Below the pieces are notes generated by a model. That model saw nothing but the letters and a program-made list of their open reading frames with translations, was not told the origin of the DNA and ran no database searches. A stretch of DNA of 64,000 bases, taken from NCBI RefSeq assembly GCF_013009075.1, contig NZ_CP053108.1, forward strand, positions 558,001 through 622,000. The letters run 5' to 3'. The translations under genes and the position numbers were made by a program. Source of the stretch: Halomonas sp. TA22. Its GTDB lineage: Bacteria; Pseudomonadota; Gammaproteobacteria; Pseudomonadales; Halomonadaceae. This document shows, one piece after another, positions 1 to 64,000 of the stretch (positions are counted from its first letter, which is position 1; each line of letters starts with the position of its first letter).

Positions 1-84
1 GACTTCGAGCTGCACCTGCTGCGCGGCCTGGGCCTGCTGCATGACCAGGGCCTGCCCCACGATGGTGTTGACGGCTGAATCCAT
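1..84 (-). CDS. YjfB-like putative motility protein (N-terminal part)
   Basis: Only the first 28 codons lie in the window; the gene runs off the left edge. The visible start reads MDSAVNTIVGQALVMQQAQ and continues with a Gln/Ala-rich helix. This matches my memory of the small YjfB-like putative motility family (about 60 residues, N-terminal amphipathic helix). An AGGAGCG ribosome site lies just before the ATG. Function is not established for the family beyond an association with flagellar regulons. The call rests on the N-terminus alone. Confidence 0.6.
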   Translation of the reverse strand, partial: MDSAVNTIVGQALVMQQAQAAQQVQLEV

Positions 85-333
85 ATTTTCGCTCCTGTTA
101 TTGGTTCTTTTAATGGCCCACGCTAACAGCGAAGAGGAGCAATGGCAAAAGCGCACCTCAGAAAGCCCATGAACAACGCCCAGTCACTGGAGTATGATTC
201 CGCCTGGCCGGATGGACGTCTTGGCCGGCGTTGCCTCCATGGCCATCGCCGACACCCTGTTCGACCCACTGCTCGATTACGGCTACGTGACAAAAGCGCC
301 GCCACCCTAGGGTGGTGGCTGCACATGCAGTAT
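85..333. other. Intergenic stretch with a possible gene remnant
   Basis: No convincing gene. A short plus-strand frame from ATG 212 to TAG 310 reads like real protein (ASMAIADTLFDPLLDYGYV) but has no ribosome site and ends inside the hairpin at 292-320. It may be the tail of a lost gene or chance. The right part holds the terminator of the leftward solute-binding gene. Confidence 0.35.
292..320 (-). terminator. Rho-independent terminator of the leftward solute-binding gene
   Basis: A GC-rich inverted repeat (CCGCCACCCT / AGGGTGGTGG, arms about 299-308 and 309-318) lies 15 bases after the stop of the leftward gene. Read leftwards it is followed by GCTTTTG. Its core is nearly identical to the perfect hairpin at 12525-12556. 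Confidence 0.7.
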
Positions 334-1083
334 TCAATCTGCAAAATAGCTTGAGTAGAGAGCATCGAAGGTGCCGTCTTCCTTGAGCTCGGCCATGGCG
401 CTGTTGAATGCCTCCACCAAGTCCGTGTCGCGCTGGCGGAATGCGGCACCGATGCCGGGCCCATAGATCGACTCAGGACCGGTCACCAGCTCCCCCTGAC
501 GGGCAAAACGATCATCACTGAGCATGGTTTCCTGAGCCAGGGGAAATGCGGTGAAGACCAGATCGAGGCGTCCGGCATGCATGTCGACAACCACCGAACC
601 CGAATCGCCATAGCGCTTGATCTCGGCCTGGGGATAGAACTGGGTCACGTATTCATCCTGTATGGTCCCCTGTTGCACGCCGATGGCCTTACTCTCGAGC
701 GTGCCCTCCAAATCATGCTCGGCCCCGGCCTTGCCTACCCAAACCGATGGCACCTGGTAATAAGGTTCGGAGAAAAGGACCTGGCGCGACCGCTCCTCGG
801 TAATGTTCATTGCCGAGGCGATGAAATCGTATTTGCGTGCCTGCAGCCCCGGGATGATGCCATCCCAAGGCTGTTCAACCCATTCACACTCACGCTGCAT
901 GCGCTCGCAAGCGTGGTTGACGAGCTCGACCTCGAAGCCGGCCATGGTGCCGTCAGGCAATTTGTACTGATACGGCTCGTAGGGAACATCTACACCGATA
1001 CGCAGCGGCCTTTCATCGGCGTTCGCTATGCCCCCGAGCAGCGCAGCGGATAGAAACAAGGCGGTAGATGTCTGAATTCTCAT
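334..1083 (-). CDS. Periplasmic solute-binding protein, polar amino-acid ABC type
   Basis: A 249-residue SBP_bac_3 (cluster F, ArtJ/HisJ-like) protein. Residues 1-22 form a signal peptide ending ANA before DERPLRIGVD. The family's opening strand is followed by the PYEPYQY ligand-loop motif near residues 36-42. It would deliver an amino acid or related amine to an inner-membrane ABC importer, but no cognate permease or ATPase of the polar amino-acid type lies beside it. The start at 1083 follows GAGGA by a good spacing; a longer frame to 1179 lacks a signal peptide. It is probably co-transcribed with the upstream oxidase (gap 58 bases). The substrate is unknown; context suggests the oxidase's substrate. 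Confidence 0.85.
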   Translation of the reverse strand: MRIQTSTALFLSAALLGGIANADERPLRIGVDVPYEPYQYKLPDGTMAGFEVELVNHACERMQRECEWVEQPWDGIIPGLQARKYDFIASAMNITEERSRQVLFSEPYYQVPSVWVGKAGAEHDLEGTLESKAIGVQQGTIQDEYVTQFYPQAEIKRYGDSGSVVVDMHAGRLDLVFTAFPLAQETMLSDDRFARQGELVTGPESIYGPGIGAAFRQRDTDLVEAFNSAMAELKEDGTFDALYSSYFAD

Positions 1084-1141
1084 AATATTGTCCTCGCTGG
1101 TTATTGTGTTTGTGAGCGTGCGTGTTTGGGGTCGCGTTGTT

Positions 1142-2254
1142 TTAGGGAGGAGCGAGATAATCTCGCCTGGAAAACTCACCGAACTCCTCGCCGAGCCGGT
1201 CGTTCAGGATCGAGTCGGCCAAGGGGCCGGCATGAAGGGCCGCCAAGCTGATACCGCTATGGCTACTGACCCCATACGCCCCAGGACACACCTGCGCGGC
1301 TTCGTAAAGCGGGTTGCCATCGGTCGTCATGACGCGTAGCGCCCCCCAGGCGCGCACCACCTGGGCTTGGGCGAGAAAAGGGAAGATACGCACCGCGCGC
1401 TCGGCCAGACGCAGCATCACATCGTTCGTCACGCCCCTATCACATCCAACTTCTTCCTGGGTGTCGCCGATCAGGTAACCGCCACTTGCCGTCTGTCGAA
1501 TCTGTGGCGTGGGGAGCAGTTCCCGCCTTGGCATACGCTCGGTGATCAGGACTTGGCCACGTACTGGACGAACAGCTCCACTGAGACCGACCATCGGCGC
1601 CAGCGATGCACTGCCGAGGCCAGCGGCAACAACAACTCTTTCAGCCTCGAAGGCACCTTTGGTCGTCTCGGCGCGAAAGCCATTCGCGAGAGGGACGAGC
1701 CGCTGTACTTCGGAGCCAGGTCGGTAGTCGAGCCCAAGTCGATGGGTGGCCGTGAAGAGTGCACGCAACAGGTAGAGAGGATTGCAGTGGCCATCGTGGG
1801 GGGACCAGGTTCCGCCATGCACCCTTTCCCCAAGCCCAGGCAGAAACGGCGCCAAGGCATGGCGGTCTAGATACTCCCACTGAAAGCGACGAGCAAGATA
1901 GGGGGAGGCTTGCTGAACAAGGGCATAGTCGCGCTTTCGCGCCTTGGCCTCATCCGCGTCGAAGCAGAGGTCGACGCCCCCCCGGCATTCATATTCGAGG
2001 TCGATGCCGGTGCGCTCCCTCAACTCCCGGGCAAAAGCTGGCCAGGCCAGGCTTGCGTCAAAGCTAAGCTCGGCATAGCGAGGCATTCCGGTGCCCTTGC
2101 CCTGTACCCAAGTCAAGCCAGCGTTGCCACGCGAGGCCCGCAGGGCATCGTCACTCCCATCGAGGAGCGTCACGCGCTGCCCGGCGCGCAGCAGCCCATA
2201 GGCCACTGCCATGCCGACGACGCCTCCACCGATGATCAGGAAATCCCGCTGCAT
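1142..2254 (-). CDS. DadA/glycine-oxidase-like FAD-dependent oxidoreductase (first paralogue)
   Basis: A 370-residue DAO-family flavoprotein. The FAD-binding motif GGGVVG lies at about residues 9-14 and the SRGNAGLTWVQGKG stretch near residues 42-55. The enzyme should oxidise the C-N bond of an amino acid or N-substituted amino acid to an imine. It is closely similar to the protein at 8202-9320 (shared SRGN.GL.WVQGKG and GHCNPLYLLR/GHANPLYLLR), so the locus holds two related oxidases. The start at 2254 (MQRDFLIIGGG) fits the family; the ribosome site is weak (AAGAAG), and an upstream in-frame start is possible. It diverges from the LysR pair, which probably regulates it. The substrate cannot be read from sequence. 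Confidence 0.85.
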   Translation of the reverse strand: MQRDFLIIGGGVVGMAVAYGLLRAGQRVTLLDGSDDALRASRGNAGLTWVQGKGTGMPRYAELSFDASLAWPAFARELRERTGIDLEYECRGGVDLCFDADEAKARKRDYALVQQASPYLARRFQWEYLDRHALAPFLPGLGERVHGGTWSPHDGHCNPLYLLRALFTATHRLGLDYRPGSEVQRLVPLANGFRAETTKGAFEAERVVVAAGLGSASLAPMVGLSGAVRPVRGQVLITERMPRRELLPTPQIRQTASGGYLIGDTQEEVGCDRGVTNDVMLRLAERAVRIFPFLAQAQVVRAWGALRVMTTDGNPLYEAAQVCPGAYGVSSHSGISLAALHAGPLADSILNDRLGEEFGEFSRRDYLAPP

Positions 2255-2300
2255 GCCATTCGCTTCTTGATGGGCTTGCCTCGACGATAACGACGCAACA

Positions 2301-2318
2301 GGTATACGATCCAATACC
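2301..2318. promoter_or_regulatory. Candidate LysR operator (GGTAT-N8-ATACC)
   Basis: Inverted repeat GGTAT / ATACC in the divergent region between the oxidase and the LysR pair, with the T-N11-A shape typical of LysR sites. Related GCATACC/GGTATGC elements occur at 4212-4285, before the operon that the same regulators would be expected to control. Confidence 0.4.
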
Positions 2319-2347
2319 AATGATCATCCGATCGATGCGTAAACGTT

Positions 2348-3271
2348 ATGTCCACACCCCATCTTCGCGACAAGCAGGTGCTTGCCTTCAAGCACGTCAT
2401 GGATTGCGGCACGGTTTCCGGCGCCGCCAGGCGGATGCTAGTTGCGCAGCCCGGCGTTACCCGGTTGCTCAGGCAGCTCGAGCACGATGTCGGCTTCCCC
2501 CTGTTCGAACGGGTACGCGGTCGCCTGGTGCCGACGCCCGAAGCACGTCTCTTCTATCGGGAAGTGTTGCGGGTATGGGGCGGCCTCGATCAGCTACGCG
2601 ATACCGCAAGGCGCATTCGCGAAAGGGAAGTGGGTGGATTGAGAATCAGTGCCATGCCGTTGCTGGGCATGACCTTCCTGCCTGACGTGCTGGCAGAATT
2701 TGCTCCGGCCCATCCGGATGCACGCATTGAGCTAGTCACCTTTCGTTCCGCCCAGGTGATCGAGGAGATCATCACCCAACGCAGCGACCTGGGATTCGCT
2801 ATCGTTGCCGAAAACGATGAGCGCGTGGACACTACCCGTTTCCGCCTCGACAGCCTCTGCGTACTGCCCAACTGCCACCCCCTGGCGGCATGCGAACGTA
2901 TCTGCCTGACGGATCTGCATGACCAGAGCTTGATCTGCTTCGAACCGCAGGACCCGCTACGCATGGAGCTCGATAGGCTACTGAAGGAGCAAGATGTGCA
3001 GCCACGTCGGCACCTCGAGGTATCGCTGGCGCTTCAAGCCACACGCATGGTTACCCAAGGGCTAGGCATTGCCATTCTCGACCCCATCAGCGCAAAGGCC
3101 TTCGGTGGAGGCTCACTCACGCTACGCCCATTCGAACCCAATCTGGGGGAAGAATTCGCGCTCCTGACGCCCCGCGACCAACCACTCTCACGGCTCACCC
3201 AGGACTTCATCGCCACCTTCCGCCGGTGCTTGGCACGGGTTACTTCAGTCGACCAGACGGGTCACAAATGA
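2348..3271 (+). CDS. LysR-family transcriptional regulator (first of tandem pair)
   Basis: A 307-residue LTTR. The N-terminal winged helix (about residues 8-67) includes the GAARRMLVAQPGVTRLLRQL recognition region. The LysR substrate-binding fold follows from about residue 92. It is a paralogue of the next gene (shared GR.(I/V)PTPEA and the I(T)DTAR.IRE linker), and the two overlap by ATGA, so they are made together. The pair resembles NocR/OccR-type regulators of opine catabolism, which fits the oxidases and importer on both sides. An inducer-responsive activator of the flanking operons is the likely role, by position. Confidence 0.85.
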   Translation: MSTPHLRDKQVLAFKHVMDCGTVSGAARRMLVAQPGVTRLLRQLEHDVGFPLFERVRGRLVPTPEARLFYREVLRVWGGLDQLRDTARRIREREVGGLRISAMPLLGMTFLPDVLAEFAPAHPDARIELVTFRSAQVIEEIITQRSDLGFAIVAENDERVDTTRFRLDSLCVLPNCHPLAACERICLTDLHDQSLICFEPQDPLRMELDRLLKEQDVQPRRHLEVSLALQATRMVTQGLGIAILDPISAKAFGGGSLTLRPFEPNLGEEFALLTPRDQPLSRLTQDFIATFRRCLARVTSVDQTGHK

Positions 3272-4185
3272 TTAACCTTCGCCAGATCGAAGCGTTTCGT
3301 GCTGTCATGATCCACAAGACCGTGACGCGTGCCGCCCAAACGCTACATGTCTCGCAACCTGCCGTCAGCCGACTGATTTCGGATCTCGAGTATTACGTCG
3401 GCTTCGCGCTCTTCAAGCGCCATAAGGGGCGGCTCATACCCACCCCCGAGGCCCAGGCCCTCTTTGAGGATGTCGACCGCGCCTTCGTCGGGCTGGACAA
3501 GATCACCGACACCGCGCGGGAGATCAGAGAGTTCCGTACCGGCCGGCTGTTGCTGAGCTGCATGCCGGCGTTGGCCTTGGGTGCATTGCCCTCGGTGGTT
3601 GAGAAATTCTCGGTGCGTCATCCCGGCGTCACCATTTCGCTGCAGGCACACAGCTCACAACGTGTTCTCGAGTGGGTCGCCACCCAGCAGTGTGATGCCG
3701 GGCTGATCGGAATGAGGCTGGAGGACCCATCGGTGACCATCGAGCCAATCGCTTGCGGAACGCTGCGCCTAGTAATGCTTCCTGGCCATCGTCTGGCCCG
3801 GAAGGAGACAGTTACTATCCAGGATCTCGAAGCGGAGTCCTTCGTGTCGCTGGGCCAGGCACAGGACGTGCGCCCGATCATTGATGAGGTCTTTCGTGAC
3901 TCCGGCATCAAGCGCCGCATGCGTATCGAAACGCAGCTCTCCAGCGTGGCCTGTGAACTGGTACTGTCGGGTGCCGGCGTATCACTCATCGACCCGGTAA
4001 CTGCCGACTGCTATAGCCGCCGTGGTCTTGTATCACGACCCTTCACACCAGAAATTCCTTTTCATTACAGCGCTGTACTGCCCGCCTTTCGCCCCCCCTC
4101 ACGGCTTGCACTGGAGTTCCTGGAAGAGGTAAGGCTCGACCTAGAGAAACGCTTGTCGCCACAACCCCATAACATTCACGGATAG
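3268..4185 (+). CDS. LysR-family transcriptional regulator (second of tandem pair, NocR-like)
   Basis: A 305-residue LTTR starting MINLRQIEAFRAVM, with a winged helix in the first 65 residues (SQPAVSRLISDLE) and a periplasmic-binding-like effector domain after. The start at 3268 overlaps the upstream stop (ATGA), which indicates translational coupling; an in-frame start at 3226 is less likely. The opening residues are characteristic of NocR/OccR-like opine regulators (from memory, not aligned). Two LTTRs in one message may form a heteromeric or two-input switch. Confidence 0.86.
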   Translation: MINLRQIEAFRAVMIHKTVTRAAQTLHVSQPAVSRLISDLEYYVGFALFKRHKGRLIPTPEAQALFEDVDRAFVGLDKITDTAREIREFRTGRLLLSCMPALALGALPSVVEKFSVRHPGVTISLQAHSSQRVLEWVATQQCDAGLIGMRLEDPSVTIEPIACGTLRLVMLPGHRLARKETVTIQDLEAESFVSLGQAQDVRPIIDEVFRDSGIKRRMRIETQLSSVACELVLSGAGVSLIDPVTADCYSRRGLVSRPFTPEIPFHYSAVLPAFRPPSRLALEFLEEVRLDLEKRLSPQPHNIHG

Positions 4186-4211
4186 GTCACCCAACAAAAG
4201 GCATTAGTTTT

Positions 4212-4285
4212 CATACCTGCACGAATGCTAGCTTCAACAAAGGTCGCATACCCTTCTTCTGCAAGGTGTTGGAACTACGGTATGC
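4212..4285. promoter_or_regulatory. Repeated ATACC/GGTAT elements before the importer operon
   Basis: CATACC at 4212-4217, GCATACC at 4246-4252 and its inverse GGTATGC at 4279-4285 lie within 110 bases of the importer operon start. They share the GGTAT core with the inverted repeat at 2301-2318. They are plausible sites for the LysR pair; no promoter was defined. Confidence 0.35.
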
Positions 4286-4321
4286 GGTTCTAGCCACAAC
4301 AACAAAACAGGTGAAAGACTG

Positions 4322-5356
4322 ATGAAGCGACTGACGTGCCACACCGTGACACTGGCGGGCCTAGTAGGTCTTGGCATCACCCCGGCCCTGTCCGCCCCTC
4401 TCTATATCGGCTCCTATGGCGGCTCCACCGAACAAGCCATGAGAGACATCATCATCCCTGCCTTTCTCGAACAGCATGAGGCAGAGATCGTTTACGTAGC
4501 GGGCAATTCCACCGATACGCTGGCCAAGCTGCAGGCCCAGCGCGGCAATCAAGAACTCGACGTAGTACTGATGGACGACGGTCCCATGTACCAGGGGATC
4601 AACCTTGGCTTCTGTGCCTCCTTGAATGGCATGGAAGGGCTTGATGAGGTCTACGACATTGCACGTTTTCCTGACGACAAGGCAGTCGGCATCGGCCTGG
4701 TCGCCTCCGGCTTCGCCTATAATGCCGAGCTCTTCGAGCGCAACGGCTGGGCGCCACCCACTTCCTGGGGTGATCTGGCCGATGAGAAATATGCCGGCAA
4801 GCTCGTGGTGCCCTCCATCAGTAACACTTATGGCGTTCATGCCCTGGTCATGACCGCACGCCTCAATGGCGGCAGCGAGACCGACATCGATCCGGGCTTC
4901 GAGTTCATGCAGCAACAGGCCGCGCCCAATATCCTCTCCTTCGAGCCTTCGGCCGGCAAGATGTCGGAAATGTTCCAGAACGAAGAGATCGCTCTTTCGG
5001 TATGGGGCAGCGGCCGCCTGCAGGCACTGGCCGATACCGGCTTCCCCGGGGCTTTCGCCTACCCGGAAGAGGGAGCCGTAGCGCTGATGGTCGCCGCCTG
5101 CGCCATTGAAGGCAGCGAAAATCCCGAGCTTGCCCAAGCGTTCATTACCCATCTGCTCTCGCCGGAATCCCAGCGTCTACTGGCGGAAACCCAAGGTTGG
5201 GGGCCCGCACAGCGCGCCACCGAGCTGCCCGAAGCGTTGGCAGAGAAGCTCCCTTACGGTGAAAGAGTCGACCAGTTGGTGGCGGTGGACTGGGATGTGA
5301 TCAACCCCAATCGCCTCGAGTGGACAAATCGTTGGAATCGCCAAGTCGAGCGCTAG
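4322..5356 (+). CDS. Periplasmic solute-binding protein, polyamine/Fe3+-type ABC importer
   Basis: A 344-residue type-2 binding protein of the PotD/PotF-like superfamily. The signal peptide ends ALSA at about residue 24, before PLYIGSYGG. The YIGSYGGSTEQAM opening and the KL(V/A)..PS..NTYG region are typical. It is the first gene of an operon with an ATPase and two permeases of the spermidine/putrescine class, so it sets substrate specificity for uptake. The ribosome site is AGGTGAAAG. The ligand is unknown; the oxidases that follow suggest an opine, amine or modified amino acid rather than a simple polyamine. Confidence 0.88.
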   Translation: MKRLTCHTVTLAGLVGLGITPALSAPLYIGSYGGSTEQAMRDIIIPAFLEQHEAEIVYVAGNSTDTLAKLQAQRGNQELDVVLMDDGPMYQGINLGFCASLNGMEGLDEVYDIARFPDDKAVGIGLVASGFAYNAELFERNGWAPPTSWGDLADEKYAGKLVVPSISNTYGVHALVMTARLNGGSETDIDPGFEFMQQQAAPNILSFEPSAGKMSEMFQNEEIALSVWGSGRLQALADTGFPGAFAYPEEGAVALMVAACAIEGSENPELAQAFITHLLSPESQRLLAETQGWGPAQRATELPEALAEKLPYGERVDQLVAVDWDVINPNRLEWTNRWNRQVER

Positions 5357-5429
5357 CCGTCGCCCCGATTCCCACCCCTCCATTCATCGTGATGCGCTCT
5401 CCTTCGTGGAGAGCGCGGGAGATCCGCCT

Positions 5430-6494
5430 ATGAGTTTCCTTCGCCTTGAGTCGCTGACCAAGCGCTACGGCTCGAGCAATGCCGTCGAAGACATCACCCT
5501 GGATGTCGCCAAGGGCGAGTTCGTCTCGCTGCTGGGGCCCTCGGGCTGCGGCAAGACCACGACCCTGCAGATGATCGCCGGGTTCGTCGAGCCGACACGC
5601 GGTCGTATCCTGATGAACGGTGAAGACCTTACCGACCGCAAGCCGAATCAACGCGGCATCGGCATCGTTTTTCAGAGCTATGCCCTGTTTCCACACATGA
5701 CGGTAGCCGAGAATGTGCGCTTCGGCTTGGAGATGCGCCGTGTGCCCGCCGAAGAGAGCCTACGGCTCGTCGGTGAGGCACTTGAGCTGGTACGCCTCGA
5801 ACACCTGGAGAACCGCTACCCGCGCGAACTCTCGGGCGGCCAGCGCCAGCGCGTGGCCCTGGCCCGCGCCTTGGTCATCAAGCCCCCGCTGCTGCTGCTC
5901 GACGAGCCTCTCTCCAACCTCGACGCCAAATTGCGCGAGAGCATGCAAATAGAACTGCGCGCCATCCAGCAACAGGTCGGGACCACCACGCTGATGGTGA
6001 CCCACGATCAGTCCGAGGCGCTTTCGCTCAGTGACAGGGTCGTCGTCATGAACCAGGGACGCGTCGTCCAGGTAGACGATCCCTTTGCCGCCTACGAACG
6101 CCCCAACAATGCCTTCGTATCGTCATTTGTTGGCAAGACCAACCTGCTGGCAGGGCGCCTCGACCGGCATGGTGAGGAACCCCCCGCTATTCGCCTGGGT
6201 GAGCAGCGTATCGACCTGCCGGTTCCTCCCGGGCTCGGTGACGGCGACATACAGCTATCGATTCGCCCTGAGAGGCTCGAACTGACCGACCACGAATCCG
6301 GCCTGTTGCAAGGGCGTGTTCGTACACGCCTGTTCCTCGGTAATCATTGGCTTTATCAGGTCGACAGCAGCGCCGGTGAGTTGCTCATCACCCAGCCCAA
6401 CCTCGGCCCCATGGAGGTGGCGGTCGGCGATGACGTCGGCGTACGCTGGCAACCCGGCGCGATGCGAGTGCTGGAGGATCGTCCCCATGGCTGA
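5430..6494 (+). CDS. ABC importer ATPase, PotA-type
   Basis: A 354-residue ATPase: Walker A GPSGCGKTT at residues 36-44, a Q-loop (FQSYALFPHMT), signature LSGGQRQR, Walker B LLLLDEPLSNLD, switch VTHDQSEA and a C-terminal TOBE-like domain (from about residue 280). It drives the importer formed with the two downstream permeases. ATG 5430 follows GGGAG; an in-frame GTG at 5406 is less likely. The 3' end overlaps the permease start by 8 bases. Confidence 0.92.
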   Translation: MSFLRLESLTKRYGSSNAVEDITLDVAKGEFVSLLGPSGCGKTTTLQMIAGFVEPTRGRILMNGEDLTDRKPNQRGIGIVFQSYALFPHMTVAENVRFGLEMRRVPAEESLRLVGEALELVRLEHLENRYPRELSGGQRQRVALARALVIKPPLLLLDEPLSNLDAKLRESMQIELRAIQQQVGTTTLMVTHDQSEALSLSDRVVVMNQGRVVQVDDPFAAYERPNNAFVSSFVGKTNLLAGRLDRHGEEPPAIRLGEQRIDLPVPPGLGDGDIQLSIRPERLELTDHESGLLQGRVRTRLFLGNHWLYQVDSSAGELLITQPNLGPMEVAVGDDVGVRWQPGAMRVLEDRPHG

Positions 6495-7389
6495 ACTCGC
6501 TTCGACGCTGCGCCCCAGCCTGCCAAGAACGCAGCGCCTCAATCCTACCCCCTGGCTATTGAGCGCTCCAGGCACCTTTTTCTTCCTTGCGCTGTTGGGT
6601 ATGCCGCTGTTGATGACGCTGATACTGAGCTTCAACAGCTTCGACTATGCCGGCGGCATCATGGCCACCTTCAGTCCCGACAACTACCTCGAGGTGATCA
6701 GGGACGACTACTTCCATGAGATCTTTCTGCGCACTTACGGCATCAGCTTGGCAGTCGTGATCCTATGCATCGTCATTGGCGTGCCCGAGGCCTACATCCT
6801 GTCACGCATGCGCAACCCATGGCGTTCGCTGTTCCTTGTCGTGACTCTGGCTCCGCTGCTGATCTCGGTCGTGGTGCGCACTCTCGGCTGGGTGTTGCTG
6901 ATCGGTGGCAATGGCCTGCTGGGCAAGACGCTTGCTGCCCTTGGCATCGCCGAAGCAAGCGCCGGCAACCTGATGTACACCCATGCCGGAATCATCATGG
7001 CGCTGGTGCATGTCCTGGTGCCCTTCATGGTGCTCTCAGTATGGGCGGCACTGCAGAAGCTCGACCCCGCCGTCGAACATGCAGGCCTGTCGCTGAATGC
7101 CAGCCACTTCACCGTGTTTCGCCGCGTGGTGATTCCCCAGATCCTGCCCGGGATCCTTTCCGGGAGCCTGATCGTCTTCGCCCTGGCGGCCAGCGCCTTC
7201 GCCACGCCGGCGATCATCGGCGGGCGTCGCCTCAAGGTGGCCGCCACGGCCGCCTATGACGAGTACCTCAGCACCATGAACTGGCCGTTAGGTGCTGCCA
7301 TCGCGATCGTGCTGCTAGTCGTCAACGTGGCCGTGGTAATGACCTACAACCGTCTGATGGAGCGGCGTTTCCGCCGCACCTTGGGATAG
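6487..7389 (+). CDS. ABC importer permease, PotB-type
   Basis: A 300-residue inner-membrane permease of the binding-protein-dependent family with about six hydrophobic segments. The EAA loop (HAGLSLNASHFTVFRRVVIP, about residues 197-216) contacts the ATPase. The start at 6487 lies inside the 3' end of the ATPase gene, indicating coupling; longer upstream starts would run through ATPase-coding sequence. It pairs with the next gene to form the channel. Confidence 0.9.
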   Translation: MAELASTLRPSLPRTQRLNPTPWLLSAPGTFFFLALLGMPLLMTLILSFNSFDYAGGIMATFSPDNYLEVIRDDYFHEIFLRTYGISLAVVILCIVIGVPEAYILSRMRNPWRSLFLVVTLAPLLISVVVRTLGWVLLIGGNGLLGKTLAALGIAEASAGNLMYTHAGIIMALVHVLVPFMVLSVWAALQKLDPAVEHAGLSLNASHFTVFRRVVIPQILPGILSGSLIVFALAASAFATPAIIGGRRLKVAATAAYDEYLSTMNWPLGAAIAIVLLVVNVAVVMTYNRLMERRFRRTLG

Positions 7390-7397
7390 GAGGCATC

Positions 7398-8192
7398 ATG
7401 CAACGCAACGGTAAGTCTGCCTTGGCGTTTCACACCCTGTTCGTGCTGTTTCTGGTCGCACCTCTTGTGGTGGTAATGCTGGTGTCCTTCACCCCGAATG
7501 GCTACCTCTCATATCCCACGGACGGTCTCTCACTGCGCTGGTTCTGGGCGATTCTCGACAATCGTGACTTCATTCGCGCGTTCTGGAATAGCCTTTATCT
7601 CGGCATTGGCGCGGCGAGCGTCTCGGCATTGCTAGCGGTACCCGCGGCGTTGGCCATCGTGCGCTATCAGTTTCGCGGGCGCGATGCCTTGGTTGGGCTA
7701 TTTCTGTCGCCCTTGATGATTCCTCATGTGGTATTGGGCGTGGCCTTCCTGAGTTTCTTCTCGCGTATCGGCATCTACGGCAGCTTCTGGGCCCTGGTCG
7801 CCGCTCACGTGATTATCGTCATGCCCTATACCATGCGTCTGGTCATGGCTTCGGTGTTCGGCATGGACCGCACCGCGGAAATGGCAGCTCTGTCGCTAGG
7901 CGCCTCGCAATGGACGATGTTCCGCCGCGTCACCCTGCCCATCATCATGCCCGGCGTCGCCGGTGGCTGGATTCTGGCCTTCACCACTAGTTTCGACGAG
8001 TTGTCGATGACCATCTTCGTGGCTTCACCCTCCACCACCACCCTGCCCGTGCAGATGTATAACCATATCGCCCATACCGTCGATCCTCTGATCGCTTCGG
8101 TTTCCACGGTACTGATCGTGATGACGGTACTGTTGATGGTCCTTCTCGATCGGCTTTACGGGCTCGATAAAGTTCTGATCGGTAAAGGCTAA
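7398..8192 (+). CDS. ABC importer permease, PotC-type
   Basis: A 264-residue permease with a first membrane helix at about residues 9-28 and a C-terminal EAA motif (AALSLGASQWTMFRRVTLPI). It starts 8 bases after the previous stop with AGGAGG in front. Together with the PotB-like subunit it forms the heterodimeric channel of the importer. The DRLYGLDKVL tail is family-like. Confidence 0.9.
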   Translation: MQRNGKSALAFHTLFVLFLVAPLVVVMLVSFTPNGYLSYPTDGLSLRWFWAILDNRDFIRAFWNSLYLGIGAASVSALLAVPAALAIVRYQFRGRDALVGLFLSPLMIPHVVLGVAFLSFFSRIGIYGSFWALVAAHVIIVMPYTMRLVMASVFGMDRTAEMAALSLGASQWTMFRRVTLPIIMPGVAGGWILAFTTSFDELSMTIFVASPSTTTLPVQMYNHIAHTVDPLIASVSTVLIVMTVLLMVLLDRLYGLDKVLIGKG

Positions 8193-8201
8193 GGAGCCTC
8201 T

Positions 8202-9320
8202 ATGCTGCAATGTGATTTTGCCATCGTCGGCGGCGGCCTGGTCGGAAGCGCCATTGCCTATGGTCTGGCCAAGAGCGGTCACCGAGTGACGGTGCTGGAC
8301 GAGGGCGACATCGCCTATCGCGCCTCGCGCGGCAACTTCGGCCTGGTGTGGGTACAAGGCAAGGGGCAGGAAATACCGCTCTATTCGAACTGGAGCATGA
8401 GCTCGGCCTCGCACTGGGCGACGCTTGCCGAGGAGCTCCTCGGCATCAGCGGCGTGAGCGTACAGCACCATAATCCCGGAGGGGTGCACCTGTGCTATAG
8501 CGAGGAGGCGCTGCGGGTACGCCAAGCCGAACTCGAAGGCCTCTCACACGCTACCCAGGGGCGTTTCGAGTTCGCCATGCTCGATCATGAGCAGCTGCGC
8601 GACTTGATTCCCGAGATCGGCGAACAGGTCACTGGCGCCTCTTGGTCGCGCTGGGATGGCCACGCCAACCCGCTCTATTTGCTACGTGGATTGCATGCCG
8701 GCATTCGTCACCATGGAGGACGTTTCGTGCCCGGAGGCAAGGTTCAGCAGATCCGCCGCGAAGGACAAAGCTTCGTCATCGAACGCCCACACGAGCGGAT
8801 CCACGCCTCTCGCGTGGTGCTCGCAGCCGGGCTCGGCAACCGTGACCTGGCTCCCCAGGTGGGACTATGCGCCCCCCTAGTACCGAACAGGGGAGAGATA
8901 TTGGTGACCGAGCGCGTACGGCCGCTGCTCAAGCTGCCCACTACCTATCTGCGCCAGACCGGCGAGGGTTCGATCCTGATGGGAGATTCCCATGAGGATG
9001 TCGGTTTCAACGACGGCACCAAGACGCCGGTACTGGCCATGATCGCCCAACGTGCGGTAAGTGCCCTGCCAGCCCTGAAGGGAACGCGGGTGGTACGTAC
9101 CTGGGGGGCGCTGCGTGTGATGACACCGGACGGCTACCCCCTCTACCAAGCCTCGCAAACCCATCCCGGCGCCTTTCTCGCCTGCTGCCACAGTGGCGTG
9201 ACACTGGCTGCCGCCCATGCCCAACGCCTGGCGCCCTGGATCGCCGGTGCCGAACCCCCTGATGAGATTGCCCCTTTCACTGCGGAGAGATTCGATGTTC
9301 CAACGTCTATCCCTGCCTGA
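8202..9320 (+). CDS. DadA/glycine-oxidase-like FAD-dependent oxidoreductase (second paralogue)
   Basis: A 372-residue DAO-family flavoprotein with GGGLVG near residues 9-14 and the SRGNFGLVWVQGKG block near residues 42-55. It is very similar to the oxidase at 1142-2254. It lies directly after the permease (9-base gap, AAGGAG site), so import and oxidation are co-expressed. The next gene starts within its last codons. Likely action is oxidation of an imported secondary or primary amine to an imine, with electrons passed to an oxidase or quinone system. The substrate is unknown. Confidence 0.87.
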   Translation: MLQCDFAIVGGGLVGSAIAYGLAKSGHRVTVLDEGDIAYRASRGNFGLVWVQGKGQEIPLYSNWSMSSASHWATLAEELLGISGVSVQHHNPGGVHLCYSEEALRVRQAELEGLSHATQGRFEFAMLDHEQLRDLIPEIGEQVTGASWSRWDGHANPLYLLRGLHAGIRHHGGRFVPGGKVQQIRREGQSFVIERPHERIHASRVVLAAGLGNRDLAPQVGLCAPLVPNRGEILVTERVRPLLKLPTTYLRQTGEGSILMGDSHEDVGFNDGTKTPVLAMIAQRAVSALPALKGTRVVRTWGALRVMTPDGYPLYQASQTHPGAFLACCHSGVTLAAAHAQRLAPWIAGAEPPDEIAPFTAERFDVPTSIPA

Positions 9321-9597
9321 TTCGACGACTTCAGACGAGATCGCTTTCAGCTTCGAGGGCCGCCCGCTGCAGGCACGCCAGGGCGATACCGTGGCAGCCG
9401 CCCTACTGGCTTCCGGCGTGCTGACATGTCGGACCACGCCGATCAGCGATTCACCCCGCGCACCCTACTGCATGATGGGAGTGTGCTTCGAGTGTCTGGT
9501 GGAAATCGATGGCGTTCCCAACATGCAGGCCTGCCAGGTTCAAGTGCGTAATGGTATGCAGATACGCGCCCAGCAGGGCGCGCGGAGGTTGGCATAA
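9295..9597 (+). CDS. Small [2Fe-2S] subunit of an HcnA-type amino-acid/opine dehydrogenase
   Basis: A 100-residue ferredoxin-like protein of the SoxA/HcnA/OoxA-small type (Fer2_4). Cysteines fall as YCMMGVCFECLVEID with a later QAC, the C-x4-C-x2-C-x12-C spacing of [2Fe-2S] domains. The start at 9295 follows GGAGAG and overlaps the end of the oxidase gene; the stop overlaps the next ATG as TAATG. It should act as the electron-transfer subunit of a three-part dehydrogenase with the next two proteins. HcnABC, opine oxidases and D-hydroxyproline dehydrogenase share this layout. Confidence 0.85.
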   Translation: MFQRLSLPDSTTSDEIAFSFEGRPLQARQGDTVAAALLASGVLTCRTTPISDSPRAPYCMMGVCFECLVEIDGVPNMQACQVQVRNGMQIRAQQGARRLA

Positions 9598-11003
9598 TGG
9601 AAATCCGTGATGTAGTGATCTTGGGCAGTGGTCCCGCCGGCATGGCTGCTGCAGTCACCGCTGCGGACTACGGCATCACGCCGCTGGTCATCGACGAGCA
9701 GCCCACCCCCGGTGGCCAGATCTACCGTGCCATCGAACGCACGCCGCTGCGCGAGCGTTCACTTCTCGGCCTGGATTACTGGTACGGCGAAGCACTGGTG
9801 AAGGGGCTGAAAGACACACGCATCGATTACCGACCCGCGACCAGCGTCTGGCAATTGACGCGCCAGCGCGAGCTTGGCCTCCTGCAGAACGAACATGCCG
9901 ACATGCTGCAGGCACGCTACGTGATTCTGGCCACCGGCGCCATGGAGCGCCCCTTCCCGATCCCCGGCTGGACGCTACCAGGTGTAATGACGGCAGGCAG
10001 CGGGCAGATACTGCTCAAGAGTTCGGGCGTGGCACCCCAAGCGCCACTGGTGCTCGCCGGAACGGGTTCCCTGCTGCTGCTGCTTGCCGCCCAGTTCCTG
10101 CGCGTTGGCGTACCCATAGCCGCGCTCCTGGACACGACGCCTCCAGGCCGTTATCGCCAAGCACTGCCGCACTTCCCCGGGGCGCTGCGTAACTCAAGAA
10201 CCCTGGTCAAGGGGTTGGGCCTGCTACGTGAATTGCGCCGAGCCGGCGTGCGCCACGTCAAGCATGTCACTGCGCTACGTGCCGAGGGCGAGGGAAAGCT
10301 TCAGTCCGTCACTTGGCAGTGCCATGGCCAAGGAAAAGGGGAGACACTGGAGGCGTCTACCTTGCTGCTGCACCAGGGCGTGGTACCCAATACGCAAATC
10401 ACCCGGGCGCTCGACTGCGTTCATGAGTGGGACACGCAGCAACTTGCCTGGCGTCCCCGGCTCGATGAGTGGCTGCGCACCGATGTCGAAGGCATTGCCG
10501 TGGCCGGTGATGGCGGCGGCATCGTCGGGGCTCGGGCCGCCGAGCTACAGGGTCGGCTGGCGGCCCTCGGAGCTGTACTCTCACTGGGGTGCATCCAGCC
10601 CGATCAGATGGTATCGGAAGCGAACAGGCTGCGTCGTCGCCTGGCACGGGAAACTGCCATTCGGCCCTTTCTCGATACGCTCTACCAACCGACATCCCAA
10701 TGGCGGCTACCGGCTGACGATACCCTGGTGTGTCGCTGCGAGGAAGTCAACGCAGGTGAGATTCGTCACATGGCCGAGCTTGGCTGTCGTGGCCCCAACC
10801 AGACCAAATCTTTCACTCGCTGCGGCATGGGCCCCTGCCAAGGACGCATGTGCGGTCTGACCGTCAGTGAGCTGCTCGCCGATGCCAACGGCCAGAGCGT
10901 CGAGGAAACCGGCTACTATCGCCTGCGTCCACCTTTCAAGCCGATCACCTTGGGACAGTTGGCCGGGGCAGTGAGGAAGGATGAATGCCAGCGCGAATCG
11001 TGA
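9597..11003 (+). CDS. HcnB/OoxA-type FAD-NAD(P)-fold subunit with C-terminal [2Fe-2S] site
   Basis: A 468-residue pyridine-nucleotide-disulfide-like flavoprotein. GSGPAGMAAA at about residues 11-20 binds FAD, and a second Rossmann motif (AGTGSLLLLLA) lies near residues 154-164. The C-terminus carries a Bfd-like cluster site (CRCEEVNAGEIR ... TRCGMGPCQGRMC). The domain order is that of the alpha subunit of opine oxidase, HcnB and hydroxyproline dehydrogenase. It is translationally coupled to the small [2Fe-2S] subunit and overlaps the next gene by 19 bases. It probably passes electrons from the DadA-like subunit to the chain. Confidence 0.87.
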   Translation: MEIRDVVILGSGPAGMAAAVTAADYGITPLVIDEQPTPGGQIYRAIERTPLRERSLLGLDYWYGEALVKGLKDTRIDYRPATSVWQLTRQRELGLLQNEHADMLQARYVILATGAMERPFPIPGWTLPGVMTAGSGQILLKSSGVAPQAPLVLAGTGSLLLLLAAQFLRVGVPIAALLDTTPPGRYRQALPHFPGALRNSRTLVKGLGLLRELRRAGVRHVKHVTALRAEGEGKLQSVTWQCHGQGKGETLEASTLLLHQGVVPNTQITRALDCVHEWDTQQLAWRPRLDEWLRTDVEGIAVAGDGGGIVGARAAELQGRLAALGAVLSLGCIQPDQMVSEANRLRRRLARETAIRPFLDTLYQPTSQWRLPADDTLVCRCEEVNAGEIRHMAELGCRGPNQTKSFTRCGMGPCQGRMCGLTVSELLADANGQSVEETGYYRLRPPFKPITLGQLAGAVRKDECQRES

Positions 11004-12136
11004 TCATCGGCGCTGGGCTGCATGGCTGCAGCGCCGCCCTGTATCTCAGCTCCCGTGGCTACCAGGTGACGGTGATCGACAAGACCTACGCCGGACGCCA
11101 CGCCTCGGGAGTCAATGCCGGCGGCGTACGACGCCTGGGCCGGCACCCAGCGGAAATTCCTCTGTCGATGGCGGCTTGGGAGCGCTGGCAAAACATGGCA
11201 CGCCTGGTCGGCGATGACTGTGGATTTCGCCCCGTGGGCCAGATCAAGGTCGCCGAGAACGATGCCGACCTGGCGGTTCTCGCCGAGCGCGAGCGCCAGA
11301 TGCGTGCACTGGGCTACAGGCATGAACGCCTGATCGGCCGCGATGCGCTTCGCCAGGCTCTGCCGGCCCTTGCCCAGCATTGTCCAGGGGGGCTTGCCTG
11401 CGACGGCGATGGCTACGCCAACCCCTACCGTACGGTTACCGCTTGGCGCCGCCAGGCCGAGCGTTGCGGCGCTCGCTTTCATGAGGGCCTGGAAGTCACA
11501 AGCCTGACGCCTGGCAACGGCTGGGAGGTGGTGGCCGGCGAGAGGCGTTTCACCGCCGATATCCTGGTCAACTGTGCCGGCGCCTGGGCGGGGAAGCTAT
11601 GCGAGTGGCTCGGCGAACCGGTACCACTGCGGGCCGAAGCACCGATGCTGATGATCACCGAACGTATCGCTCCCTTTCTCGTGCCAGTCGTTGGCGCCAC
11701 CTCACGACCGCTCTCATTCAAACAGTTCGAGAACGGCACCGTGCTGATTGGCGGTGGCGTACGCGGCAGCGTCGAAAGCGACCGACAAGTCGCCGAAACG
11801 CGCCTGGGCGGCCTGGCCGAGAATGCCGATACCGCGGCCAGCTTGTTCCCGTTCATCGAACGGGCCCGCATCGTGCGTACCTGGGCCGGTGTAGAAGCCG
11901 TCATGCCCGACCAGATCCCTGTACTTGGCCGCAGCGCTATCCATGGCACCGTTATCCACGCCTTCGGCTTTTCTGCCCATGGCTTCCAGCTCGGCCCCAT
12001 TACGGGGGAGATCGCAACCGATCTCGTCATGGAACGAGAGCCGACGCTACCCATCGAGGCCCTCTCCATCGAACGCTTCACCAAGCAGAACCCGCCGCTT
12101 CCCCATGATTCGGGAACAGGCTTCACCCATGCCTGA
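10985..12136 (+). CDS. HcnC/OoxB-type FAD-dependent catalytic subunit
   Basis: A 383-residue DAO-family protein with GAGLHGCSAALYL near residues 8-20. It is the third and probably substrate-oxidising subunit of the HcnABC-like complex. GAGGAAGG lies just before ATG 10985. It differs clearly from the two DadA-like paralogues at 1142 and 8202, so the locus encodes three separate amine-oxidising flavoproteins. Glycine oxidation to HCN is one activity of this architecture, but D-amino-acid and opine oxidation are more common and better suited to the linked importer and RidA. Confidence 0.85.
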   Translation: MPARIVIIGAGLHGCSAALYLSSRGYQVTVIDKTYAGRHASGVNAGGVRRLGRHPAEIPLSMAAWERWQNMARLVGDDCGFRPVGQIKVAENDADLAVLAERERQMRALGYRHERLIGRDALRQALPALAQHCPGGLACDGDGYANPYRTVTAWRRQAERCGARFHEGLEVTSLTPGNGWEVVAGERRFTADILVNCAGAWAGKLCEWLGEPVPLRAEAPMLMITERIAPFLVPVVGATSRPLSFKQFENGTVLIGGGVRGSVESDRQVAETRLGGLAENADTAASLFPFIERARIVRTWAGVEAVMPDQIPVLGRSAIHGTVIHAFGFSAHGFQLGPITGEIATDLVMEREPTLPIEALSIERFTKQNPPLPHDSGTGFTHA

Positions 12137-12159
12137 TACAGGCTTCACAGGAGTAACCA

Positions 12160-12504
12160 ATGATTCAACGACATATCCGTACCCCCATCATGCATCGTGC
12201 CGTCGAGGCCAACGGCTTCGTCTTCTTCGGCGGCATAATCGCCGATGATTGCACGCTGGACATGGCCGGCCAGACGCGCCAGGTCCTGGAAAAGCTAGAG
12301 GGTTATCTCGCCGAGTCCGGAACCGACAAGACGCGTATCGTTTCAGCCACGGCATACGTCTCGGACCTGAACCTCAAGCAAGGCATGAACGAGGTATGGA
12401 CGGCCTGGTTTGCCCCCGAGCACTTGCCGGCCCGGGCTACCCTGGGAGTGGCTGATCTCGGTGATAATGTGCTTCTGGAACTGGTAGTAACGGCAGTCAA
12501 ATAA
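12160..12504 (+). CDS. ridA: RidA family enamine/imine deaminase
   Basis: A 114-residue YjgF/YER057c/UK114 protein. The conserved (I)VSATAYVSDL strand and the C-terminal ARATLGVADL block with its key Arg are present. RidA hydrolyses reactive enamine/imine intermediates to keto acids and ammonia. At the end of an operon with three amine-oxidising flavoproteins it probably clears their imine products. The short spacing to the previous stop (23 bases) supports one transcript ending at the hairpin at 12525-12556. Confidence 0.9.
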   Translation: MIQRHIRTPIMHRAVEANGFVFFGGIIADDCTLDMAGQTRQVLEKLEGYLAESGTDKTRIVSATAYVSDLNLKQGMNEVWTAWFAPEHLPARATLGVADLGDNVLLELVVTAVK

Positions 12505-12524
12505 ACAAATGACATATCCACAAA

Positions 12525-12556
12525 AAAGCGCCGCCACCCTAGGGTGGCGGCGCTTT
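12525..12556. terminator. Bidirectional terminator (perfect 16-bp palindrome)
   Basis: AAAGCGCCGCCACCCT followed directly by its exact complement AGGGTGGCGGCGCTTT. It ends the rightward ridA operon and, with the longer T-run on the minus strand, the leftward phasin gene. The core is shared with the hairpin at 292-320. Confidence 0.85.
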
Positions 12557-12615
12557 CGCAATAGCGGCCTTTCAGTCACTCATGTCCTGCCATTCACGCC
12601 GCAGCAGGCCATGGC

Positions 12616-12981
12616 TTACTTGGCTGCCTTGGTGGCGGTAACCGATGCGGACTTCATGTTCTCTTCGGCCAGCTTCTGACCCTTCTGAACGAAATCCTGG
12701 TTGATCGCCACCACTTTCTCGGCATCGCCCTTGACGCGCTCGCTCAGGTCCTTGGCGACTTTCTGCTGGCCTTCGACGTAAGTGCGCAGGCCTTCGGCAT
12801 CCTTGATGTCGAGCATCGCGCGGGCCTGGCCCATGCTGACATCGGTGTAAGCCTTGAAGGCCTCGTACTGGGTGGCCATCAGCTTTTCGGTGTAGTCCAG
12901 GCTCAGGGCGGCATAGGCACGTGCCGGGCCGAAGAACATGGATTCGAATTGCTTGGTTGCCTGATCTGTTGCGTTGCTCAT
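12616..12981 (-). CDS. Phasin family protein
   Basis: A 121-residue, largely helical, Ala/Lys/Glu-rich protein (MSNATDQATKQFESMFFGPA..., ending SVTATKAAK). It fits the phasin_2 family that coats polyhydroxyalkanoate granules. The start follows GGAGG at a good spacing; the same frame continues upstream to 13833 only as antisense to the receptor gene and is rejected. No PHA synthase is in the window. The upstream region has strong repeats (13024-13066) that look like a PhaR-type operator. Confidence 0.85.
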   Translation of the reverse strand: MSNATDQATKQFESMFFGPARAYAALSLDYTEKLMATQYEAFKAYTDVSMGQARAMLDIKDAEGLRTYVEGQQKVAKDLSERVKGDAEKVVAINQDFVQKGQKLAEENMKSASVTATKAAK

Positions 12982-13023
12982 GGAGCACCTCCGTTGGTTC
13001 AAGATCGAAGGCTTGATGTCCTT

Positions 13024-13066
13024 CGTTGCATTGCAACATAGCAAAGCCTTTGCTGCATTGCAACAT
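13024..13066. promoter_or_regulatory. Tandem GCATTGCAACAT repeats before the phasin gene (PhaR-like operator)
   Basis: The 12-mer GCATTGCAACAT occurs at 13028-13039 and again at 13055-13066, a 27-base period. Between them is a perfect palindrome GCAAAG-C-CTTTGC (13041-13053). PhaR repressors of phasin genes bind TGC...GCA-rich repeats, so this is a good candidate operator. PhaR binding is inferred, not shown. Confidence 0.5.
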
Positions 13067-13100
13067 CGACTGGACGAATTTTGAACAACGCAACTATCAC

Positions 13101-15032
13101 TTAAAAGTCGATATTCAGTCCCACCCAGTAACGGCGACCATCTTCGACGTAGCCGTACTCGTCGTAGTTCACGTCTTCGTCGAGCAGGTTGTAGACCCCG
13201 AACAATAGCTGGGTGGAATCGGTCAGGCGCCAGGCGCCACCGGAATCGACGATGGTATAGGAAGGCGCAACCAGGGTACTGGAGGATGGCGCGGTGATCG
13301 GCTGACTCTCCTCGCCGCGGTAAGTCACGCTCGTCCAGGCATTGAGCCGCGTATTGGGACGCCAGTCGAACTTGCCGACGACCTGGTGCTTGGGCAGTTG
13401 GGTCAGCGGCCGGCCGGCGTACTCGCCCGACTTCTGCTCGGAGTCGGTATAGGTGTAGCTGGAGGTAAAGGTCAGGGTATTGGTCAACGGTGCGGTTAGG
13501 CTCACTTCCGCCCCCTGGGTCACCGCTTCGTCGACGTTGATGCGGTAGGTGGGATCGGAACCGAACTGGTTGGGACCAGCGGTACAGATGTCGATGGGAC
13601 ACGCCACGCGGGTGATCTTGTCCTTGAAGTCGTTGTGGAACACGGTCAGGCTGGCATCGATGCCTCGCGGGGCATGATAGAGCAGCGCCAACTCCTTGTT
13701 GACCGAGGTCTCGGGCTCGAGATCGGGGTTGCCATAGATATTGCCGCCGCGGCTCGTCGCCCCCCAGTCGGCAGTGATTTCGCGCAGGCTCGGCGAGCGA
13801 TAGCCGGTTGAAACGCCCCCCTTGAGGGTCCACATCGGCGCCACGTTCCAGACGCCATAAAGGCGCGGACTGAGGTGGCTGCCGTAGTTGTCGTCATCGT
13901 CCAGGCGCAACCCCGCCGTCAGCGCAAAGGCATCCGTCATCAGCCATTCATTCTCGGCAAACAGCGAGTACTGGCTGTGGTCGACGTAGGTGCGATCGGA
14001 GATTCGGTTCGTGGTCGAGTCATCGAGCTCTTCATAGATGTAGTTAGCGCCAGCAGTGACGATATGGTTGCCAAGCGGTACCACCCAATTGGTGTTGGCC
14101 ACCGTGTTGGTGATCTCGATATCGCGCTCCTTGTTGATGGTCGACTCACGCTGTACGTAGCTGGTGGAGGTTGCCACTCCCCAGCGGCCGTTATGGGTCA
14201 GCGCGGCATATTCGCGTTCATGCTCATTGAAGGAGTACTCATCGGCCGAGCGACCTGCATGGGATTCGCGCTGAGTGTTCTGGTGCCCCGCCTCAAAGGC
14301 AAAATCATGGTTGTCGAGCGGGGTCAGTGTGAGGCGTGCCGTCAGGTTCTCGAAATCACGGCTCTCGTAGCCGTTGATGATGTCATCCTCCTGACGGGTG
14401 TTGTACTGACCATAGACATGCAGACCCAGGAGGTTCGGCACCAGCGGGCCGGCGACGTAGATCTGGCTCTGGTGAGCATTGCCCGAATCACTGCTCTCCT
14501 GGATGGTGCTCTCCAGACGCACGTTACCGTGCCACTCCTCGGCGACCTTGCGGGTAATGATGTTGATGACCCCACCGATGGCGTCGGAGCCATAGAGTGT
14601 CGACATCGGCCCACGGATCACCTCGATGCGCTCGATGGCCATCAATGGTGGCAACCAGTCCTGTTCGAAGCCTGCACTACCATTGGGCCGTGACTCCCGC
14701 GAGCCCTGGCGGCGGCCATCGACCAGCAGCAAGGTATACTGCGCCGGCATGCCGCGCATGCTGACATCGACCCCGTTATCGCCAGCGCCGCCACCGGTGA
14801 CGATCACCCCCGGCACACTACGCAGCGCATCGGTGATATCGCGATAGGCTCCCGTCTGCAACTCTTCTCGAGTAATCACGCTGATCGAGGCGGGAGCGTC
14901 CTGGACGCTCTGGGCGTACCCTGCAGCGGTGACGACCACATTGTCGAGTTCCAGATGGTTCTGGGCATTTGCTTGAATACTAGCAAGTGCCGCGATGGCT
15001 GCAGCCAGAGTGGTAGGACGGAAACGTGACAC
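13101..15032 (-). CDS. TonB-dependent outer-membrane receptor (CirA/FepA-like)
   Basis: A 643-residue receptor: signal peptide (to about residue 24, QANA), TonB-box-like region (NVVVTAAG), plug domain (about residues 45-155, with RIEVIRGPMSTLYGSDAIGG) and a beta-barrel ending VGLNIDF with the terminal Phe typical of outer-membrane barrels. It imports a ferric siderophore in partnership with the ABC genes upstream. I chose GTG 15032 because AAGGAG precedes it and a clean signal peptide follows; the longer frame to 15119 is less likely. A Fur-box-like sequence lies at 15092-15110. The ligand is not determinable. Confidence 0.9.
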   Translation of the reverse strand: MSRFRPTTLAAAIAALASIQANAQNHLELDNVVVTAAGYAQSVQDAPASISVITREELQTGAYRDITDALRSVPGVIVTGGGAGDNGVDVSMRGMPAQYTLLLVDGRRQGSRESRPNGSAGFEQDWLPPLMAIERIEVIRGPMSTLYGSDAIGGVINIITRKVAEEWHGNVRLESTIQESSDSGNAHQSQIYVAGPLVPNLLGLHVYGQYNTRQEDDIINGYESRDFENLTARLTLTPLDNHDFAFEAGHQNTQRESHAGRSADEYSFNEHEREYAALTHNGRWGVATSTSYVQRESTINKERDIEITNTVANTNWVVPLGNHIVTAGANYIYEELDDSTTNRISDRTYVDHSQYSLFAENEWLMTDAFALTAGLRLDDDDNYGSHLSPRLYGVWNVAPMWTLKGGVSTGYRSPSLREITADWGATSRGGNIYGNPDLEPETSVNKELALLYHAPRGIDASLTVFHNDFKDKITRVACPIDICTAGPNQFGSDPTYRINVDEAVTQGAEVSLTAPLTNTLTFTSSYTYTDSEQKSGEYAGRPLTQLPKHQVVGKFDWRPNTRLNAWTSVTYRGEESQPITAPSSSTLVAPSYTIVDSGGAWRLTDSTQLLFGVYNLLDEDVNYDEYGYVEDGRRYWVGLNIDF

Positions 15033-15091
15033 TAATGAGCTCTCCTTGAACACCAACGAGAACGGAAGGGATATCGTTACCAACAGCCAAT

Positions 15092-15110
15092 AGCAATCGT
15101 TATCATTTGA
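15092..15110 (-). promoter_or_regulatory. Weak Fur-box-like site before the receptor gene
   Basis: Read leftwards the site contains AATGATAACGATT. It matches the 19-base Fur consensus at about 11 positions. It sits 60 bases before the GTG of the receptor gene. Confidence 0.45.
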
Positions 15111-15169
15111 ATTGTGCATGAATCGTTCATTCGTGTCGTGCTACCAGCGTGTTGCGTATTGGGGAACGA

Positions 15170-15967
15170 TCAGGCAGGAGGCGAGCGCCGAATTCCGGCA
15201 AGTAGCGGGTTGCCCGTCTCCGGGTCGGGGATCAAGGTGCACTCGATGCCGTAGAGGCGGCGTACCAGCTCAGGAGTCACGATGTCACGCGGCGGGCCTT
15301 CGGCAATGATGGCTCCGTCGAGCATGGCCACCAAGTTGTCGGCGTAACGGCAGGCACTTGCCAGGTCATGGACGACCATGACTATCGTGCGTCCGGCGGA
15401 CGCCAGGCGGCGAATCAATTCGAAGACTTCGATCTGGTGGCCCAGATCCAGCGCCGAGGTGGGCTCGTCGAGCAGCAGTAGCGGGGTCTGCTGGGCGATG
15501 GTCATGGCGATCCAGGCGCGCTGACGCTGCCCGCCGGAGAGCGCATCCAGGTTGCGCTCGGCGAGTTCGTCGAGATCGGCGGCGGCCAGCGCCTCGGTCA
15601 CCACCTGCTGGTCCTCCATCGACCACTGACGCAACCAACCCTGATGGGGCTGGCGCCCGAAGCGGATCAGCTCGCTGACGGTCAAGCCTTCGGGAGCATG
15701 GGTTTCTTGCGGGAGCAGCGCCAGACGGGTGGCCAGCTTGCGCGACGGCAGACGCTGGATGTCCTGGCCGTCGAGCAGTACGCTGCCGCGGCTCGGGGCA
15801 TGCAGGCGCGCCAGGCCGGCCAGCAGCGTGGACTTGCCGCAGCCGTTGGGCCCGACGATCGCGGTCACCTTGCCCTGGGGCAGGGAGAGGCTCAACGACT
15901 CGATCACCGAGAGGCGGCCATAGGCCAGTCCCAATTCACGGGCTTCGAGGCCGGACGATGCGCTCAT
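15170..15967 (-). CDS. Ferric-siderophore ABC importer ATPase (FecE/FhuC type)
   Basis: A 265-residue ATPase with Walker A GPNGCGKST (about residues 39-47), signature LSGGQRQR, Walker [13 protein letters not shown] and switch VVHDLA. It energises the two FecCD-type permeases encoded just upstream. Its ATG at 15967 overlaps the end of the permease gene by four bases; the same frame extends upstream to 16723 only across the permease gene and is not used. Confidence 0.92.
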   Translation of the reverse strand: MSASSGLEARELGLAYGRLSVIESLSLSLPQGKVTAIVGPNGCGKSTLLAGLARLHAPSRGSVLLDGQDIQRLPSRKLATRLALLPQETHAPEGLTVSELIRFGRQPHQGWLRQWSMEDQQVVTEALAAADLDELAERNLDALSGGQRQRAWIAMTIAQQTPLLLLDEPTSALDLGHQIEVFELIRRLASAGRTIVMVVHDLASACRYADNLVAMLDGAIIAEGPPRDIVTPELVRRLYGIECTLIPDPETGNPLLAGIRRSPPA

Positions 15968-17064
15968 GCGAGGCTCCTCGTGCGTAACAGAATCCATAGC
16001 AGGTAAGGCCCGCCGACTACCGCCGTGACGATGCCCACCGGGATCTCGATGGGCGCGAACAGGGTGCGCCCGACGAGATCGGAAAGCACCATGACCAGCG
16101 CCCCGGCCAGCGCCGAGGCGACGATCGGCACACCGCGCGTGGACGAGAGGTAGCGGGCGATCTCCGGGCCAATCAGCCCGACCATGCCGACCGGGCCGGC
16201 CACCGCCACCGCCAGGGCCGTCAACACGACCGACAGGATCAGCGCCTGATGGCGGCGCCGGTTGACCGGCTGCCCCAAGCCCTGGGCCACCGATTCGGAG
16301 AAGCGCATCACCGAGAGAGCGCGGGCCAGCCACAGGGCGGCCATGAGCCCGAGCGGGAGCCCCACGGCCAGCGTCGTCACCGCGCTTTGCGGGCGTGCAT
16401 TGAGGGTGCCCACCGTCCAGGGATAGGCGGCATTGGCCACGTCGATGGAGACCCGCGCCAGCAACAGTTGCGTCAAGGCGCCGAATACCGCCCCGACGCC
16501 GATACCGGCGACGATGAAGCGATAGCCGCGTACCCCGCCGCCGCCGACCAGGCCGAAGGTGAGCGCCGTGGCGGTGACCGCCCCGGCCAGCGCCATGGCC
16601 GGCGGCGCTATGCTCACGCCGATCCCCACCACCGAGGCCACGGCGAACGCCGTGGCGCCGTTGTCGATACCGATGATGCCGGGCGTGGCCAGGCGATTGC
16701 GGGCCAGCGTCTGCATCAGGCACCCCGCCAGTGCGAAAGCGGCGCCGGTCATGCAGGCCACCGCCAGCCGCGGCAGGCGCAGGTCGAGCACCATGAACGA
16801 GGCCATCATGTCTCCGCGTCCGGCCAGTACGGCCCAGAGTTCCGCAGGCGACAAGCGCATGCTGCCCAGGCTCAGGTAGGCCAGGGAGGCCAGCAACAAC
16901 GCCGCGAGCAGCAACGCGTTGGCGGTGAAGGCACGGCGGTCGATCAGCAGACTGTTGTCATGGTCCCAGGCGATGCGCCAGGTACCGTTGGGTGCCCGCA
17001 CCTCCTCGGGGGCGGGAGTCGAAAGCGTCATGGGCTGGCCGGATGGTGGAAACATCGAAGTCAT
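15964..17064 (-). CDS. Ferric-siderophore ABC importer permease (FecD type)
   Basis: A 366-residue FecCD-family permease with a cytoplasmic N-terminal extension of about 50 residues before the first helix (ALLLAALLLASLAYLS). The family motif GxxxQ.L.RN.LA.P..(I/L)G (about residues 110-135) is present. The start at 17064 lies just after the stop of the paired permease; the N-terminal boundary is uncertain by a few residues. It forms a heterodimeric channel with the next protein. Confidence 0.88.
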   Translation of the reverse strand: MTSMFPPSGQPMTLSTPAPEEVRAPNGTWRIAWDHDNSLLIDRRAFTANALLLAALLLASLAYLSLGSMRLSPAELWAVLAGRGDMMASFMVLDLRLPRLAVACMTGAAFALAGCLMQTLARNRLATPGIIGIDNGATAFAVASVVGIGVSIAPPAMALAGAVTATALTFGLVGGGGVRGYRFIVAGIGVGAVFGALTQLLLARVSIDVANAAYPWTVGTLNARPQSAVTTLAVGLPLGLMAALWLARALSVMRFSESVAQGLGQPVNRRRHQALILSVVLTALAVAVAGPVGMVGLIGPEIARYLSSTRGVPIVASALAGALVMVLSDLVGRTLFAPIEIPVGIVTAVVGGPYLLWILLRTRSLA

Positions 17065-17072
17065 GGCGTACC

Positions 17073-18092
17073 CTACAGTGTCGGCAGGCGGCGTGCACGC
17101 ACTACGGCCACCAGCACCGGAGCGCCGCACATGGCGGTGAGCACGCCCAGCGGCAGCTCCGAGGGGGCGACGAGCAGTCGCGAGACGATATCGGCAAGGA
17201 TCACCATCAGCGGTCCCAGCGGCAGGCAGAACCACAGGGTGCGGCGAATGTCCGGCCCCGCCAGCGCCCGCGCGGCGTAGGGCACCACCAGGCCGACGAA
17301 GGCGATGGGGCCGGCCAGGGCGGTGGCCGCCCCCACCATCAGGGCCACCGCGACGATCACCAGCAGGCGCACCAGCCAGGGACGGTGCCCCAGCCCGGTG
17401 GCGACCCGTTCGCCCAGCGCCAGCGACGCCAGCGGCCGGGCGATCAGCAGCGTGATCGCCCCCGCGACGATCAGACTGGGCGCGACGACGACCAGATCCT
17501 CCAGGCGCCTCCCGGAGAGGCTGCCCACCACCCAGAAGCGAATCTCGTCGGCGGCGCGCTGATCGTAGAGCAGCAGCAGCGAGGTCAGGGCACCGAGCAG
17601 CCCGGAAAAGGCCGCCCCGGCCAGCACCAAGCGCACCGGGTCGCCGCCCACTCCGCGCAACCGGGCCACGCCCAGCACGCAGAGACAGCCCACCAGGGCG
17701 CCGAGCTGGGCCACCCCCACCCGCAGGGTGGTAGCGCTGGCACCCAGCACCAGCACCAGCGCCACGGCGAAGGCCGCCCCGGCACTGACACCGAGCAGGC
17801 CCGGTTCCGCCAGAGGATTGCGCGCCACCGCCTGCAACAAGGCCCCCGCCACACCCAGCGCCATGCCTACGGCCAGTCCGATCAACGCCCGCGGTCCGCG
17901 CAGCGACGAGAGCACGAAGCGCGCCTCTTCATCGCCCTCCCCCAGCAGCGTGTGGAGGCCGCGCAGCGGCCCCACCTCCCCGGCGCCGAATAGCAAGCTG
18001 GCCAGGCATACCAGTATCAGTAGCCCGGCCAGCATCAGCCATGTCTGCATCAAGCGCGGCGGGGCCCCTGCCGCGGCTAGTTTGACCTGCAT
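17073..18092 (-). CDS. Ferric-siderophore ABC importer permease (FecC type)
   Basis: A 339-residue FecCD-family permease with about nine hydrophobic segments. The motif GALLQAVARNPLAEPGLLG at about residues 82-100 is diagnostic. It starts 1 base after the stop of the binding-protein gene, so the two are coupled. GC content is very high (long GCC/CCC runs), but the reading frame is intact. Confidence 0.9.
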   Translation of the reverse strand: MQVKLAAAGAPPRLMQTWLMLAGLLILVCLASLLFGAGEVGPLRGLHTLLGEGDEEARFVLSSLRGPRALIGLAVGMALGVAGALLQAVARNPLAEPGLLGVSAGAAFAVALVLVLGASATTLRVGVAQLGALVGCLCVLGVARLRGVGGDPVRLVLAGAAFSGLLGALTSLLLLYDQRAADEIRFWVVGSLSGRRLEDLVVVAPSLIVAGAITLLIARPLASLALGERVATGLGHRPWLVRLLVIVAVALMVGAATALAGPIAFVGLVVPYAARALAGPDIRRTLWFCLPLGPLMVILADIVSRLLVAPSELPLGVLTAMCGAPVLVAVVRARRLPTL

Positions 18093-18093
18093 A

Positions 18094-19065
18094 TCAATTC
18101 ACGGCATCCCGTTCTTCTATCGTGTCGATCACGCCTTCCAGCACATCGAGAATGGCCTGTGCCGCCAGCGGCCCCATGGCGCTGGAGAAGAGCTGCCCGT
18201 CCACCGGCACCACCCGGTCGTTCCCGACCACCGAGAGGCGCTGGAAGGCCGGCGAGGTGCGTGCCGCCTCCAGAGCCTCCTCGCCCTCCTGATTCAGAGT
18301 GGCGAGGAACATCCAGTCCTGATCGATCCGGGAGAGGTTCTCCAGACTCAGCGGATCGCTGTGCGGCACGCCCTTACGCACCAGGCCGGCATCGGTCACC
18401 TCGAAGCCGGCAGCGGCAATGAAGCCGGTGCCGAACAGGTCTTCGTTCATCACCATCGGACCCTGCGGCATCCAGCGTACCAGGGCGGCAGTGGGCGGCT
18501 CGTCGCCAAGGCGCGCGGCGAGCTCGGCGGCGCGCTGGTCCACGTGCTCAATCAGAGCTTCCGCTTCCGCCTCGTCCCGGCCCAGCGCCTGGGTGAAGAC
18601 GCGCAGTTCCTCGCGCCAGCTATCGGCGGTGAAGCCGCCGCTGGGCGGCACCACGACCGGCGCGATCCGCGAAAGTAGCTGGTACTGCTCCTGGGGCAGC
18701 AGCGGCGAGGCGAGGATCATGTCCGGCTGCAGGGCGACCACCGCTTCCAGGTTGGTTTCCCGGGCGGTGCCGACGATGGAGATATCCGATACCTCATCGG
18801 CGATATAGGTGGCGACATGCTCACCGCCACGAGTCGCCACCGCGCCCAGCGGGGTGACACCCAGGGCGATGGAGGCATCCAGCGCACCCTCGTAGAGCGT
18901 GACCACCCGCTCCGGCTGGCCCTCGATCTCAACGTTACCGTAAGCGGTTTCCAGCATTCTGGCCATTGCCGGGGCAATGCTCAGGGCAACCATGAGCAAC
19001 GCAGCGCCCCACAGGCAGCTGAGACGAAGCGTACGTTGATGAATTCCGTATAGACGGGTCGGCAT
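18094..19065 (-). CDS. Iron-siderophore periplasmic binding protein (FecB/FhuD type)
   Basis: A 323-residue class III binding protein. The signal peptide covers about residues 1-36 (ALSIAPAMA). It is followed by the typical G.PERVVTLYEGALDASIALGV opening. It hands ferric siderophore to the permease pair. I place the start at the ATG 9 bases after AGGA; an ATG three codons upstream sits directly on the ribosome site. It is the first gene of the four-gene import operon, preceded by a clear Fur box. Confidence 0.88.
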   Translation of the reverse strand: MPTRLYGIHQRTLRLSCLWGAALLMVALSIAPAMARMLETAYGNVEIEGQPERVVTLYEGALDASIALGVTPLGAVATRGGEHVATYIADEVSDISIVGTARETNLEAVVALQPDMILASPLLPQEQYQLLSRIAPVVVPPSGGFTADSWREELRVFTQALGRDEAEAEALIEHVDQRAAELAARLGDEPPTAALVRWMPQGPMVMNEDLFGTGFIAAAGFEVTDAGLVRKGVPHSDPLSLENLSRIDQDWMFLATLNQEGEEALEAARTSPAFQRLSVVGNDRVVPVDGQLFSSAMGPLAAQAILDVLEGVIDTIEERDAVN

Positions 19066-19093
19066 GGAGTACATTCCTGAGAGACGTGTGGCG

Positions 19094-19112
19094 CAGAATG
19101 ATAATCACTATC
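19094..19112. promoter_or_regulatory. Fur box before the siderophore import operon
   Basis: CAGAATGATAATCACTATC matches the 19-base Fur consensus GATAATGATAATCATTATC at 16 positions. It lies 29 bases before the binding-protein start and implies iron repression of the operon and possibly of the divergent LysR gene. Confidence 0.8.
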
Positions 19113-19267
19113 AAAATCGGCTGCATGTTTCAAAGCCGCAACAGCGCGTTCCTCATTATGCAACACAGGCATAGATTTAGCATTCAATTGCATTCGTGAA
19201 TGATTTTCAAGACTATTCTGCTGTGCGAGACTGTCCTCTACCACGGTCACTCGCTTAGAGAGCCTCC

Positions 19268-20215
19268 ATGCACGATCTCGACGAATTAGCTGCTTTCGTA
19301 GCGGTAATGGAATCTGGCAGCCTGACCCAGAGTGCTCGTACGCTAGGCGTCGCGAAATCCACCTTGAGCCGGCGCATCAATCAGCTCGAGAGCCGGTTGT
19401 CGCAGCCGTTGTTGCGCCGTCAGGCCAACCGGCTCATCCCCACCGAAGCGGGCACTCTGTTTCACGCCTACAGCCAGCAGATTCTACGTCTGGCGGAGCA
19501 GGCGCAGCAGGCACTTGAAGCGTTGCGGGAGGAGGTCAGTGGTGAACTGATCGTATATACCCACGAGGGCTTTGCCAGAGGGTGGCTCGCCAGCCAGATG
19601 GAAGCCTTTGCCGAGCGTTATCCGGGCATACGCCTGACGCTGCGCACCCAGTTGTCGCCTCCCCAGCGCCCGGAGGATGCACCTCTGTGCCTCTGGCTGG
19701 GACCGCCTCCCGAATGCGGGCTGCGCCAGGAGAACCTGGGCATCATGAGACGTGGACTCTATGCCCACCCCGCCTACCTGGCGCGTTACGGCACCCCTAC
19801 CCACCCCCGCCAACTGGCCGACCATGCCTGGGTCGACCTGATAAGAGAGGGGGAAGACGGCGTGTTCCTGCAGCATGCCGATGAGGGCGAGTACCACCTT
19901 ATCCCTCCCCGTACATGGCTGAGCGTCGACCAGCATGCACTGCATATCGACGCTATCGCACGCGGCAAGGGGATTGGCATCATGCCGCACTGGATGGCCC
20001 AGCAGCGCTTGAAGCATCACCCCGACACGCTGACGCGCTGCCTGGAGGCATGGCATCCAGCGCCACTACCCGTCACACTGCTCTACGCCTTCGGCAGGCA
20101 ACCCTGCAAGGTCTCCACCCTGCTCAAGCATCTGCGCCAGTCGATACCCGATGCGTGGCGCGTCGAGTACAGCGAGATGCTTGCCCAGAGCAATACCCAC
20201 CTTTTGGAACATTGA
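19268..20215 (+). CDS. LysR-family transcriptional regulator
   Basis: A 315-residue LTTR with a winged helix in residues 1-60 (AKSTLSRRINQLESRL) and an effector domain after about residue 90. It diverges from the Fur-boxed siderophore operon, so it may regulate that operon or respond to iron. It is of the CrgA/AaeR-like type with a short HTH-effector linker. Targets are not shown by the sequence. Confidence 0.83.
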   Translation: MHDLDELAAFVAVMESGSLTQSARTLGVAKSTLSRRINQLESRLSQPLLRRQANRLIPTEAGTLFHAYSQQILRLAEQAQQALEALREEVSGELIVYTHEGFARGWLASQMEAFAERYPGIRLTLRTQLSPPQRPEDAPLCLWLGPPPECGLRQENLGIMRRGLYAHPAYLARYGTPTHPRQLADHAWVDLIREGEDGVFLQHADEGEYHLIPPRTWLSVDQHALHIDAIARGKGIGIMPHWMAQQRLKHHPDTLTRCLEAWHPAPLPVTLLYAFGRQPCKVSTLLKHLRQSIPDAWRVEYSEMLAQSNTHLLEH

Positions 20216-20417
20216 TCCGCACCAACTTCGTGCAACGCTCTATCTTTGCACTCAATCCATGCATCTTTATCCGCAACCTGGGCCGGTATTAAAGGCTCTC
20301 GATCTCTTAACCGACTGGTAAATCGGCTTTTTAGCGCGACTGGCAGACTTCTTGTAGGGATAAATGGAGTCCATGGGGTATCGGCAGCACAGCTGCCAGA
20401 CAATTTGCTTTCCAATG
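20216..20417. other. Intergenic region between the LysR gene and the riboswitch
   Basis: No gene seen. A weak stem CCGA/TCGG followed by CTTTTTA at 20311-20333 may terminate the LysR gene. CTGGCAG (20339-20345) and CTGCCAG (20393-20399) could pair across 47 bases. The promoter of the guanidine operon should lie here. Confidence 0.4.
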
Positions 20418-20536
20418 GATGGCTAGGGTTCCGATCGCATCAATATTCACCCCAGATGCGATGACTGGTCCGAGAGCCATCGACCCGGCGCCTATCAGGC
20501 GCAAGGTTACACGGCGGGGGAAAAGCCCGGGAGGAT
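20418..20536 (+). promoter_or_regulatory. Guanidine-I (ykkC-yxkD) riboswitch
   Basis: Three conserved blocks of this class occur in order: CTAGGGTTCCG (20423-20433), CTGGTCCGAGAG (20465-20476) and ACACGGCGGGGGAAAAGCCC then GGGAGGA (20509-20535). The stem TCGCATC / GATGCGA closes the first arm and GCGCCT-ATC-AGGCGC forms a short hairpin at about 20488-20502. The element lies 59 bases before the first gene of a guanidine-degradation operon. Guanidine binding normally turns such genes on. The expression platform was not resolved; no strong terminator is obvious before the TTGGAGG site at 20583-20589. Confidence 0.93.
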
Positions 20537-20594
20537 AAGGTGCAGATGACTGCGCCGATGCCCTCGAGTTACCCAACGTCAATTGGAGGCCGTT

Positions 20595-21668
20595 ATGCCC
20601 CGCACTCTGCCCAATCGCTCTATCCTTGCAGCGACGCTATCCACCACTCTACTCGCCACGGCCCTAAGTGCACCGATGACTCAGGCCCAGGAGCGCGATC
20701 AGTTCAGCGTCTGCTGGTCGATCTATGCCGGATGGATGCCCTGGGCCTATGCAGACATAGAAGGCATCGTCGACAAGTGGGCCGACGAATATGGCATCAG
20801 CATTGATGTCATCCAGGTCAACGACTATGTGGAATCGATCAACCAGTTCACTTCCGGTAATGTCGATGGCTGCGCCATGACCAACATGGATGCCCTGACC
20901 ATTCCCGCAGCCAGCGGCGTCGACTCCACTGCCTTGATCATCAACGACTACTCCGATGGCAACGACGGTATCGTGCTCAAGAACAGCGACGATCTGGCCG
21001 ACATCGAGGGGCGTCGGGTCAACTTGGTACAATTCAGCGTCTCGCACTACTTCCTGGCTCGGGCCCTGGAGAGCGTCGGCCTGACCGAGCGTGATATCGA
21101 AACGGTCAATACCTCGGACGCCGACATCGTCGGGCTATTCAGCAGCGCCAGCACCGAAGCTGTGGCGGCCTGGAATCCCCAGCTCAGTGCCATTGCCGAC
21201 ATGCCGGACAGCAATGTCGTCTATACCTCCGCCGAGATTCCCGGCGAGATTCTCGACATGATGGTAGTCAACACCGACACCCTGGCCGCCAATCCTGACT
21301 TCGGCCATGCCCTGGTCGGCGCCTGGTACGAAGTCATGGCGCTGGTCGAGGCTAGGGATGAACAGGCCCTCTCGATCATGGCCGATGCGGCCGGCACCGA
21401 TCTCGAGGGGTATCTTGCCCAGCTCGATGCCACCTACCTCTATACCGATCCCACCGAAGCCATAGCACTAATGGAGGGTGATGAGCTGCTCGAGACTATG
21501 CAGCGCGTCGCCGAATTCAGTTTCGAGCATGGCTTACTCGGCGACATGGCGCCCGATCCTGGCGTGGTCGGCGTCGAGACGCCCAGCGGCGTTTACGGCG
21601 ATGAAAGCAATATCATGCTGCGCTTCGATCCCAGCTATACCCAAGCCTATATCGACTCCCGCCAGTAA
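20595..21668 (+). CDS. Periplasmic binding protein of a guanidine-linked ABC importer (NitT/TauT type)
   Basis: A 357-residue binding protein with a signal peptide to about residue 31 (PMTQA). The CWSIYAGWMPW opening and the NVDGCAMTNMD segment are of the nitrate/sulfonate/bicarbonate family. This importer type is commonly riboswitch-controlled beside urea/guanidine carboxylases. ATG 20595 follows TTGGAGG; an upstream TTG is rejected. The ligand is probably guanidine or a guanidine-yielding compound, inferred from the riboswitch and neighbours. Confidence 0.88.
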   Translation: MPRTLPNRSILAATLSTTLLATALSAPMTQAQERDQFSVCWSIYAGWMPWAYADIEGIVDKWADEYGISIDVIQVNDYVESINQFTSGNVDGCAMTNMDALTIPAASGVDSTALIINDYSDGNDGIVLKNSDDLADIEGRRVNLVQFSVSHYFLARALESVGLTERDIETVNTSDADIVGLFSSASTEAVAAWNPQLSAIADMPDSNVVYTSAEIPGEILDMMVVNTDTLAANPDFGHALVGAWYEVMALVEARDEQALSIMADAAGTDLEGYLAQLDATYLYTDPTEAIALMEGDELLETMQRVAEFSFEHGLLGDMAPDPGVVGVETPSGVYGDESNIMLRFDPSYTQAYIDSRQ

Positions 21669-21737
21669 ATGCGAGTGGGCGGCCTGCCCTGTCGGCCAGG
21701 CCGCCCACCGGTCACTTGTCCCGATGCGGAGTTCGCC

Positions 21738-22565
21738 ATGAAACGCCTGATCAATCTTACGCCCTCCTACGGCGGTCGCTGGTTACTTGGCCTGGCACCC
21801 TTTGTGCTGCTGGCGATGGTGTATCTCAGCCTGTCCAATGCCCGACTCGCCGAGAACCCAGGCGATCGACTGCTTCCTGCGCCCACCACCATGGCCCAGA
21901 CCTTCTACAACCTGGCCACGGCGGAAAACGTGCGTACCGGTCAGATCACTCTCTGGGCCGATACCCTGGCCAGCCTCGAACGGCTATTGCTCGGGGTGGC
22001 GATCAGTGCGCTGATCGGCCTGGTTGTAGGCATCGTCAGTGGCGGCCTGCCATTAATCCGCGCCAAGCTCTCCCCCCTGGTCACAGTGGCCTCACTGATC
22101 CCGCCGATGGCAATTCTGCCGATACTATTCATCGCTTTCGGCACCGGCGAGATGGCCAAGATCGGACTGATCGTGATCGGGGTGGCGCCTTTCCTGATTC
22201 GAGACCTGCAGGGACATGCGCTGCGCCTGCCCGACGAGCAACTAATCAAGGCCCAGACGCTGGGCGCCAGCTCGTGGCAGGTGCTGATCCGCGTACTGCT
22301 GCCACAATTGACGCCTCGCCTGCTCAACGCCACTCGCCTGGCGCTGGGCAGCGCCTGGCTGTTCCTGATCGCTGCAGAAGCCATCGCCTCCCAGGAGGGG
22401 CTTGGCTATCGCATCTTCCTGGTACGCCGCTACCTGTCGATGGACGTGATCCTACCCTATGTCGCCTGGATCACCCTGCTCGCGTTCCTGCTCGACCAGG
22501 CGCTTGCCTGGACCTCGCGCCTGGCATTCCCCTGGTATCACGCCGGTGAGGGGGATCAAAAATGA
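21738..22565 (+). CDS. ABC importer permease (NitT/TauT type, guanidine operon)
   Basis: A 275-residue inner-membrane permease with about six hydrophobic segments and the EAA motif (AQTLGASSWQVLIRVLLP, about residues 171-188). The start at 21738 gives a short cytoplasmic N-terminus before the first helix (LLGLAPFVLLAMVYL). It forms a homodimeric channel with the downstream ATPase. Confidence 0.88.
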   Translation: MKRLINLTPSYGGRWLLGLAPFVLLAMVYLSLSNARLAENPGDRLLPAPTTMAQTFYNLATAENVRTGQITLWADTLASLERLLLGVAISALIGLVVGIVSGGLPLIRAKLSPLVTVASLIPPMAILPILFIAFGTGEMAKIGLIVIGVAPFLIRDLQGHALRLPDEQLIKAQTLGASSWQVLIRVLLPQLTPRLLNATRLALGSAWLFLIAAEAIASQEGLGYRIFLVRRYLSMDVILPYVAWITLLAFLLDQALAWTSRLAFPWYHAGEGDQK

Positions 22566-22575
22566 GGAACTCAAG

Positions 22576-23370
22576 ATGAGTCTGCTCGAAGCGAAGCGCC
22601 TGGAGAAGCGCTACGGCAATCATATCGTGCTCGAAGGGCTCAATTTTCACGTCGAAGCCGGCGAGTTCGTCACCTTGGTGGGTGCCTCGGGTTGCGGCAA
22701 AACCACCTTCCTGAAGATGCTGCTGGGTACCGAGCGTATCTCGCGCGGCTCGCTGACCCTTGACGGCCGGCCGATTCCCGACGAGCCGGGCCCTGATCGT
22801 GGCGTGGTGTTCCAGAAGTACTCGGTGTTCCCGCATCTCACCGTACTCGGCAACGTGATGATCGCCGAGGAACTACGTCAATCGAAGCTGCTCGGGAAGT
22901 GTGTTGGAGCCGCACGCCGCCGCGCCCGAGACAAGGCCATGGAGCGAATCCGGGAAGTCGGGCTCGACCATGCGTTGGACAAGTATCCGCATGAGCTTTC
23001 CGGCGGCATGCAGCAGCGTCTGGCGATCGCCCAGGCACTGATGATGCGCCCCCGTATCCTACTGCTCGACGAGCCTTTCGGTGCTCTCGATCCGGGTATC
23101 CGCCAGGACATGCACAGCCTGATCACCCGCCTGTGGGAGGAGCAGCAATTGACCATCTTCATGATCACCCATGACCTCAAGGAGGCCTTCACGCTAGGCA
23201 CACGGCTGTGGGTGTTCGACAAGACACGCCACGATCCCCAGGCTCCCGAGGCCTTTGGCTCCACCATCACCTACGACCTGCCGATCGACCAGCGCCAGCT
23301 ACCGGAAGACCTTCCGGCGCAGCTTGCCGAGCGCGGCATCAAGACGCTGTCACAGGAGACGCTGCTATGA
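22576..23370 (+). CDS. ABC importer ATPase (NitT/TauT type, guanidine operon)
   Basis: A 264-residue ATPase with Walker A GASGCGKTT at about residues 36-44, signature LSGGMQQR, Walker B LLLDEPFGALD and switch ITHDLKEA. A family-typical insertion before the signature (about residues 100-125) is present. The start at 22576 is 10 bases after the permease stop; the 3' end overlaps the next gene as ATGA. Confidence 0.9.
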   Translation: MSLLEAKRLEKRYGNHIVLEGLNFHVEAGEFVTLVGASGCGKTTFLKMLLGTERISRGSLTLDGRPIPDEPGPDRGVVFQKYSVFPHLTVLGNVMIAEELRQSKLLGKCVGAARRRARDKAMERIREVGLDHALDKYPHELSGGMQQRLAIAQALMMRPRILLLDEPFGALDPGIRQDMHSLITRLWEEQQLTIFMITHDLKEAFTLGTRLWVFDKTRHDPQAPEAFGSTITYDLPIDQRQLPEDLPAQLAERGIKTLSQETLL

Positions 23371-24095
23371 GCACGCCATCGGATGTGCACTACATCACCC
23401 ATCTGCCGGGCGGTCATCACTGGTCGCTTCGGCTACGTCGCGGCACCACGTTGACCTTGACCGCCCATGAGGCGGACACCAATGTCGGACTGCTCTGCTA
23501 TAACCCCGAAAATCTGCTTGAGCGTTTGAACCTGCCCGATACGCTGAAATGCCAGCACACTTTCAAGCTGACCCGGGGCCACTGCCTCTATTCCGACATG
23601 GGGCGTATCTTCGCCTCGATCGTCGAGGATGACCTAGGCTGGCACGACAGCGTCAGTGGCAACTTGATGCCTCGCCACCTGGTCGCCAAGGGCTGGCAGT
23701 CGGTCAGCTACCAGCAGGGCCACAACGAGTGGACACGTACCGGCCATGACGCCTTCCTGGTCGAGCTGGCCAAGTATGGCCTTAGCCGTCGCGATCTCGC
23801 GGCCAACCTCAACCTCTTTTCGCGCGTCGAGAGCGATGACGGGGGCAGACTGCGCTACGTGCCTGGTCACTGCCAGCCCGGTGCAAGCGTCACGCTACGT
23901 TTCGAGATGGACACTCTGGTGCTATTGCACACCTGCCCACATCCGCTGGATCCAAGTCTCGAATATCCGCGCCGCGGCGTGGAGATCGCACTGGGCACTG
24001 CGCAGCCCCCCACCGAGGAGGATATCTGCTACCGCTCGCGACCGGAGAACGCTCGCGGCTTCGAAAACAATCGCCTCTACCACCTCGGTCTGTAA
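23367..24095 (+). CDS. Urea carboxylase-associated protein 1 (carboxyguanidine deiminase subunit type)
   Basis: A 242-residue UAAP1/DUF1989-family protein. The family blocks [19 protein letters not shown] and LNLFSRV are present. In characterised guanidine pathways the UAAP1/UAAP2 pair (CgdAB) removes ammonia from carboxyguanidine to give allophanate, so this protein should act between the carboxylase and allophanate hydrolase. The start overlaps the ATPase stop as ATGA. I have not assigned A or B. Confidence 0.88.
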
Positions 24096-24106
24096 GGGAG
24101 AACACC

Positions 24107-24745
24107 ATGATCATCGCAAGCACCCTACGTCCCGAGAATGCGCTCAGTCGCACTACCGTCGACGCCGGCGATCACTTCATCGGCATCGTCAAGGCCGGCC
24201 AGACCCTACGTATCCTCGACCTGGAGGGCAATCAGGCCGCCGACACCCTGTTCTTCAATGCCCATGACAGCGCCGAGCGCTACAGCGCCATGGACACGGT
24301 TCGCGAGCAGGGCGCTGTCTATCTCACCGCCGGCTCGCGCCTGCTCTCCAACGACGGCAACCCGATGCTGACCATCACCGCCGATACCTGCGGGCGTCAC
24401 GACACCCTGGGTGGCGCCTGTGCCAGCGAAAGCAACACCGTGCGCTACGACTTGGAGAAGCGCCACATGCACTCCTGCCGGGACAACTGGATGCTGGCAA
24501 TCGCCAATCATCCCGAGTATGGCATCACCAAGCGCGACATCACCCACAACATCAACTTCTTCATGAACGTGCCGGTCACCGCCGAGGGCGGCCTGACCTT
24601 CGAGGATGGTATCTCGGCACCCGGCAAGTACGTGGAGATGGTTGCCGAGATGGATGTGGTGGTGCTGGTCTCCAACTGCCCCCAGCTCAACAACCCTTGC
24701 AACGGCTACAACCCGACGCCCATCGAACTGCTGATCTGGAAATAA
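24107..24745 (+). CDS. Urea carboxylase-associated protein 2 (carboxyguanidine deiminase subunit type)
   Basis: A 212-residue UAAP2/DUF1989 protein with [29 protein letters not shown] and the C-terminal [20 protein letters not shown]. It is distantly similar to UAAP1, and the two are thought to form one complex. AAGGGAG precedes the ATG, 11 bases after UAAP1. Its presence beside the carboxylase argues for guanidine rather than urea as the main substrate. Confidence 0.9.
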
Positions 24746-24826
24746 TGAGGCGCTGGCTCCTGGGACGACCCACGGAGCCCGACAAGGACGCGGGACGACC
24801 CGCACCATCATTAGGGACGAAGCACG

Positions 24827-27800
24827 ATGTTCTCCAAGGTCCTGATCGCCAATCGCGGCGCCATCGCCGCCAGAATTCTACGTACCCTCAAACAGCTGGG
24901 CACCGGTTCGGTCGTCGTGTATGCCGAGGCCGATCGAGACGCCCCCTACGTCCATCAGGCCGACGAGGCGTGGTCGCTGGGTGAAGGCGGTGCCGCCGAC
25001 ACCTACCTGGATATCGGCAAGCTGATCGACATCGCCAGGCAGAGCGGCGCCGAGGCGGTGCATCCCGGCTACGGCTTTCTCTCCGAGAACACCCGCTTCA
25101 TCGCCGCCTGCGAGGCGGCCGGGCTGGCGTTTCTTGGCCCCACTGCCGATCAGATCCGCGATTTTGGCTTAAAACACGAGGCACGTGCCTTGGCCGAGCG
25201 TGCCGGCGTACCGTTGGTGCCGGGCTCCGGCCTTCTCGCCAGCGTCGAAGAGGCCGTTACCGAGGCTGCACGCATCGGCTATCCGGTGATGCTCAAGTCC
25301 ACCGCCGGCGGCGGCGGCATCGGCATGCAGGTCTGCGAGGATGCACCGGCCCTCGAGCGCGCCTTCGACTCGGTACGCGGCCTGGGCGAGCGCAACTTCG
25401 GCGATGGCAGCGTCTTCCTTGAAGCCTATATCGCCCGTGCGCGTCATCTCGAAGTGCAACTGTTCGGCGATGGCCGGGGTAAGGTCGTGGCACTCGGCGA
25501 ACGTGACTGCTCCACCCAGCGCCGTCACCAGAAGGTGCTCGAGGAGTGCCCGGCTCCCAACTTGCCCGAGCGCGTGCGCAGCGAGCTGCACGCCACCGCC
25601 GTGCGCCTGGGCGAGGCAGTCAATTACCGCAATGCCGGGACCGTGGAGTTCATTTACGATGCCGAGCGCAAGACATTCTACTTTCTCGAGGTCAACACTC
25701 GGCTGCAGGTCGAGCATGGTGTTACCGAGGAGGTGTATGGCGTGGATCTCGTTGAATGGATGGTGCGTCTCGGCGCCGACGAACTTCCCGATCTCGACAT
25801 ATTGACCCGAGACCTCGCCCCGCAAGGCCACGCCATCCAGGCGCGTCTCTACGCCGAGGACCCGAGCCACGATTTCCGCCCCAGCGCTGGGCTGCTCACC
25901 GAAGTGGCATTCCCCAAGACGCCAGGCCTGCGCGTCGATCATGCCATTGAGGCGGGGCTTGAGGTCTCGGCGCTGTTCGATCCGATGCTCGCCAAGATAA
26001 TCGTGCATGCCAAAGATCGCGATAACGCCATCGAGCGCCTGGCCGACGTGCTTGAGCAGTCCAGCGTCTATGGCATCGCCACCAACCGCCGCTGGCTCTC
26101 GCATGTGCTGCGTAATGCCCGCTTCCGGACGGCTGAGGTGCACACCCGTTGGCTGGGCGAACTCGACTGGGCGCCACCGGCCATCGAGGTGCTCAGCGCC
26201 GGCACCATGACCACGATCCAGGACTATCCCGGGCGCCAGGGGCATTGGGACGTGGGCGTGCCGCCCTCCGGCCCCTTCGACGACTGGTCGTTCCGCCTCG
26301 GCAACCGCCTGCTCGACAACCCGGCTGACGCCGCCGGGCTCGAGATCACCCTGACCGGCCCCACGCTGCGCTTTCATCGCGCCACCCAGATCGCGCTTGC
26401 CGGAGCAGAACTGCCCACCACCCTCGATGGCGACCCCGTGGCGTTCTGGCAGGTGCTCGACGTGCCCGCCGGAGCGACCCTCGCGCTGGGCAAGGCCAGC
26501 GCCGGTGCGCGTGCCTATCTACTGGTACGCGGCGGCATCGATTGCCCTGCCTACCTCGGTTCGAAAGCCACCTTCACCCTCGGCCAGTTCGGCGGCCACG
26601 CTGGGCGCGCCCTGCGCAGCGGCGACATGCTCGACCTGCCCGAGCTGGACGCTGCGCCGCCGCGTGCTCTGCCCGAGGCGCTCAAACCCCCAATCGGCGG
26701 CAAGGAGGCGAGCCATGACTGGGAGATCGCCGTGCTATACGGCCCGCATGGCGCGCCGGACTTCTTCACAGAAGCCGACATCGACACTTTCTTCGCCCAT
26801 GCCTGGGAAGTGCACTACAACTCCAGCCGCACCGGCGTGCGCCTGATCGGTCCGCGTCCCGAATGGGCACGTGCTGACGGCGGCGAGGCCGGCCTGCACC
26901 CCTCGAACATTCACGATAATGCCTACGCCTTCGGTACCATCGACTTCACCGGCGACATGCCGGTGATCCTCGGTCCCGATGGCCCCTCGCTGGGCGGCTT
27001 CGTCTGCCCCGCCACGGTGGTGCGCGCCGAGCGCTGGAAACTCGGCCAGCTCACCGCCGGCGACCGCATTCGCTTCGTGCCAGTGGATCTGGCCATCGCC
27101 CGCCAGTTGGAAGCGCGCCAGCAAGCCCAGCTCGCTTCCCTTAGCGAGCAGCCGGCCATCGCTGTCGAAGAACGTCGCGGCAGCCCCATTCTGCGCGACG
27201 TGCCGGCCGAGACTGCCGGCGAGCGCATCGTCTACCGCCGTGCCGGCGACGACTTCTTGCTGGTCGAGTTCGGTGCCATGGAGCTGGACATTGCGCTGCG
27301 CTTTCGTGCCCATGCCTGGATGCTATGGCTTCAGAAAAACGCGCTACCGGGCCTGCGTGAGCTGACGCCCGGCATTCGCTCGCTGCAGGTCCACTACGAA
27401 CCCAGCGAACTCGCGCTCGACAAGTTGCTTGCCCACCTGGAACGCGCCGAGCGCGAGCTGCGCGACGTCGAAGCACTCGAGGTCGAGGCGCGTACCGTGC
27501 ACCTGCCGCTCTCCTGGGACGATCCGGCCTGCCAGGAAGCCATCGACAAGTATCAGAGAAGCGTGCGCCCGGATGCGCCCTGGTGCCCAAGCAACCTGGA
27601 GTTCATTCGTCGTATCAATGGGCTGGATGCCATCGAGCAGGTGCGCGACATCGTTTTCAATGCCCGCTACCTGGTGATGGGCCTGGGCGACGTCTACCTC
27701 GGTGCACCGGTGGCCACGCCGCTCGACCCCTCCCAGCGACTGGTCACCACCAAGTACAACCCGGCACGCACCTGGACCGCCGAGAACTCGGTGGGCATCG

Positions 27801-28441
27801 GCGGCGCCTATCTGTGCGTCTACGGCATGGAAGGGCCCGGCGGCTATCAGTTCGTCGGCCGCACCCTGCAGATGTGGAACCGTTACCGCCAGACCGAATA
27901 TTTCGAGAGTCCCTGGCTGCTGCGCTTCTTCGATCAGCTGTGCTTCTTCGAGGTCAGCCACGAGGAGCTCACGCAGATTCGCCGTGACTTCCCCCATGGG
28001 CGCTATCCGCTCGAGATCGAGACCACGCACTTCAAACTCGCCGACTACCAGGCCGATATCGACGCCCGCGCCGAGAAGATTGCCGTGTTCCGGGAACGCC
28101 GCGAGACCGCCTTCCAGCAGGAGATGGCCAACTGGCGCGCCAGCGGCCAGCTCACCTTCGAAGACCAGGCCCCCGTGACCCTTGAGGCCGCCGAGCTTGG
28201 TGCGGGAGAGAGCGGCATCGACAGCCCCGTGACCGGCAGCCTGTGGAAGCTTCTGATCAGCGAGGGCGACTCGGTCGAAGCCGGCCAGGTCATCGCCCTG
28301 GTCGAATCGATGAAGATGGAGGTCGAGGTCACCGCCTTTCAGGCGGGCCGCGTGGCGCGGCTACCGATACACGAGGGAGCGGCCGTGGCCCCGGGCCAGC
28401 CACTGGTAATTCTGACCGCACTTGAGGAGGGCATGGCATGA
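24827..28441 (+). CDS. Biotin-dependent guanidine/urea carboxylase
   Basis: A 1204-residue multidomain enzyme. Biotin carboxylase spans about residues 1-450 (IANRGAIAARILRT start; ATP loop TAGGGGIGMQ near residues 163-172). The carboxyltransferase, of KipI/KipA-like fold, follows at about 455-1110 (GVPPSGPFDDWSF; NIHDNAYAFGTIDFTGDMP). The C-terminal biotinyl domain has VESMKMEVE with biotin-accepting Lys1163. It uses ATP and bicarbonate to carboxylate guanidine or urea. Asp706 in TIDFTGD sits, by my recollection, at the Asn/Asp position that separates urea from guanidine carboxylases; Asp would favour guanidine. The riboswitch and UAAP pair agree. Length is typical for the form without fused allophanate hydrolase. 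Confidence 0.93.
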   Translation: MFSKVLIANRGAIAARILRTLKQLGTGSVVVYAEADRDAPYVHQADEAWSLGEGGAADTYLDIGKLIDIARQSGAEAVHPGYGFLSENTRFIAACEAAGLAFLGPTADQIRDFGLKHEARALAERAGVPLVPGSGLLASVEEAVTEAARIGYPVMLKSTAGGGGIGMQVCEDAPALERAFDSVRGLGERNFGDGSVFLEAYIARARHLEVQLFGDGRGKVVALGERDCSTQRRHQKVLEECPAPNLPERVRSELHATAVRLGEAVNYRNAGTVEFIYDAERKTFYFLEVNTRLQVEHGVTEEVYGVDLVEWMVRLGADELPDLDILTRDLAPQGHAIQARLYAEDPSHDFRPSAGLLTEVAFPKTPGLRVDHAIEAGLEVSALFDPMLAKIIVHAKDRDNAIERLADVLEQSSVYGIATNRRWLSHVLRNARFRTAEVHTRWLGELDWAPPAIEVLSAGTMTTIQDYPGRQGHWDVGVPPSGPFDDWSFRLGNRLLDNPADAAGLEITLTGPTLRFHRATQIALAGAELPTTLDGDPVAFWQVLDVPAGATLALGKASAGARAYLLVRGGIDCPAYLGSKATFTLGQFGGHAGRALRSGDMLDLPELDAAPPRALPEALKPPIGGKEASHDWEIAVLYGPHGAPDFFTEADIDTFFAHAWEVHYNSSRTGVRLIGPRPEWARADGGEAGLHPSNIHDNAYAFGTIDFTGDMPVILGPDGPSLGGFVCPATVVRAERWKLGQLTAGDRIRFVPVDLAIARQLEARQQAQLASLSEQPAIAVEERRGSPILRDVPAETAGERIVYRRAGDDFLLVEFGAMELDIALRFRAHAWMLWLQKNALPGLRELTPGIRSLQVHYEPSELALDKLLAHLERAERELRDVEALEVEARTVHLPLSWDDPACQEAIDKYQRSVRPDAPWCPSNLEFIRRINGLDAIEQVRDIVFNARYLVMGLGDVYLGAPVATPLDPSQRLVTTKYNPARTWTAENSVGIGGAYLCVYGMEGPGGYQFVGRTLQMWNRYRQTEYFESPWLLRFFDQLCFFEVSHEELTQIRRDFPHGRYPLEIETTHFKLADYQADIDARAEKIAVFRERRETAFQQEMANWRASGQLTFEDQAPVTLEAAELGAGESGIDSPVTGSLWKLLISEGDSVEAGQVIALVESMKMEVEVTAFQAGRVARLPIHEGAAVAPGQPLVILTALEEGMA

Positions 28442-29505
28442 GCGCACCGCAACCCGATACCCGCCTGGAGGAGTTCCAATCCATCCCGGTGATCGATATC
28501 CAGGCGCTGCTCGGCGATGACATCGAGGCCCGCCAGGCAGTCGCCAGCGAGCTCGGCCGTGCCGCTCGCGAGGTCGGTTTCTTCCAGATTGTCGGCCACG
28601 GCATTTCCCGAGCAATGCGGAAAAACCTGATCGAGCAAGCCAAGGCATTTTTTGCCCAGCCGCTCGACGCCAAGATGATGCGCTACATCGGTAATTACGA
28701 TCATCACCGCGGCTATGTACCCCAAGGGGAGGAGGCACCCGACCCCAACAAGCGCGACCTCAAGGAAGCCTTCGACCTGGCCTTCGAACTGCCCGCCGAC
28801 GACCCGGGCGTGCGCGCCGGCACCCCGCTGCTCGGCCCCAACCCCTGGCCGGATCTTGACGGCTTCCGCGAGCCCGTCGAAGCGTATTATCAGGCCACCT
28901 ACCAGGTCGGGCGGGCGTTGATGCGCGGCTTCGCGCTGACGCTCGGCCTGCCAGAAGAGCACTTTCTGCGTTACGTCAACAAGCCACCCAGTCAGCTGCG
29001 CTTGATCCACTACCCCTTCGACCCCCATGCCGAGGATGTTCAGGGCATCGGCGCGCACACCGACTACGAGTGCTTCACTCTGCTGCTGCCCACCGCACCC
29101 GGGCTCGAGGTGATGAACGGTGCCGGCGAATGGATCGAGGTGCCCTACCGCGATGACGCCTTGGTGATCAATATTGGCGACATGCTGGAGATCTGGACCA
29201 ACGGTGAGTTCGTCGCCACCTCGCACCGGGTACGCAAGGTGAAGGAGGAGCGCTATTCGTTTCCGCTGTTCTTCGCCTGCGACTACCACACCGTGGTGGC
29301 ACCGTTGCCCGAACTGGTGGCACGACACGGCGGCGAGCCCCGCTACGCTCCACTCAAGGCCGGCGATCATCTCTATGCCCAAACCATCCAGACCTTCCGC
29401 TACCTGCAACAGCGCCTGGCGCGCGGTGAGATCGACCTGCCCGAAGGCGCACGAAATGTGGGCACTCTCGGCCAGCACGGTCGCCATCAGGAGGCAGACA
29501 CATGA
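28438..29505 (+). CDS. 2-oxoglutarate/Fe(II)-dependent oxygenase, isopenicillin-N-synthase family
   Basis: A 355-residue 2-ODD protein with an N-terminal DIOX_N part (IPVIDIQALLG ... REVGFFQIVGHGIS) and a C-terminal jelly roll. Iron ligands are visible: His207 and Asp209 in GAHTDYE and His263 in TSHRV; Arg272 and Ser274 in RYS should bind 2-oxoglutarate. It overlaps the carboxylase stop and the next start as ATGA, so it is translated with the pathway. Homologous plant and cyanobacterial oxygenases and ethylene-forming enzyme release guanidine from homoarginine or arginine. Generating guanidine from a guanidino compound is a reasonable hypothesis. The actual substrate is unknown. Confidence 0.88.
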   Translation: MSAPQPDTRLEEFQSIPVIDIQALLGDDIEARQAVASELGRAAREVGFFQIVGHGISRAMRKNLIEQAKAFFAQPLDAKMMRYIGNYDHHRGYVPQGEEAPDPNKRDLKEAFDLAFELPADDPGVRAGTPLLGPNPWPDLDGFREPVEAYYQATYQVGRALMRGFALTLGLPEEHFLRYVNKPPSQLRLIHYPFDPHAEDVQGIGAHTDYECFTLLLPTAPGLEVMNGAGEWIEVPYRDDALVINIGDMLEIWTNGEFVATSHRVRKVKEERYSFPLFFACDYHTVVAPLPELVARHGGEPRYAPLKAGDHLYAQTIQTFRYLQQRLARGEIDLPEGARNVGTLGQHGRHQEADT

Positions 29506-30200
29506 GTGTCGCCTGGCCCAACCTCCCGACGGCTTATCGCGGCGTGTGGAAGCGTACCCTGTATGCCGAGCCCAGCGCGCCGCCTCATACCCAGCTCGAC
29601 ACCACCACCCAGGTGATCTGGCTGCAGACGTCGAGCTGGCATGCCGACCTGCGCCTGCCCGCCGAGCGCCCCGACTTCACCGGCGTCAGCGGCCTCGCCG
29701 GCTGCTCACGCGAGCAGCTTATCTGGCTCGCCAGCCTAACGGCCTTCGCCGGGCTGACCCAGGTGGAGGGCGAGCTTTGCAGCTGGCATCGCCTGGCCGA
29801 CCTCGCTCCGAGCCTTGAGCGCGACGTCGGCGCGATGCGCTTTCTCGACACCAACGCACTGGAGGAGCGCCATCCGTACGGCCACTATCTGGAGCACTGG
29901 GAACGATTAGCAAGCACCGGCGAAGAGCATCTGATCCTCAATGACAGGGGTCTGCCGACCTGGATGCAGCTCGGCGATCATGCCATCGCCATCGTGCACC
30001 GACCGTCTGGCCCGGGTGTCGAGGCTCTGTTCACGCCACCAGAACGCCTCGATGACGACACCCTGCGTTGGCGCGCAAGCCTGCGTTTGGACTACCTGTG
30101 CCGAGAGACCGACGGCTGGCGCGTGACGCTCTCGACTCATCCCTGGCGGGAAGAATTGACTTGTCGCCACTCCGTTTTGACCGAAGGACATGCCTCATGA
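29502..30200 (+). CDS. Conserved protein of unassigned function in the guanidine operon
   Basis: A 232-residue soluble protein with no signal peptide. Recognisable features are a Trp-rich first half (YRGVWKRT; VIWLQTSSWHADLR; ERPDFTGVSGLAGCS; FAGLTQVEG...WHR) and a second half of alternating strands (DHAIAIVHRP). The pattern suggests a lipocalin/calycin-like barrel, possibly related to the yeast HRI1 fold; that is a guess from motif memory. ATGA overlaps on both sides bind it tightly to the oxygenase and allophanate hydrolase. A barrel of this size could bind a small ligand such as an oxygenase substrate or product. I do not assign a function. Confidence 0.7.
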   Translation: MSVAWPNLPTAYRGVWKRTLYAEPSAPPHTQLDTTTQVIWLQTSSWHADLRLPAERPDFTGVSGLAGCSREQLIWLASLTAFAGLTQVEGELCSWHRLADLAPSLERDVGAMRFLDTNALEERHPYGHYLEHWERLASTGEEHLILNDRGLPTWMQLGDHAIAIVHRPSGPGVEALFTPPERLDDDTLRWRASLRLDYLCRETDGWRVTLSTHPWREELTCRHSVLTEGHAS

Positions 30201-32017
30201 GCGCTCAACGCCTGGATATCAACTCCCTGCACGCTGCCTATCGTCGCGGCGAATTCACCCCGAAGTCACTCATCGACACCTTGCTCACCGAGGCTGACGA
30301 GCGAGGACACGACCCGGCCTGGATCACCCGCCTGTCCCGCGAGCAGGTCGCACCCTATCTCGCCCGCCTGGAGAGCGAATCGCCGGACACTCTGCCGCTT
30401 TACGGCATCCCTTTTGCGATCAAGGACAATATCGACCTGGCGGGCGTGCCGACCACCGCCGGCTGCCCCGCCTTTGCCTATACCCCGGATGAGCATGCCT
30501 TCGTGGTGAAGCAGTTGATCGATGCCGGCGCCATTCCGCTGGGCAAGACCAACCTAGATCAGTTCGCCACCGGCCTGGTCGGCGAGCGAGCGCTCGACGT
30601 CTATGGCGTACCGGGCAACGCCTTCGATGCCGACTACATTCCCGGCGGCTCGAGCAGCGGCTCTGCGGTGGTGACCGCCGCCGCCCAGGTGAGCTTCGCG
30701 CTGGGGACCGACACTGCCGGCTCGGGGCGCGTTCCGGCCTGCTTCCATAACCTGTTCGGCGTCAAGCCCAGTCTGGGGCTTCTCAGCACCCGCGGCGTGG
30801 TGCCGGCCTGTGCCACGCTCGACACCATCAGCCTGTTTGCGCTGAGTGCCGACGATGCCCAGGCCGTATTCAGGGTGGCCAGTGCCTTCGACCCCGAGTG
30901 CGCCTGGTCGAGGCGACACGATTTCGCCGTGCACTGCAAGCGCTACGGTCAGACGCCCTCGCGTTTTCGCTTCGGCGTGCCGCCCGAAGCGCAGTGGCAT
31001 ACCGACGAGGCGTACACGACCGGCATGCACGCAGCGATCGCCGAATTCGAGGCCCTGGGCGGCGAAAAAGTCGAGCTCGACTGCTCCTCGCTGCTCGCCG
31101 CCGCCCGGCTGCTCTACGAGGGCCCTTGGGTCGCCGAGCGCTATCACGCCATTCGTGACCTGCTCGCAAGTAATCCCAACGCCGTGCATCCGGTAACCCA
31201 CCAGATCACCGAAGGCGGCGCCACGCCGCTCGCCGTGGATGCCTTCGACGCCCGCTACCAGCTCGCCGAGTACAAGCGTCAGGCCGACGCCCTGCTGGCC
31301 GAGGTGGATGTGATGCTCTCGCCCACCACCGTGACCCACCCCACCAAGCTGGAAGTGGCGGATAATCCGATCGGCGTGAACTCGCGACTCGGCACCTGGA
31401 CCAACTTCATGAACCTGCTCGATTACAGCGCCCTTGCCGTACCCACCGGGTTCACCGAGTCCGGCCTGCCCTTCGGCGTGACGCTGTTCGGTGCGGCATT
31501 CGACGATCTCAAGCTGCTCTCGCTCGGCCGCGCCCTGGAGGCCCGGTTGATGCTGCCGCTGGGCGCGACCACGCTTGCGCGTACCGCCTTGGACGATCTC
31601 GCACCGGCCCAGGATGGCACGCTGGAACTGGCGGTATGTGGTGCGCATCTTGATGGCCTTCCGCTCAACCATCAACTCACCCAGCGTGGCGGCGTACTGG
31701 TCGAGGTAGCCGCAAGTGCGCCGCGCTACCGCCTCTACGCCCTCGCCGGCGGCCCGCCTGCACGGCCGGCGATGGTGCGAGACGAATACAAGGGCGCCGC
31801 CATTGAGGTAGAGGTGTGGCGACTGCCCATCGAGACGCTCGGTAGCTTGCTCTCCGGGATTCCAGCCCCGCTCGGCCTAGGGCAGGTGGAACTGGCCGGC
31901 GGCGAGTGGAAAACCGGTTTCATCTGCGCCGAAGGCGCACTGCATGAAGGTGGAGATGCCCAGGAGGTCACTCAATATGGCGGGTGGAGAGGGTGGCTTG
32001 CCAGCCAGTCCAAGTGA
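30197..32017 (+). CDS. atzF: Allophanate hydrolase
   Basis: A 606-residue amidase-signature enzyme with the C-terminal extension typical of AtzF. The Ser-cisSer-Lys triad can be placed at Lys76 (AIKDNID), Ser152 (GGSSSGS) and Ser176 (DTAGSGR). The amidase domain runs to about residue 450, and the second domain (about 470-606) handles the N-carboxy product in known AtzF enzymes. It converts allophanate to ammonia and CO2, the last step of the guanidine or urea carboxylase route. The start at 30197 overlaps the previous stop as ATGA; upstream in-frame sequence is shadow coding. Confidence 0.93.
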   Translation: MSAQRLDINSLHAAYRRGEFTPKSLIDTLLTEADERGHDPAWITRLSREQVAPYLARLESESPDTLPLYGIPFAIKDNIDLAGVPTTAGCPAFAYTPDEHAFVVKQLIDAGAIPLGKTNLDQFATGLVGERALDVYGVPGNAFDADYIPGGSSSGSAVVTAAAQVSFALGTDTAGSGRVPACFHNLFGVKPSLGLLSTRGVVPACATLDTISLFALSADDAQAVFRVASAFDPECAWSRRHDFAVHCKRYGQTPSRFRFGVPPEAQWHTDEAYTTGMHAAIAEFEALGGEKVELDCSSLLAAARLLYEGPWVAERYHAIRDLLASNPNAVHPVTHQITEGGATPLAVDAFDARYQLAEYKRQADALLAEVDVMLSPTTVTHPTKLEVADNPIGVNSRLGTWTNFMNLLDYSALAVPTGFTESGLPFGVTLFGAAFDDLKLLSLGRALEARLMLPLGATTLARTALDDLAPAQDGTLELAVCGAHLDGLPLNHQLTQRGGVLVEVAASAPRYRLYALAGGPPARPAMVRDEYKGAAIEVEVWRLPIETLGSLLSGIPAPLGLGQVELAGGEWKTGFICAEGALHEGGDAQEVTQYGGWRGWLASQSK

Positions 32018-32018
32018 A

Positions 32019-32051
32019 ATGACTCTGCCCAGCATCGCTGGGCAGAGTCAT
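32019..32051. terminator. Perfect 15-bp inverted repeat between convergent genes
   Basis: ATGACTCTGCCCAGC, a 3-base loop, then the exact complement. It ends the guanidine operon and faces the leftward GST genes. No U-tract follows on either strand, so termination may be less efficient or Rho-assisted. Confidence 0.65.
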
Positions 32052-32080
32052 GCAAAGGCAGCAACTTACAGGGGAGTCGC

Positions 32081-32770
32081 CTAGCGCTGCCCAAACAGAT
32101 GGCGACGCGCCTCATCGTCCATCTTCACGTTGTTGTCAGGATTGATGTCGTCCACCAGCGCATAGGCGCGCTTGACGGCGGGACGCGCCTCGATCGTGCG
32201 AAACCAGCGCAGCACGTTGGGGAAGTCCTCGATATCCTGACCCTGGTTTTCATAGGGCTTGATCCAGGGCCAGATCGCCATGTCGGCTATCGAATACTCC
32301 TCGCCGCCCACGAACGCATTCTCGTCGAGGCGCTTGTCGAGCACGGCGTATAGGCGCGCAGTCTCGTTGATGTAACGCTCGATGGCATACTCGATTTTCT
32401 GCGGCGCGTAATTGCGAAAGTGATGATTCTGGCCAGCCATGGGGCCAAGTCCGCCCATCTGCCAGTAGAGCCACTGCAGGATCACATAGCGCTCGCGCCC
32501 CTCCCTTGGCAGAAACTTGCCACTCTTGTCGGCCAGGTATTCAAGTATCGCCCCGGATTCGAACAGGGGTAACGGCTGTCCCCCATCCAGCGGTTTCTTA
32601 TCGACAATGGCAGGAATCCGGTTGTTGGGGGCTATCTCCAGAAACTCGGCTGCAAACTGCTCTCCCCGCCCGATATTGATCGGCTTGAGGCGATACTCAA
32701 GGCCCGCCTCCTCGAGGAAGATCGTGACCTTGTGACCGTTGGGCGTCGTCCAATAGTAAAGATCGATCAT
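32081..32770 (-). CDS. Glutathione S-transferase, YfcG/Nu-class-like
   Basis: A 229-residue GST. The N-terminal thioredoxin-fold half has the TTPNGHKVTIFLEE segment (Thr-Pro-Asn instead of Cys), the NNRIPAIVD cis-Pro region and FESGAILEYLAD for glutathione binding. The helical half follows from about residue 95. Nu-class members such as YfcG reduce disulfides with glutathione. AGGAGG precedes ATG 32770; an upstream in-frame start is less likely. It is probably co-transcribed with the GST gene upstream (78-base gap). Confidence 0.88.
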   Translation of the reverse strand: MIDLYYWTTPNGHKVTIFLEEAGLEYRLKPINIGRGEQFAAEFLEIAPNNRIPAIVDKKPLDGGQPLPLFESGAILEYLADKSGKFLPREGRERYVILQWLYWQMGGLGPMAGQNHHFRNYAPQKIEYAIERYINETARLYAVLDKRLDENAFVGGEEYSIADMAIWPWIKPYENQGQDIEDFPNVLRWFRTIEARPAVKRAYALVDDINPDNNVKMDDEARRHLFGQR

Positions 32771-32848
32771 GCGAACCTCCTGTTGCTCGTCATTGATACC
32801 TCTCGCCCTATGCACCTCATCATGGCACATCGCCACCGTTTGAGTGAC

Positions 32849-33556
32849 TCAGCGATAGGCACCCTTCACATCGGTGATACGCATCGCCTCCCGGCCCAGG
32901 CCGCCATGGAGATCGAGCATTCTCTCGAGCCAGGCATAGACCGGATCGGCGTTCGAGACGAGATCCGCCGTCGACACCACACGAGCCCACATGAAGCTGC
33001 CAACGACCAGGTAGTCGGCCGCCGCCGGGGCATCGCCATCGAGAAAGTCGGATTCGGCAAGTCGGCCACGCATTGGCTCCAGCGCCTGATCGAGCATCGA
33101 CAACCCCTTGCTCGGCGAGTGCAGGTCCTCAAGGCTGCGCCCGAAGCGCTTCTCCCGGCTCTCACGGAAGTAGTCGCGATCCTCCGGGGCAATGGCATTC
33201 AACAGATCCATGACGATGGTGCGCATGATCGCCGGGGCGAGCGAGCGTTCAGCATAGAACTTGAAGAAGCGGGCCCGGGCTTCGGCGTCGACACCGCCCA
33301 GCAGCGGCTTGTCGGGATAGTTACGATCCAGGTAGCGCAGGATCTCGTAGCTGTCGGACACCACCTCCTCGCCATCGACCATTACGGGCACGGTACTCTG
33401 CCCTGAGAATTCGAGAGCCTGCTTTTCACTAAAGCGCCAAGGACGGGTCTGGTAATCGAGCCCTTTGTGAGCAAGCGCGAACTTCACCCGCCAGCAGTAC
33501 GGAGAAAACCGCAACCCATCATCGACACCACTAAGGTCGTATAGCAAACGGGACAT
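32849..33556 (-). CDS. Glutathione S-transferase family protein
   Basis: A 235-residue GST with a divergent N-terminus (RFSPYCWRVKFALAHKGLDY) carrying a Cys near the thioredoxin-like active site, the STVPVMVDGE cis-Pro segment and a C-terminal helical domain. It resembles beta-etherase/LigE-like or general GST_N_3 proteins. AAGGAAAAG lies before the ATG. Detoxification or a glutathione-dependent step is likely; the substrate is unknown. Confidence 0.82.
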   Translation of the reverse strand: MSRLLYDLSGVDDGLRFSPYCWRVKFALAHKGLDYQTRPWRFSEKQALEFSGQSTVPVMVDGEEVVSDSYEILRYLDRNYPDKPLLGGVDAEARARFFKFYAERSLAPAIMRTIVMDLLNAIAPEDRDYFRESREKRFGRSLEDLHSPSKGLSMLDQALEPMRGRLAESDFLDGDAPAAADYLVVGSFMWARVVSTADLVSNADPVYAWLERMLDLHGGLGREAMRITDVKGAYR

Positions 33557-33952
33557 ATTCTTTTCCTTTTCTCAAAGCGTATTTATTACATCACGCCACT
33601 TTTCATCATTGCCACTTGGCGGTGTTTAAAGGCTATGTTGCCAGCCTACTCCTTGTTGTCCATTAGTCGAACGAAAAGCGGGAAATAGAGCAAAAAAAGC
33701 CTACAAATCCGCCATACAAACCTGCATAAATTATTTAAAAACAAATAATTATTGTTATTCACATATGACTACACTGCGCTGGTAATACCAATTATCCAAG
33801 TGTAGTCAAAGCCCCCTCTATCCGCTTATCTTGCCCTTGTCACCGCAGGGTTTCACTTGCCAAAAAACATGACAGCAAAGCCGGCTACCACTACTACCCG
33901 GACCACTTGAGCAGAACGACATGCCGAATAAAGCCAAGAGGAAGACTCCCTC
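33557..33952. other. Divergent promoter region between the GST genes and lldP
   Basis: A 396-base AT-richer region without a gene. It contains the nested palindrome at 33766-33808 and AT-rich runs (ATTATTTAAAAACAAATAAT) at about 33730-33750 that could hold promoter elements. The long leader to lldP has no riboswitch I recognise. Confidence 0.6.
33766..33808. promoter_or_regulatory. Nested palindrome (candidate FCD-GntR operator) before lldP
   Basis: TGGTAATACCA (33780-33790) has the TGGT-N3-ACCA form of LldR/PdhR/GlcC-type sites. It is enclosed by a perfect 10-base inverted repeat, TGACTACACT (33766-33775) and AGTGTAGTCA (33799-33808). A similar TGGTCAGACCA lies before the glycolate operon at 48115-48125. 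Confidence 0.55.
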
Positions 33953-35650
33953 ATGAATCAGACAATACTCGCGCTACTTGCCTTCGCGCCATTGCTGCTG
34001 GCCGGTGTACTGTTGATAGGCTTTCGCATGGCCGCCAAGGTTGCCATGCCGATCGTCTTCATCGTCGCCGCGCTGATCGCGCTCTTCGCCTGGGACATGA
34101 CCTTCACTCGGGTCGTCGCATCGTCGCTACAGGGCCTGATCCTCACCGCCTCGATCCTGTGGATCATCTTTGGTGCCATCCTGCTGCTCAATACCCTGAA
34201 ACACTCAGGCGGTATCGCGGCGATTCGTAACGGCTTCTCGGGGATCAGCCCCGACCGCCGCGTACAAGCCATCATCGTCGCCTGGCTGTTTGGCTGCTTC
34301 ATCGAGGGCGCCTCGGGCTTCGGCACTCCGGCGGCCGTGGCCGCACCACTGATGGTGGCACTGGGTTTCCCGGCGCTGGCAGCCGTCGTGGTTGGCATGA
34401 TGATTCAGTCCACGCCGGTCTCCTTCGGTGCCGTGGGTACCCCGATCGTGGTGGGCGTCACCGGCGGCATCAATCAGGCCGAGATAAGCGCAGGCCTGAT
34501 CGAACAGGGTTCCAACTGGGAAGAGTACTTCCGTCTTATCACCGCCGAAGTCGCCATCACTCACGGCATCGTCGGTATCTTGATGCCGCTGATCCTGGTG
34601 GTGATCATGGTGCGCTTCTTCGGCGCCAATCGCTCCTGGTCGGAAGGCCTCTCGATCACCCCCTTCGCCATCTTTGCCGGTATCTGCTTCGTGGTGCCCT
34701 ACATGCTGGCCGGGGTACTGCTGGGGCCAGAGTTCCCGTCGATGATCGGCGCCATGGTCGGCCTAGCCATCGTGGTACCGGCAGCACGCAAGGGATTCTT
34801 GATTCCCAAGGACATCTGGGATTTTCCCGACGCCAAGTCCTGGCCGGACGAGTGGATCGGCAAGCTGGAGATCAAGCTCGACGATATCGCCGGCAAGACG
34901 CCGATCTCCACCTTCATGGGCTGGGTGCCTTATGTGCTGCTGGCCGTGTTCCTGGTCATCTCGCGCACCGTTGCACCGGTTCGCGAAGCGCTCAACTCGG
35001 TCGTGTTCGGCTGGAGCAACATTCTCGGTGAAGCGGGTGTCTCCGGGACGCTGGCCCCGCTCTACCTGCCTGGCGGCATTCTGGTCTTCGTCGTCCTGAT
35101 CACCATCTTCATGCACCGCATGCGCGGCAATGAGGTGAAGGCGGCCTTCAACGAATCGACCCGCACCATTCTGGGCGCCGGTTTCGTGCTGATCTTCACC
35201 ATCCCGATGGTGCGCATCCTGATCAACTCGGGCGTCAACGGGTCGGATCTGGTCTCGATGCCGGTCGCCATGGCCCAGTTCGTGGCCGACAGCGTGGGTG
35301 GTGTCTATCCGTTCTTCGCACCGGCAGTCGGCGGCCTGGGCGCCTTCATCGCCGGCTCCAACACCGCAGCCAACCTGATGCTGGCGGACTTCCAGTTCAA
35401 CGTGGCTCAGCAGCTTGGCCTCTCTACCGCGATGATGGTCGCTTTGCAGGCCGTCGGTGCCGCCGCGGGGAACATGATCGCCATCCACAACGTGGTCGCG
35501 GCCTCGGCCACCGTTGGTCTGCTGGGACGTGAGGGTGAGACGTTGCGCAAGACCATTCTGCCAACGATCTACTACTTGATCTTCACCGGCATCATCGCGC
35601 TGATCGCCTTCTACGTGATCGGCGTAACGGACCCGCTGATGGGAAGTTGA
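33953..35650 (+). CDS. lldP: L-lactate permease family transporter
   Basis: A 565-residue LctP-family carrier with about a dozen or more hydrophobic segments. Conserved stretches include [21 protein letters not shown] (first 20 residues seen near 120-140), the VGTPIVVG loop and the C-terminal GSNTAANLM...QLGLS and IAIHNVVAA blocks. It takes up lactate or glycolate with protons. The neighbouring YdiJ/Dld-type dehydrogenase and glycolate oxidase genes fit a 2-hydroxyacid substrate. AAGAGGAAG precedes the ATG. Confidence 0.92.
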
Positions 35651-35679
35651 TCGTCTGACGCCACGCGTGGCATATAATT

Positions 35680-35713
35680 AAAGCCACCACGACCTCCCGG
35701 TCGTGGTGGCTTT
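35680..35713. terminator. Bidirectional terminator between lldP and the carbonic anhydrase gene
   Basis: AAAGCCACCACGACC, loop TCCC, then GGTCGTGGTGGCTTT and ATCTTTT. The perfect 15-base stem with flanking A and T runs serves the convergent genes. Confidence 0.88.
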
Positions 35714-35736
35714 ATCTTTTCTCGCTAGTGGCTTTT

Positions 35737-36261
35737 TTAGCCGATGCGCTCGATACCCTGCGCATGCAGCCGGCCTCGCTCAACGTAGCTCGCCGAATTC
35801 TTCTTCAAGCCTTCCAAGGCTTCGGCAGAGAGCTCCCTGACCACTTTCGCAGGTGCCCCCACGATCAGGGTATTGTCGGGGAATGATGCCCCCTCCTTGA
35901 CGACCGCACCCGCCGCCACCAGGCAATTCTTTCCGATCACCGCGCCGTTGAGCACCACCGCCTGGATGCCGACAAGGCTCCCATCGCCGATCGTGCAGCC
36001 ATGCAACATGGCCTGGTGCCCGACCGTCACGTTCTTGCCCACCGACAAAGGGAAGCCCGGGTCGGCATGCAGAATGGCACCATCCTGAATATTGCTTCCT
36101 TCATCGATGGTCAACCATTCGGTATCGCCTCTGAGGACCGCCTGATACCAGACGCTGGCATTACGCTTCAGCACCACCTGTCCCATCACATCCGCCGTCT
36201 CGGCAACGAAGACATCGTCAGCGATCTGCGGCGCCTGTTCTCCATAGCGGTAAATAGCCAT
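35737..36261 (-). CDS. Gamma-class carbonic anhydrase family protein
   Basis: A 174-residue left-handed beta-helix protein of the YrdA/PaaY/CaiE type. Putative zinc ligands are visible as LHADPG and VGHQAMLHGC histidines. It is typical in length. Such proteins hydrate CO2 or act as thioesterase/acetyltransferase-like partners in CoA pathways. It follows the YdiJ-like gene on the same strand by 59 bases and may be the last member of that operon. Confidence 0.88.
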   Translation of the reverse strand: MAIYRYGEQAPQIADDVFVAETADVMGQVVLKRNASVWYQAVLRGDTEWLTIDEGSNIQDGAILHADPGFPLSVGKNVTVGHQAMLHGCTIGDGSLVGIQAVVLNGAVIGKNCLVAAGAVVKEGASFPDNTLIVGAPAKVVRELSAEALEGLKKNSASYVERGRLHAQGIERIG

Positions 36262-36320
36262 GTGCTCTCCTTTTTTGTCTCTTGGGTCTGTTGCCTGGAT
36301 CCGCTCTCTAGTTCCATTCT

Positions 36321-39300
36321 CTAGATCGATGCTCTAGGCTCGGCATGGCCAAGTGCCTGCGCCAATAGACGCGCCACATGCATCGCTTCCCGGGCGGCCC
36401 CGTCCTTGATCTGATGACGACAGCTGGTGCCATCGGCGATCAGCACGGCATCCTCCCCCTTGGCACGAATCGCCGGCAACAAGGATAGTTCGGCCATCTT
36501 CAGTGAAGCATCGTAATGCTCTGCTTCATAGCCAAAGCTACCGGCCATGCCGCAACAGGAGGACTCGATGGTTTCCATCTCGAGGCCAGGAATCCACCTG
36601 AGCACCTGTTCGATCGGACGCACCGCATCGAAGGCTTTCTGATGGCAATGGCCATGCAGCAGCGCTCGTGAGACGCCTATCGGCTTGAGTTCGAGGGTCA
36701 GCGCTCCCGCCTCGTGCTCCTTGACCAGGAATTCTTCGAACAGGTAGGCCGAGTCGGCAAGCGCCCTGGCTTCCTCGCCATAACCGTACTGCAGGAACTC
36801 GTCGCGCATGGTCAGCAGGCACGAAGGCTCGAGCCCCACGATCGATACGCCGCGGCGAACATAGGGCAGGAGATGCTCGAGCGTTCGCTTGGCCTCCGCC
36901 TTCGCCTTGTCTACCTGGCCTGACGAGAGATAGGTGCGACCGCAGCAGAGCGGTCGCTCGTTCTGGCGAGCGTTCAGGTGCACATGGTATCCGGCTGCTT
37001 CCAGCACGCGCTTGGCCGCGACGGCGTTCTCGCCCTCCATATAGTTGTTGAAGGTATCGATGAACAGCAGTACTTCGCGAACACCGGCCGCCGGGACAGT
37101 GACGCCTGCCGCGCCAGCCAGGAAATTGCCATCAAAGGCCGGCAGGTCACGCTGAGGTGCCAGCCCAAGCATCTGCTTGATCGTGCGCGAGATGAACGGC
37201 ACGCGCTCGGCCGTACGCAGTAGCCCTGACAAGCGGCTGGCGTAGGGGGCATATCTGGGCATTTCGCCAACCATGCGCTCGCGCAGCGAGAGTCCCTTGG
37301 CTGTGGCACGTGCCGCTCGCGCCTCGATCTTGAACTTGGCCATGTCCACCCCGGTCGGGCAGTCGCGCCGACAGCCCTTGCACGAAACGCACAGATCCAG
37401 CGCCGCCTTCACGTCATCGCCCGCCAATCCCTCCTCGCCCAGCTGGCCGGAGAGCACCAGGCGCAGGGTGTTGGCCCGCCCCCGAGTGAGGTGCTGTTCG
37501 TCTCTAGTGATGCGATAGCTGGGACACATGGTGCCCGCATCGAACTTGCGACAGTGGCCGTTGTTGTTGCACATCTCCACCGCCATGGCGAGGCCATGAG
37601 TAGGGTCGCCGGCACTGCCGGGTTCGCTCTCCTCGCCAGTGAGCGGGTCGCGCTTGACGTTCCAGGCCGACCAGTCGAATACCGGGGTCACGGGTATCGC
37701 CTGATAGTGCTTAGGAAAGCGGAAATAGCGCTCGTCGTTCATCCGAGGCGTATCGACGATCTTGCCCGGGTTGAATACCCCCTTCGGATCGAATAGCTGC
37801 TTGATCTCCTTGAAGGCGTCATTGAGCGTCTCGCCGAACTGCCAGGCCACCCACTCGCCGCGGCAGATCCCGTCGCCATGCTCACCGGAGTAGGCCCCCT
37901 TGTATTCGCGCACCAGGGCGGAGGCCTGTTCGGCGATCTCGCGCATCTTCGCGCCACCATCACGACGCATGTCCAGTATCGGACGCACATGTAGCGTGCC
38001 GACGCTTGCGTGGGCGTACCAGGTACCTTCGGTACCGTGCTGGTTGAAGACCTGGGTCAGCTTGTCGGTGTACTCCGCGAGGTGCTCAAGCGGTACCGCG
38101 CAATCCTCGATGAACGACACCGGTTTGCCATCGCCCTTCATGCTCATCATGATATTGAGGCCAGCCTTGCGCACGTTCCATAGCGCCTTCTGCTCATCAC
38201 CGCCGGGCATGTCGACCACACTCTCCGGCAAGCCGAGGTCGCCCATCAGCTCGTTGAGCTTGCGCAGCGTATCGAGCAGCGCCTGCCTGTCGTGCCCGGC
38301 GAACTCGACCAGCAGAATGGCGTCAGGCTTGCCGATCAGCGCCTTCTCGATCACCGGGCGGAACGCGGGGTTCTCGATGGAGAGATCGATCATGGTGCGG
38401 TCGACGAGCTCGACTGCCGTGGGCCCCAATTTATCGATATATTGGGCAGCATCCATCGCCTGGTAGAAGGTGGGGAAATTCACCACCCCCAGCACCTTGT
38501 GGGTGGGCAGTGGCGAGAGTCGTAACTTGACCCGTCGGGTCAGCCCCAAGGTCCCTTCCGAGCCAACCAGCAGATGCGCCAGGTTGACGCGTCCGTCAGG
38601 ATCGTAGGGCTTGGGGTTCTGGCAGTTGAAGAGATCGAGGTTATAGCCCCCGACCCGCCTCAGTACCTTGGGAAAATTCTCGCGAATCTGCGGATCGACA
38701 CGCTCGGCGATCTGCTTGACCCTGTCGGCAATCAAGCGCACCCGGCCGGCCTCCGGAAGCTCATCGACAAAGCCGAACGTGGCCTCGCTGCCATCGGCCA
38801 GCAGCGCCTCGACCCCGAGCACGTTGTGCACCATGTTACCGTAGTAGATCGATCGCGAACCGCAGGAGTTGTTGCCGGCCATGCCGCCGATCGTGCACTG
38901 CGCGCTTGTCGATACATCCACCGGATACCACAACCCGTACGTCTTGAGCCAGGCATTGAGGTGATCGAGCACGATACCCGGCTCCACCACCACGGTGCGC
39001 GCCTGCTCATCGAACTCGACGATCTGATTCAGCCAGCGCGACGTGTCCAGTACCAACGCCTCCCCCACGGTCTGGCCGCACTGGCTGGTACCGCCCCCCC
39101 TCGGCAGCACCGGCACGCCGGCATCGAGGGCGATATCCAGCGCCACCTTCAGGTCCTGCTGATGGCGCGGAACCACGACCCCGATCGGCATGACCTGATA
39201 GATCGAGGCATCGGTCGCGTAGCGCCCCCGCGAGGCATGATCGAAAAGCACCTCACCGGCGACCTCGCTTGCCAGTCGCGTGGCAAGCTCGGAAATCGGC

Positions 39301-39350
39301 TTGATGCGTGCGTCAGGTGATCGCGTATTGTTCTGATTCAAGGACGTCAT
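36321..39350 (-). CDS. YdiJ-like FAD/Fe-S D-2-hydroxyacid dehydrogenase
   Basis: A 1009-residue fusion protein. The FAD-binding PCMH domain (about residues 45-240, with PRGGGTSQCGQT and GGMAGNNSCGSRS) is followed by an FAD-oxidase C-terminal domain (to about 540). Next come [4Fe-4S] motifs (CVSCKGCRRDCP) and two CCG-type cysteine motifs (CCGRTY, SCCGMAGSFG). Length and order match YdiJ, a D-2-hydroxyglutarate dehydrogenase; D-lactate dehydrogenase Dld-II is similar but usually shorter. It should pass electrons to quinone. It follows the serine-glyoxylate aminotransferase gene in one leftward operon. Confidence 0.88.
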   Translation of the reverse strand: MTSLNQNNTRSPDARIKPISELATRLASEVAGEVLFDHASRGRYATDASIYQVMPIGVVVPRHQQDLKVALDIALDAGVPVLPRGGGTSQCGQTVGEALVLDTSRWLNQIVEFDEQARTVVVEPGIVLDHLNAWLKTYGLWYPVDVSTSAQCTIGGMAGNNSCGSRSIYYGNMVHNVLGVEALLADGSEATFGFVDELPEAGRVRLIADRVKQIAERVDPQIRENFPKVLRRVGGYNLDLFNCQNPKPYDPDGRVNLAHLLVGSEGTLGLTRRVKLRLSPLPTHKVLGVVNFPTFYQAMDAAQYIDKLGPTAVELVDRTMIDLSIENPAFRPVIEKALIGKPDAILLVEFAGHDRQALLDTLRKLNELMGDLGLPESVVDMPGGDEQKALWNVRKAGLNIMMSMKGDGKPVSFIEDCAVPLEHLAEYTDKLTQVFNQHGTEGTWYAHASVGTLHVRPILDMRRDGGAKMREIAEQASALVREYKGAYSGEHGDGICRGEWVAWQFGETLNDAFKEIKQLFDPKGVFNPGKIVDTPRMNDERYFRFPKHYQAIPVTPVFDWSAWNVKRDPLTGEESEPGSAGDPTHGLAMAVEMCNNNGHCRKFDAGTMCPSYRITRDEQHLTRGRANTLRLVLSGQLGEEGLAGDDVKAALDLCVSCKGCRRDCPTGVDMAKFKIEARAARATAKGLSLRERMVGEMPRYAPYASRLSGLLRTAERVPFISRTIKQMLGLAPQRDLPAFDGNFLAGAAGVTVPAAGVREVLLFIDTFNNYMEGENAVAAKRVLEAAGYHVHLNARQNERPLCCGRTYLSSGQVDKAKAEAKRTLEHLLPYVRRGVSIVGLEPSCLLTMRDEFLQYGYGEEARALADSAYLFEEFLVKEHEAGALTLELKPIGVSRALLHGHCHQKAFDAVRPIEQVLRWIPGLEMETIESSCCGMAGSFGYEAEHYDASLKMAELSLLPAIRAKGEDAVLIADGTSCRHQIKDGAAREAMHVARLLAQALGHAEPRASI

Positions 39351-39384
39351 CGTTCACTCCTGCATTACACCTGTGATCGCGCCA

Positions 39385-40596
39385 CTAGCGAGCGACTGGG
39401 CTCAGCGGGTTTTGAACGAAATACTCCAATGCCGCCGTTACGCCACTCGACTTGAGCTCGACACCCGCCAGCTTGAGGCCCGCCTCGCACCCTCCCAGGG
39501 TGGCAATCAGCGTCAGATCGTTGCAATCGCCCAGATGTCCGATCCGGAACATCTTGCCCTTGACCTTGCCCAGCCCCATTCCCAACGACAGGTCGAAGCG
39601 CTCGTAGATCACCTTGCGGATCGCATCGGCATCCACCCCCTCCGGCATCATCACGCCAGTCAGCACCGGCGAGTAGACGGCCGGGTCCTGGCACTGGATC
39701 TCAAGCCCCCACGCCTGGATGGCGGCACGCACCCCCGCGGCCCAGCGCTGGTGGCGCTCCAGGACATGGTCGAGCCCCTCATCGAGCAGCATGTCGAGCG
39801 CCTCGTTCAGGCCATAGAGAAGATTGGTGCTCGGCGTGTAGGGGAAATAGCCGGTCTTGTTGGCTTCCAGAATCTCGTCCCAGGCCCAGAAGCTTCTGGG
39901 CAGCCGAGCAGTGGCGCTGACCTGGAGGGCCTTGTCGGAAATCGCATTGAAGCTGATCCCGGGGGGCAGCATGAGCCCCTTCTGGGAGCCGGAGATCGTC
40001 ACATCGACACCCCACTCGTCATGCCGGTAATCGGCACTGGCAAGCCCCGAAATGGTATCGACCATGAACAGCGCCGGATGGCCTGTGGCATCGATGGCGC
40101 GGCGAACCGCCGCGATATCGCTGGTGACCCCGGTGGAGGTCTCGTTATGCACCACGCACACGGCCTTGATGGTGTGGTCGACATCCTCTTTCAGGCGCGC
40201 TTCGATCATCTCCGCCTGCACCCCCCGCCGCCACCCTTCATTCCCCGGCAGGCCGATGAACTCAGGTTCCAGTCCCAGGCGAAGGGCCATTTTCTGCCAC
40301 AGGGTGGCGAAGTGACCGGTTTCGAACATCAGCACCTTGTCGCCGGGCGACAGGGTATTGGCCAGCGCCGCTTCCCATGCCCCAGTTCCCGAGGCGGGAT
40401 AGATGATGACCGGATTCTCGGTCTTGAATATCCGCTTGGTCTTGGCCAGCAGCTCAAGCCCCAGGGCACCGAACTCTGGACCTCGGTGATCGATGGTGGG
40501 CAGACTCATGGCGCGTAGAATGCGATCCGGTACCGGTGAGGGGCCGGGAATCTGCAGAAAGTGACGACCGGAAGGGTGAAAATCGAGATTCAACAT
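39385..40596 (-). CDS. Serine-glyoxylate aminotransferase-like class V PLP enzyme
   Basis: A 403-residue fold-type I aminotransferase. It opens with FLQIPGPSPVPDRILRAM and TIDHRGPEF, typical of SgaA. PLP-binding Lys206 lies in GSQKGLMLPPG. The reaction would be L-serine plus glyoxylate to hydroxypyruvate plus glycine; the related aspartate-glyoxylate transaminase (BhcA) is an alternative. A GAATTC-centred palindrome sits 30-50 bases before the ATG, so it may start a sub-operon with the YdiJ-like gene. It could use glyoxylate made by the GlcDEF enzyme nearby. Confidence 0.87.
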   Translation of the reverse strand: MLNLDFHPSGRHFLQIPGPSPVPDRILRAMSLPTIDHRGPEFGALGLELLAKTKRIFKTENPVIIYPASGTGAWEAALANTLSPGDKVLMFETGHFATLWQKMALRLGLEPEFIGLPGNEGWRRGVQAEMIEARLKEDVDHTIKAVCVVHNETSTGVTSDIAAVRRAIDATGHPALFMVDTISGLASADYRHDEWGVDVTISGSQKGLMLPPGISFNAISDKALQVSATARLPRSFWAWDEILEANKTGYFPYTPSTNLLYGLNEALDMLLDEGLDHVLERHQRWAAGVRAAIQAWGLEIQCQDPAVYSPVLTGVMMPEGVDADAIRKVIYERFDLSLGMGLGKVKGKMFRIGHLGDCNDLTLIATLGGCEAGLKLAGVELKSSGVTAALEYFVQNPLSPVAR

Positions 40597-40625
40597 GATG
40601 ACTCCTTGGAATTATTGAATTTAGG

Positions 40626-40643
40626 ATAATGAATTCAATTTTG
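40626..40643. promoter_or_regulatory. GAATTC-centred palindrome before the aminotransferase gene
   Basis: ATAATGAATTCAATTTTG lies between the CoA-transferase stop and the aminotransferase start. On the other strand it reads AAATTGAATTCATTAT, matching the elements at 45737-45760 and 46446-46462. It is a candidate site for the GntR regulator at 46571-47254. Confidence 0.5.
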
Positions 40644-40655
40644 ACGATGAAATCG

Positions 40656-41843
40656 CTACTTGATGCTGCCTGCCTCGCGCAGTTCATGTATCGCCTCGGC
40701 AGACAAACCGATGCCTGACAGCACCTCGTCGGTATGCTGGGCGAACAGTGGCGCCGGGCTGCGAATCTTTGATGGCGTACGGGAAAACTTGCTGGGAAAA
40801 CCGATCGTCTTCATTCTGCCGATCACCGGGTGCTCCATCTCCTGCACCATGTCACGCGCCAGATAGTGCTCATCTTCCATGGCCTGGGCGAAGTCGTTGA
40901 TTGGTCCCGCCGGCACACCGGCCTTGTCGCAGCGATCGAGCCAATGGGCCATGTCCTGCTCGACCATGATGGCCTCGATCAGGCTCTCCAGCTCATCGAC
41001 GTGCTGGCCTCGGGCAAGATTGGTCACGAATCGCGCGTCGCTGACCAGATCATCACGCTCGAGCACGTCCTGGGCGAAGCGCTCCCAGGTACGCTGATTG
41101 GCACAGCCGAGCATGATGTAGCCATCGCGCGTTTTGACCGCCTGGTAAGGCGCCGAAACCCGATGCCGCCAGCCGGTGGCTTCGGGTACCTTGCCCTCGG
41201 CGAAGTAAGCCGCCGCCTCCCAAGTGAACCATGGCAGGCCGCATTCAGTGATGGCAATGTCGATATGCTGGCCTTCACCGGTATTCATCTTGTGGATATG
41301 CGCCGCCAGGATCGAGTAGACCGCGGTGATGCCCGCCCCGATGTCATATACCGCGATGCCGGTCTTGAGCGGCCGCCGGCCGGCCTCGCCGGTCATCGAC
41401 ATCAAGCCGCTCATGCCTTGGGCGACCAGGTCGAAACCGCCCCGATGGCTGTAGGGCCCGGTCTGGCCATAGCCGGAAATCGAACAGTAGACGATACCCG
41501 GGTTGATCTCCTTGATCGTGTCGTAGTCGATCTTGAGCGATTGGGTCACGCCCGGTCGGTAGTTCTCGACGATGACATCGGCATCCCTGGCCAGGCGGTA
41601 GAAGATCTCGCGGGCCCGCTCATCCTTGAGGTTGAGCGACACGCTCTTCTTGTTGCGGTTGATCTGCGAAAAGCAGGTCGACTCGTCATTGACGTAAGGC
41701 CCCATCTGGCGGCTGTCATCGCCGCCCTTGATCTTTTCGATCTTGATCACCTCGGCGCCCATGTCGGCAAGCACCATGGTGCAGTAAGGCCCGGCCATGA
41801 TCTGGGAGACATCCAGCACTTTCAGATTCTGTAGAGGTAGCAT
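40656..41843 (-). CDS. CaiB/BaiF-type (class III) CoA-transferase
   Basis: A 395-residue formyl-CoA-transferase-family protein. It begins LQNLKVLDVSQIMAGPYC, has ADVIVENYRPGV at about residues 90-101 and GYGQTGPYSHRGGFD near residues 124-138; the expected catalytic Asp lies in the AVYDIGAG region around residue 168. It would move CoA between acyl donors and a carboxylic acid acceptor. It lies in the TRAP operon next to a crotonase, so the imported acid is probably activated to a CoA ester. The acid is not identifiable from sequence. Confidence 0.9.
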   Translation of the reverse strand: MLPLQNLKVLDVSQIMAGPYCTMVLADMGAEVIKIEKIKGGDDSRQMGPYVNDESTCFSQINRNKKSVSLNLKDERAREIFYRLARDADVIVENYRPGVTQSLKIDYDTIKEINPGIVYCSISGYGQTGPYSHRGGFDLVAQGMSGLMSMTGEAGRRPLKTGIAVYDIGAGITAVYSILAAHIHKMNTGEGQHIDIAITECGLPWFTWEAAAYFAEGKVPEATGWRHRVSAPYQAVKTRDGYIMLGCANQRTWERFAQDVLERDDLVSDARFVTNLARGQHVDELESLIEAIMVEQDMAHWLDRCDKAGVPAGPINDFAQAMEDEHYLARDMVQEMEHPVIGRMKTIGFPSKFSRTPSKIRSPAPLFAQHTDEVLSGIGLSAEAIHELREAGSIK

Positions 41844-41863
41844 CTCGGCACTCCGACTGTTGC

Positions 41864-42649
41864 TTACTTACCCGTCCACTCGAAGGGCGTCTTGTTGATG
41901 AACTTGTCGACCGCCGCATTGAAGTCGCGGCTCATGTAGCAGGTCGTGACCCAATCGTCGCTGGCATCGCGCGCGGCACGCCGGTGCTCCTGCACGCGCT
42001 GGATCAGCGCCTTGCTGGCCTGAATCGTCAGTGGCGCGCGCTTGGAGAACTCATGGGCCCGCGCCTCCACCTCGACGGCAATCGAGTCGGCATCGAATAT
42101 CCCGTTCACCAGCCCCGCCTGCAGCGCCTCGTCGGCGCTGAACAGCCTGGCCGCCATCAGCACTTCCTTGGTGCGGGCCAGGCCGACCATATCGATCAGG
42201 CGCGAGACATTGGTGATCGACAGGCAGTTGCCCAAGGTCTTGGCAATCGGTACGCCGAACTTAAGCGACGGAGTGCAGTAGCGAAAATCGCAGACCATGG
42301 CCAAGGCCGCCCCGCCACCGATACAGAAGCCCTCGAGCATGGCAATGGTGGGCTTGGCAAGCGTCTCGAGCTTGCCCACCACCCGGTCGATACGCCTTTC
42401 ATAGTCGATGGCATCTTGCGGCTCGCTGAAGTTGGCGAACTGCGTGATGTCGGTACCGGCCACGAATGCCTCGCCGCCGCACCCGTGCAGTACCACGGCA
42501 TGGATCGAATCGTCCTGGGCGAGCGCATCGCAGCAGCGCTCGAGTGCGTCATACATTTCCCAGGTCATCGCATTGCGGCTGGCCGGGCGATTGAAGCCGA
42601 TCCAGGCAACGCCTGAGCGCTTTTCGAACGACAGACTCTCTGTGTTCAT
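41864..42649 (-). CDS. Crotonase-family protein (enoyl-CoA hydratase/isomerase fold)
   Basis: A 261-residue crotonase. The oxyanion-hole segments are AFVAGTDI (about residues 64-71) and EGFCIGGGAA (about 108-117). At the position of the first catalytic Glu of classical hydratases (F-G-x-P-E) the sequence reads FGVPIAKTLGN, so that Glu is missing and the usual GTIPGAGG block is replaced. It may be an isomerase, lyase or another crotonase reaction, not simple hydration. The start at 42649 is 16 bases after the TRAP permease stop. Confidence 0.86.
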   Translation of the reverse strand: MNTESLSFEKRSGVAWIGFNRPASRNAMTWEMYDALERCCDALAQDDSIHAVVLHGCGGEAFVAGTDITQFANFSEPQDAIDYERRIDRVVGKLETLAKPTIAMLEGFCIGGGAALAMVCDFRYCTPSLKFGVPIAKTLGNCLSITNVSRLIDMVGLARTKEVLMAARLFSADEALQAGLVNGIFDADSIAVEVEARAHEFSKRAPLTIQASKALIQRVQEHRRAARDASDDWVTTCYMSRDFNAAVDKFINKTPFEWTGK

Positions 42650-42665
42650 CTCTCTCTCCTGCCCA

Positions 42666-43949
42666 TTAGCCGTAAACGAAGTTGACCAGTGCCAGCGCAA
42701 ACGCCGGGATGTAGGTATTGATCATCAGGATCGCGAACAGTACCCCGATGAACCACAAGTTGGTTTTCGAGGTCGCCCAGATATCCGACTTGGCTATCGA
42801 GCACGAGGCGATGAGCACACTCGCCACTGGCGGTGTCTGCTGCCCGATCGCCAGGTTGAGCGTCACGATCAGGCCGAAGTGCAGCGGATCGATCCCCACG
42901 GCAATGATCAGCGGCAGGACGATCGGCACCACCAGGATGATCGCCGCGGCGGAGTGCAGGAAGATGCCCAGGATCAGGAAGACGATATTGAGCAGCGCCA
43001 GGATCACGTACTTGTTGCTAGTCATGTCACTGATCTGCATGGCAATCGCCTGGGGCACCCGAGTTTCGGTCAGATAACCGCCGACCACCGCCGAGGCCGC
43101 CACCAGCAGCATCACCACGGCGGTCTGCACGCCTGCACTCATGCAGGAGGCGAGAAAGGTCTTGATGGTGAACTCGCGATAGACCACCGCGCTGATGAAG
43201 ATCGCGACCACCACTGCAAGGGCGGCGCCTTCCGTTGCCGTCACGACGCCACCGAAGATACCGCCAAGGATGATGACCGGAATCATCAGCGCCCACAGCG
43301 CATCCTTGAAGGCGGTCCACAACCGCGACAGCTGGAACTTGCCCTCCGAGGGGAAGTTGTACTTGGTTGCCAGGTAGTAGCACATGCCGGCTAGAGCCAG
43401 CGCACCGAGCAGCCCTGGGAAGATCCCCGCCACGAACATCTTGACCACCGACTCGCCGGACATCACCGCATAGAGGATCATCGGAATCGAGGGCGGCAGG
43501 ATGATCGCAAGGCTCGCCGCGGAAGAGGAGATCGACGCGGCGAACTCCTTCGAATAGCCCTTCTTGCGCATGGCCGGGATCATGATGCTACCAATCGCCG
43601 ATACCCCTGCCACCGAGGAGCCGGAGATCTCGGCAAAGAATACCGAGGCCCCGATCGTGACCATCGACAGGCCACCGCGAATGAAGCCCAGCATCGCCGA
43701 GGCCAGATCGATCAGGCGACGCGAGATGCTGGAAGCATTCATGATGGCGCCGGCCAGGATGAACAGCGGAATGGCGATCAACGGGAAGTTGGTCGCCCCT
43801 TCGAACATGGTCATGCCTACCGTGGGCATGGCCAGGCTGCCATAGGACATGAAGGTCGCCACGGTACCCACGATGGCCAAGGCCACGGCGACGGGAACAT
43901 TGATCAGGATCAGCACGATCAATGCCAGAAACATGTAGAGAATGATCAT
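42666..43949 (-). CDS. TRAP transporter large permease (DctM type)
   Basis: A 427-residue, very hydrophobic protein with about 12 predicted membrane segments and the DctM start (LYMFLALIVLILINVPVAVAL, first 20 here truncated). Na+-driven carboxylate uptake with the DctQ and DctP proteins encoded upstream is the expected role. It starts 5 bases after the small permease stop. Confidence 0.92.
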   Translation of the reverse strand: MIILYMFLALIVLILINVPVAVALAIVGTVATFMSYGSLAMPTVGMTMFEGATNFPLIAIPLFILAGAIMNASSISRRLIDLASAMLGFIRGGLSMVTIGASVFFAEISGSSVAGVSAIGSIMIPAMRKKGYSKEFAASISSSAASLAIILPPSIPMILYAVMSGESVVKMFVAGIFPGLLGALALAGMCYYLATKYNFPSEGKFQLSRLWTAFKDALWALMIPVIILGGIFGGVVTATEGAALAVVVAIFISAVVYREFTIKTFLASCMSAGVQTAVVMLLVAASAVVGGYLTETRVPQAIAMQISDMTSNKYVILALLNIVFLILGIFLHSAAAIILVVPIVLPLIIAVGIDPLHFGLIVTLNLAIGQQTPPVASVLIASCSIAKSDIWATSKTNLWFIGVLFAILMINTYIPAFALALVNFVYG

Positions 43950-43954
43950 CGATC

Positions 43955-44518
43955 CTATCCCCTCGCCTGAGATGTAGTGGCTTCCTTGATGTCTTGCGCA
44001 TCGATACCCGCCTCTTCAAGCTCGTGATCGATGAAGCCATGACCGCGCGCGCTTTTCAGCACATCCGGAATACGCAGCAACTCGGCGAGAATGAACAGGG
44101 CGGAAGCGATGGGAATCGCCGACTGGGTCACCTGCATTGAGATCGCGGGAATGCTGACCATGTTGACCCCTTGCAGGATCATCATGACCTGGAAGCTGGC
44201 ATAGCCCAGGAACACGAAGAAAGCGATGGTAATCGCTTCGGCCAGCAGGGCGACCGGTACCCGCACCGCCGGGGGACACATATTGAGTACGCTCGGGCAG
44301 GTGATATGCGCCCCCTTGGCCGCCGCCAATGCCGCACCGTAATAGGTGAGCCAGGCAAGCAGCACCGCCGCCACTTCGTCGTACCAACTCAAGGGCGAAC
44401 CAATCAGCCGAGACGAAAAGCCGACGATGACCACACCGGCCAGGGCGATGATGTTGACGACAACAATGCTTTCAAGCAGCTTGAAATAGGCACTCTTGAA
44501 CTTGGTATAAGAACTCAT
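43955..44518 (-). CDS. TRAP transporter small permease (DctQ type)
   Basis: A 187-residue protein with four hydrophobic segments and the SWYDEVAAVLLAWLTYYGAA block (about residues 43-62) conserved in DctQ. The C-terminal tail of about 35 polar residues is longer than usual. It links DctM to the binding protein. The gap of 78 bases to dctP is usual for uneven expression within TRAP operons. Confidence 0.9.
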   Translation of the reverse strand: MSSYTKFKSAYFKLLESIVVVNIIALAGVVIVGFSSRLIGSPLSWYDEVAAVLLAWLTYYGAALAAAKGAHITCPSVLNMCPPAVRVPVALLAEAITIAFFVFLGYASFQVMMILQGVNMVSIPAISMQVTQSAIPIASALFILAELLRIPDVLKSARGHGFIDHELEEAGIDAQDIKEATTSQARG

Positions 44519-44596
44519 CGAGACCTCCAGAGAGAGTGAGGGAGCACATCACCGTCGCTATCGCGATGACGTGCACCGTCGCGTTGATGGTACGGC

Positions 44597-45577
44597 TTAC
44601 TCTCTGAGTGCAATGACGGCGTCGAGCAGCGTCTGACCGCCATCCACCTCACTGGAAAACTTCTCGTAAATGGGCGTAGAGGCTTCGAAGAAGGCTTCGA
44701 AGTCCACCTCGTTGACTTGCATGCCGGCTTCGCGCATCTGCTCGAGAGTCTCCTCATCGAGCCGCTGACCCTGCTCGAGAACGAAGTCCTCAAGCTCAAG
44801 TGCCACCTCCTCGAGCACTTCGCGAACCTCTTCCGGCAAGCGGTTCCAACTCGCCCCCGCAATCAGGTAAGCCGGCGTATAGACGTGGTTGGAGATCGAC
44901 AGATACTCCTGCACTTCATGAAAGCGTGATGAGAAGGTCTGGATGAGTGGGTTCTCCTGGCCATCCATCGCGCCGGTCTGGAGGGCGACGAAGACCTCCG
45001 ATAGCGCCATGGGGGAAGGGGCCGCGCCATAGCTGCGGAACATCTCGATCCGCCACACGCCGCTAGGCGTGCGCAACTTGATCCCGCGAAGATCCTCGGG
45101 CGTATTGATGGGGCGGCGATTGTTGGTGATCTGCCGGAACCCGTTCTCCCAAACGCCGAGGATCCTGAAACCGCGCTGCTGGGCAGCTTCATAGAGGTCT
45201 TCGCGAACCACTTCGTCACGCACCCGCTTCATGTGCTCTCGATCAGCGATCAGATAGGGCATCTCGAATAGCGCGAATTTTTCCGACTCGGAACTCATGA
45301 TGGTGGAAGGAATCGAGAGGTCCAGGCTACCCAAGCGCAGGCGTGTCATCATCGACTCGTCGCCCCCCAGCTGGCTATTGCCGTAGATATTGACCTCTGC
45401 CACCCCCTCCAGACGCTCATTGGCGAGCTCGGCGAATCGATTGGCGCTGATCTCAAACAGCGAGCCTGGCCCGCCCACATGGCCAAGTCTCACTTCGATC
45501 TCGTTGGCAGTGGCATTGCCCGCCTGCACTCCACACATCAGTACGGTTGCGGCGAGAGCTGTTCTCAGGAATTTCAT
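44597..45577 (-). CDS. TRAP transporter solute-binding protein (DctP type)
   Basis: A 326-residue DctP-family protein with a signal peptide to about residue 24 (AGNATA). The carboxylate-binding Arg in the LRGIKLRTPSG segment (about residues 148-158) and the GAMDGQENP motif (about 188-196) are present, so the ligand is probably an organic acid. Start 45577 follows GGAG and gives a clean signal peptide; an ATG four codons upstream is less likely. It is the first gene of the leftward operon and is preceded by GAATTC-type palindromes. Confidence 0.9.
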   Translation of the reverse strand: MKFLRTALAATVLMCGVQAGNATANEIEVRLGHVGGPGSLFEISANRFAELANERLEGVAEVNIYGNSQLGGDESMMTRLRLGSLDLSIPSTIMSSESEKFALFEMPYLIADREHMKRVRDEVVREDLYEAAQQRGFRILGVWENGFRQITNNRRPINTPEDLRGIKLRTPSGVWRIEMFRSYGAAPSPMALSEVFVALQTGAMDGQENPLIQTFSSRFHEVQEYLSISNHVYTPAYLIAGASWNRLPEEVREVLEEVALELEDFVLEQGQRLDEETLEQMREAGMQVNEVDFEAFFEASTPIYEKFSSEVDGGQTLLDAVIALRE

Positions 45578-45735
45578 CGTGCGCTCCACTATCGGTTTGT
45601 TGTTATCTCGGTGTCGTCACCGGAGGGACGTCCCGCGTCGGCATGCTCCAGCGTGGACGGCAGCCAGGTACGGCTGACTACCAGGCAAGACCCAGGGCAG
45701 CATATTGGCGATGATCACCACCCAGCCAGATCTCT

Positions 45736-45760
45736 AGAATTCAATTTGAATTCAAAATAC
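45736..45760. promoter_or_regulatory. Double GAATTC palindrome before the TRAP operon
   Basis: GAATTC at 45737-45742 and at 45748-45753, 11 bases apart (about one helical turn). The second sits in AATTTGAATTCAAAATA. Same type as the elements at 40626-40643 and 46446-46462. Confidence 0.55.
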
Positions 45761-45861
45761 AAAATTAGGTACTCAACTTTAGTCGCGGCGATTTATCCAA
45801 ATCACACCAGGCGTTTGGAATCAATGAGTTAAGGTATAAAGAGAGCGATAGCGCAGCGTGC

Positions 45862-45885
45862 CCGGCCGATATTCGGCCGGGCACG
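45862..45885 (-). terminator. Short GC-rich stem after the GlcG-like gene
   Basis: GCCCGGCCGATATTCGGCCGGGC forms a near-perfect palindromic stem just downstream of the leftward GlcG-like gene. A terminator role is likely from position; the U-tract is poor. Confidence 0.55.
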
Positions 45886-45910
45886 AGATGGAAAGGTTGG
45901 CTGACGTTCG

Positions 45911-46369
45911 CTATATGGGTTCGCGTCCCCAGCCAAGACCGGCAGCTTCGATGCCAGCAATGGCAGCACTTTCATCCTCGGCGGAGGAGGCACCACTGAT
46001 GCCTACGGCCCCTATCACCTGCTTGCTGGCATCGAGTATGAGCACCCCACCGGCCACGGGAATGTAGCGGCCGCCGGAGGCGGCGGCAACGCTTGCGAGA
46101 AACGCCGGACGCTCGGCGTTTCGCTCGCCGAGGACACCGCTCGACACGCCATTTCCCAACGCGGCGAACGCCTTCCCCTCGGCCACCGGATAGCGCAGTG
46201 GCGCGCAGCCATCCTCGCGCTCGGCAGCGATAGTGTGTCCGCCGCCGTCCAGCACTATCGCGGTGAGAGGGTCCAGTGAGGCCTCTCGGGCAGTCCTGAA
46301 CACTTCATCGATGATCTTGCGCGCCTGTGCACGCTTCAGCTGAACGCTACAACGGTAGACTTTTCCCAT
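45911..46369 (-). CDS. GlcG/HbpS-like heme-degrading-fold protein
   Basis: A 152-residue protein of the GlcG/HbpS family (DUF336/Haem_degrading). Family elements are AIVLDGGGH, a C-terminal GG(V/I)LILDASKQVIGAVGISG and a polar tail. It is a second, more divergent copy of the type found at 52191-52592. In Glc and many catabolic operons its role is unresolved. ATG 46369 follows GGAG; the frame extends further upstream without a ribosome site. It diverges from the GntR gene and shares its promoter region. Confidence 0.87.
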   Translation of the reverse strand: MGKVYRCSVQLKRAQARKIIDEVFRTAREASLDPLTAIVLDGGGHTIAAEREDGCAPLRYPVAEGKAFAALGNGVSSGVLGERNAERPAFLASVAAASGGRYIPVAGGVLILDASKQVIGAVGISGASSAEDESAAIAGIEAAGLGWGREPI

Positions 46370-46445
46370 GGTCGGCTCCTGATTGTCATTGTTTTGCCTT
46401 GCCCATACGGCGGTCATGGCTGGTATGGTCAGCCATGCTTGAGCG

Positions 46446-46462
46446 TATTTTGAATTCATAAT
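46446..46462. promoter_or_regulatory. GAATTC-centred palindrome in the GlcG-like/GntR promoter region
   Basis: TATTTTGAATTCATAAT between the divergent GlcG-like and GntR genes. It shares the TTGAATTCA core with two other intergenic elements of this cluster, suggesting autoregulation by the GntR protein. Confidence 0.55.
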
Positions 46463-46570
46463 AACTTTTACACAGTGGTGCCAATGCGGCAACAATCGAC
46501 CAAGCGATTCGGATTCGGGTAGCGATGCATAAGGTATCGAGCCGGGATACCTCGTAACGGGATTCAATCT

Positions 46571-47254
46571 ATGAGCAAGATCCAGCAACGCAATCTTTAT
46601 CGGGAAGTGGCTGACCGTATCCGAGACCTGATCGAATGTGGCGAGTTGCGTCCGGCTGAGCGCATCTCGGAAAAGAAGCTATGCGAGAGTTTTGGTGTCT
46701 CACGGACCCCGCTCAGGGAGGCCTTGAAGGTGCTGGCCTCCGAAGGGCTGGTGGAGCTGCTGCCCAATCGCGGCGCGCGAGTCATGCAGCTGACCATGAA
46801 GCAGGTCAAGGATACCTATGACCTGATGGGCGCCCTGGAGGGGCTGTCGGGAGAGCTCGCCTGCCAGTTCATCAGCGATACCGAAATCAACGCCATCTGC
46901 GATCTGCACGATAGGATGCTCGAGCATTATCGCCAAAGGCAGCTCTCCGACTACTTCAGGGTCAACCAGCAGATTCACGAGCGTATTCTGGCCGCCTCGA
47001 ACAACGAAGTGCTCCAGGAGATGTACAACAATCTCAGCCAGCGGGTGAAGCGGGTGCGTTACTCAAAGAAGATGACCGATAGTTTCTGGCGCAAGGCAGT
47101 CAACGATCATGAGAAGATGATCGTCGCTCTCAAGGCCCGGGATGGCGCGCAACTCGGGCAGATCCTGCGCGAACACCTGTGCAACAAGCTCGAGGTCGCC
47201 TCCCTGTCAGGCGTCATCATGGACGAGAGCACCGCCAACGCCGTCAATTCCTAG
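46571..47254 (+). CDS. GntR-family regulator with FCD effector domain
   Basis: A 227-residue regulator. The winged helix spans about residues 8-74 (ISEKKLCESFGVSRTPLREAL) and the FCD ligand-binding domain about 80-212, with His/Asp positions typical of metal-assisted carboxylate binding. FCD-GntR proteins usually repress catabolic genes and respond to organic acids. Position and the three GAATTC elements suggest it controls the TRAP/CoA-transferase operon, the GlcG-like gene and itself. Confidence 0.88.
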   Translation: MSKIQQRNLYREVADRIRDLIECGELRPAERISEKKLCESFGVSRTPLREALKVLASEGLVELLPNRGARVMQLTMKQVKDTYDLMGALEGLSGELACQFISDTEINAICDLHDRMLEHYRQRQLSDYFRVNQQIHERILAASNNEVLQEMYNNLSQRVKRVRYSKKMTDSFWRKAVNDHEKMIVALKARDGAQLGQILREHLCNKLEVASLSGVIMDESTANAVNS

Positions 47255-47276
47255 CCGCCTTCCTGGCGCGTCAGCC

Positions 47277-48053
47277 CTACTCCCAAGCCTCCAGCCGCAT
47301 CGACGAACGTTCCAGGCGCTGATCCTCGGCTTCGATCTCGCGCAGGTTGTCGCCGATGCTGGAGAGATGCTCCAGGGCCACCCGCCTGGCAAGCTCCGGC
47401 TTGCCCTGCACGACGGCATTGTGCAGCCGGGCATGTTGGCGGTTGATCATGTCGCGGGGCTTTGGACGGTGATAGAGATTTTTCACCGAGGCGAACACCG
47501 AACTCAACAGCAGGTCGGTGAGACTCTGCAGGGTGTGGACCAGCACCGGATTATGGGAAGCCTGGCAGATCGCCAGATGGAAGGCGTGATCGAGCCTGGC
47601 CAGATGCTCGACCTCGATAGGCTCGGCATTGTCGATATAGTCGGCCATCTCCTTGAAGCGGCGGGTGATCAGTACCCTGTCGGCGGGCGTGCCGCGGCTC
47701 GCCGCCAGCCGCGCGGACTCTCCCTCCAGCAAGGCACGCACCTCGAGCAGATCGTAGAGAGTGCGCGGGTGATCGCGAAACAGGTGCATCAGCGGGCTAT
47801 CGTCGCGGGCCGGCAGCAGTTGGGCGACTCGCGACCCCTTGCCATGCAGCGTCTCGAGAATCCCCCTGCCGCGCAGCACACGCAGGCCCTCACGCAACGA
47901 AGAGCGCGACACGCCCAACCGCTCGCACAGCCGGCGTTCGGAAGGCAGCAGCTGCCCAGGTGGAAACACGCCATCCAGAATCAGGCGTTCGAGCTTTGCC
48001 GCCACTGCGTCGGGCATGCGCACGCCCACCGCTTCCTGACCTGCTGCCGACAT
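47277..48053 (-). CDS. glcC: GntR/FCD regulator of the glycolate operon (GlcC-like)
   Basis: A 258-residue FCD-GntR protein. The winged helix is at about residues 10-75 (LPSERRLCERLGVSRSSLREGL) and the FCD domain follows to about 235. It diverges from glcDEFG, as GlcC does in other bacteria, and a TGGTCAGACCA palindrome lies between. It is probably the glycolate-responsive regulator; LldR-type lactate regulation is an alternative. AAGGAGGGG precedes ATG 48053. Confidence 0.85.
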   Translation of the reverse strand: MSAAGQEAVGVRMPDAVAAKLERLILDGVFPPGQLLPSERRLCERLGVSRSSLREGLRVLRGRGILETLHGKGSRVAQLLPARDDSPLMHLFRDHPRTLYDLLEVRALLEGESARLAASRGTPADRVLITRRFKEMADYIDNAEPIEVEHLARLDHAFHLAICQASHNPVLVHTLQSLTDLLLSSVFASVKNLYHRPKPRDMINRQHARLHNAVVQGKPELARRVALEHLSSIGDNLREIEAEDQRLERSSMRLEAWE

Positions 48054-48114
48054 GACCCCTCCTTCGCTGACGTTGCCTCGTAGTTCAGGCACTTCGCCAC
48101 CTTATACCAAAGTC

Positions 48115-48125
48115 TGGTCAGACCA
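48115..48125. promoter_or_regulatory. TGGTCAGACCA operator between glcC and glcD
   Basis: A perfect 11-base palindrome of the TGGT-N3-ACCA form used by LldR/PdhR/GlcC-type regulators, in the 177-base divergent region. The lldP promoter carries TGGTAATACCA at 33780-33790. Confidence 0.6.
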
Positions 48126-48230
48126 CTACACCACAGGCTGGACTTTGCCCGGCTTAGCTCACAGATTAGCGAGCAAGGTCCCGTCATGAGGACCCTGCGA
48201 CCTACCGTGCCCGGATACTTGGGAGTCAGC

Positions 48231-49730
48231 ATGAATATCCTCTACGACGCGACGCTCGACGGCGAGTTGCCGCACAACGACAAGGCCGACGTGCTGGCAA
48301 GACTCAGCCAGGCCGTGCCGGACATGACCCTGCTGCACCGCGAGGAGGACCTGCGCCCCTTCGAGTGCGATGGCCTGTCGGTCTATCGCGTGCTGCCCAT
48401 GCTGGTGGCGCTGCCCGACAAGCTCGAGCAGGTCGAGGCGCTGCTCAGAACCTGCCACGAACTCGGCGTACCGGTGGTTACCCGCGGTGCCGGCACCGGG
48501 CTCTCCGGCGGTGCGCTGCCGCTCGAGCAGGGCGTACTGCTGGTGATGTCACGCTTCAAGCAAATCATCGAAGTGGACCCTGACGCGCGCGTGGCACGAG
48601 TGCAGCCTGGCGTGCGCAACCTGGCGATTTCTGAAGCCGCCGCGCCGTACGGCCTCTACTACGCTCCGGATCCCTCATCGCAGATCGCCTGCTCGATCGG
48701 TGGCAACGTCGCCGAGAACGCCGGCGGCGTGCACTGCCTGAAGTACGGCCTCACCGTGCACAACGTGCTCAAGATCGAGGTGATGACCATCGAGGGCGAG
48801 CGCATGACGCTTGGCAGCGAGGCCTTCGATGCCCCCGGCTTCGACCTGCTGGCACTGTTCAACGGCTCCGAAGGCATGCTCGGCGTGATCACCGAGATCA
48901 CCGTCAAGCTGCTGCCCAAGCCGGAGTCCGCCAAGGTGCTGATGGCGAGCTTCGACGATGTCGAGAAGGCTGGCCGAGCGGTGGGCGACATCATCGCCGC
49001 CGGCATCGTTCCCGGGGGCCTGGAGATGATGGACAAGCTGGCCATCAAGGCCGCCGAGGATTTCGTGCGTGCCGGCTATCCGGTGGAGGCCGAGGCGATC
49101 CTGCTGTGCGAGCTTGACGGCGTCGAGGCCGACGTCGTCGAGGATTGCGCCAAGGTGCGCCGCGTGCTCGAGAATGCCGGCGCCACCGAGATCAGCCAGG
49201 CCCGCGATGATACCGAGCGCGCCAGGTTCTGGGCCGGACGCAAGGCAGCCTTCCCCGCCGTGGGCCGCATGTCGCCGGACTACTACTGCATGGATGGCAC
49301 CATTCCACGACGCGAACTGCCGCGGGTGCTCAAGGGCATCGCCGCACTTTCAGCGGAGTCCGGGCTGCCGGTCGCCAATGTTTTTCATGCCGGCGATGGC
49401 AACATGCATCCGCTGATCCTGTTCGATGCCAACAAGCCCGGTGAGCTGGAGTTGGCCGAGGAGGTCGGCGGCAAGATACTCGAGCTGTGCGTCGAGGCCG
49501 GCGGCAGCATCACCGGCGAGCATGGCGTAGGCCGCGAGAAGATCAACCAGATGTGCGCCCAGTTCCAGCCCGACGAGCTCACCACCTTCCATGCCGTCAA
49601 GGCGGCGTTCGATCCGCATCGGCTGCTCAACCCGGGCAAGAACATCCCGACCCTGCAGCGCTGTGCCGAATTCGGCGCCATGCACGTGCACAACAACGAA
49701 CTGCCGTTTGCAGAATTGCCGCGTTTCTAA
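48231..49730 (+). CDS. glcD: Glycolate oxidase subunit GlcD
   Basis: A 499-residue FAD-linked subunit. The PCMH FAD-binding domain (about residues 45-230, with TRGAGTGLSGGALP) and an FAD-oxidase C-terminal domain (HAGDGNMHPLILFD and ITGEHGVGREK) are clear. With GlcE and GlcF it oxidises glycolate (and D-lactate) to glyoxylate and feeds electrons to the quinone pool. Start 48231 follows GGGAG; a frame beginning at 48186 lacks homology. Confidence 0.95.
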   Translation: MNILYDATLDGELPHNDKADVLARLSQAVPDMTLLHREEDLRPFECDGLSVYRVLPMLVALPDKLEQVEALLRTCHELGVPVVTRGAGTGLSGGALPLEQGVLLVMSRFKQIIEVDPDARVARVQPGVRNLAISEAAAPYGLYYAPDPSSQIACSIGGNVAENAGGVHCLKYGLTVHNVLKIEVMTIEGERMTLGSEAFDAPGFDLLALFNGSEGMLGVITEITVKLLPKPESAKVLMASFDDVEKAGRAVGDIIAAGIVPGGLEMMDKLAIKAAEDFVRAGYPVEAEAILLCELDGVEADVVEDCAKVRRVLENAGATEISQARDDTERARFWAGRKAAFPAVGRMSPDYYCMDGTIPRRELPRVLKGIAALSAESGLPVANVFHAGDGNMHPLILFDANKPGELELAEEVGGKILELCVEAGGSITGEHGVGREKINQMCAQFQPDELTTFHAVKAAFDPHRLLNPGKNIPTLQRCAEFGAMHVHNNELPFAELPRF

Positions 49731-49773
49731 TGCAGAGTGTTGCCGCGTTTCTGAGCGCGTTGGAGAACCAGTC

Positions 49774-50916
49774 ATGCAGCATGAACAGGACCACTACCCG
49801 ACCCACGCCGAACGCAGTGCGGGTCACGACGGAAGCCTCGACCAGGATAGCGCCGAGGCGCTCTGTGAGCGTGTTCGTCAGGCCAATGGCGACCGGACCC
49901 CGCTGCGCATCGTCGGCGGCGATACCAAGGCATTCTACGGCCGCGCCGTGAAGGGTGAAGCGCTCTCGACATGTGAGCATCGCGGTATCGTGCATTACGA
50001 CCCAGTGGAGCTGATCGTCTCGGCACGAGCAGGCACGCCGCTTGCCGAGCTGGAAGCCGTGCTCGACACCCAGGGCCAGCGGCTGGCCTTCGAGCCACCC
50101 CACTTCGGCGAAGGTGCCACCGTCGGCGGCACCATCGCCACCGGACTCTCCGGTCCGCGTCGTCCGTGGGCCGGCAGCGCGCGCGATTTCGTGCTCGGCA
50201 CGCGGATGATCACCCATGAGGGCAAGCTGCTACGCTTCGGCGGTGAGGTGATGAAAAACGTCGCCGGCTACGACTTGTCGCGGCTGATGGCCGGCGCCCA
50301 GGGCACGCTTGGCGTGATCGCCGAGGTCTCGCTCAAGGTGCTGCCCAAGCCGGCGGCAACCCACAGCCTGCGCCTCGAGATGCCACTCGACAGTGCTCTT
50401 ACCCGCCTTGCCGAATGGGGGCGCCAGCCACTGCCGCTCTCTGCGGTGGCCTATGTCGAAGGTGCCCTCTACCTGCGCCTGGAGGGGGGCAACAGCTCGG
50501 TGGCGGCAAGCCGCGAGCGACTGGGCGGCGAGGGAGTGGAGGCACGCTTCTGGGAGGAACTGCGCGAGCACCGCCTGGCATTCTTTTCGCCACAGGATGA
50601 CCGCCCGCTATGGCGGCTGTCGCTACCCAATCACGTGGCCACCATTGCACTACCCGACATGCAGCAAGATGACGTGCTCTACGACTGGGCCGGCGCCCAG
50701 CGCTGGGTGAGAAGTGCGGCCACCGCCGAAACCATTCGCAACGCCGCCGCCAAGGTCGGCGGCCATGCCACCTGTTACCGCAGCCAGCGGAACGCAGACG
50801 CCATCGAGCCGTTCACGCCGCTTGCGCCGGTGGTTGCCAAGTATCACCGCAACCTCAAGGCCGAACTCGACCCCAACGGGATCTTCAACCCTGGCCGGCT
50901 CTACGCGGCATTGTGA
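49774..50916 (+). CDS. glcE: Glycolate oxidase subunit GlcE
   Basis: A 380-residue FAD-binding subunit with the PCMH domain (RIVGGDTKAFYGR near residues 45-57; GATVGGTIATGLSGPRRPW near residues 112-130). It ends FNPGRLYAAL as in the family. TTGGAG precedes ATG 49774, 43 bases after glcD. The first 30 residues are longer and more polar than in many GlcE proteins. Confidence 0.94.
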   Translation: MQHEQDHYPTHAERSAGHDGSLDQDSAEALCERVRQANGDRTPLRIVGGDTKAFYGRAVKGEALSTCEHRGIVHYDPVELIVSARAGTPLAELEAVLDTQGQRLAFEPPHFGEGATVGGTIATGLSGPRRPWAGSARDFVLGTRMITHEGKLLRFGGEVMKNVAGYDLSRLMAGAQGTLGVIAEVSLKVLPKPAATHSLRLEMPLDSALTRLAEWGRQPLPLSAVAYVEGALYLRLEGGNSSVAASRERLGGEGVEARFWEELREHRLAFFSPQDDRPLWRLSLPNHVATIALPDMQQDDVLYDWAGAQRWVRSAATAETIRNAAAKVGGHATCYRSQRNADAIEPFTPLAPVVAKYHRNLKAELDPNGIFNPGRLYAAL

Positions 50917-50937
50917 GACATAGCGGGGAGAGTTGAA

Positions 50938-52194
50938 ATGCAAACACATTTTACCGACGCCGATCTGCAGAAGCCGCATATCCGCGAAGCGGACCGAGTG
51001 CTGCGTTCATGCGTGCACTGCGGGTTCTGCAACGCCACCTGCCCTACCTACCAGCTGCTCGGCGACGAGCGCGATGGGCCGCGTGGACGCATCTACCTGA
51101 TGAAGGAGCTGCTCGAGAGCCGTGACGACGACGACCAGGTGACCGAAGAGACGCGCCTGCACCTGGACCGCTGCCTCACCTGCCGCAACTGCGAGACCAC
51201 CTGCCCCTCCGGCGTCGAGTACCACAAGCTGCTCGATATCGGCCGTGCCGAGATCGAGCGCCGGGTGCCGCGCAATGCACGTGATCGCGCGCTGCGCTAT
51301 GGCCTGCGCAAGGCGCTGGTCGAACCCAAGCGCTTCCAGGCCCTGCTGAGCCTTGGCCAGACGTTCAAGCCGCTGGTGCCGGGGGCTCTCAAGAGCAAGA
51401 TGCCGGGCAAGCCGGTGGATGCCGGCACCCGCCCCGACCACAAGCGCCACACCCGACAGATGTTGATTCTGGAAGGATGCGTTCAACCGGGGCTCTCGCC
51501 CAATACCAACGCCGCCACGGCGCGGGTGCTGGACCGGCTCGGCATCGGTCTGACGCCGATCGCACAAGCGGGCTGCTGCGGCGCCATCGACTTCCACCTC
51601 AACGCCCAAGAGGCGGGCCGTGCCCGCATGCGCGCCAATATCGACGCCTGGTGGCCGCAGGTGGAGAACGGCATCGAGGCGATCGTCCAGACCGCCAGCG
51701 GTTGCGGTGCCTTCATCAAGGAGTATGGCGAGATGCTTGCGGGCGACACGCAGTACGCCGAGAAGGCGGAGCGCATCAGCGCGCTGGCCAAGGATCTGGT
51801 GGAAGTGCTGCGCGCAGAGGATCTCGAGGCACTCAGCGTCGAGGAGACGCGCAAGCTCGCCTTCCACTGCCCCTGTACCCTGCAGCATGCCCAGAAACTT
51901 GGCGGCGCCGTGGAGGGGGTACTGACGAAACTCGGTTTTGCGTTGACACCGGTACGCGATGCGCATCTATGCTGTGGCTCGGCAGGCACCTACTCGATCA
52001 CCCAGCCGGAGCTCTCACGGCAGCTGCGCGACAACAAGCTCGATGCCTTGGAGGCCGGCAAGCCCGATGCCATCGTCACCGCCAATATCGGTTGCCAGAC
52101 GCATCTCGCCGGAGCAGCCAGTACACCCGTAAGACACTGGATCGAGATCGTCGATGACGCTCTCGCCAGCCAATCAATGAGGAGAACTGCATGA
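50938..52194 (+). CDS. glcF: Glycolate oxidase iron-sulfur subunit GlcF
   Basis: A 418-residue Fe-S protein. Two ferredoxin-type motifs are visible: Cys25, 28, 31 and 35 in CVHCGFCNATCP, and CLTCRNCETTCP about 50 residues later. Two CCG-type domains follow (AGCCGAIDFHL; LCCGSAGTYS). It carries electrons from GlcD/E to the membrane. The stop overlaps the glcG start as ATGA. Confidence 0.95.
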   Translation: MQTHFTDADLQKPHIREADRVLRSCVHCGFCNATCPTYQLLGDERDGPRGRIYLMKELLESRDDDDQVTEETRLHLDRCLTCRNCETTCPSGVEYHKLLDIGRAEIERRVPRNARDRALRYGLRKALVEPKRFQALLSLGQTFKPLVPGALKSKMPGKPVDAGTRPDHKRHTRQMLILEGCVQPGLSPNTNAATARVLDRLGIGLTPIAQAGCCGAIDFHLNAQEAGRARMRANIDAWWPQVENGIEAIVQTASGCGAFIKEYGEMLAGDTQYAEKAERISALAKDLVEVLRAEDLEALSVEETRKLAFHCPCTLQHAQKLGGAVEGVLTKLGFALTPVRDAHLCCGSAGTYSITQPELSRQLRDNKLDALEAGKPDAIVTANIGCQTHLAGAASTPVRHWIEIVDDALASQSMRRTA

Positions 52195-52592
52195 AAACCA
52201 AATCCGTCCTGACCCTTGCCGACGTCAACGCCATTCTCGATGCGGCCCAGAAGGAAGCCGAAGCCAACAGCTGGGCAGTGACCATCGCCGTGGCCGACGA
52301 TGGCGGTCATCTGCTCGGCCTGCGGCGTCTCGATGGCGCGGCACCGATGACGCCAAGCGTGGCATCCGAAAAGGCCAGAAGCTCGGCACTGGGCGCCCGC
52401 GAGACCCAGGCCTTCGAGGAGATGATCAACGGCGGACGCAATGCCTTCCTCTCCGCCCCGCTGCAGGGGCTGCTCTCCGGCGGTGTGCCGGTACTGGTCG
52501 ATGGCCAGGTCGCCGGCACCGTGGGCGTCTCCGGCGTCAAGCCCGACCAGGACGTGCAGATCGCCAGGGCGGGTGTCGCCGCCGTCGCCTGA
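52191..52592 (+). CDS. glcG: GlcG family protein of the glycolate operon
   Basis: A 133-residue GlcG/HbpS-type protein (LTLADVNAILDAAQKEAEAN; VADDGGHLLGLRRLDGA; GGVPVLVDGQVAGTVGVSG). It is translationally coupled to glcF. The biochemical role of GlcG is not settled. A second family member sits at 45911-46369. Confidence 0.92.
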   Translation: MKTKSVLTLADVNAILDAAQKEAEANSWAVTIAVADDGGHLLGLRRLDGAAPMTPSVASEKARSSALGARETQAFEEMINGGRNAFLSAPLQGLLSGGVPVLVDGQVAGTVGVSGVKPDQDVQIARAGVAAVA

Positions 52593-52619
52593 GCCGCCCC
52601 TGGCCTGCCAGCAAAAAAA

Positions 52620-52656
52620 CCGGCCGCGGCACTGCATCAAGCAGTGTCGCGGCCGG
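52620..52656. terminator. Bidirectional terminator after glcG
   Basis: CCGGCCGCGGCACTGC, loop ATCAA, then GCAGTGTCGCGGCCGG (one G-U pair). A run of seven A before it gives the minus-strand U-tract for the BCCT gene. Confidence 0.85.
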
Positions 52657-52706
52657 CTTCCCTTAGCAGCTACTCACATGGACTTGGCTGTCCCAATCGG
52701 CCCCGT

Positions 52707-54362
52707 TCAGGCCGCGGGGCGTTTGCGCCGCAGCTGGCGCAGTTCGCCATTCAGCGCCTTGACGATGCTGTAGCACATCAGAAGCATCACGATGGAGAAC
52801 GGAATCGCCGTCGCAGTAACGCCCGCCTGAAGCGCCGCCAGCCCCCCACCGAGAAGCAGTACGATGGCAATCATCCCCTCCACCGTTGCCCAGAACATCC
52901 GCTGCGGCCTGGGTGCATCGGTCTTGCCCCCGGAGGTGATGGTGTCGATCACCAGGGAGCCGGAATCCGACGAGGTGACGAAGAAGATCAGCGCCAGAAC
53001 GATGCCAAGGGTGGACATCAGGCCAGTCAACGGCAATTCATTGAGCATGCCGAACAGCGAAAGCTCAGGGCTGTAATTGTCGATCACGTAGTCCTTGACC
53101 AGGCTGGTGTCCGGGCTTGCGTAGAGCTGGTCGAGCGCAATGCCGCCAAATACGCCCATCCAGATGAAGATGAACAGGCTGGGAATCAGCAGCACGCAGA
53201 CCACGAACTCGCGAACCGTGCGCCCCCGCGACACCCGGGCGATGAACATGCCAACGAACGGTGCCCAGCTGACCCACCAGGCCCAGTAGAAGATCGTCCA
53301 TGCCTGACGATAGGCGTCATCGTCACGTCCGAAGGGTGCCGACAACGGCACGAACTCCGTCACGTAGGTCGTAAGTCCCGTCCATAATCCATTCAGGCCC
53401 ACCAGGGTCGGGCCGGCGAACAGCACGAAGAAGAAGAACAGCACGGCCATGATCATGTTGATCTCGGAGAGCTTCTTCACACCGTCCTCGAGTCCGCGCC
53501 AGACCGACACCAGTGCCACCGCCGTCACCAGCACGATGATGATGACCTGAGCGGTGGTGCTGACCTCCAGGCCAAAGATGAAATTCATCCCCGCATTGGC
53601 CTGTTGTGCCCCGAGCCCAAGCGTCGTGGCCAATCCGAACAGGGTCGAGAATACCGCCAGAATGTCGATTGCATGGCCCCACCAGCCCCAGACACGCTCA
53701 CCGAGAATCGGGAAAAACGCCGAACGAATGGAAAACGGCAATCCCTTGTTGTAGGTGAAGATGGAAAGTGCCAACGCCATCACCACATAGACGGCCCAGC
53801 CATGTATCCCCCAATGCAGGAAGGTACCGGCAAGACCCATGGCGATTGCATCGGGAATGGCCTCCGGGTCGAGTTCGCCATCGGCTCCGAAGGGAGAAGG
53901 AATACCCAATGGCAGGGAGACGTTGGCGTGATAGACCGGCTCGAGCACCCCGAAGAACAACAGCCCGATGCCGATACCAGCGGCGAATAGCATCGCGAAC
54001 CAGGAGAGATAGCCATAATCCGGCCGGGCATCGGGACCGCCCAGCCTCACCGAGCCATAGGGCAGGACGACGAGCGCGATACAGAATAGGATGAAGAAAT
54101 CCACCACGAGCATGAAATACCAATCCAGCGTCCCGGTAGCGAAGCCGACAATGGCCTGGAAGACACCTCCCGCCCTCTCCGGAAACAGCAGGGTCAGTGC
54201 GATGAAGACGAGCGAAGCGAGGGCCGATACGACAAAGACCCGATTGTGAATATCGAAACCGATGGGTCCCAGCCGCCCTTCGATATTGTCCTGGCCAACG
54301 GTGTAATCCGTCTGCATGTCGCTAGTGACGGAGGGCGACTCCGGGTCACTCGGACTATTCAT
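52707..54362 (-). CDS. BCCT family transporter (betaine/choline/carnitine type)
   Basis: A 551-residue carrier with 12 expected membrane segments. The BCCT signature YWAWWVSWAPFVGMFIARVS (about residues 356-375) is present, as is GLATTLGLGAQQANAGMNF near residues 244-262. It imports a trimethylammonium osmolyte by Na+ symport. The C-terminal cytoplasmic tail is short (about 15 residues), so it is not of the long-tailed osmosensing BetT type. No betaine catabolism genes are adjacent. Confidence 0.93.
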   Translation of the reverse strand: MNSPSDPESPSVTSDMQTDYTVGQDNIEGRLGPIGFDIHNRVFVVSALASLVFIALTLLFPERAGGVFQAIVGFATGTLDWYFMLVVDFFILFCIALVVLPYGSVRLGGPDARPDYGYLSWFAMLFAAGIGIGLLFFGVLEPVYHANVSLPLGIPSPFGADGELDPEAIPDAIAMGLAGTFLHWGIHGWAVYVVMALALSIFTYNKGLPFSIRSAFFPILGERVWGWWGHAIDILAVFSTLFGLATTLGLGAQQANAGMNFIFGLEVSTTAQVIIIVLVTAVALVSVWRGLEDGVKKLSEINMIMAVLFFFFVLFAGPTLVGLNGLWTGLTTYVTEFVPLSAPFGRDDDAYRQAWTIFYWAWWVSWAPFVGMFIARVSRGRTVREFVVCVLLIPSLFIFIWMGVFGGIALDQLYASPDTSLVKDYVIDNYSPELSLFGMLNELPLTGLMSTLGIVLALIFFVTSSDSGSLVIDTITSGGKTDAPRPQRMFWATVEGMIAIVLLLGGGLAALQAGVTATAIPFSIVMLLMCYSIVKALNGELRQLRRKRPAA

Positions 54363-54870
54363 ACGCTGCTCCCTCTTGTCATAATGTAAACCACTTAGAT
54401 TTTATTCTCGTAAGCCTACCGCTTGGACCCTCACGCTTGATTGCCGGAAGGGTTGGCGTGTGCCGCACACCATAGGCGCTCCCTATGACCAAGTGCAACA
54501 CGGCAGCTGATATCCCAGCCTGCGCGAGCGGCTTACATAACGCTCAAGGAGCTGGCTGTACCAGTGTCGTCCCGGCATCGGCCCGCCCAACTGGCGCCAG
54601 CCGCCGGATATCCAGAGTCGCAGTTCGCCGATGGCTCCCGGCGAGATGGTCTCTTTCGATCTCAATACCGGGTGGCGCCACCTGCAAGTACCTATCTCGA
54701 CCGCGACATGCTCGAGTCGCGCCTGCGGGTCCTGGCCCGACAGGGCTGAAATCCAATGTAGCCGGTCGCGCATTAGCCCGGCACCGATAGATGTTGGGCA
54801 CTACACTCAGAAAGCGGAGACGCTCGGCTTTCGCCGATTTCAGTACACAAGAACAACAAGGAGAGTAGCA
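54363..54870. other. Gap between the BCCT gene and the small periplasmic protein gene
   Basis: About 500 bases with no recognised gene. It contains the uncertain frame at 54483-54773 and the promoter regions of the genes on either side. No hairpin or riboswitch was recognised. Confidence 0.5.
54483..54773 (-). CDS. Possible small hypothetical protein
   Basis: A 96-residue frame with a strong G/C preference in third positions, as in the real genes here, and protein-like composition (HPVLR, AIGELRLWISGGWRQLGGPM, WYSQLLER). I do not recognise a family. The ATG lacks a good ribosome site, so the true start may be elsewhere; another minus-strand frame overlaps the same bases. It could be a Halomonadaceae-specific gene or a coincidence. 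Confidence 0.45.
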   Translation of the reverse strand: MRDRLHWISALSGQDPQARLEHVAVEIGTCRWRHPVLRSKETISPGAIGELRLWISGGWRQLGGPMPGRHWYSQLLERYVSRSRRLGYQLPCCTWS

Positions 54871-55125
54871 ATGATCAAGTCACTGTTTGCCACACTGGCA
54901 CTGATGCTGTTCGCGTCGGCGGCCTGGGCCCACACCTGCCCCGCGCTGATGAGCGAGATCGACCAGGCGCTGGAGGACGATGCGATCGTCGCCCAGCTCA
55001 GTGAAGATGAGCTTGCCGAAGTCCGCGAGCTGCGCGAGCGGGGCGAGGCGTACCATATCGAAGGCGAGCACGATCAGTCCGAGGAGACGCTGAACGAAGT
55101 CAAGGACATGCTCGGTATCGCATAG
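54871..55125 (+). CDS. Small secreted/periplasmic protein, function unknown
   Basis: An 84-residue protein with a clear signal peptide (MIKSLFATLALMLFASAAWA, cleavage before HTCPAL) and a mature acidic helical region of about 64 residues rich in Glu and Leu. AAGGAGAG lies before the ATG. The mature part has a single Cys. I do not recognise a family. The longer frame beginning at 54631 lacks a signal sequence and is rejected. Confidence 0.78.
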   Translation: MIKSLFATLALMLFASAAWAHTCPALMSEIDQALEDDAIVAQLSEDELAEVRELRERGEAYHIEGEHDQSEETLNEVKDMLGIA

Positions 55126-55318
55126 AGGGAGGATGCGCCATGGCCCATGGCTGGGCACGCGACGGCGCCGTGCAGGAGCAGATCGACAGCACGTCGCGGA
55201 CGCCCTTGAGCGGGCACGCAGCCAGCTGCGCTGATCGGCCCATGTCGGCTCAGGCAAGAACATCGATTGCCGAGCATGACAGCGGTATAGTGTGTCCTTG
55301 TACTTGCCAGTTCCTGCA

Positions 55319-55351
55319 AGGCCCCGCCGATCCGCGCCGGGGCCTTCTTCG
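55319..55351 (+). terminator. Terminator-like hairpin just before the EamA gene
   Basis: AGGCCCCG and CGGGGCCT pair around a 10-base loop, followed by TCTTCG. It lies 17 bases before the EamA start, so it either ends the small-protein transcript or attenuates the exporter gene. Confidence 0.6.
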
Positions 55352-55367
55352 TCTGCATGAGGTCGAC

Positions 55368-56267
55368 ATGCCGCTGCTCTACTTTCTCGCCCCGCTCTGC
55401 GCGGTACTGATCTGGTCGGGCAACATGACCATCAACCAGCTCACGGTGGGCGCCATTGCCCCCAGCAGCATCGCCTTCCTGCGGTGGATATTGGCACTCG
55501 CGGTGCTCTCACCCTTCGTGTTGCCCTCGGTATGGCGCCACCGTCATACGCTCAAGCGCGCATGGCCCAAGCTCGCCTTTCTTGGACTGCTCGGCATGGC
55601 GATGTGGCAGGGGCTCGCCTACGTGGCGGCCGAGACCACCTCGGCGACCAACATGGGTATTCTCGCCGCCACGGTACCGCTACTCACGGTGCTGCTCAGC
55701 GCCGTGATCCTGCGCGAGGTGCCAAGCCTGGGCGGTGTGACGGGTGGACTCATCGCGCTGGTGGGTGTCTTCATCCTGCTCGGGCGCGGTGACCCGCTCT
55801 CGCTGCTGGCGCTCGACGTGGCGCTAGGTGATGCGCTGATGGTGGTCGCCGCCACCTGCTACGCCGCCTATGGAGTGATGCTCAAGCGCTGGCCGATGGA
55901 TCTGCCGCCCTGGGTGATGCTCTACGTGCAGGCGGTGTTCGCCAGCCTGCTGCTGCTGCCACCCTACCTGCTTGGCCCGATGACGCCGGTAGATGGCCAT
56001 AACGTGTGGCTGATTCTGTATGCCGGCATTCCAGCCTCGATCATCACCACTTTTCTGTGGATGCGCGCGATACGCCAGATCGGCGCGAGCAAGGCGAGCA
56101 TTTTTCTCAACCTGATGCCGCTGTTCAGTGCGGTCATTGCCATGGTCTTCCTTGGCGAGCGCCTGGCCAGCTGGCACCTGCTCGGTGGCGGGCTGACACT
56201 GTGCGGTGTCATGATGGCCCAGACATTGACGCAGCCGTTGCTGCGTAGGGCCACGCTAAGACAATAG
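55368..56267 (+). CDS. EamA-family (DMT) metabolite exporter
   Basis: A 299-residue drug/metabolite transporter with two EamA repeats and ten expected helices (first helix FLAPLCAVLIWSGN; FLRWILALAVL; second repeat from about residue 150). ATG 55368 follows GAGG; the long upstream frame from 55140 is not family-like. The substrate is unknown; many EamA proteins export amino acids or purines. Confidence 0.88.
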   Translation: MPLLYFLAPLCAVLIWSGNMTINQLTVGAIAPSSIAFLRWILALAVLSPFVLPSVWRHRHTLKRAWPKLAFLGLLGMAMWQGLAYVAAETTSATNMGILAATVPLLTVLLSAVILREVPSLGGVTGGLIALVGVFILLGRGDPLSLLALDVALGDALMVVAATCYAAYGVMLKRWPMDLPPWVMLYVQAVFASLLLLPPYLLGPMTPVDGHNVWLILYAGIPASIITTFLWMRAIRQIGASKASIFLNLMPLFSAVIAMVFLGERLASWHLLGGGLTLCGVMMAQTLTQPLLRRATLRQ

Positions 56268-56351
56268 CACCCCAGGTGACGCGCCATGTCTCTCCACCCT
56301 CCACCTGATAGCGCATGCAGAATAGTAAGATAGTTAGCGAACTTACCTGAC

Positions 56352-57131
56352 CTAGGTAATGCTCTCAGTCTCTGGACTCTCCAGCTCGAGAAATTTACGT
56401 ACACGATCGGTCTTGGGTCGCTGGAAGAACTCCTCTGGTGGAGAGTTCTCAATGATTACTCCTTTTTCAAGGAATACCACTTGGTCAGAAACATTCCGAG
56501 CGAACTCCATCTCGTGGGTGACGACCACCATTGTCATGCCTTCACGAGCCAGTTGCTTCATGACCGCGAGCACCTCGCCGACGAGTTCCGGATCTAGCGC
56601 CGAAGTCGGCTCGTCGAACAGCATCACATCAGGCTGCATTGCCAGGGCGCGGGCAATAGCCACACGCTGCTTTTGGCCGCCAGAGAGGGTGTAAGGATAG
56701 TTATCGCGCTTTTCGGTCATTCCTACCTTTTCAAGCAATTCTAATCCGAGCCGCTCTGCTTCAGCCTTGGCCATGCCCTGTACGTGAATAGGCGCTTCGG
56801 TGACATTACGCAGCACGCTCAGGTGCGGCCACAGGTTGAAACTCTGAAACACCATGCCTAGCCGTGCGCGACGCTTCGCCAACTCGCGGCGAGACATAGG
56901 CTTGCCATTGACATTGATACCGATACGGTCGCCAGCGACACGAATCTCACCATGGTCGGGTACCTCTAACCAATTAATGCAGCGCAACAAGGTTGACTTA
57001 CCTGAACCGGAAGAGCCCAGGATGCTTACCACCTCGCCCCGCTTGACCTCTAGATCAACGTCTCGTAACACTTCCACGTCGTCGAAACTCTTGGATAAAT
57101 TGCGAATGCTCACGGCGGCTGTCTCAGCCAT
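56352..57131 (-). CDS. Polar amino-acid ABC importer ATPase (GlnQ/HisP type)
   Basis: A 259-residue ATPase with Walker [10 protein letters not shown] (about residues 39-47), Q-loop [10 protein letters not shown], signature LSGGQKQR, Walker [12 protein letters not shown] and switch VTHEMEFA. It overlaps the upstream permease gene by 8 bases. It is the last gene of a four-gene importer operon. Codon use is somewhat more AT-rich than in the neighbouring operons. Confidence 0.92.
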
Positions 57132-57789
57132 TCTCGAATCCTCTCTTCGTGCCGAAACGGCCTAATTGCTTGATGAAGACATCCAGCCCAAGGCTGATCG
57201 CCCAGTAGAAACCGATTACCACTATGAAAGCTTCCATCGGGATGAAGTAGGTTGACGACAGGCTGTTGGCGGCTGCCGTCAACTCACGCACAGTGATGAT
57301 GACAAGAAAGGCCGTGTCCTTGAGACCGATGATCAATTGATTGCCAATCAAAGGGCGCGTCCTCAGGATCAGCTGTGGCAAGATGATGCGCAGGAACATA
57401 TTGGGAATGGAAAAACCCTGCGCCGTTGCCGCCTCAATCTGGCCTTGAGCCAGTGTCGAACGACTTCCACGAAATATCTCAGCGAAGTACGCTCCGTGAT
57501 AGATAACTAACGCAATGATCCCGGCCGTCCAAGCATTCAGACGAATCCCCAGGCTGGGCAGTCCATAATAAAGAAGATATGCCAACACCAGGAACGGCAG
57601 CATGCGCATGCCATCGATGAATATGCGCAGCGGCACACGCAAGCGCGGTCTCGCTCCCTCCAACAGGAACACCACCAGACACCCAAGCAAGAAGGCCAAT
57701 AGTGATGAGAAGCCAAAGATTTGCAGGGTACTGAGAAAGCCACGCCAGAATACATCTCGCGCCGACCAGAGTATTTCCCAGTTGCTCAT
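57124..57789 (-). CDS. Polar amino-acid ABC importer permease (second)
   Basis: A 221-residue HisM/GlnP-type permease with about five hydrophobic segments and the EAA-like block ([20 protein letters not shown], about residues 141-160). With the preceding permease it forms a heterodimeric channel. The ATG is 12 bases after the other permease's stop, with AAGGAG in front. Confidence 0.9.
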
Positions 57790-57801
57790 GATGCCTTCTC
57801 C

Positions 57802-58446
57802 TTACACAGCCAGGCGGTTGGCCTTTCGCTCAGCGACACGTTGCAGCCATACCAGCAGGCTGATGATCGCCATGTACAAAACCGCCGCAGCCAGGATCGG
57901 CGGCAGGGGCTCATAGGTCACCGCCGAAATGCGGTTGGTGACTCGCGTTAGATCGACGATGCCGATCACCGCAATGGCCGGGCTTCCCTTGATCAGAAAC
58001 GACATTTCGTTGACCAGCCCAGGCAGACTGGTAATGGTAATTTGCGGCAACATGATGCGCCGAAAGTAGACGTATGGCGTCATGCCGATGGCCATCGCCG
58101 CCTCACGCTGCTCGCGGGAGAAATTATTGAATGCCGAGCGCCAAATCTCGGCATTAAAGGCTGCCGTATTTAGTGTCAAAGCCAAAATACCGGCGACATT
58201 GCGGTTGAGGCTGATTCCAAAGGTCGGTGCCGTCATGAAGATGAACAGTACCAAGGTGACCAGTGGGGTAGCTCTGGCGATGCTGATATAGAGTCCCAGC
58301 ACTTGATGCACGAAGGGAATCCGAGCGGTACGAAGCAGTGCAATGACCAAGCCCAGCACCACGCCAATGGCGATCGATACACCAGAAATCCAGGCGGTGG
58401 TCCAGGCGCCCTGAAATAACAAGCCCCAAGCTCCGCTAGTCATCAT
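57802..58446 (-). CDS. Polar amino-acid ABC importer permease (first)
   Basis: A 214-residue HisQ/GlnP-type permease (AAMAIGMTPYVYFRRIMLPQ EAA block). Two adjacent ATGs follow GAGGGG; I give the first, and the second, 3 bases downstream, has slightly better spacing. An upstream in-frame ATG at 58473 lacks a ribosome site. Confidence 0.88.
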   Translation of the reverse strand: MMTSGAWGLLFQGAWTTAWISGVSIAIGVVLGLVIALLRTARIPFVHQVLGLYISIARATPLVTLVLFIFMTAPTFGISLNRNVAGILALTLNTAAFNAEIWRSAFNNFSREQREAAMAIGMTPYVYFRRIMLPQITITSLPGLVNEMSFLIKGSPAIAVIGIVDLTRVTNRISAVTYEPLPPILAAAVLYMAIISLLVWLQRVAERKANRLAV

Positions 58447-58541
58447 GTTCCCCTCGATAAGCCTATCTTTCATTACCCCTCACTCGCCGACATTGCGAGT
58501 GAGGGCTTCGTTGTGCCAGCGTATGGCCAGCCAGGCTCAGA

Positions 58542-59447
58542 TCAGTTCATGCCTGCCATTTCGTGATATTCCTCAACAGTAGTAATCGGGACATGAGGCA
58601 GATCATCGAAGGATTGACCGAACCACTTTTCCTGAAGCTCAGCCAGACGGCCGCTTTCGCGCATTTCGGTCATAAAATCAGTTAGGTATTCGAGAAGCTC
58701 GGGGCTGTTCTTGGGAACGGGCCAAGAGGCGAACCCAGGGCCGGATACGGCCTGCCCCATGGCAAAAGTATCTCCTCTCACGCTTACCAGATCATTTAGC
58801 GGCACCACGGCATCCACAACAAAGTCGAGCCGGCCATTGGCCAGATCAGCGTGTGCCTCAGGATAGGATTCATACTCGACAACTTCGCCGAGCCTTCCAC
58901 CCTGCTCCTCTAGCGTTGTAGCCAACTCAGATAAACGGCTCAGGCCTACGCTACCAGCCTGAGCGCCAACACGTTTGCCGCTCAAATCTTCAACACTGTT
59001 AATACTATCGTCATCGATACGCTTGACATAAAAGATCTGTGCAGAGGCGTAAGGAGGAACAAAGTTGAAGACACGCAGGCGCTCCTCGGAAACCAAGGCG
59101 CCCGTCGTGGCTACGTCGTACTGGCCAGTAGCTACCGAGGCTAATAGGCCAGTCCACGGCAGAATGTCTTGGCGGATTTCAAAATCAGCATATTCACGCA
59201 ACTCCTCAAGCATATCCGCCGTGAATCCCTCCGGTTCACCGTCGGCAATAAAGTTGAAGGGGGCATAATTGTCCTCGGTCGCCACATTCATGTAGCCACG
59301 GCTCTCGATTTCAGGGAGGTCGACAGCAGCGGCCTGCAGAGAAAGGCTCAGTGCGATACCGCCAAGGCTCATCGAAAGCGCCTTGAATAGTGCCTTGTGC
59401 TTGGGCCAGCCACCCTTGGTGGTAGATTGGGAGTGGTAAATCGCCAT
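58542..59447 (-). CDS. Polar amino-acid ABC importer solute-binding protein
   Basis: A 301-residue SBP_bac_3 protein. A long N-terminus precedes the signal core (LSMSLGGIALSLSLQAAAVD, about residues 24-43). The YAPFNFIADGEPEGF loop, TTGALVSEERLRVFNF and GKRVGAQAGSVG are classical for amino-acid binding. AAAGAGGGC precedes the ATG. It diverges from the MocR gene, which probably controls it. Confidence 0.9.
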   Translation of the reverse strand: MAIYHSQSTTKGGWPKHKALFKALSMSLGGIALSLSLQAAAVDLPEIESRGYMNVATEDNYAPFNFIADGEPEGFTADMLEELREYADFEIRQDILPWTGLLASVATGQYDVATTGALVSEERLRVFNFVPPYASAQIFYVKRIDDDSINSVEDLSGKRVGAQAGSVGLSRLSELATTLEEQGGRLGEVVEYESYPEAHADLANGRLDFVVDAVVPLNDLVSVRGDTFAMGQAVSGPGFASWPVPKNSPELLEYLTDFMTEMRESGRLAELQEKWFGQSFDDLPHVPITTVEEYHEMAGMN

Positions 59448-59664
59448 GTTACAGCCCTCTTTTTGTGTGTTGGAAATCAGGGTCGAAGCGGCCTCGACAG
59501 GCAGTGCCGAATTCGGCCTCATTGCCTTGCCTTCACCCTAGAGATTTCCCTCGTCATCCATTAGAGCCAGATGCGCGCGATTCGAAGGACAGCCTTTGAG
59601 CTGTCTCATGGCACGCATATTGCTTTGATACAATAGGGATAAAATAATTGTTTCGAGGGTTGCC
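59448..59664. promoter_or_regulatory. Divergent promoter region of the importer and MocR genes
   Basis: A 217-base region. TAGAGCCAGA at 59562-59571 recurs as ATAGAGCCAGA (63237-63247) and inverted as TCTGGCCCTAT (63305-63315) near the aminotransferase/TauE genes. A -10-like TACAAT lies at about 59629-59634. Confidence 0.45.
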
Positions 59665-61131
59665 ATGACGATGCTTTGCTTGACGCTTGAAAATGGTGCT
59701 ACTAGTTGTCTGCAGGAGCAGCTTCGTGTGGCCTTGCTCGAAACGATCCGGCTCAATGCGATTCCAACAGATGAAGCACTACCCTCATGCCGGAAATTAT
59801 CGAAACAGCTAGGAATTTCGCGCAACACTGTCGCTATCGTTTATGAAGGGCTGGTCGAGGACGGTTATTTAGTAAGTCGTCCTCGCAGTGGTTATTACCT
59901 GCATGAAAACTACCATCAGGAGGGCTTAGCGCTGGAGGAGATCCCTCACCAGACCAAGCTTGAAGCACCATCTTGGAGCAAGCGTTTCACTCACCGCCCC
60001 AGTAATTATCAAGGGGTACTCAAACCCAGCAATTGGATGGAATACGACTACCCTTTCATCTATGGGCAGCTTGATACGCAACTGTTTCCTCTGGAGCAAT
60101 GGCGCGACGTTAACCGTCGGCTGCTCAGCGGCCGAAGCGACAAGCACTGGTTAGGTGATCGCATCGACCAAGACGATCCACTGCTGATCGAGCAACTACG
60201 CAAGCGAGTATTGCCAAAGCGCGGTATTTTTGCACGCAGTGACGAAATCTTGATCACAATGGGCTCACAAAATGCACTGTTCTTGATCGCTCAATTGCTC
60301 CTCCATAGCGAAACTCGTATCGGGTTGGAGAATCCAGGCTATCGAGAGGCAGTTAATGTATTTGCGCGACAGGGTGCCAAGCTACAATTGCACGGCATAG
60401 ACAATCAGGGAATTTTGTTAAATGAAAACTCCAAGGCCTGTGATTATCTCTATGTCATGCCCAGCCATCAGGTGCCAACGGGAATAACCATGAGCCACAC
60501 CCGCCGCGAGGAGTTGATCGCACAAATACAGGCTCATGATCAGATCGTAATCGAAGATGATTACGATGCCGAAATGCATGGCGATCAATTCGCACTGCCC
60601 GCACTAAAGGCTAGCCGTGCTGGCCAACGAGTCATCTATATGAGCAGCTTCTCGAAAGCGCTTTCTCCCGGACTTCGCCTAGGCTATATAGTAGCCGACT
60701 CCGAACTGGTCGAAGAATTACGTGCGCTGCGGCGAATGATGTACCGCCACCCCCCTTCCGGCCTGCAGCACCAGATGGCACAGTTTTTTTCCCAAGGACA
60801 CTACGAACGATATCTACGCTTCTATACGGACGACACTCAGCGCCGTCGCGAGCGGCTGGGTAAGGCGTTGGAAAGAGAGCTGGAGGGCTGTCGACGAATC
60901 AATGGCAGCCAAGCCAGCGCCTTCTGGCTGGAAGCGCCCAACAGCCTGGATACGCAACATTTGGCTTGGCAAGCTGCTCAGCTTGGCGTGCTGATCGAGC
61001 CAGGGTTTCAGCATTTCTTTAATCAAGCACCGCCAAGAAATTTCCTACGCTTGGGATTCGGTGCAATCGATTGTGAGCGCATCGATTCTGGAATCTCGCG
61101 CTTGGCTCAAGCTTTTGACAGAGTAGCTTGA
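59665..61131 (+). CDS. MocR-family regulator (GntR winged helix plus aminotransferase domain)
   Basis: A 488-residue PdxR/GabR/TauR-like protein. The GntR-type winged helix covers about residues 12-80 (ALPSCRKLSKQLGISRNTVA) and the fold-type I aminotransferase-like domain about 110-485. PLP-binding Lys331 is visible in SSFSKALSPGLRLG, and the DDYDAE motif binds the PLP ring. Such regulators sense amines, for example GABA, taurine or pyridoxal, as PLP adducts. Likely targets are the divergent importer and the aminotransferase at 61771. Base composition is noticeably lower in GC than the catabolic operons to the left. Confidence 0.92.
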   Translation: MTMLCLTLENGATSCLQEQLRVALLETIRLNAIPTDEALPSCRKLSKQLGISRNTVAIVYEGLVEDGYLVSRPRSGYYLHENYHQEGLALEEIPHQTKLEAPSWSKRFTHRPSNYQGVLKPSNWMEYDYPFIYGQLDTQLFPLEQWRDVNRRLLSGRSDKHWLGDRIDQDDPLLIEQLRKRVLPKRGIFARSDEILITMGSQNALFLIAQLLLHSETRIGLENPGYREAVNVFARQGAKLQLHGIDNQGILLNENSKACDYLYVMPSHQVPTGITMSHTRREELIAQIQAHDQIVIEDDYDAEMHGDQFALPALKASRAGQRVIYMSSFSKALSPGLRLGYIVADSELVEELRALRRMMYRHPPSGLQHQMAQFFSQGHYERYLRFYTDDTQRRRERLGKALERELEGCRRINGSQASAFWLEAPNSLDTQHLAWQAAQLGVLIEPGFQHFFNQAPPRNFLRLGFGAIDCERIDSGISRLAQAFDRVA

Positions 61132-61363
61132 GCCAAGCGGCAGATACCGAAAGCCCATAAGACCAGTTATCAGGATGTCACAAAAAGGCCTGACAACTGA
61201 CTCTAATGAGTCGGATTTGACTCGCTAGAGCCATGTAGGCATAGGTAGCTTATGCAGGGGATGACGGGGCTGGTAATGGCTAAGCTACTACGCTTTATCT
61301 GAAGCATTAGCCAGCTCGCCAGCATTCTATACTTCAAGCCCTGAAAACATTTAAGTAATTTGT

Positions 61364-61565
61364 ATGGCAGCAAGAAGGGGAATGAGCGAAGGTATTTGTA
61401 ATCATTTCTCAGCGCTGGCTCCCGGCTATCCTGAGCTCTTCTTAGTGAACCTTTACGGCCTGGCCTTTGAGGAGATAACAGCATCAAAACTACTGACCTG
61501 TGATTTTCACGGCAATGTTGTGGACGGCGCAGGAGAACCCGAGGCCACGGCTTTCTATATTCATG
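61364..61565 (+). pseudogene. Class II aldolase fragment (5' part of a chimeric pseudogene)
   Basis: Codons from about 61382 read SEGICNHFSALAPG, LFLVNLYGLAFEEITASKLL and CDFHGNVV, the N-terminal blocks of class II aldolase/adducin proteins (residues about 30-95 of a roughly 250-residue enzyme). The homology stops abruptly at about 61565 and is replaced by MocR sequence. The catalytic His cluster further on is lost. It is a deletion remnant with no functional product expected. Confidence 0.75.
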
Positions 61566-61713
61566 GTCGGCGTACTGATCGAACCGGGCTTTCAGCACTT
61601 TTTCAAACTGCACCCCACCTCGCCACTATTTCCGCCTTGGCTTCGGCGCCATTGATGCCGAACGGATCACTCCAGGCATTCAACTACTGGCCAAGGCATT
61701 TCATGCCATGTAA
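61566..61713 (+). pseudogene. C-terminal MocR fragment (3' part of a chimeric pseudogene)
   Basis: From 61566 the frame reads VGVLIEPGFQHFFKLHPT, then after a one-base shift at about 61620 RHYFRLGFGAIDAERITPGI, LLAKAFHAM and stop at 61713. This matches the last 48 residues or so of the intact MocR upstream (LGVLIEPGFQHFF, FLRLGFGAIDCERI, LAQAF). The two differ in about a third of positions, so it comes from a second MocR gene, not a recent copy. It is out of frame with the aldolase fragment. Confidence 0.82.
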
Positions 61714-61748
61714 ATGAACTCGCCGCCCTTGATGGGCGGCGAGTTCAT
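61714..61748. terminator. Bidirectional terminator between the pseudogene and the aminotransferase
   Basis: ATGAACTCGCCGCCC, loop TTGAT, then GGGCGGCGAGTTCAT: a perfect 15-base stem between convergent units. The hairpin survives although the rightward gene is broken. Confidence 0.82.
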
Positions 61749-61770
61749 TCATGCATTCAACGAAACGCAC

Positions 61771-63093
61771 CTACTTGACGAAGCGGGGCGATAGCTCGCT
61801 TAACACCTCGTCGAGAATGCTCAACCCCTGTTCGACCTCCTGTGCAGACACCGTGCAGGGCGGGACCACATGGATGCGGTTCTCGACGATGAAAGTGAGT
61901 AGGCCTTTTGCCGCAAGCGCACCCTTGAGCTCTGCCATGCCAGTGCCTGCAAGTGGCTCACGCGTTTCGGGATCAGTCACGAATTCGAGGGCATGGAATA
62001 CACCGAGGCCGCGCCGCTCGCCGATAATGGCGTGCTTGTCTGCCAGCGTATCGAGCCCCGACGCCAACACACCGTTGCCTACGCGGTCGGCATTTTCGAT
62101 GATGCCCTCTTCTTCCATGGCATCGAGCGTAGCGACGATGGATGCCATGGCAAGCGGATGCCCGGAGTAGGTCATGCCACCCACGAAGAAGTGATCATCA
62201 AAATAGCGGCTGATCCGCTCGGAGATGATCACCCCACCCGTGGGGACATAACCGGAGTTGACGCCCTTGGCGAAGACGATCAGATCCGGCTCCACCGCAA
62301 AGTGATCGAAGGCGAACCAGCTCCCGGTACGCCCGAAGCCTGCCATGACCTCGTCGAGAATCAGCATGATGCCAAACTCGTCGGCAAGCGCGCGCACGCC
62401 CTTGAGATACTCCTTCGGTGGCACGAGGATGCCCGCGGTACCGGGAATGGTTTCCAGCAAAATGGCGGCAATGGCTTGGGGGCCTTCGCACTCGATCACC
62501 CTACGCAGGTGATGCAAGGCACGTTCACACTCTTCCTCCTCTGAGCTCGACCAGAAATCGGTGCGGTACAGATAGGGATTGAAAAAGTGGGCATGGCCGC
62601 GAGCAAATTCGTTGGGTACGCGCCGCCAGTCACCCGTGGCTGCGATGGCCGACCCGGTATTGCCGTGATAGGAGCGATAGGCCGAAAGCACCTTGTCGCG
62701 CCCGGTGACGATACGCGCCATACGAATCGCGTTCTCATTGGCGTCGGCACCGGCGTTGGTGAAGAACACCTTCTTGAAGCTATCGGGGGCGCGGGCCAGG
62801 ATGCGCTTGGCGGCTTCGCCGCGTGCCAGGTTGGCGTGCGCCGGCGCCACCGTGGCGAGAGTCTCGGCCTGCGCCTTGATAGCAGCCACTACCTTGGGGT
62901 GCTGATGGCCGATATTGGTATTGACCAGCTGGCTACTGAAGTCGAGATACTCCTTGCCGGCGAAGTCCCACAGCTTGCACCCCGACGCACCGGCGATCAC
63001 CAGCGGATTGAGGCTGCCCTGTACAGACCAGGAGTGGAAGATGTGCTCTCGATCCAGTTGGTATACGTATTCGTTCGATTCTTTATGAGACAT
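61771..63093 (-). CDS. Class III PLP aminotransferase (taurine/omega-amino acid type)
   Basis: A 440-residue class III aminotransferase. It opens with DREHIFHSWSVQG and FSSQLVNTNIGHQHP, carries the ILDEVMAGFGRTG block (about residues 245-257) and PLP-binding Lys276 in FAKGVNSGYVP. These features resemble taurine-pyruvate and related omega-amino acid transaminases. With the MocR regulator, the amino-acid importer and the divergent TauE gene, degradation of taurine or another omega-amino acid is plausible. No sulfoacetaldehyde acetyltransferase is in view, so taurine remains a guess. Confidence 0.88.
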   Translation of the reverse strand: MSHKESNEYVYQLDREHIFHSWSVQGSLNPLVIAGASGCKLWDFAGKEYLDFSSQLVNTNIGHQHPKVVAAIKAQAETLATVAPAHANLARGEAAKRILARAPDSFKKVFFTNAGADANENAIRMARIVTGRDKVLSAYRSYHGNTGSAIAATGDWRRVPNEFARGHAHFFNPYLYRTDFWSSSEEEECERALHHLRRVIECEGPQAIAAILLETIPGTAGILVPPKEYLKGVRALADEFGIMLILDEVMAGFGRTGSWFAFDHFAVEPDLIVFAKGVNSGYVPTGGVIISERISRYFDDHFFVGGMTYSGHPLAMASIVATLDAMEEEGIIENADRVGNGVLASGLDTLADKHAIIGERRGLGVFHALEFVTDPETREPLAGTGMAELKGALAAKGLLTFIVENRIHVVPPCTVSAQEVEQGLSILDEVLSELSPRFVK

Positions 63094-63374
63094 GTGTGCC
63101 TGCTTCCGTCATCTGGTTAAAAATCCGAGCCTCTACGCGGCATCGTTTGGGCCTCGTACAACTGATTCGTTTACAGGCCCACGTCGTCATGCCGGTGACG
63201 ATGGACGACCAGACTAGAAAAACGCTCACCTCCCCCATAGAGCCAGAACGGACCGGCCGCCTGGACAGACGCGATGGACGGAGATGTCCCGAGCAACCGC
63301 CTCATCTGGCCCTATGAGCAACCCGAGCAGTTTTCTAGAGTAACGCCACGTCAACCACAAGGAACTGAAACGAC
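63094..63374. promoter_or_regulatory. Divergent promoter region of the aminotransferase and TauE genes
   Basis: No gene in 281 bases. ATAGAGCCAGA (63237-63247) and the inverted TCTGGCCCTAT (63305-63315) form a spaced inverted repeat with 10 of 11 matching positions, similar to TAGAGCCAGA before the MocR gene. Confidence 0.4.
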
Positions 63375-64000
63375 GTGAGTTTACTGCCCGCCATGCTCAT
63401 CGTGTTCTTCGCCGGCGTGGTACGCGGGTACAGCGGCTTTGGCTTTGCCATGATCGTGGCGTTGGGGCTGATGTTCTTCATGCCGCCGGTGCATGCCATC
63501 CCGATGGCACTGCTGCTGGACCTAGTGTGCAGCCTGGGACTGCTGCGCCGAGCTATGCATCGCATGCATCACGCCATGACGCCTCGGCTCATCGTCGGCA
63601 TGCTGATCGCAACACCGCTCGGCGTCTGGCTGGTCGCCTACTTGCCGGCTGAGAGAATCAGCACACTGGTGGCGGTGGTGTCACTGCTGGGTGGTTTGTC
63701 CATCCTATTCGGACGCAAGCCTAGGGCGCCGGCAATCGAACCAGCTACACCTGGGCGGCTGGAAAGATACGCCATCCCGGCGGGGGGCGTCTCCGGTCTC
63801 TCGATGACCATGGCCTCTGCGGGGGGACCACCGCTGATGCTGTATCTCCTCAACACATCCTTGCCGCCGACAGTCATGCGTGCCACGGCCATCGTGTTCT
63901 TCATGGCCAGTAGCAGTTGTTCCTTGCTCGGTTTCGCCCTAGTCGGAGCATTGACGAGCGACATCCTCACCTGGGGAGCGATGCTGGTGATCCCAGCGCT
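63375..64000 (+). CDS. TauE/SafE-family membrane permease (5' part)
   Basis: The open frame starts at GTG 63375 (AAGGAA site) and runs off the window after 208 codons. It encodes hydrophobic segments with the family's RGYSGFGFA motif at about residues 16-24 and the second-half ASAGGPPLMLYLL block. TauE/SafE proteins export sulfite or organosulfonates, or import small anions. Its position next to a taurine-like aminotransferase fits sulfonate metabolism. Confidence 0.87.
   Translation, partial: MSLLPAMLIVFFAGVVRGYSGFGFAMIVALGLMFFMPPVHAIPMALLLDLVCSLGLLRRAMHRMHHAMTPRLIVGMLIATPLGVWLVAYLPAERISTLVAVVSLLGGLSILFGRKPRAPAIEPATPGRLERYAIPAGGVSGLSMTMASAGGPPLMLYLLNTSLPPTVMRATAIVFFMASSSCSLLGFALVGALTSDILTWGAMLVIPA

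Follow-up and report, generated by a model that had tools for sequence, protein, structure and literature searches.

A MocR remnant joined to an aldolase scrap beside a class III aminotransferase gene in Halomonas sp. TA22: a probable scar of regulator replacement between lineages

In situ gene displacement within conserved operons has been described (PMC2783167), and many prokaryotic pseudogenes, which are widespread, have been tied to failed horizontal transfer (PMC522871). For TauR, a consensus operator, CTGGACYTAA, has been reported (PMC5320631). Here, a pseudogene located near the end of a 64,000-bp stretch of the Halomonas sp. TA22 chromosome (the window; NZ_CP053108.1, positions 558,001 to 622,000, from a genome represented by a single contig of 3.73 Mb, which named records with a similar gene cluster place in the Halomonadaceae) was compared to these systems. 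As in xenologous displacement (PMC2783167), genes of the cluster differ in phylogeny and gene order is kept; in contrast to that process as described there, the old gene at this locus appears to have left a visible remnant, with an extra scrap at the seam. As in other prokaryotic pseudogenes (PMC522871), the remnant is truncated, frameshifted, and located near a functional homolog, whereas here it appears to derive from an earlier resident gene, and two unrelated fragments are joined. The locus also resembles TauR-type regulons (PMC5320631) in combining a MocR regulator with a class III aminotransferase, an amino acid ABC transporter, a nearby TauE-type exporter, and a similar DNA box, although the box here is CTGGYYCTA rather than CTGGACYTAA. 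Genomic scars of this kind are ordinary, and the feature is probably a further example of in situ displacement, one in which the scar is legible. Among the papers listed by a literature search on this case, on displacement, and on remnants, none described this locus.

Table 1. Features of the analyzed locus (window coordinates; g11 and similar labels denote groups of family genomes)
Feature	Position	Strand	Basis and remarks
ABC transporter ATP-binding protein (polar amino acid type), putative foreign block	56352..57131	-	NCBIfam; groups with g11; GC about 53%
ABC permease 1, putative foreign block	57124..57789	-	79-81% identity to g11 genomes vs 64-72% to others
ABC permease 2, putative foreign block	57802..58473	-	NCBIfam; 85-89% to g11 vs 74-81% to others
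Substrate-binding protein (SBP), putative foreign block	58542..59522	-	NCBIfam, identities; closest other copy in the genome at 35% identity
Operator-like box CTGGCTCTA between SBP and MocR1	59562..59570	-	Motif search; surroundings align best to g11 genome G010
MocR1, intact GntR/aminotransferase-type regulator	59665..61131	+	Pfam GntR and Aminotran_1_2; sister to g11
Stretch without recognized homology	61132..61363		DNA and protein searches; GC 46.6%
Class II aldolase gene, internal fragment cut at both ends (about codons 36-103 of 261)	61364..61567	+	NCBIfam, Pfam, alignment to relatives
Aldolase/MocR junction, resolved to a few bases	61567..61571		Ends of both DNA homologies
Second MocR gene, last ~47 codons, with a one-base shift at about 61616-61624	61569..61713	+	DNA/protein alignment to relatives
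Inverted repeat (16 bp, perfect) in the MocR tail-AT3 interval, candidate shared terminator	61713..61749		Repeat search
AT3, class III aminotransferase	61771..63093	-	Pfam; NCBIfam PRK06062, 730.6 bits vs 472
Operator-like box CTGGCTCTAT upstream of AT3	63238..63246	-	Motif search
Operator-like box CTGGCCCTAT upstream of AT3, 68 bp from the 63238 box	63306..63314	+	Motif search

The initial annotation had described the pseudogene as a dead chimera of aldolase and MocR pieces, and both fragments were confirmed by profile and DNA homology, with matches far beyond chance. The 204-bp aldolase piece encodes 68 residues that match NCBIfam PRK06486 (E 6.9e-32, profile positions 37-104 of 262) and Pfam Aldolase_II (E 1.3e-10). 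At 110.7 bits, it misses the curated cut-off of PRK06486 (NF005068; 269 bits), compared to 421.7-438.3 bits for its intact relatives, with which it shares 66-76% amino acid identity. Close intact relatives were found in eight other genomes of the 250 family genomes (six from group g4 and two from g17); the best other match within the TA22 genome is 40% identical. The piece had been taken for the head of an aldolase gene; however, it is an internal scrap, because the first ~35 codons and everything past codon ~103 are missing, and no resemblance to those first codons was detected in any frame of the preceding 230 bp. The DNA of that stretch (61132-61363) matched only the TA22 genome itself when searched against the 250 family genomes, and a search within it for an aldolase N-terminus, the 3′ end of AT3, or any protein trace returned nothing convincing. 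The GC3 of the fragment (0.47) is closer to that of MocR1 (0.54) than to those of its family aldolase relatives (0.69-0.85), and dN/dS over the 68 codons was uninformative, with most synonymous values saturated. In a plasmid collection, 11 records matched, and all eight listed matches were to the aldolase part, including weaker DNA matches on plasmids of rhizobia and others; of three plasmid regions inspected among these matches, two were annotated, and both lacked a MocR-AT3 pair.

Homology to the aldolase ends at about 61567-61571 (a sharp end at about 61565 in the initial annotation), and homology to MocR starts at 61568-61569 and runs to a stop codon at 61711-61713. The span of the join is too short for a confident call of microhomology, and a search for flanking direct repeats found none that frame the seam. 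An Rfam scan of 61000-61800 yielded only BSR0602, at 21.8 bits vs a gathering threshold of 191, which was taken as a chance match. Contrary to the proposed in-frame continuation, the MocR tail starts one base (+1) out of register with the aldolase reading frame (61569-61364 = 205), while the later one-base shift that had been proposed was recovered, with 144 bases of the window aligning to 143 of genome G009. With one frame change at the junction and another within the tail, no aldolase-MocR fusion protein is encoded: the ATG-initiated open reading frame of 117 codons comprises 68 aldolase residues, with zero stops, followed by ~49 residues of wrong-frame MocR DNA. Truncation and frameshift abolish the protein, as in pseudogenes. 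When two candidates were scored per genome across 275 family genomes, 36 matched the joined region (own genome included), and every foreign match listed covered one side only. Among these matches, no relative shares the join; the initial annotation had named conservation of the fusion under selection in many genomes as grounds for refuting its reading.

The MocR part had been described as the last 48 codons of a regulator, close to the ~47 found here. Its nearest relative is in G009 (80% DNA identity over 144 bases; 35/42 residues), and it differs from the intact upstream MocR1 as had been observed, with 30/45 residues equal. A position of the tail beside MocR1 in a tree was not rejected (p 0.38), and the tail is too short for firm placing; in this comparison, the long-branched row G018 was left out and G010 had no C-terminal letters. 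A terminator scan requiring a T-run found none in the interval between the tail and AT3. Among 80 named loci surveyed around AT3 relatives, 37 carry a MocR relative and 43 do not; the ABC/SBP-MocR-AT3 order is present in all 37 MocR-bearing loci, with MocR convergent to AT3 at 24-215 bp, SBP divergent beyond MocR, and an aldolase between them in none. The window keeps the gene order of its relatives, plus the extra MocR tail. Since this order holds in 37/37 loci, the tail sits in the native slot of AT3's regulator, supporting the earlier proposal that a second MocR gene once stood here and suggesting that the tail, whose own affinity is weakly resolved, is what is left of AT3's former regulator.

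The genes upstream of the seam appear to have a different history from the genome that carries them. GC content is about 63% up to near 56.3 kb, where it drops to about 53%, and it recovers near 61.75 kb, and the low-GC block of ABC, SBP and MocR1 genes averages 53.3%, compared to 61% for the window. In the rpoB tree, the TA22 genome is sister to two g13 genomes taken as Halomonas salipaludis and H. socia (support 98). The ABC, ABC+SBP and MocR1 trees instead place it as sister to six g11 genomes (support 99), two of which were taken as Halomonas sp. QHL1 and HL-48; the identities of this group equal those of named Vreelandella loci, hence the label Vreelandella-type used here. A clade with g13 was rejected for both ABC+SBP (p 1.8e-41) and MocR1 (p 3.1e-5), as was a clade with G009 (p 2.8e-10 and 0.004, respectively). 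The ABC+SBP and MocR1 trees therefore conflict with the rpoB tree, as expected of displaced genes. The genome was not firmly placed in a gyrB tree, in which one row (G016) was bad; G018, a long branch, was left out of the AU tests for AT3 and MocR1, and the ABC trees lack G206 and G018, for which no ABC hit was obtained. The SBP-MocR1 intergenic region aligned best to that of the g11 genome G010 (score 46), followed by two g17 genomes (40 and 38), with 300 shuffles scoring at most 25. MocR1 combines a GntR-type DNA-binding domain with an aminotransferase-like domain (Pfam), the architecture of TauR-type regulators, and passes the NCBIfam PdxR model (325.2 vs 320). Because MocR1 and its upstream SBP/ABC genes repeat the layout of the relatives' loci, two versions of one regulator met here: MocR1 is the version of this cluster's regulator that belongs to another lineage.

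AT3, for which the nearest solved structure is a taurine:2-oxoglutarate aminotransferase (6jix), is sister to G009 in its tree (support 96); a clade with g13 was rejected (p 3.7e-5), and one with g11 was not (p 0.17). As AT3 also departs from the rpoB tree, more than one transfer is likely in the history of this locus. The AT3 promoter region aligned to that of G009 with a score of 63, followed by a g4 genome at 42, with 300 shuffles at 30 or below, and the two boxes in this region are identical to those of G009 in both decamers and spacing. AT3, its promoter and, weakly, the MocR tail resemble G009.

A search for the TauR operator CTGGACYTAA with up to one mismatch found no site near MocR1 and AT3. 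The related box CTGG[CT][CT]CTA was built from TauR sites with two mismatches allowed, taken from the window and a small number of loci, and the 37 MocR-bearing loci on which it was then counted include these. In 36 of these 37 loci it lies no more than 300 bp upstream of AT3, at a density there of 4.2 per kb vs 0.02 per kb elsewhere in them, and in 22 it lies in the MocR-SBP interval; it is also present in 9 of the 43 AT3 loci without MocR. Of another 24 loci from the family, some of which come from organisms already represented, 19 have the box ahead of AT3, and L174, L178, L211, L217, and L224 do not. It is a predicted operator for this group of MocR regulators and resembles the TauR consensus without being identical to it. 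Since the box precedes both the MocR/SBP pair and AT3, the imported MocR1 could control AT3 and may now do so.

These data point, with good though incomplete confidence, to the arrival of a foreign ABC-SBP-MocR1 block beside a resident MocR-AT3 pair, with the resident MocR cut down to its tail. The block, bearing unplaced DNA and an aldolase scrap at its edge, would have been joined to the resident pair by an illegitimate event at about codon 440 of its MocR, with loss of the first nine tenths of this gene and survival of its last ~47 codons beside AT3. The remnant also carries the one-base shift and makes no regulator, and MocR1, the counterpart of the lost regulator, would have taken its place. 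One single import event would lie behind the seam, with the aldolase scrap presumably having travelled at the margin of the imported block. With MocR1 as its counterpart, the resident regulator could be lost without harm, and the missing interval (the remainder of MocR and perhaps SBP/ABC) probably contained genes whose counterparts survive. The earlier suggestion that a whole pathway was lost is not sustained: the genes most likely missing have counterparts next door, nothing shows that a complete aldolase pathway existed at this locus, and the supposed lost pathway becomes a likely replaced regulator. A fuller causal account is plausible but tentative, namely that the resident MocR was lost because a Vreelandella-like MocR came with its own transporter, that this was tolerated because both lineages use CTGGYYCTA, and that the foreign regulator controls the resident AT3.

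The initial annotation had instead proposed an ancestral aldolase gene upstream of the second MocR, with one deletion fusing both genes and eliminating the pathway. This agrees with the sharpness of the join, and four Pseudomonas loci have an intact aldolase related to the fragment adjoining AT3, with a box in the common interval, so that the two enzymes may share a role somewhere. In those loci, however, the aldolase lies on the other side of AT3, without MocR, and the intact aldolase-MocR order beside AT3 that this scheme expects in relatives was found in none of the 37 MocR+AT3 loci, the surveyed stretches of which lack any aldolase of the fragment's type (the far ends of L034, L036 and L052 carry a relative of another aldolase of the TA22 genome). 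The neighborhoods of the nearest aldolases vary between loci, with that of similar type in L166, for instance, adjoining a topoisomerase I-like gene recognized by eye; the box is absent upstream of the aldolase in all eight family loci; and the best listed match to the fragment in the g13 genomes, sister to TA22 by rpoB, is 49%. Moreover, the fragment is also cut on its 5′ side, which one deletion does not explain. A simple deletion is therefore improbable. Against the import reading, in turn, no genome with the aldolase downstream of such a MocR was found; the unrejected placements of the tail beside MocR1 and of AT3 with g11, the g17 scores for the SBP-MocR1 interval, the gyrB tree, and the departure of AT3 from rpoB also weigh against it.

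The order of events could also be reversed, with AT3 and the tail as newcomers: a G009-like fragment ending inside MocR would have been inserted downstream of an older ABC-SBP-MocR1 cluster. The rejection of g13 for AT3, which is likewise off the rpoB tree, and the affinity common to AT3, its promoter and the tail are consistent with such an insertion. Nonetheless, AT3 is near host composition (GC 59.9%, GC3 0.73), unlike the ABC-MocR1 block, and the conflict of ABC/MocR1 with the species tree is at least as strong, making this order of events unlikely. Far less credible is that the 117-residue frame encodes a real expressed protein or that the join is an assembly error. The ATG start and the uninterrupted aldolase codons would fit a protein, but most of the aldolase domain is missing and the C-terminal residues come from wrong-frame MocR DNA; the join is absent from the listed matches in relatives, and the genome is a single contig. 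Replacement of the resident MocR by MocR1 is thus the preferred reading, and it offers a small testable case of transcription factor replacement between genera, with a predicted operator upstream of AT3.

Several observations concern the wider neighborhood. In the Pseudomonas loci mentioned above (L045, L046, L050, and L051, about 8860-11320), the aldolase of the same type is divergent to AT3, with one CTGGYYCTA-type box between them and no adjoining MocR, a layout that hints at a joint role of aldolase and AT3 there. At 63375-64000 of the window, a TauE/SafE-type exporter gene is transcribed divergently from AT3; several relatives share this arrangement, although identity is only about 50%. 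An insert between SBP and MocR in L176 (3158-7108) seems to comprise transporter, amidohydrolase and CobW-like genes and recalls the COG523/COG1574 members of TauR regulons (PMC5320631); the amidohydrolase had no match in the TA22 genome, an empty answer that is uninformative alone. Inserts of 4-5 kb are also present at this position in L024, L025, L029, and L177. In L077 (Halomonas sulfidaeris ATCC BAA-803, 12982-15254), the matches to SBP and permease 1 are broken into several overlapping segments, as frameshifts or sequencing errors in that genome would produce.
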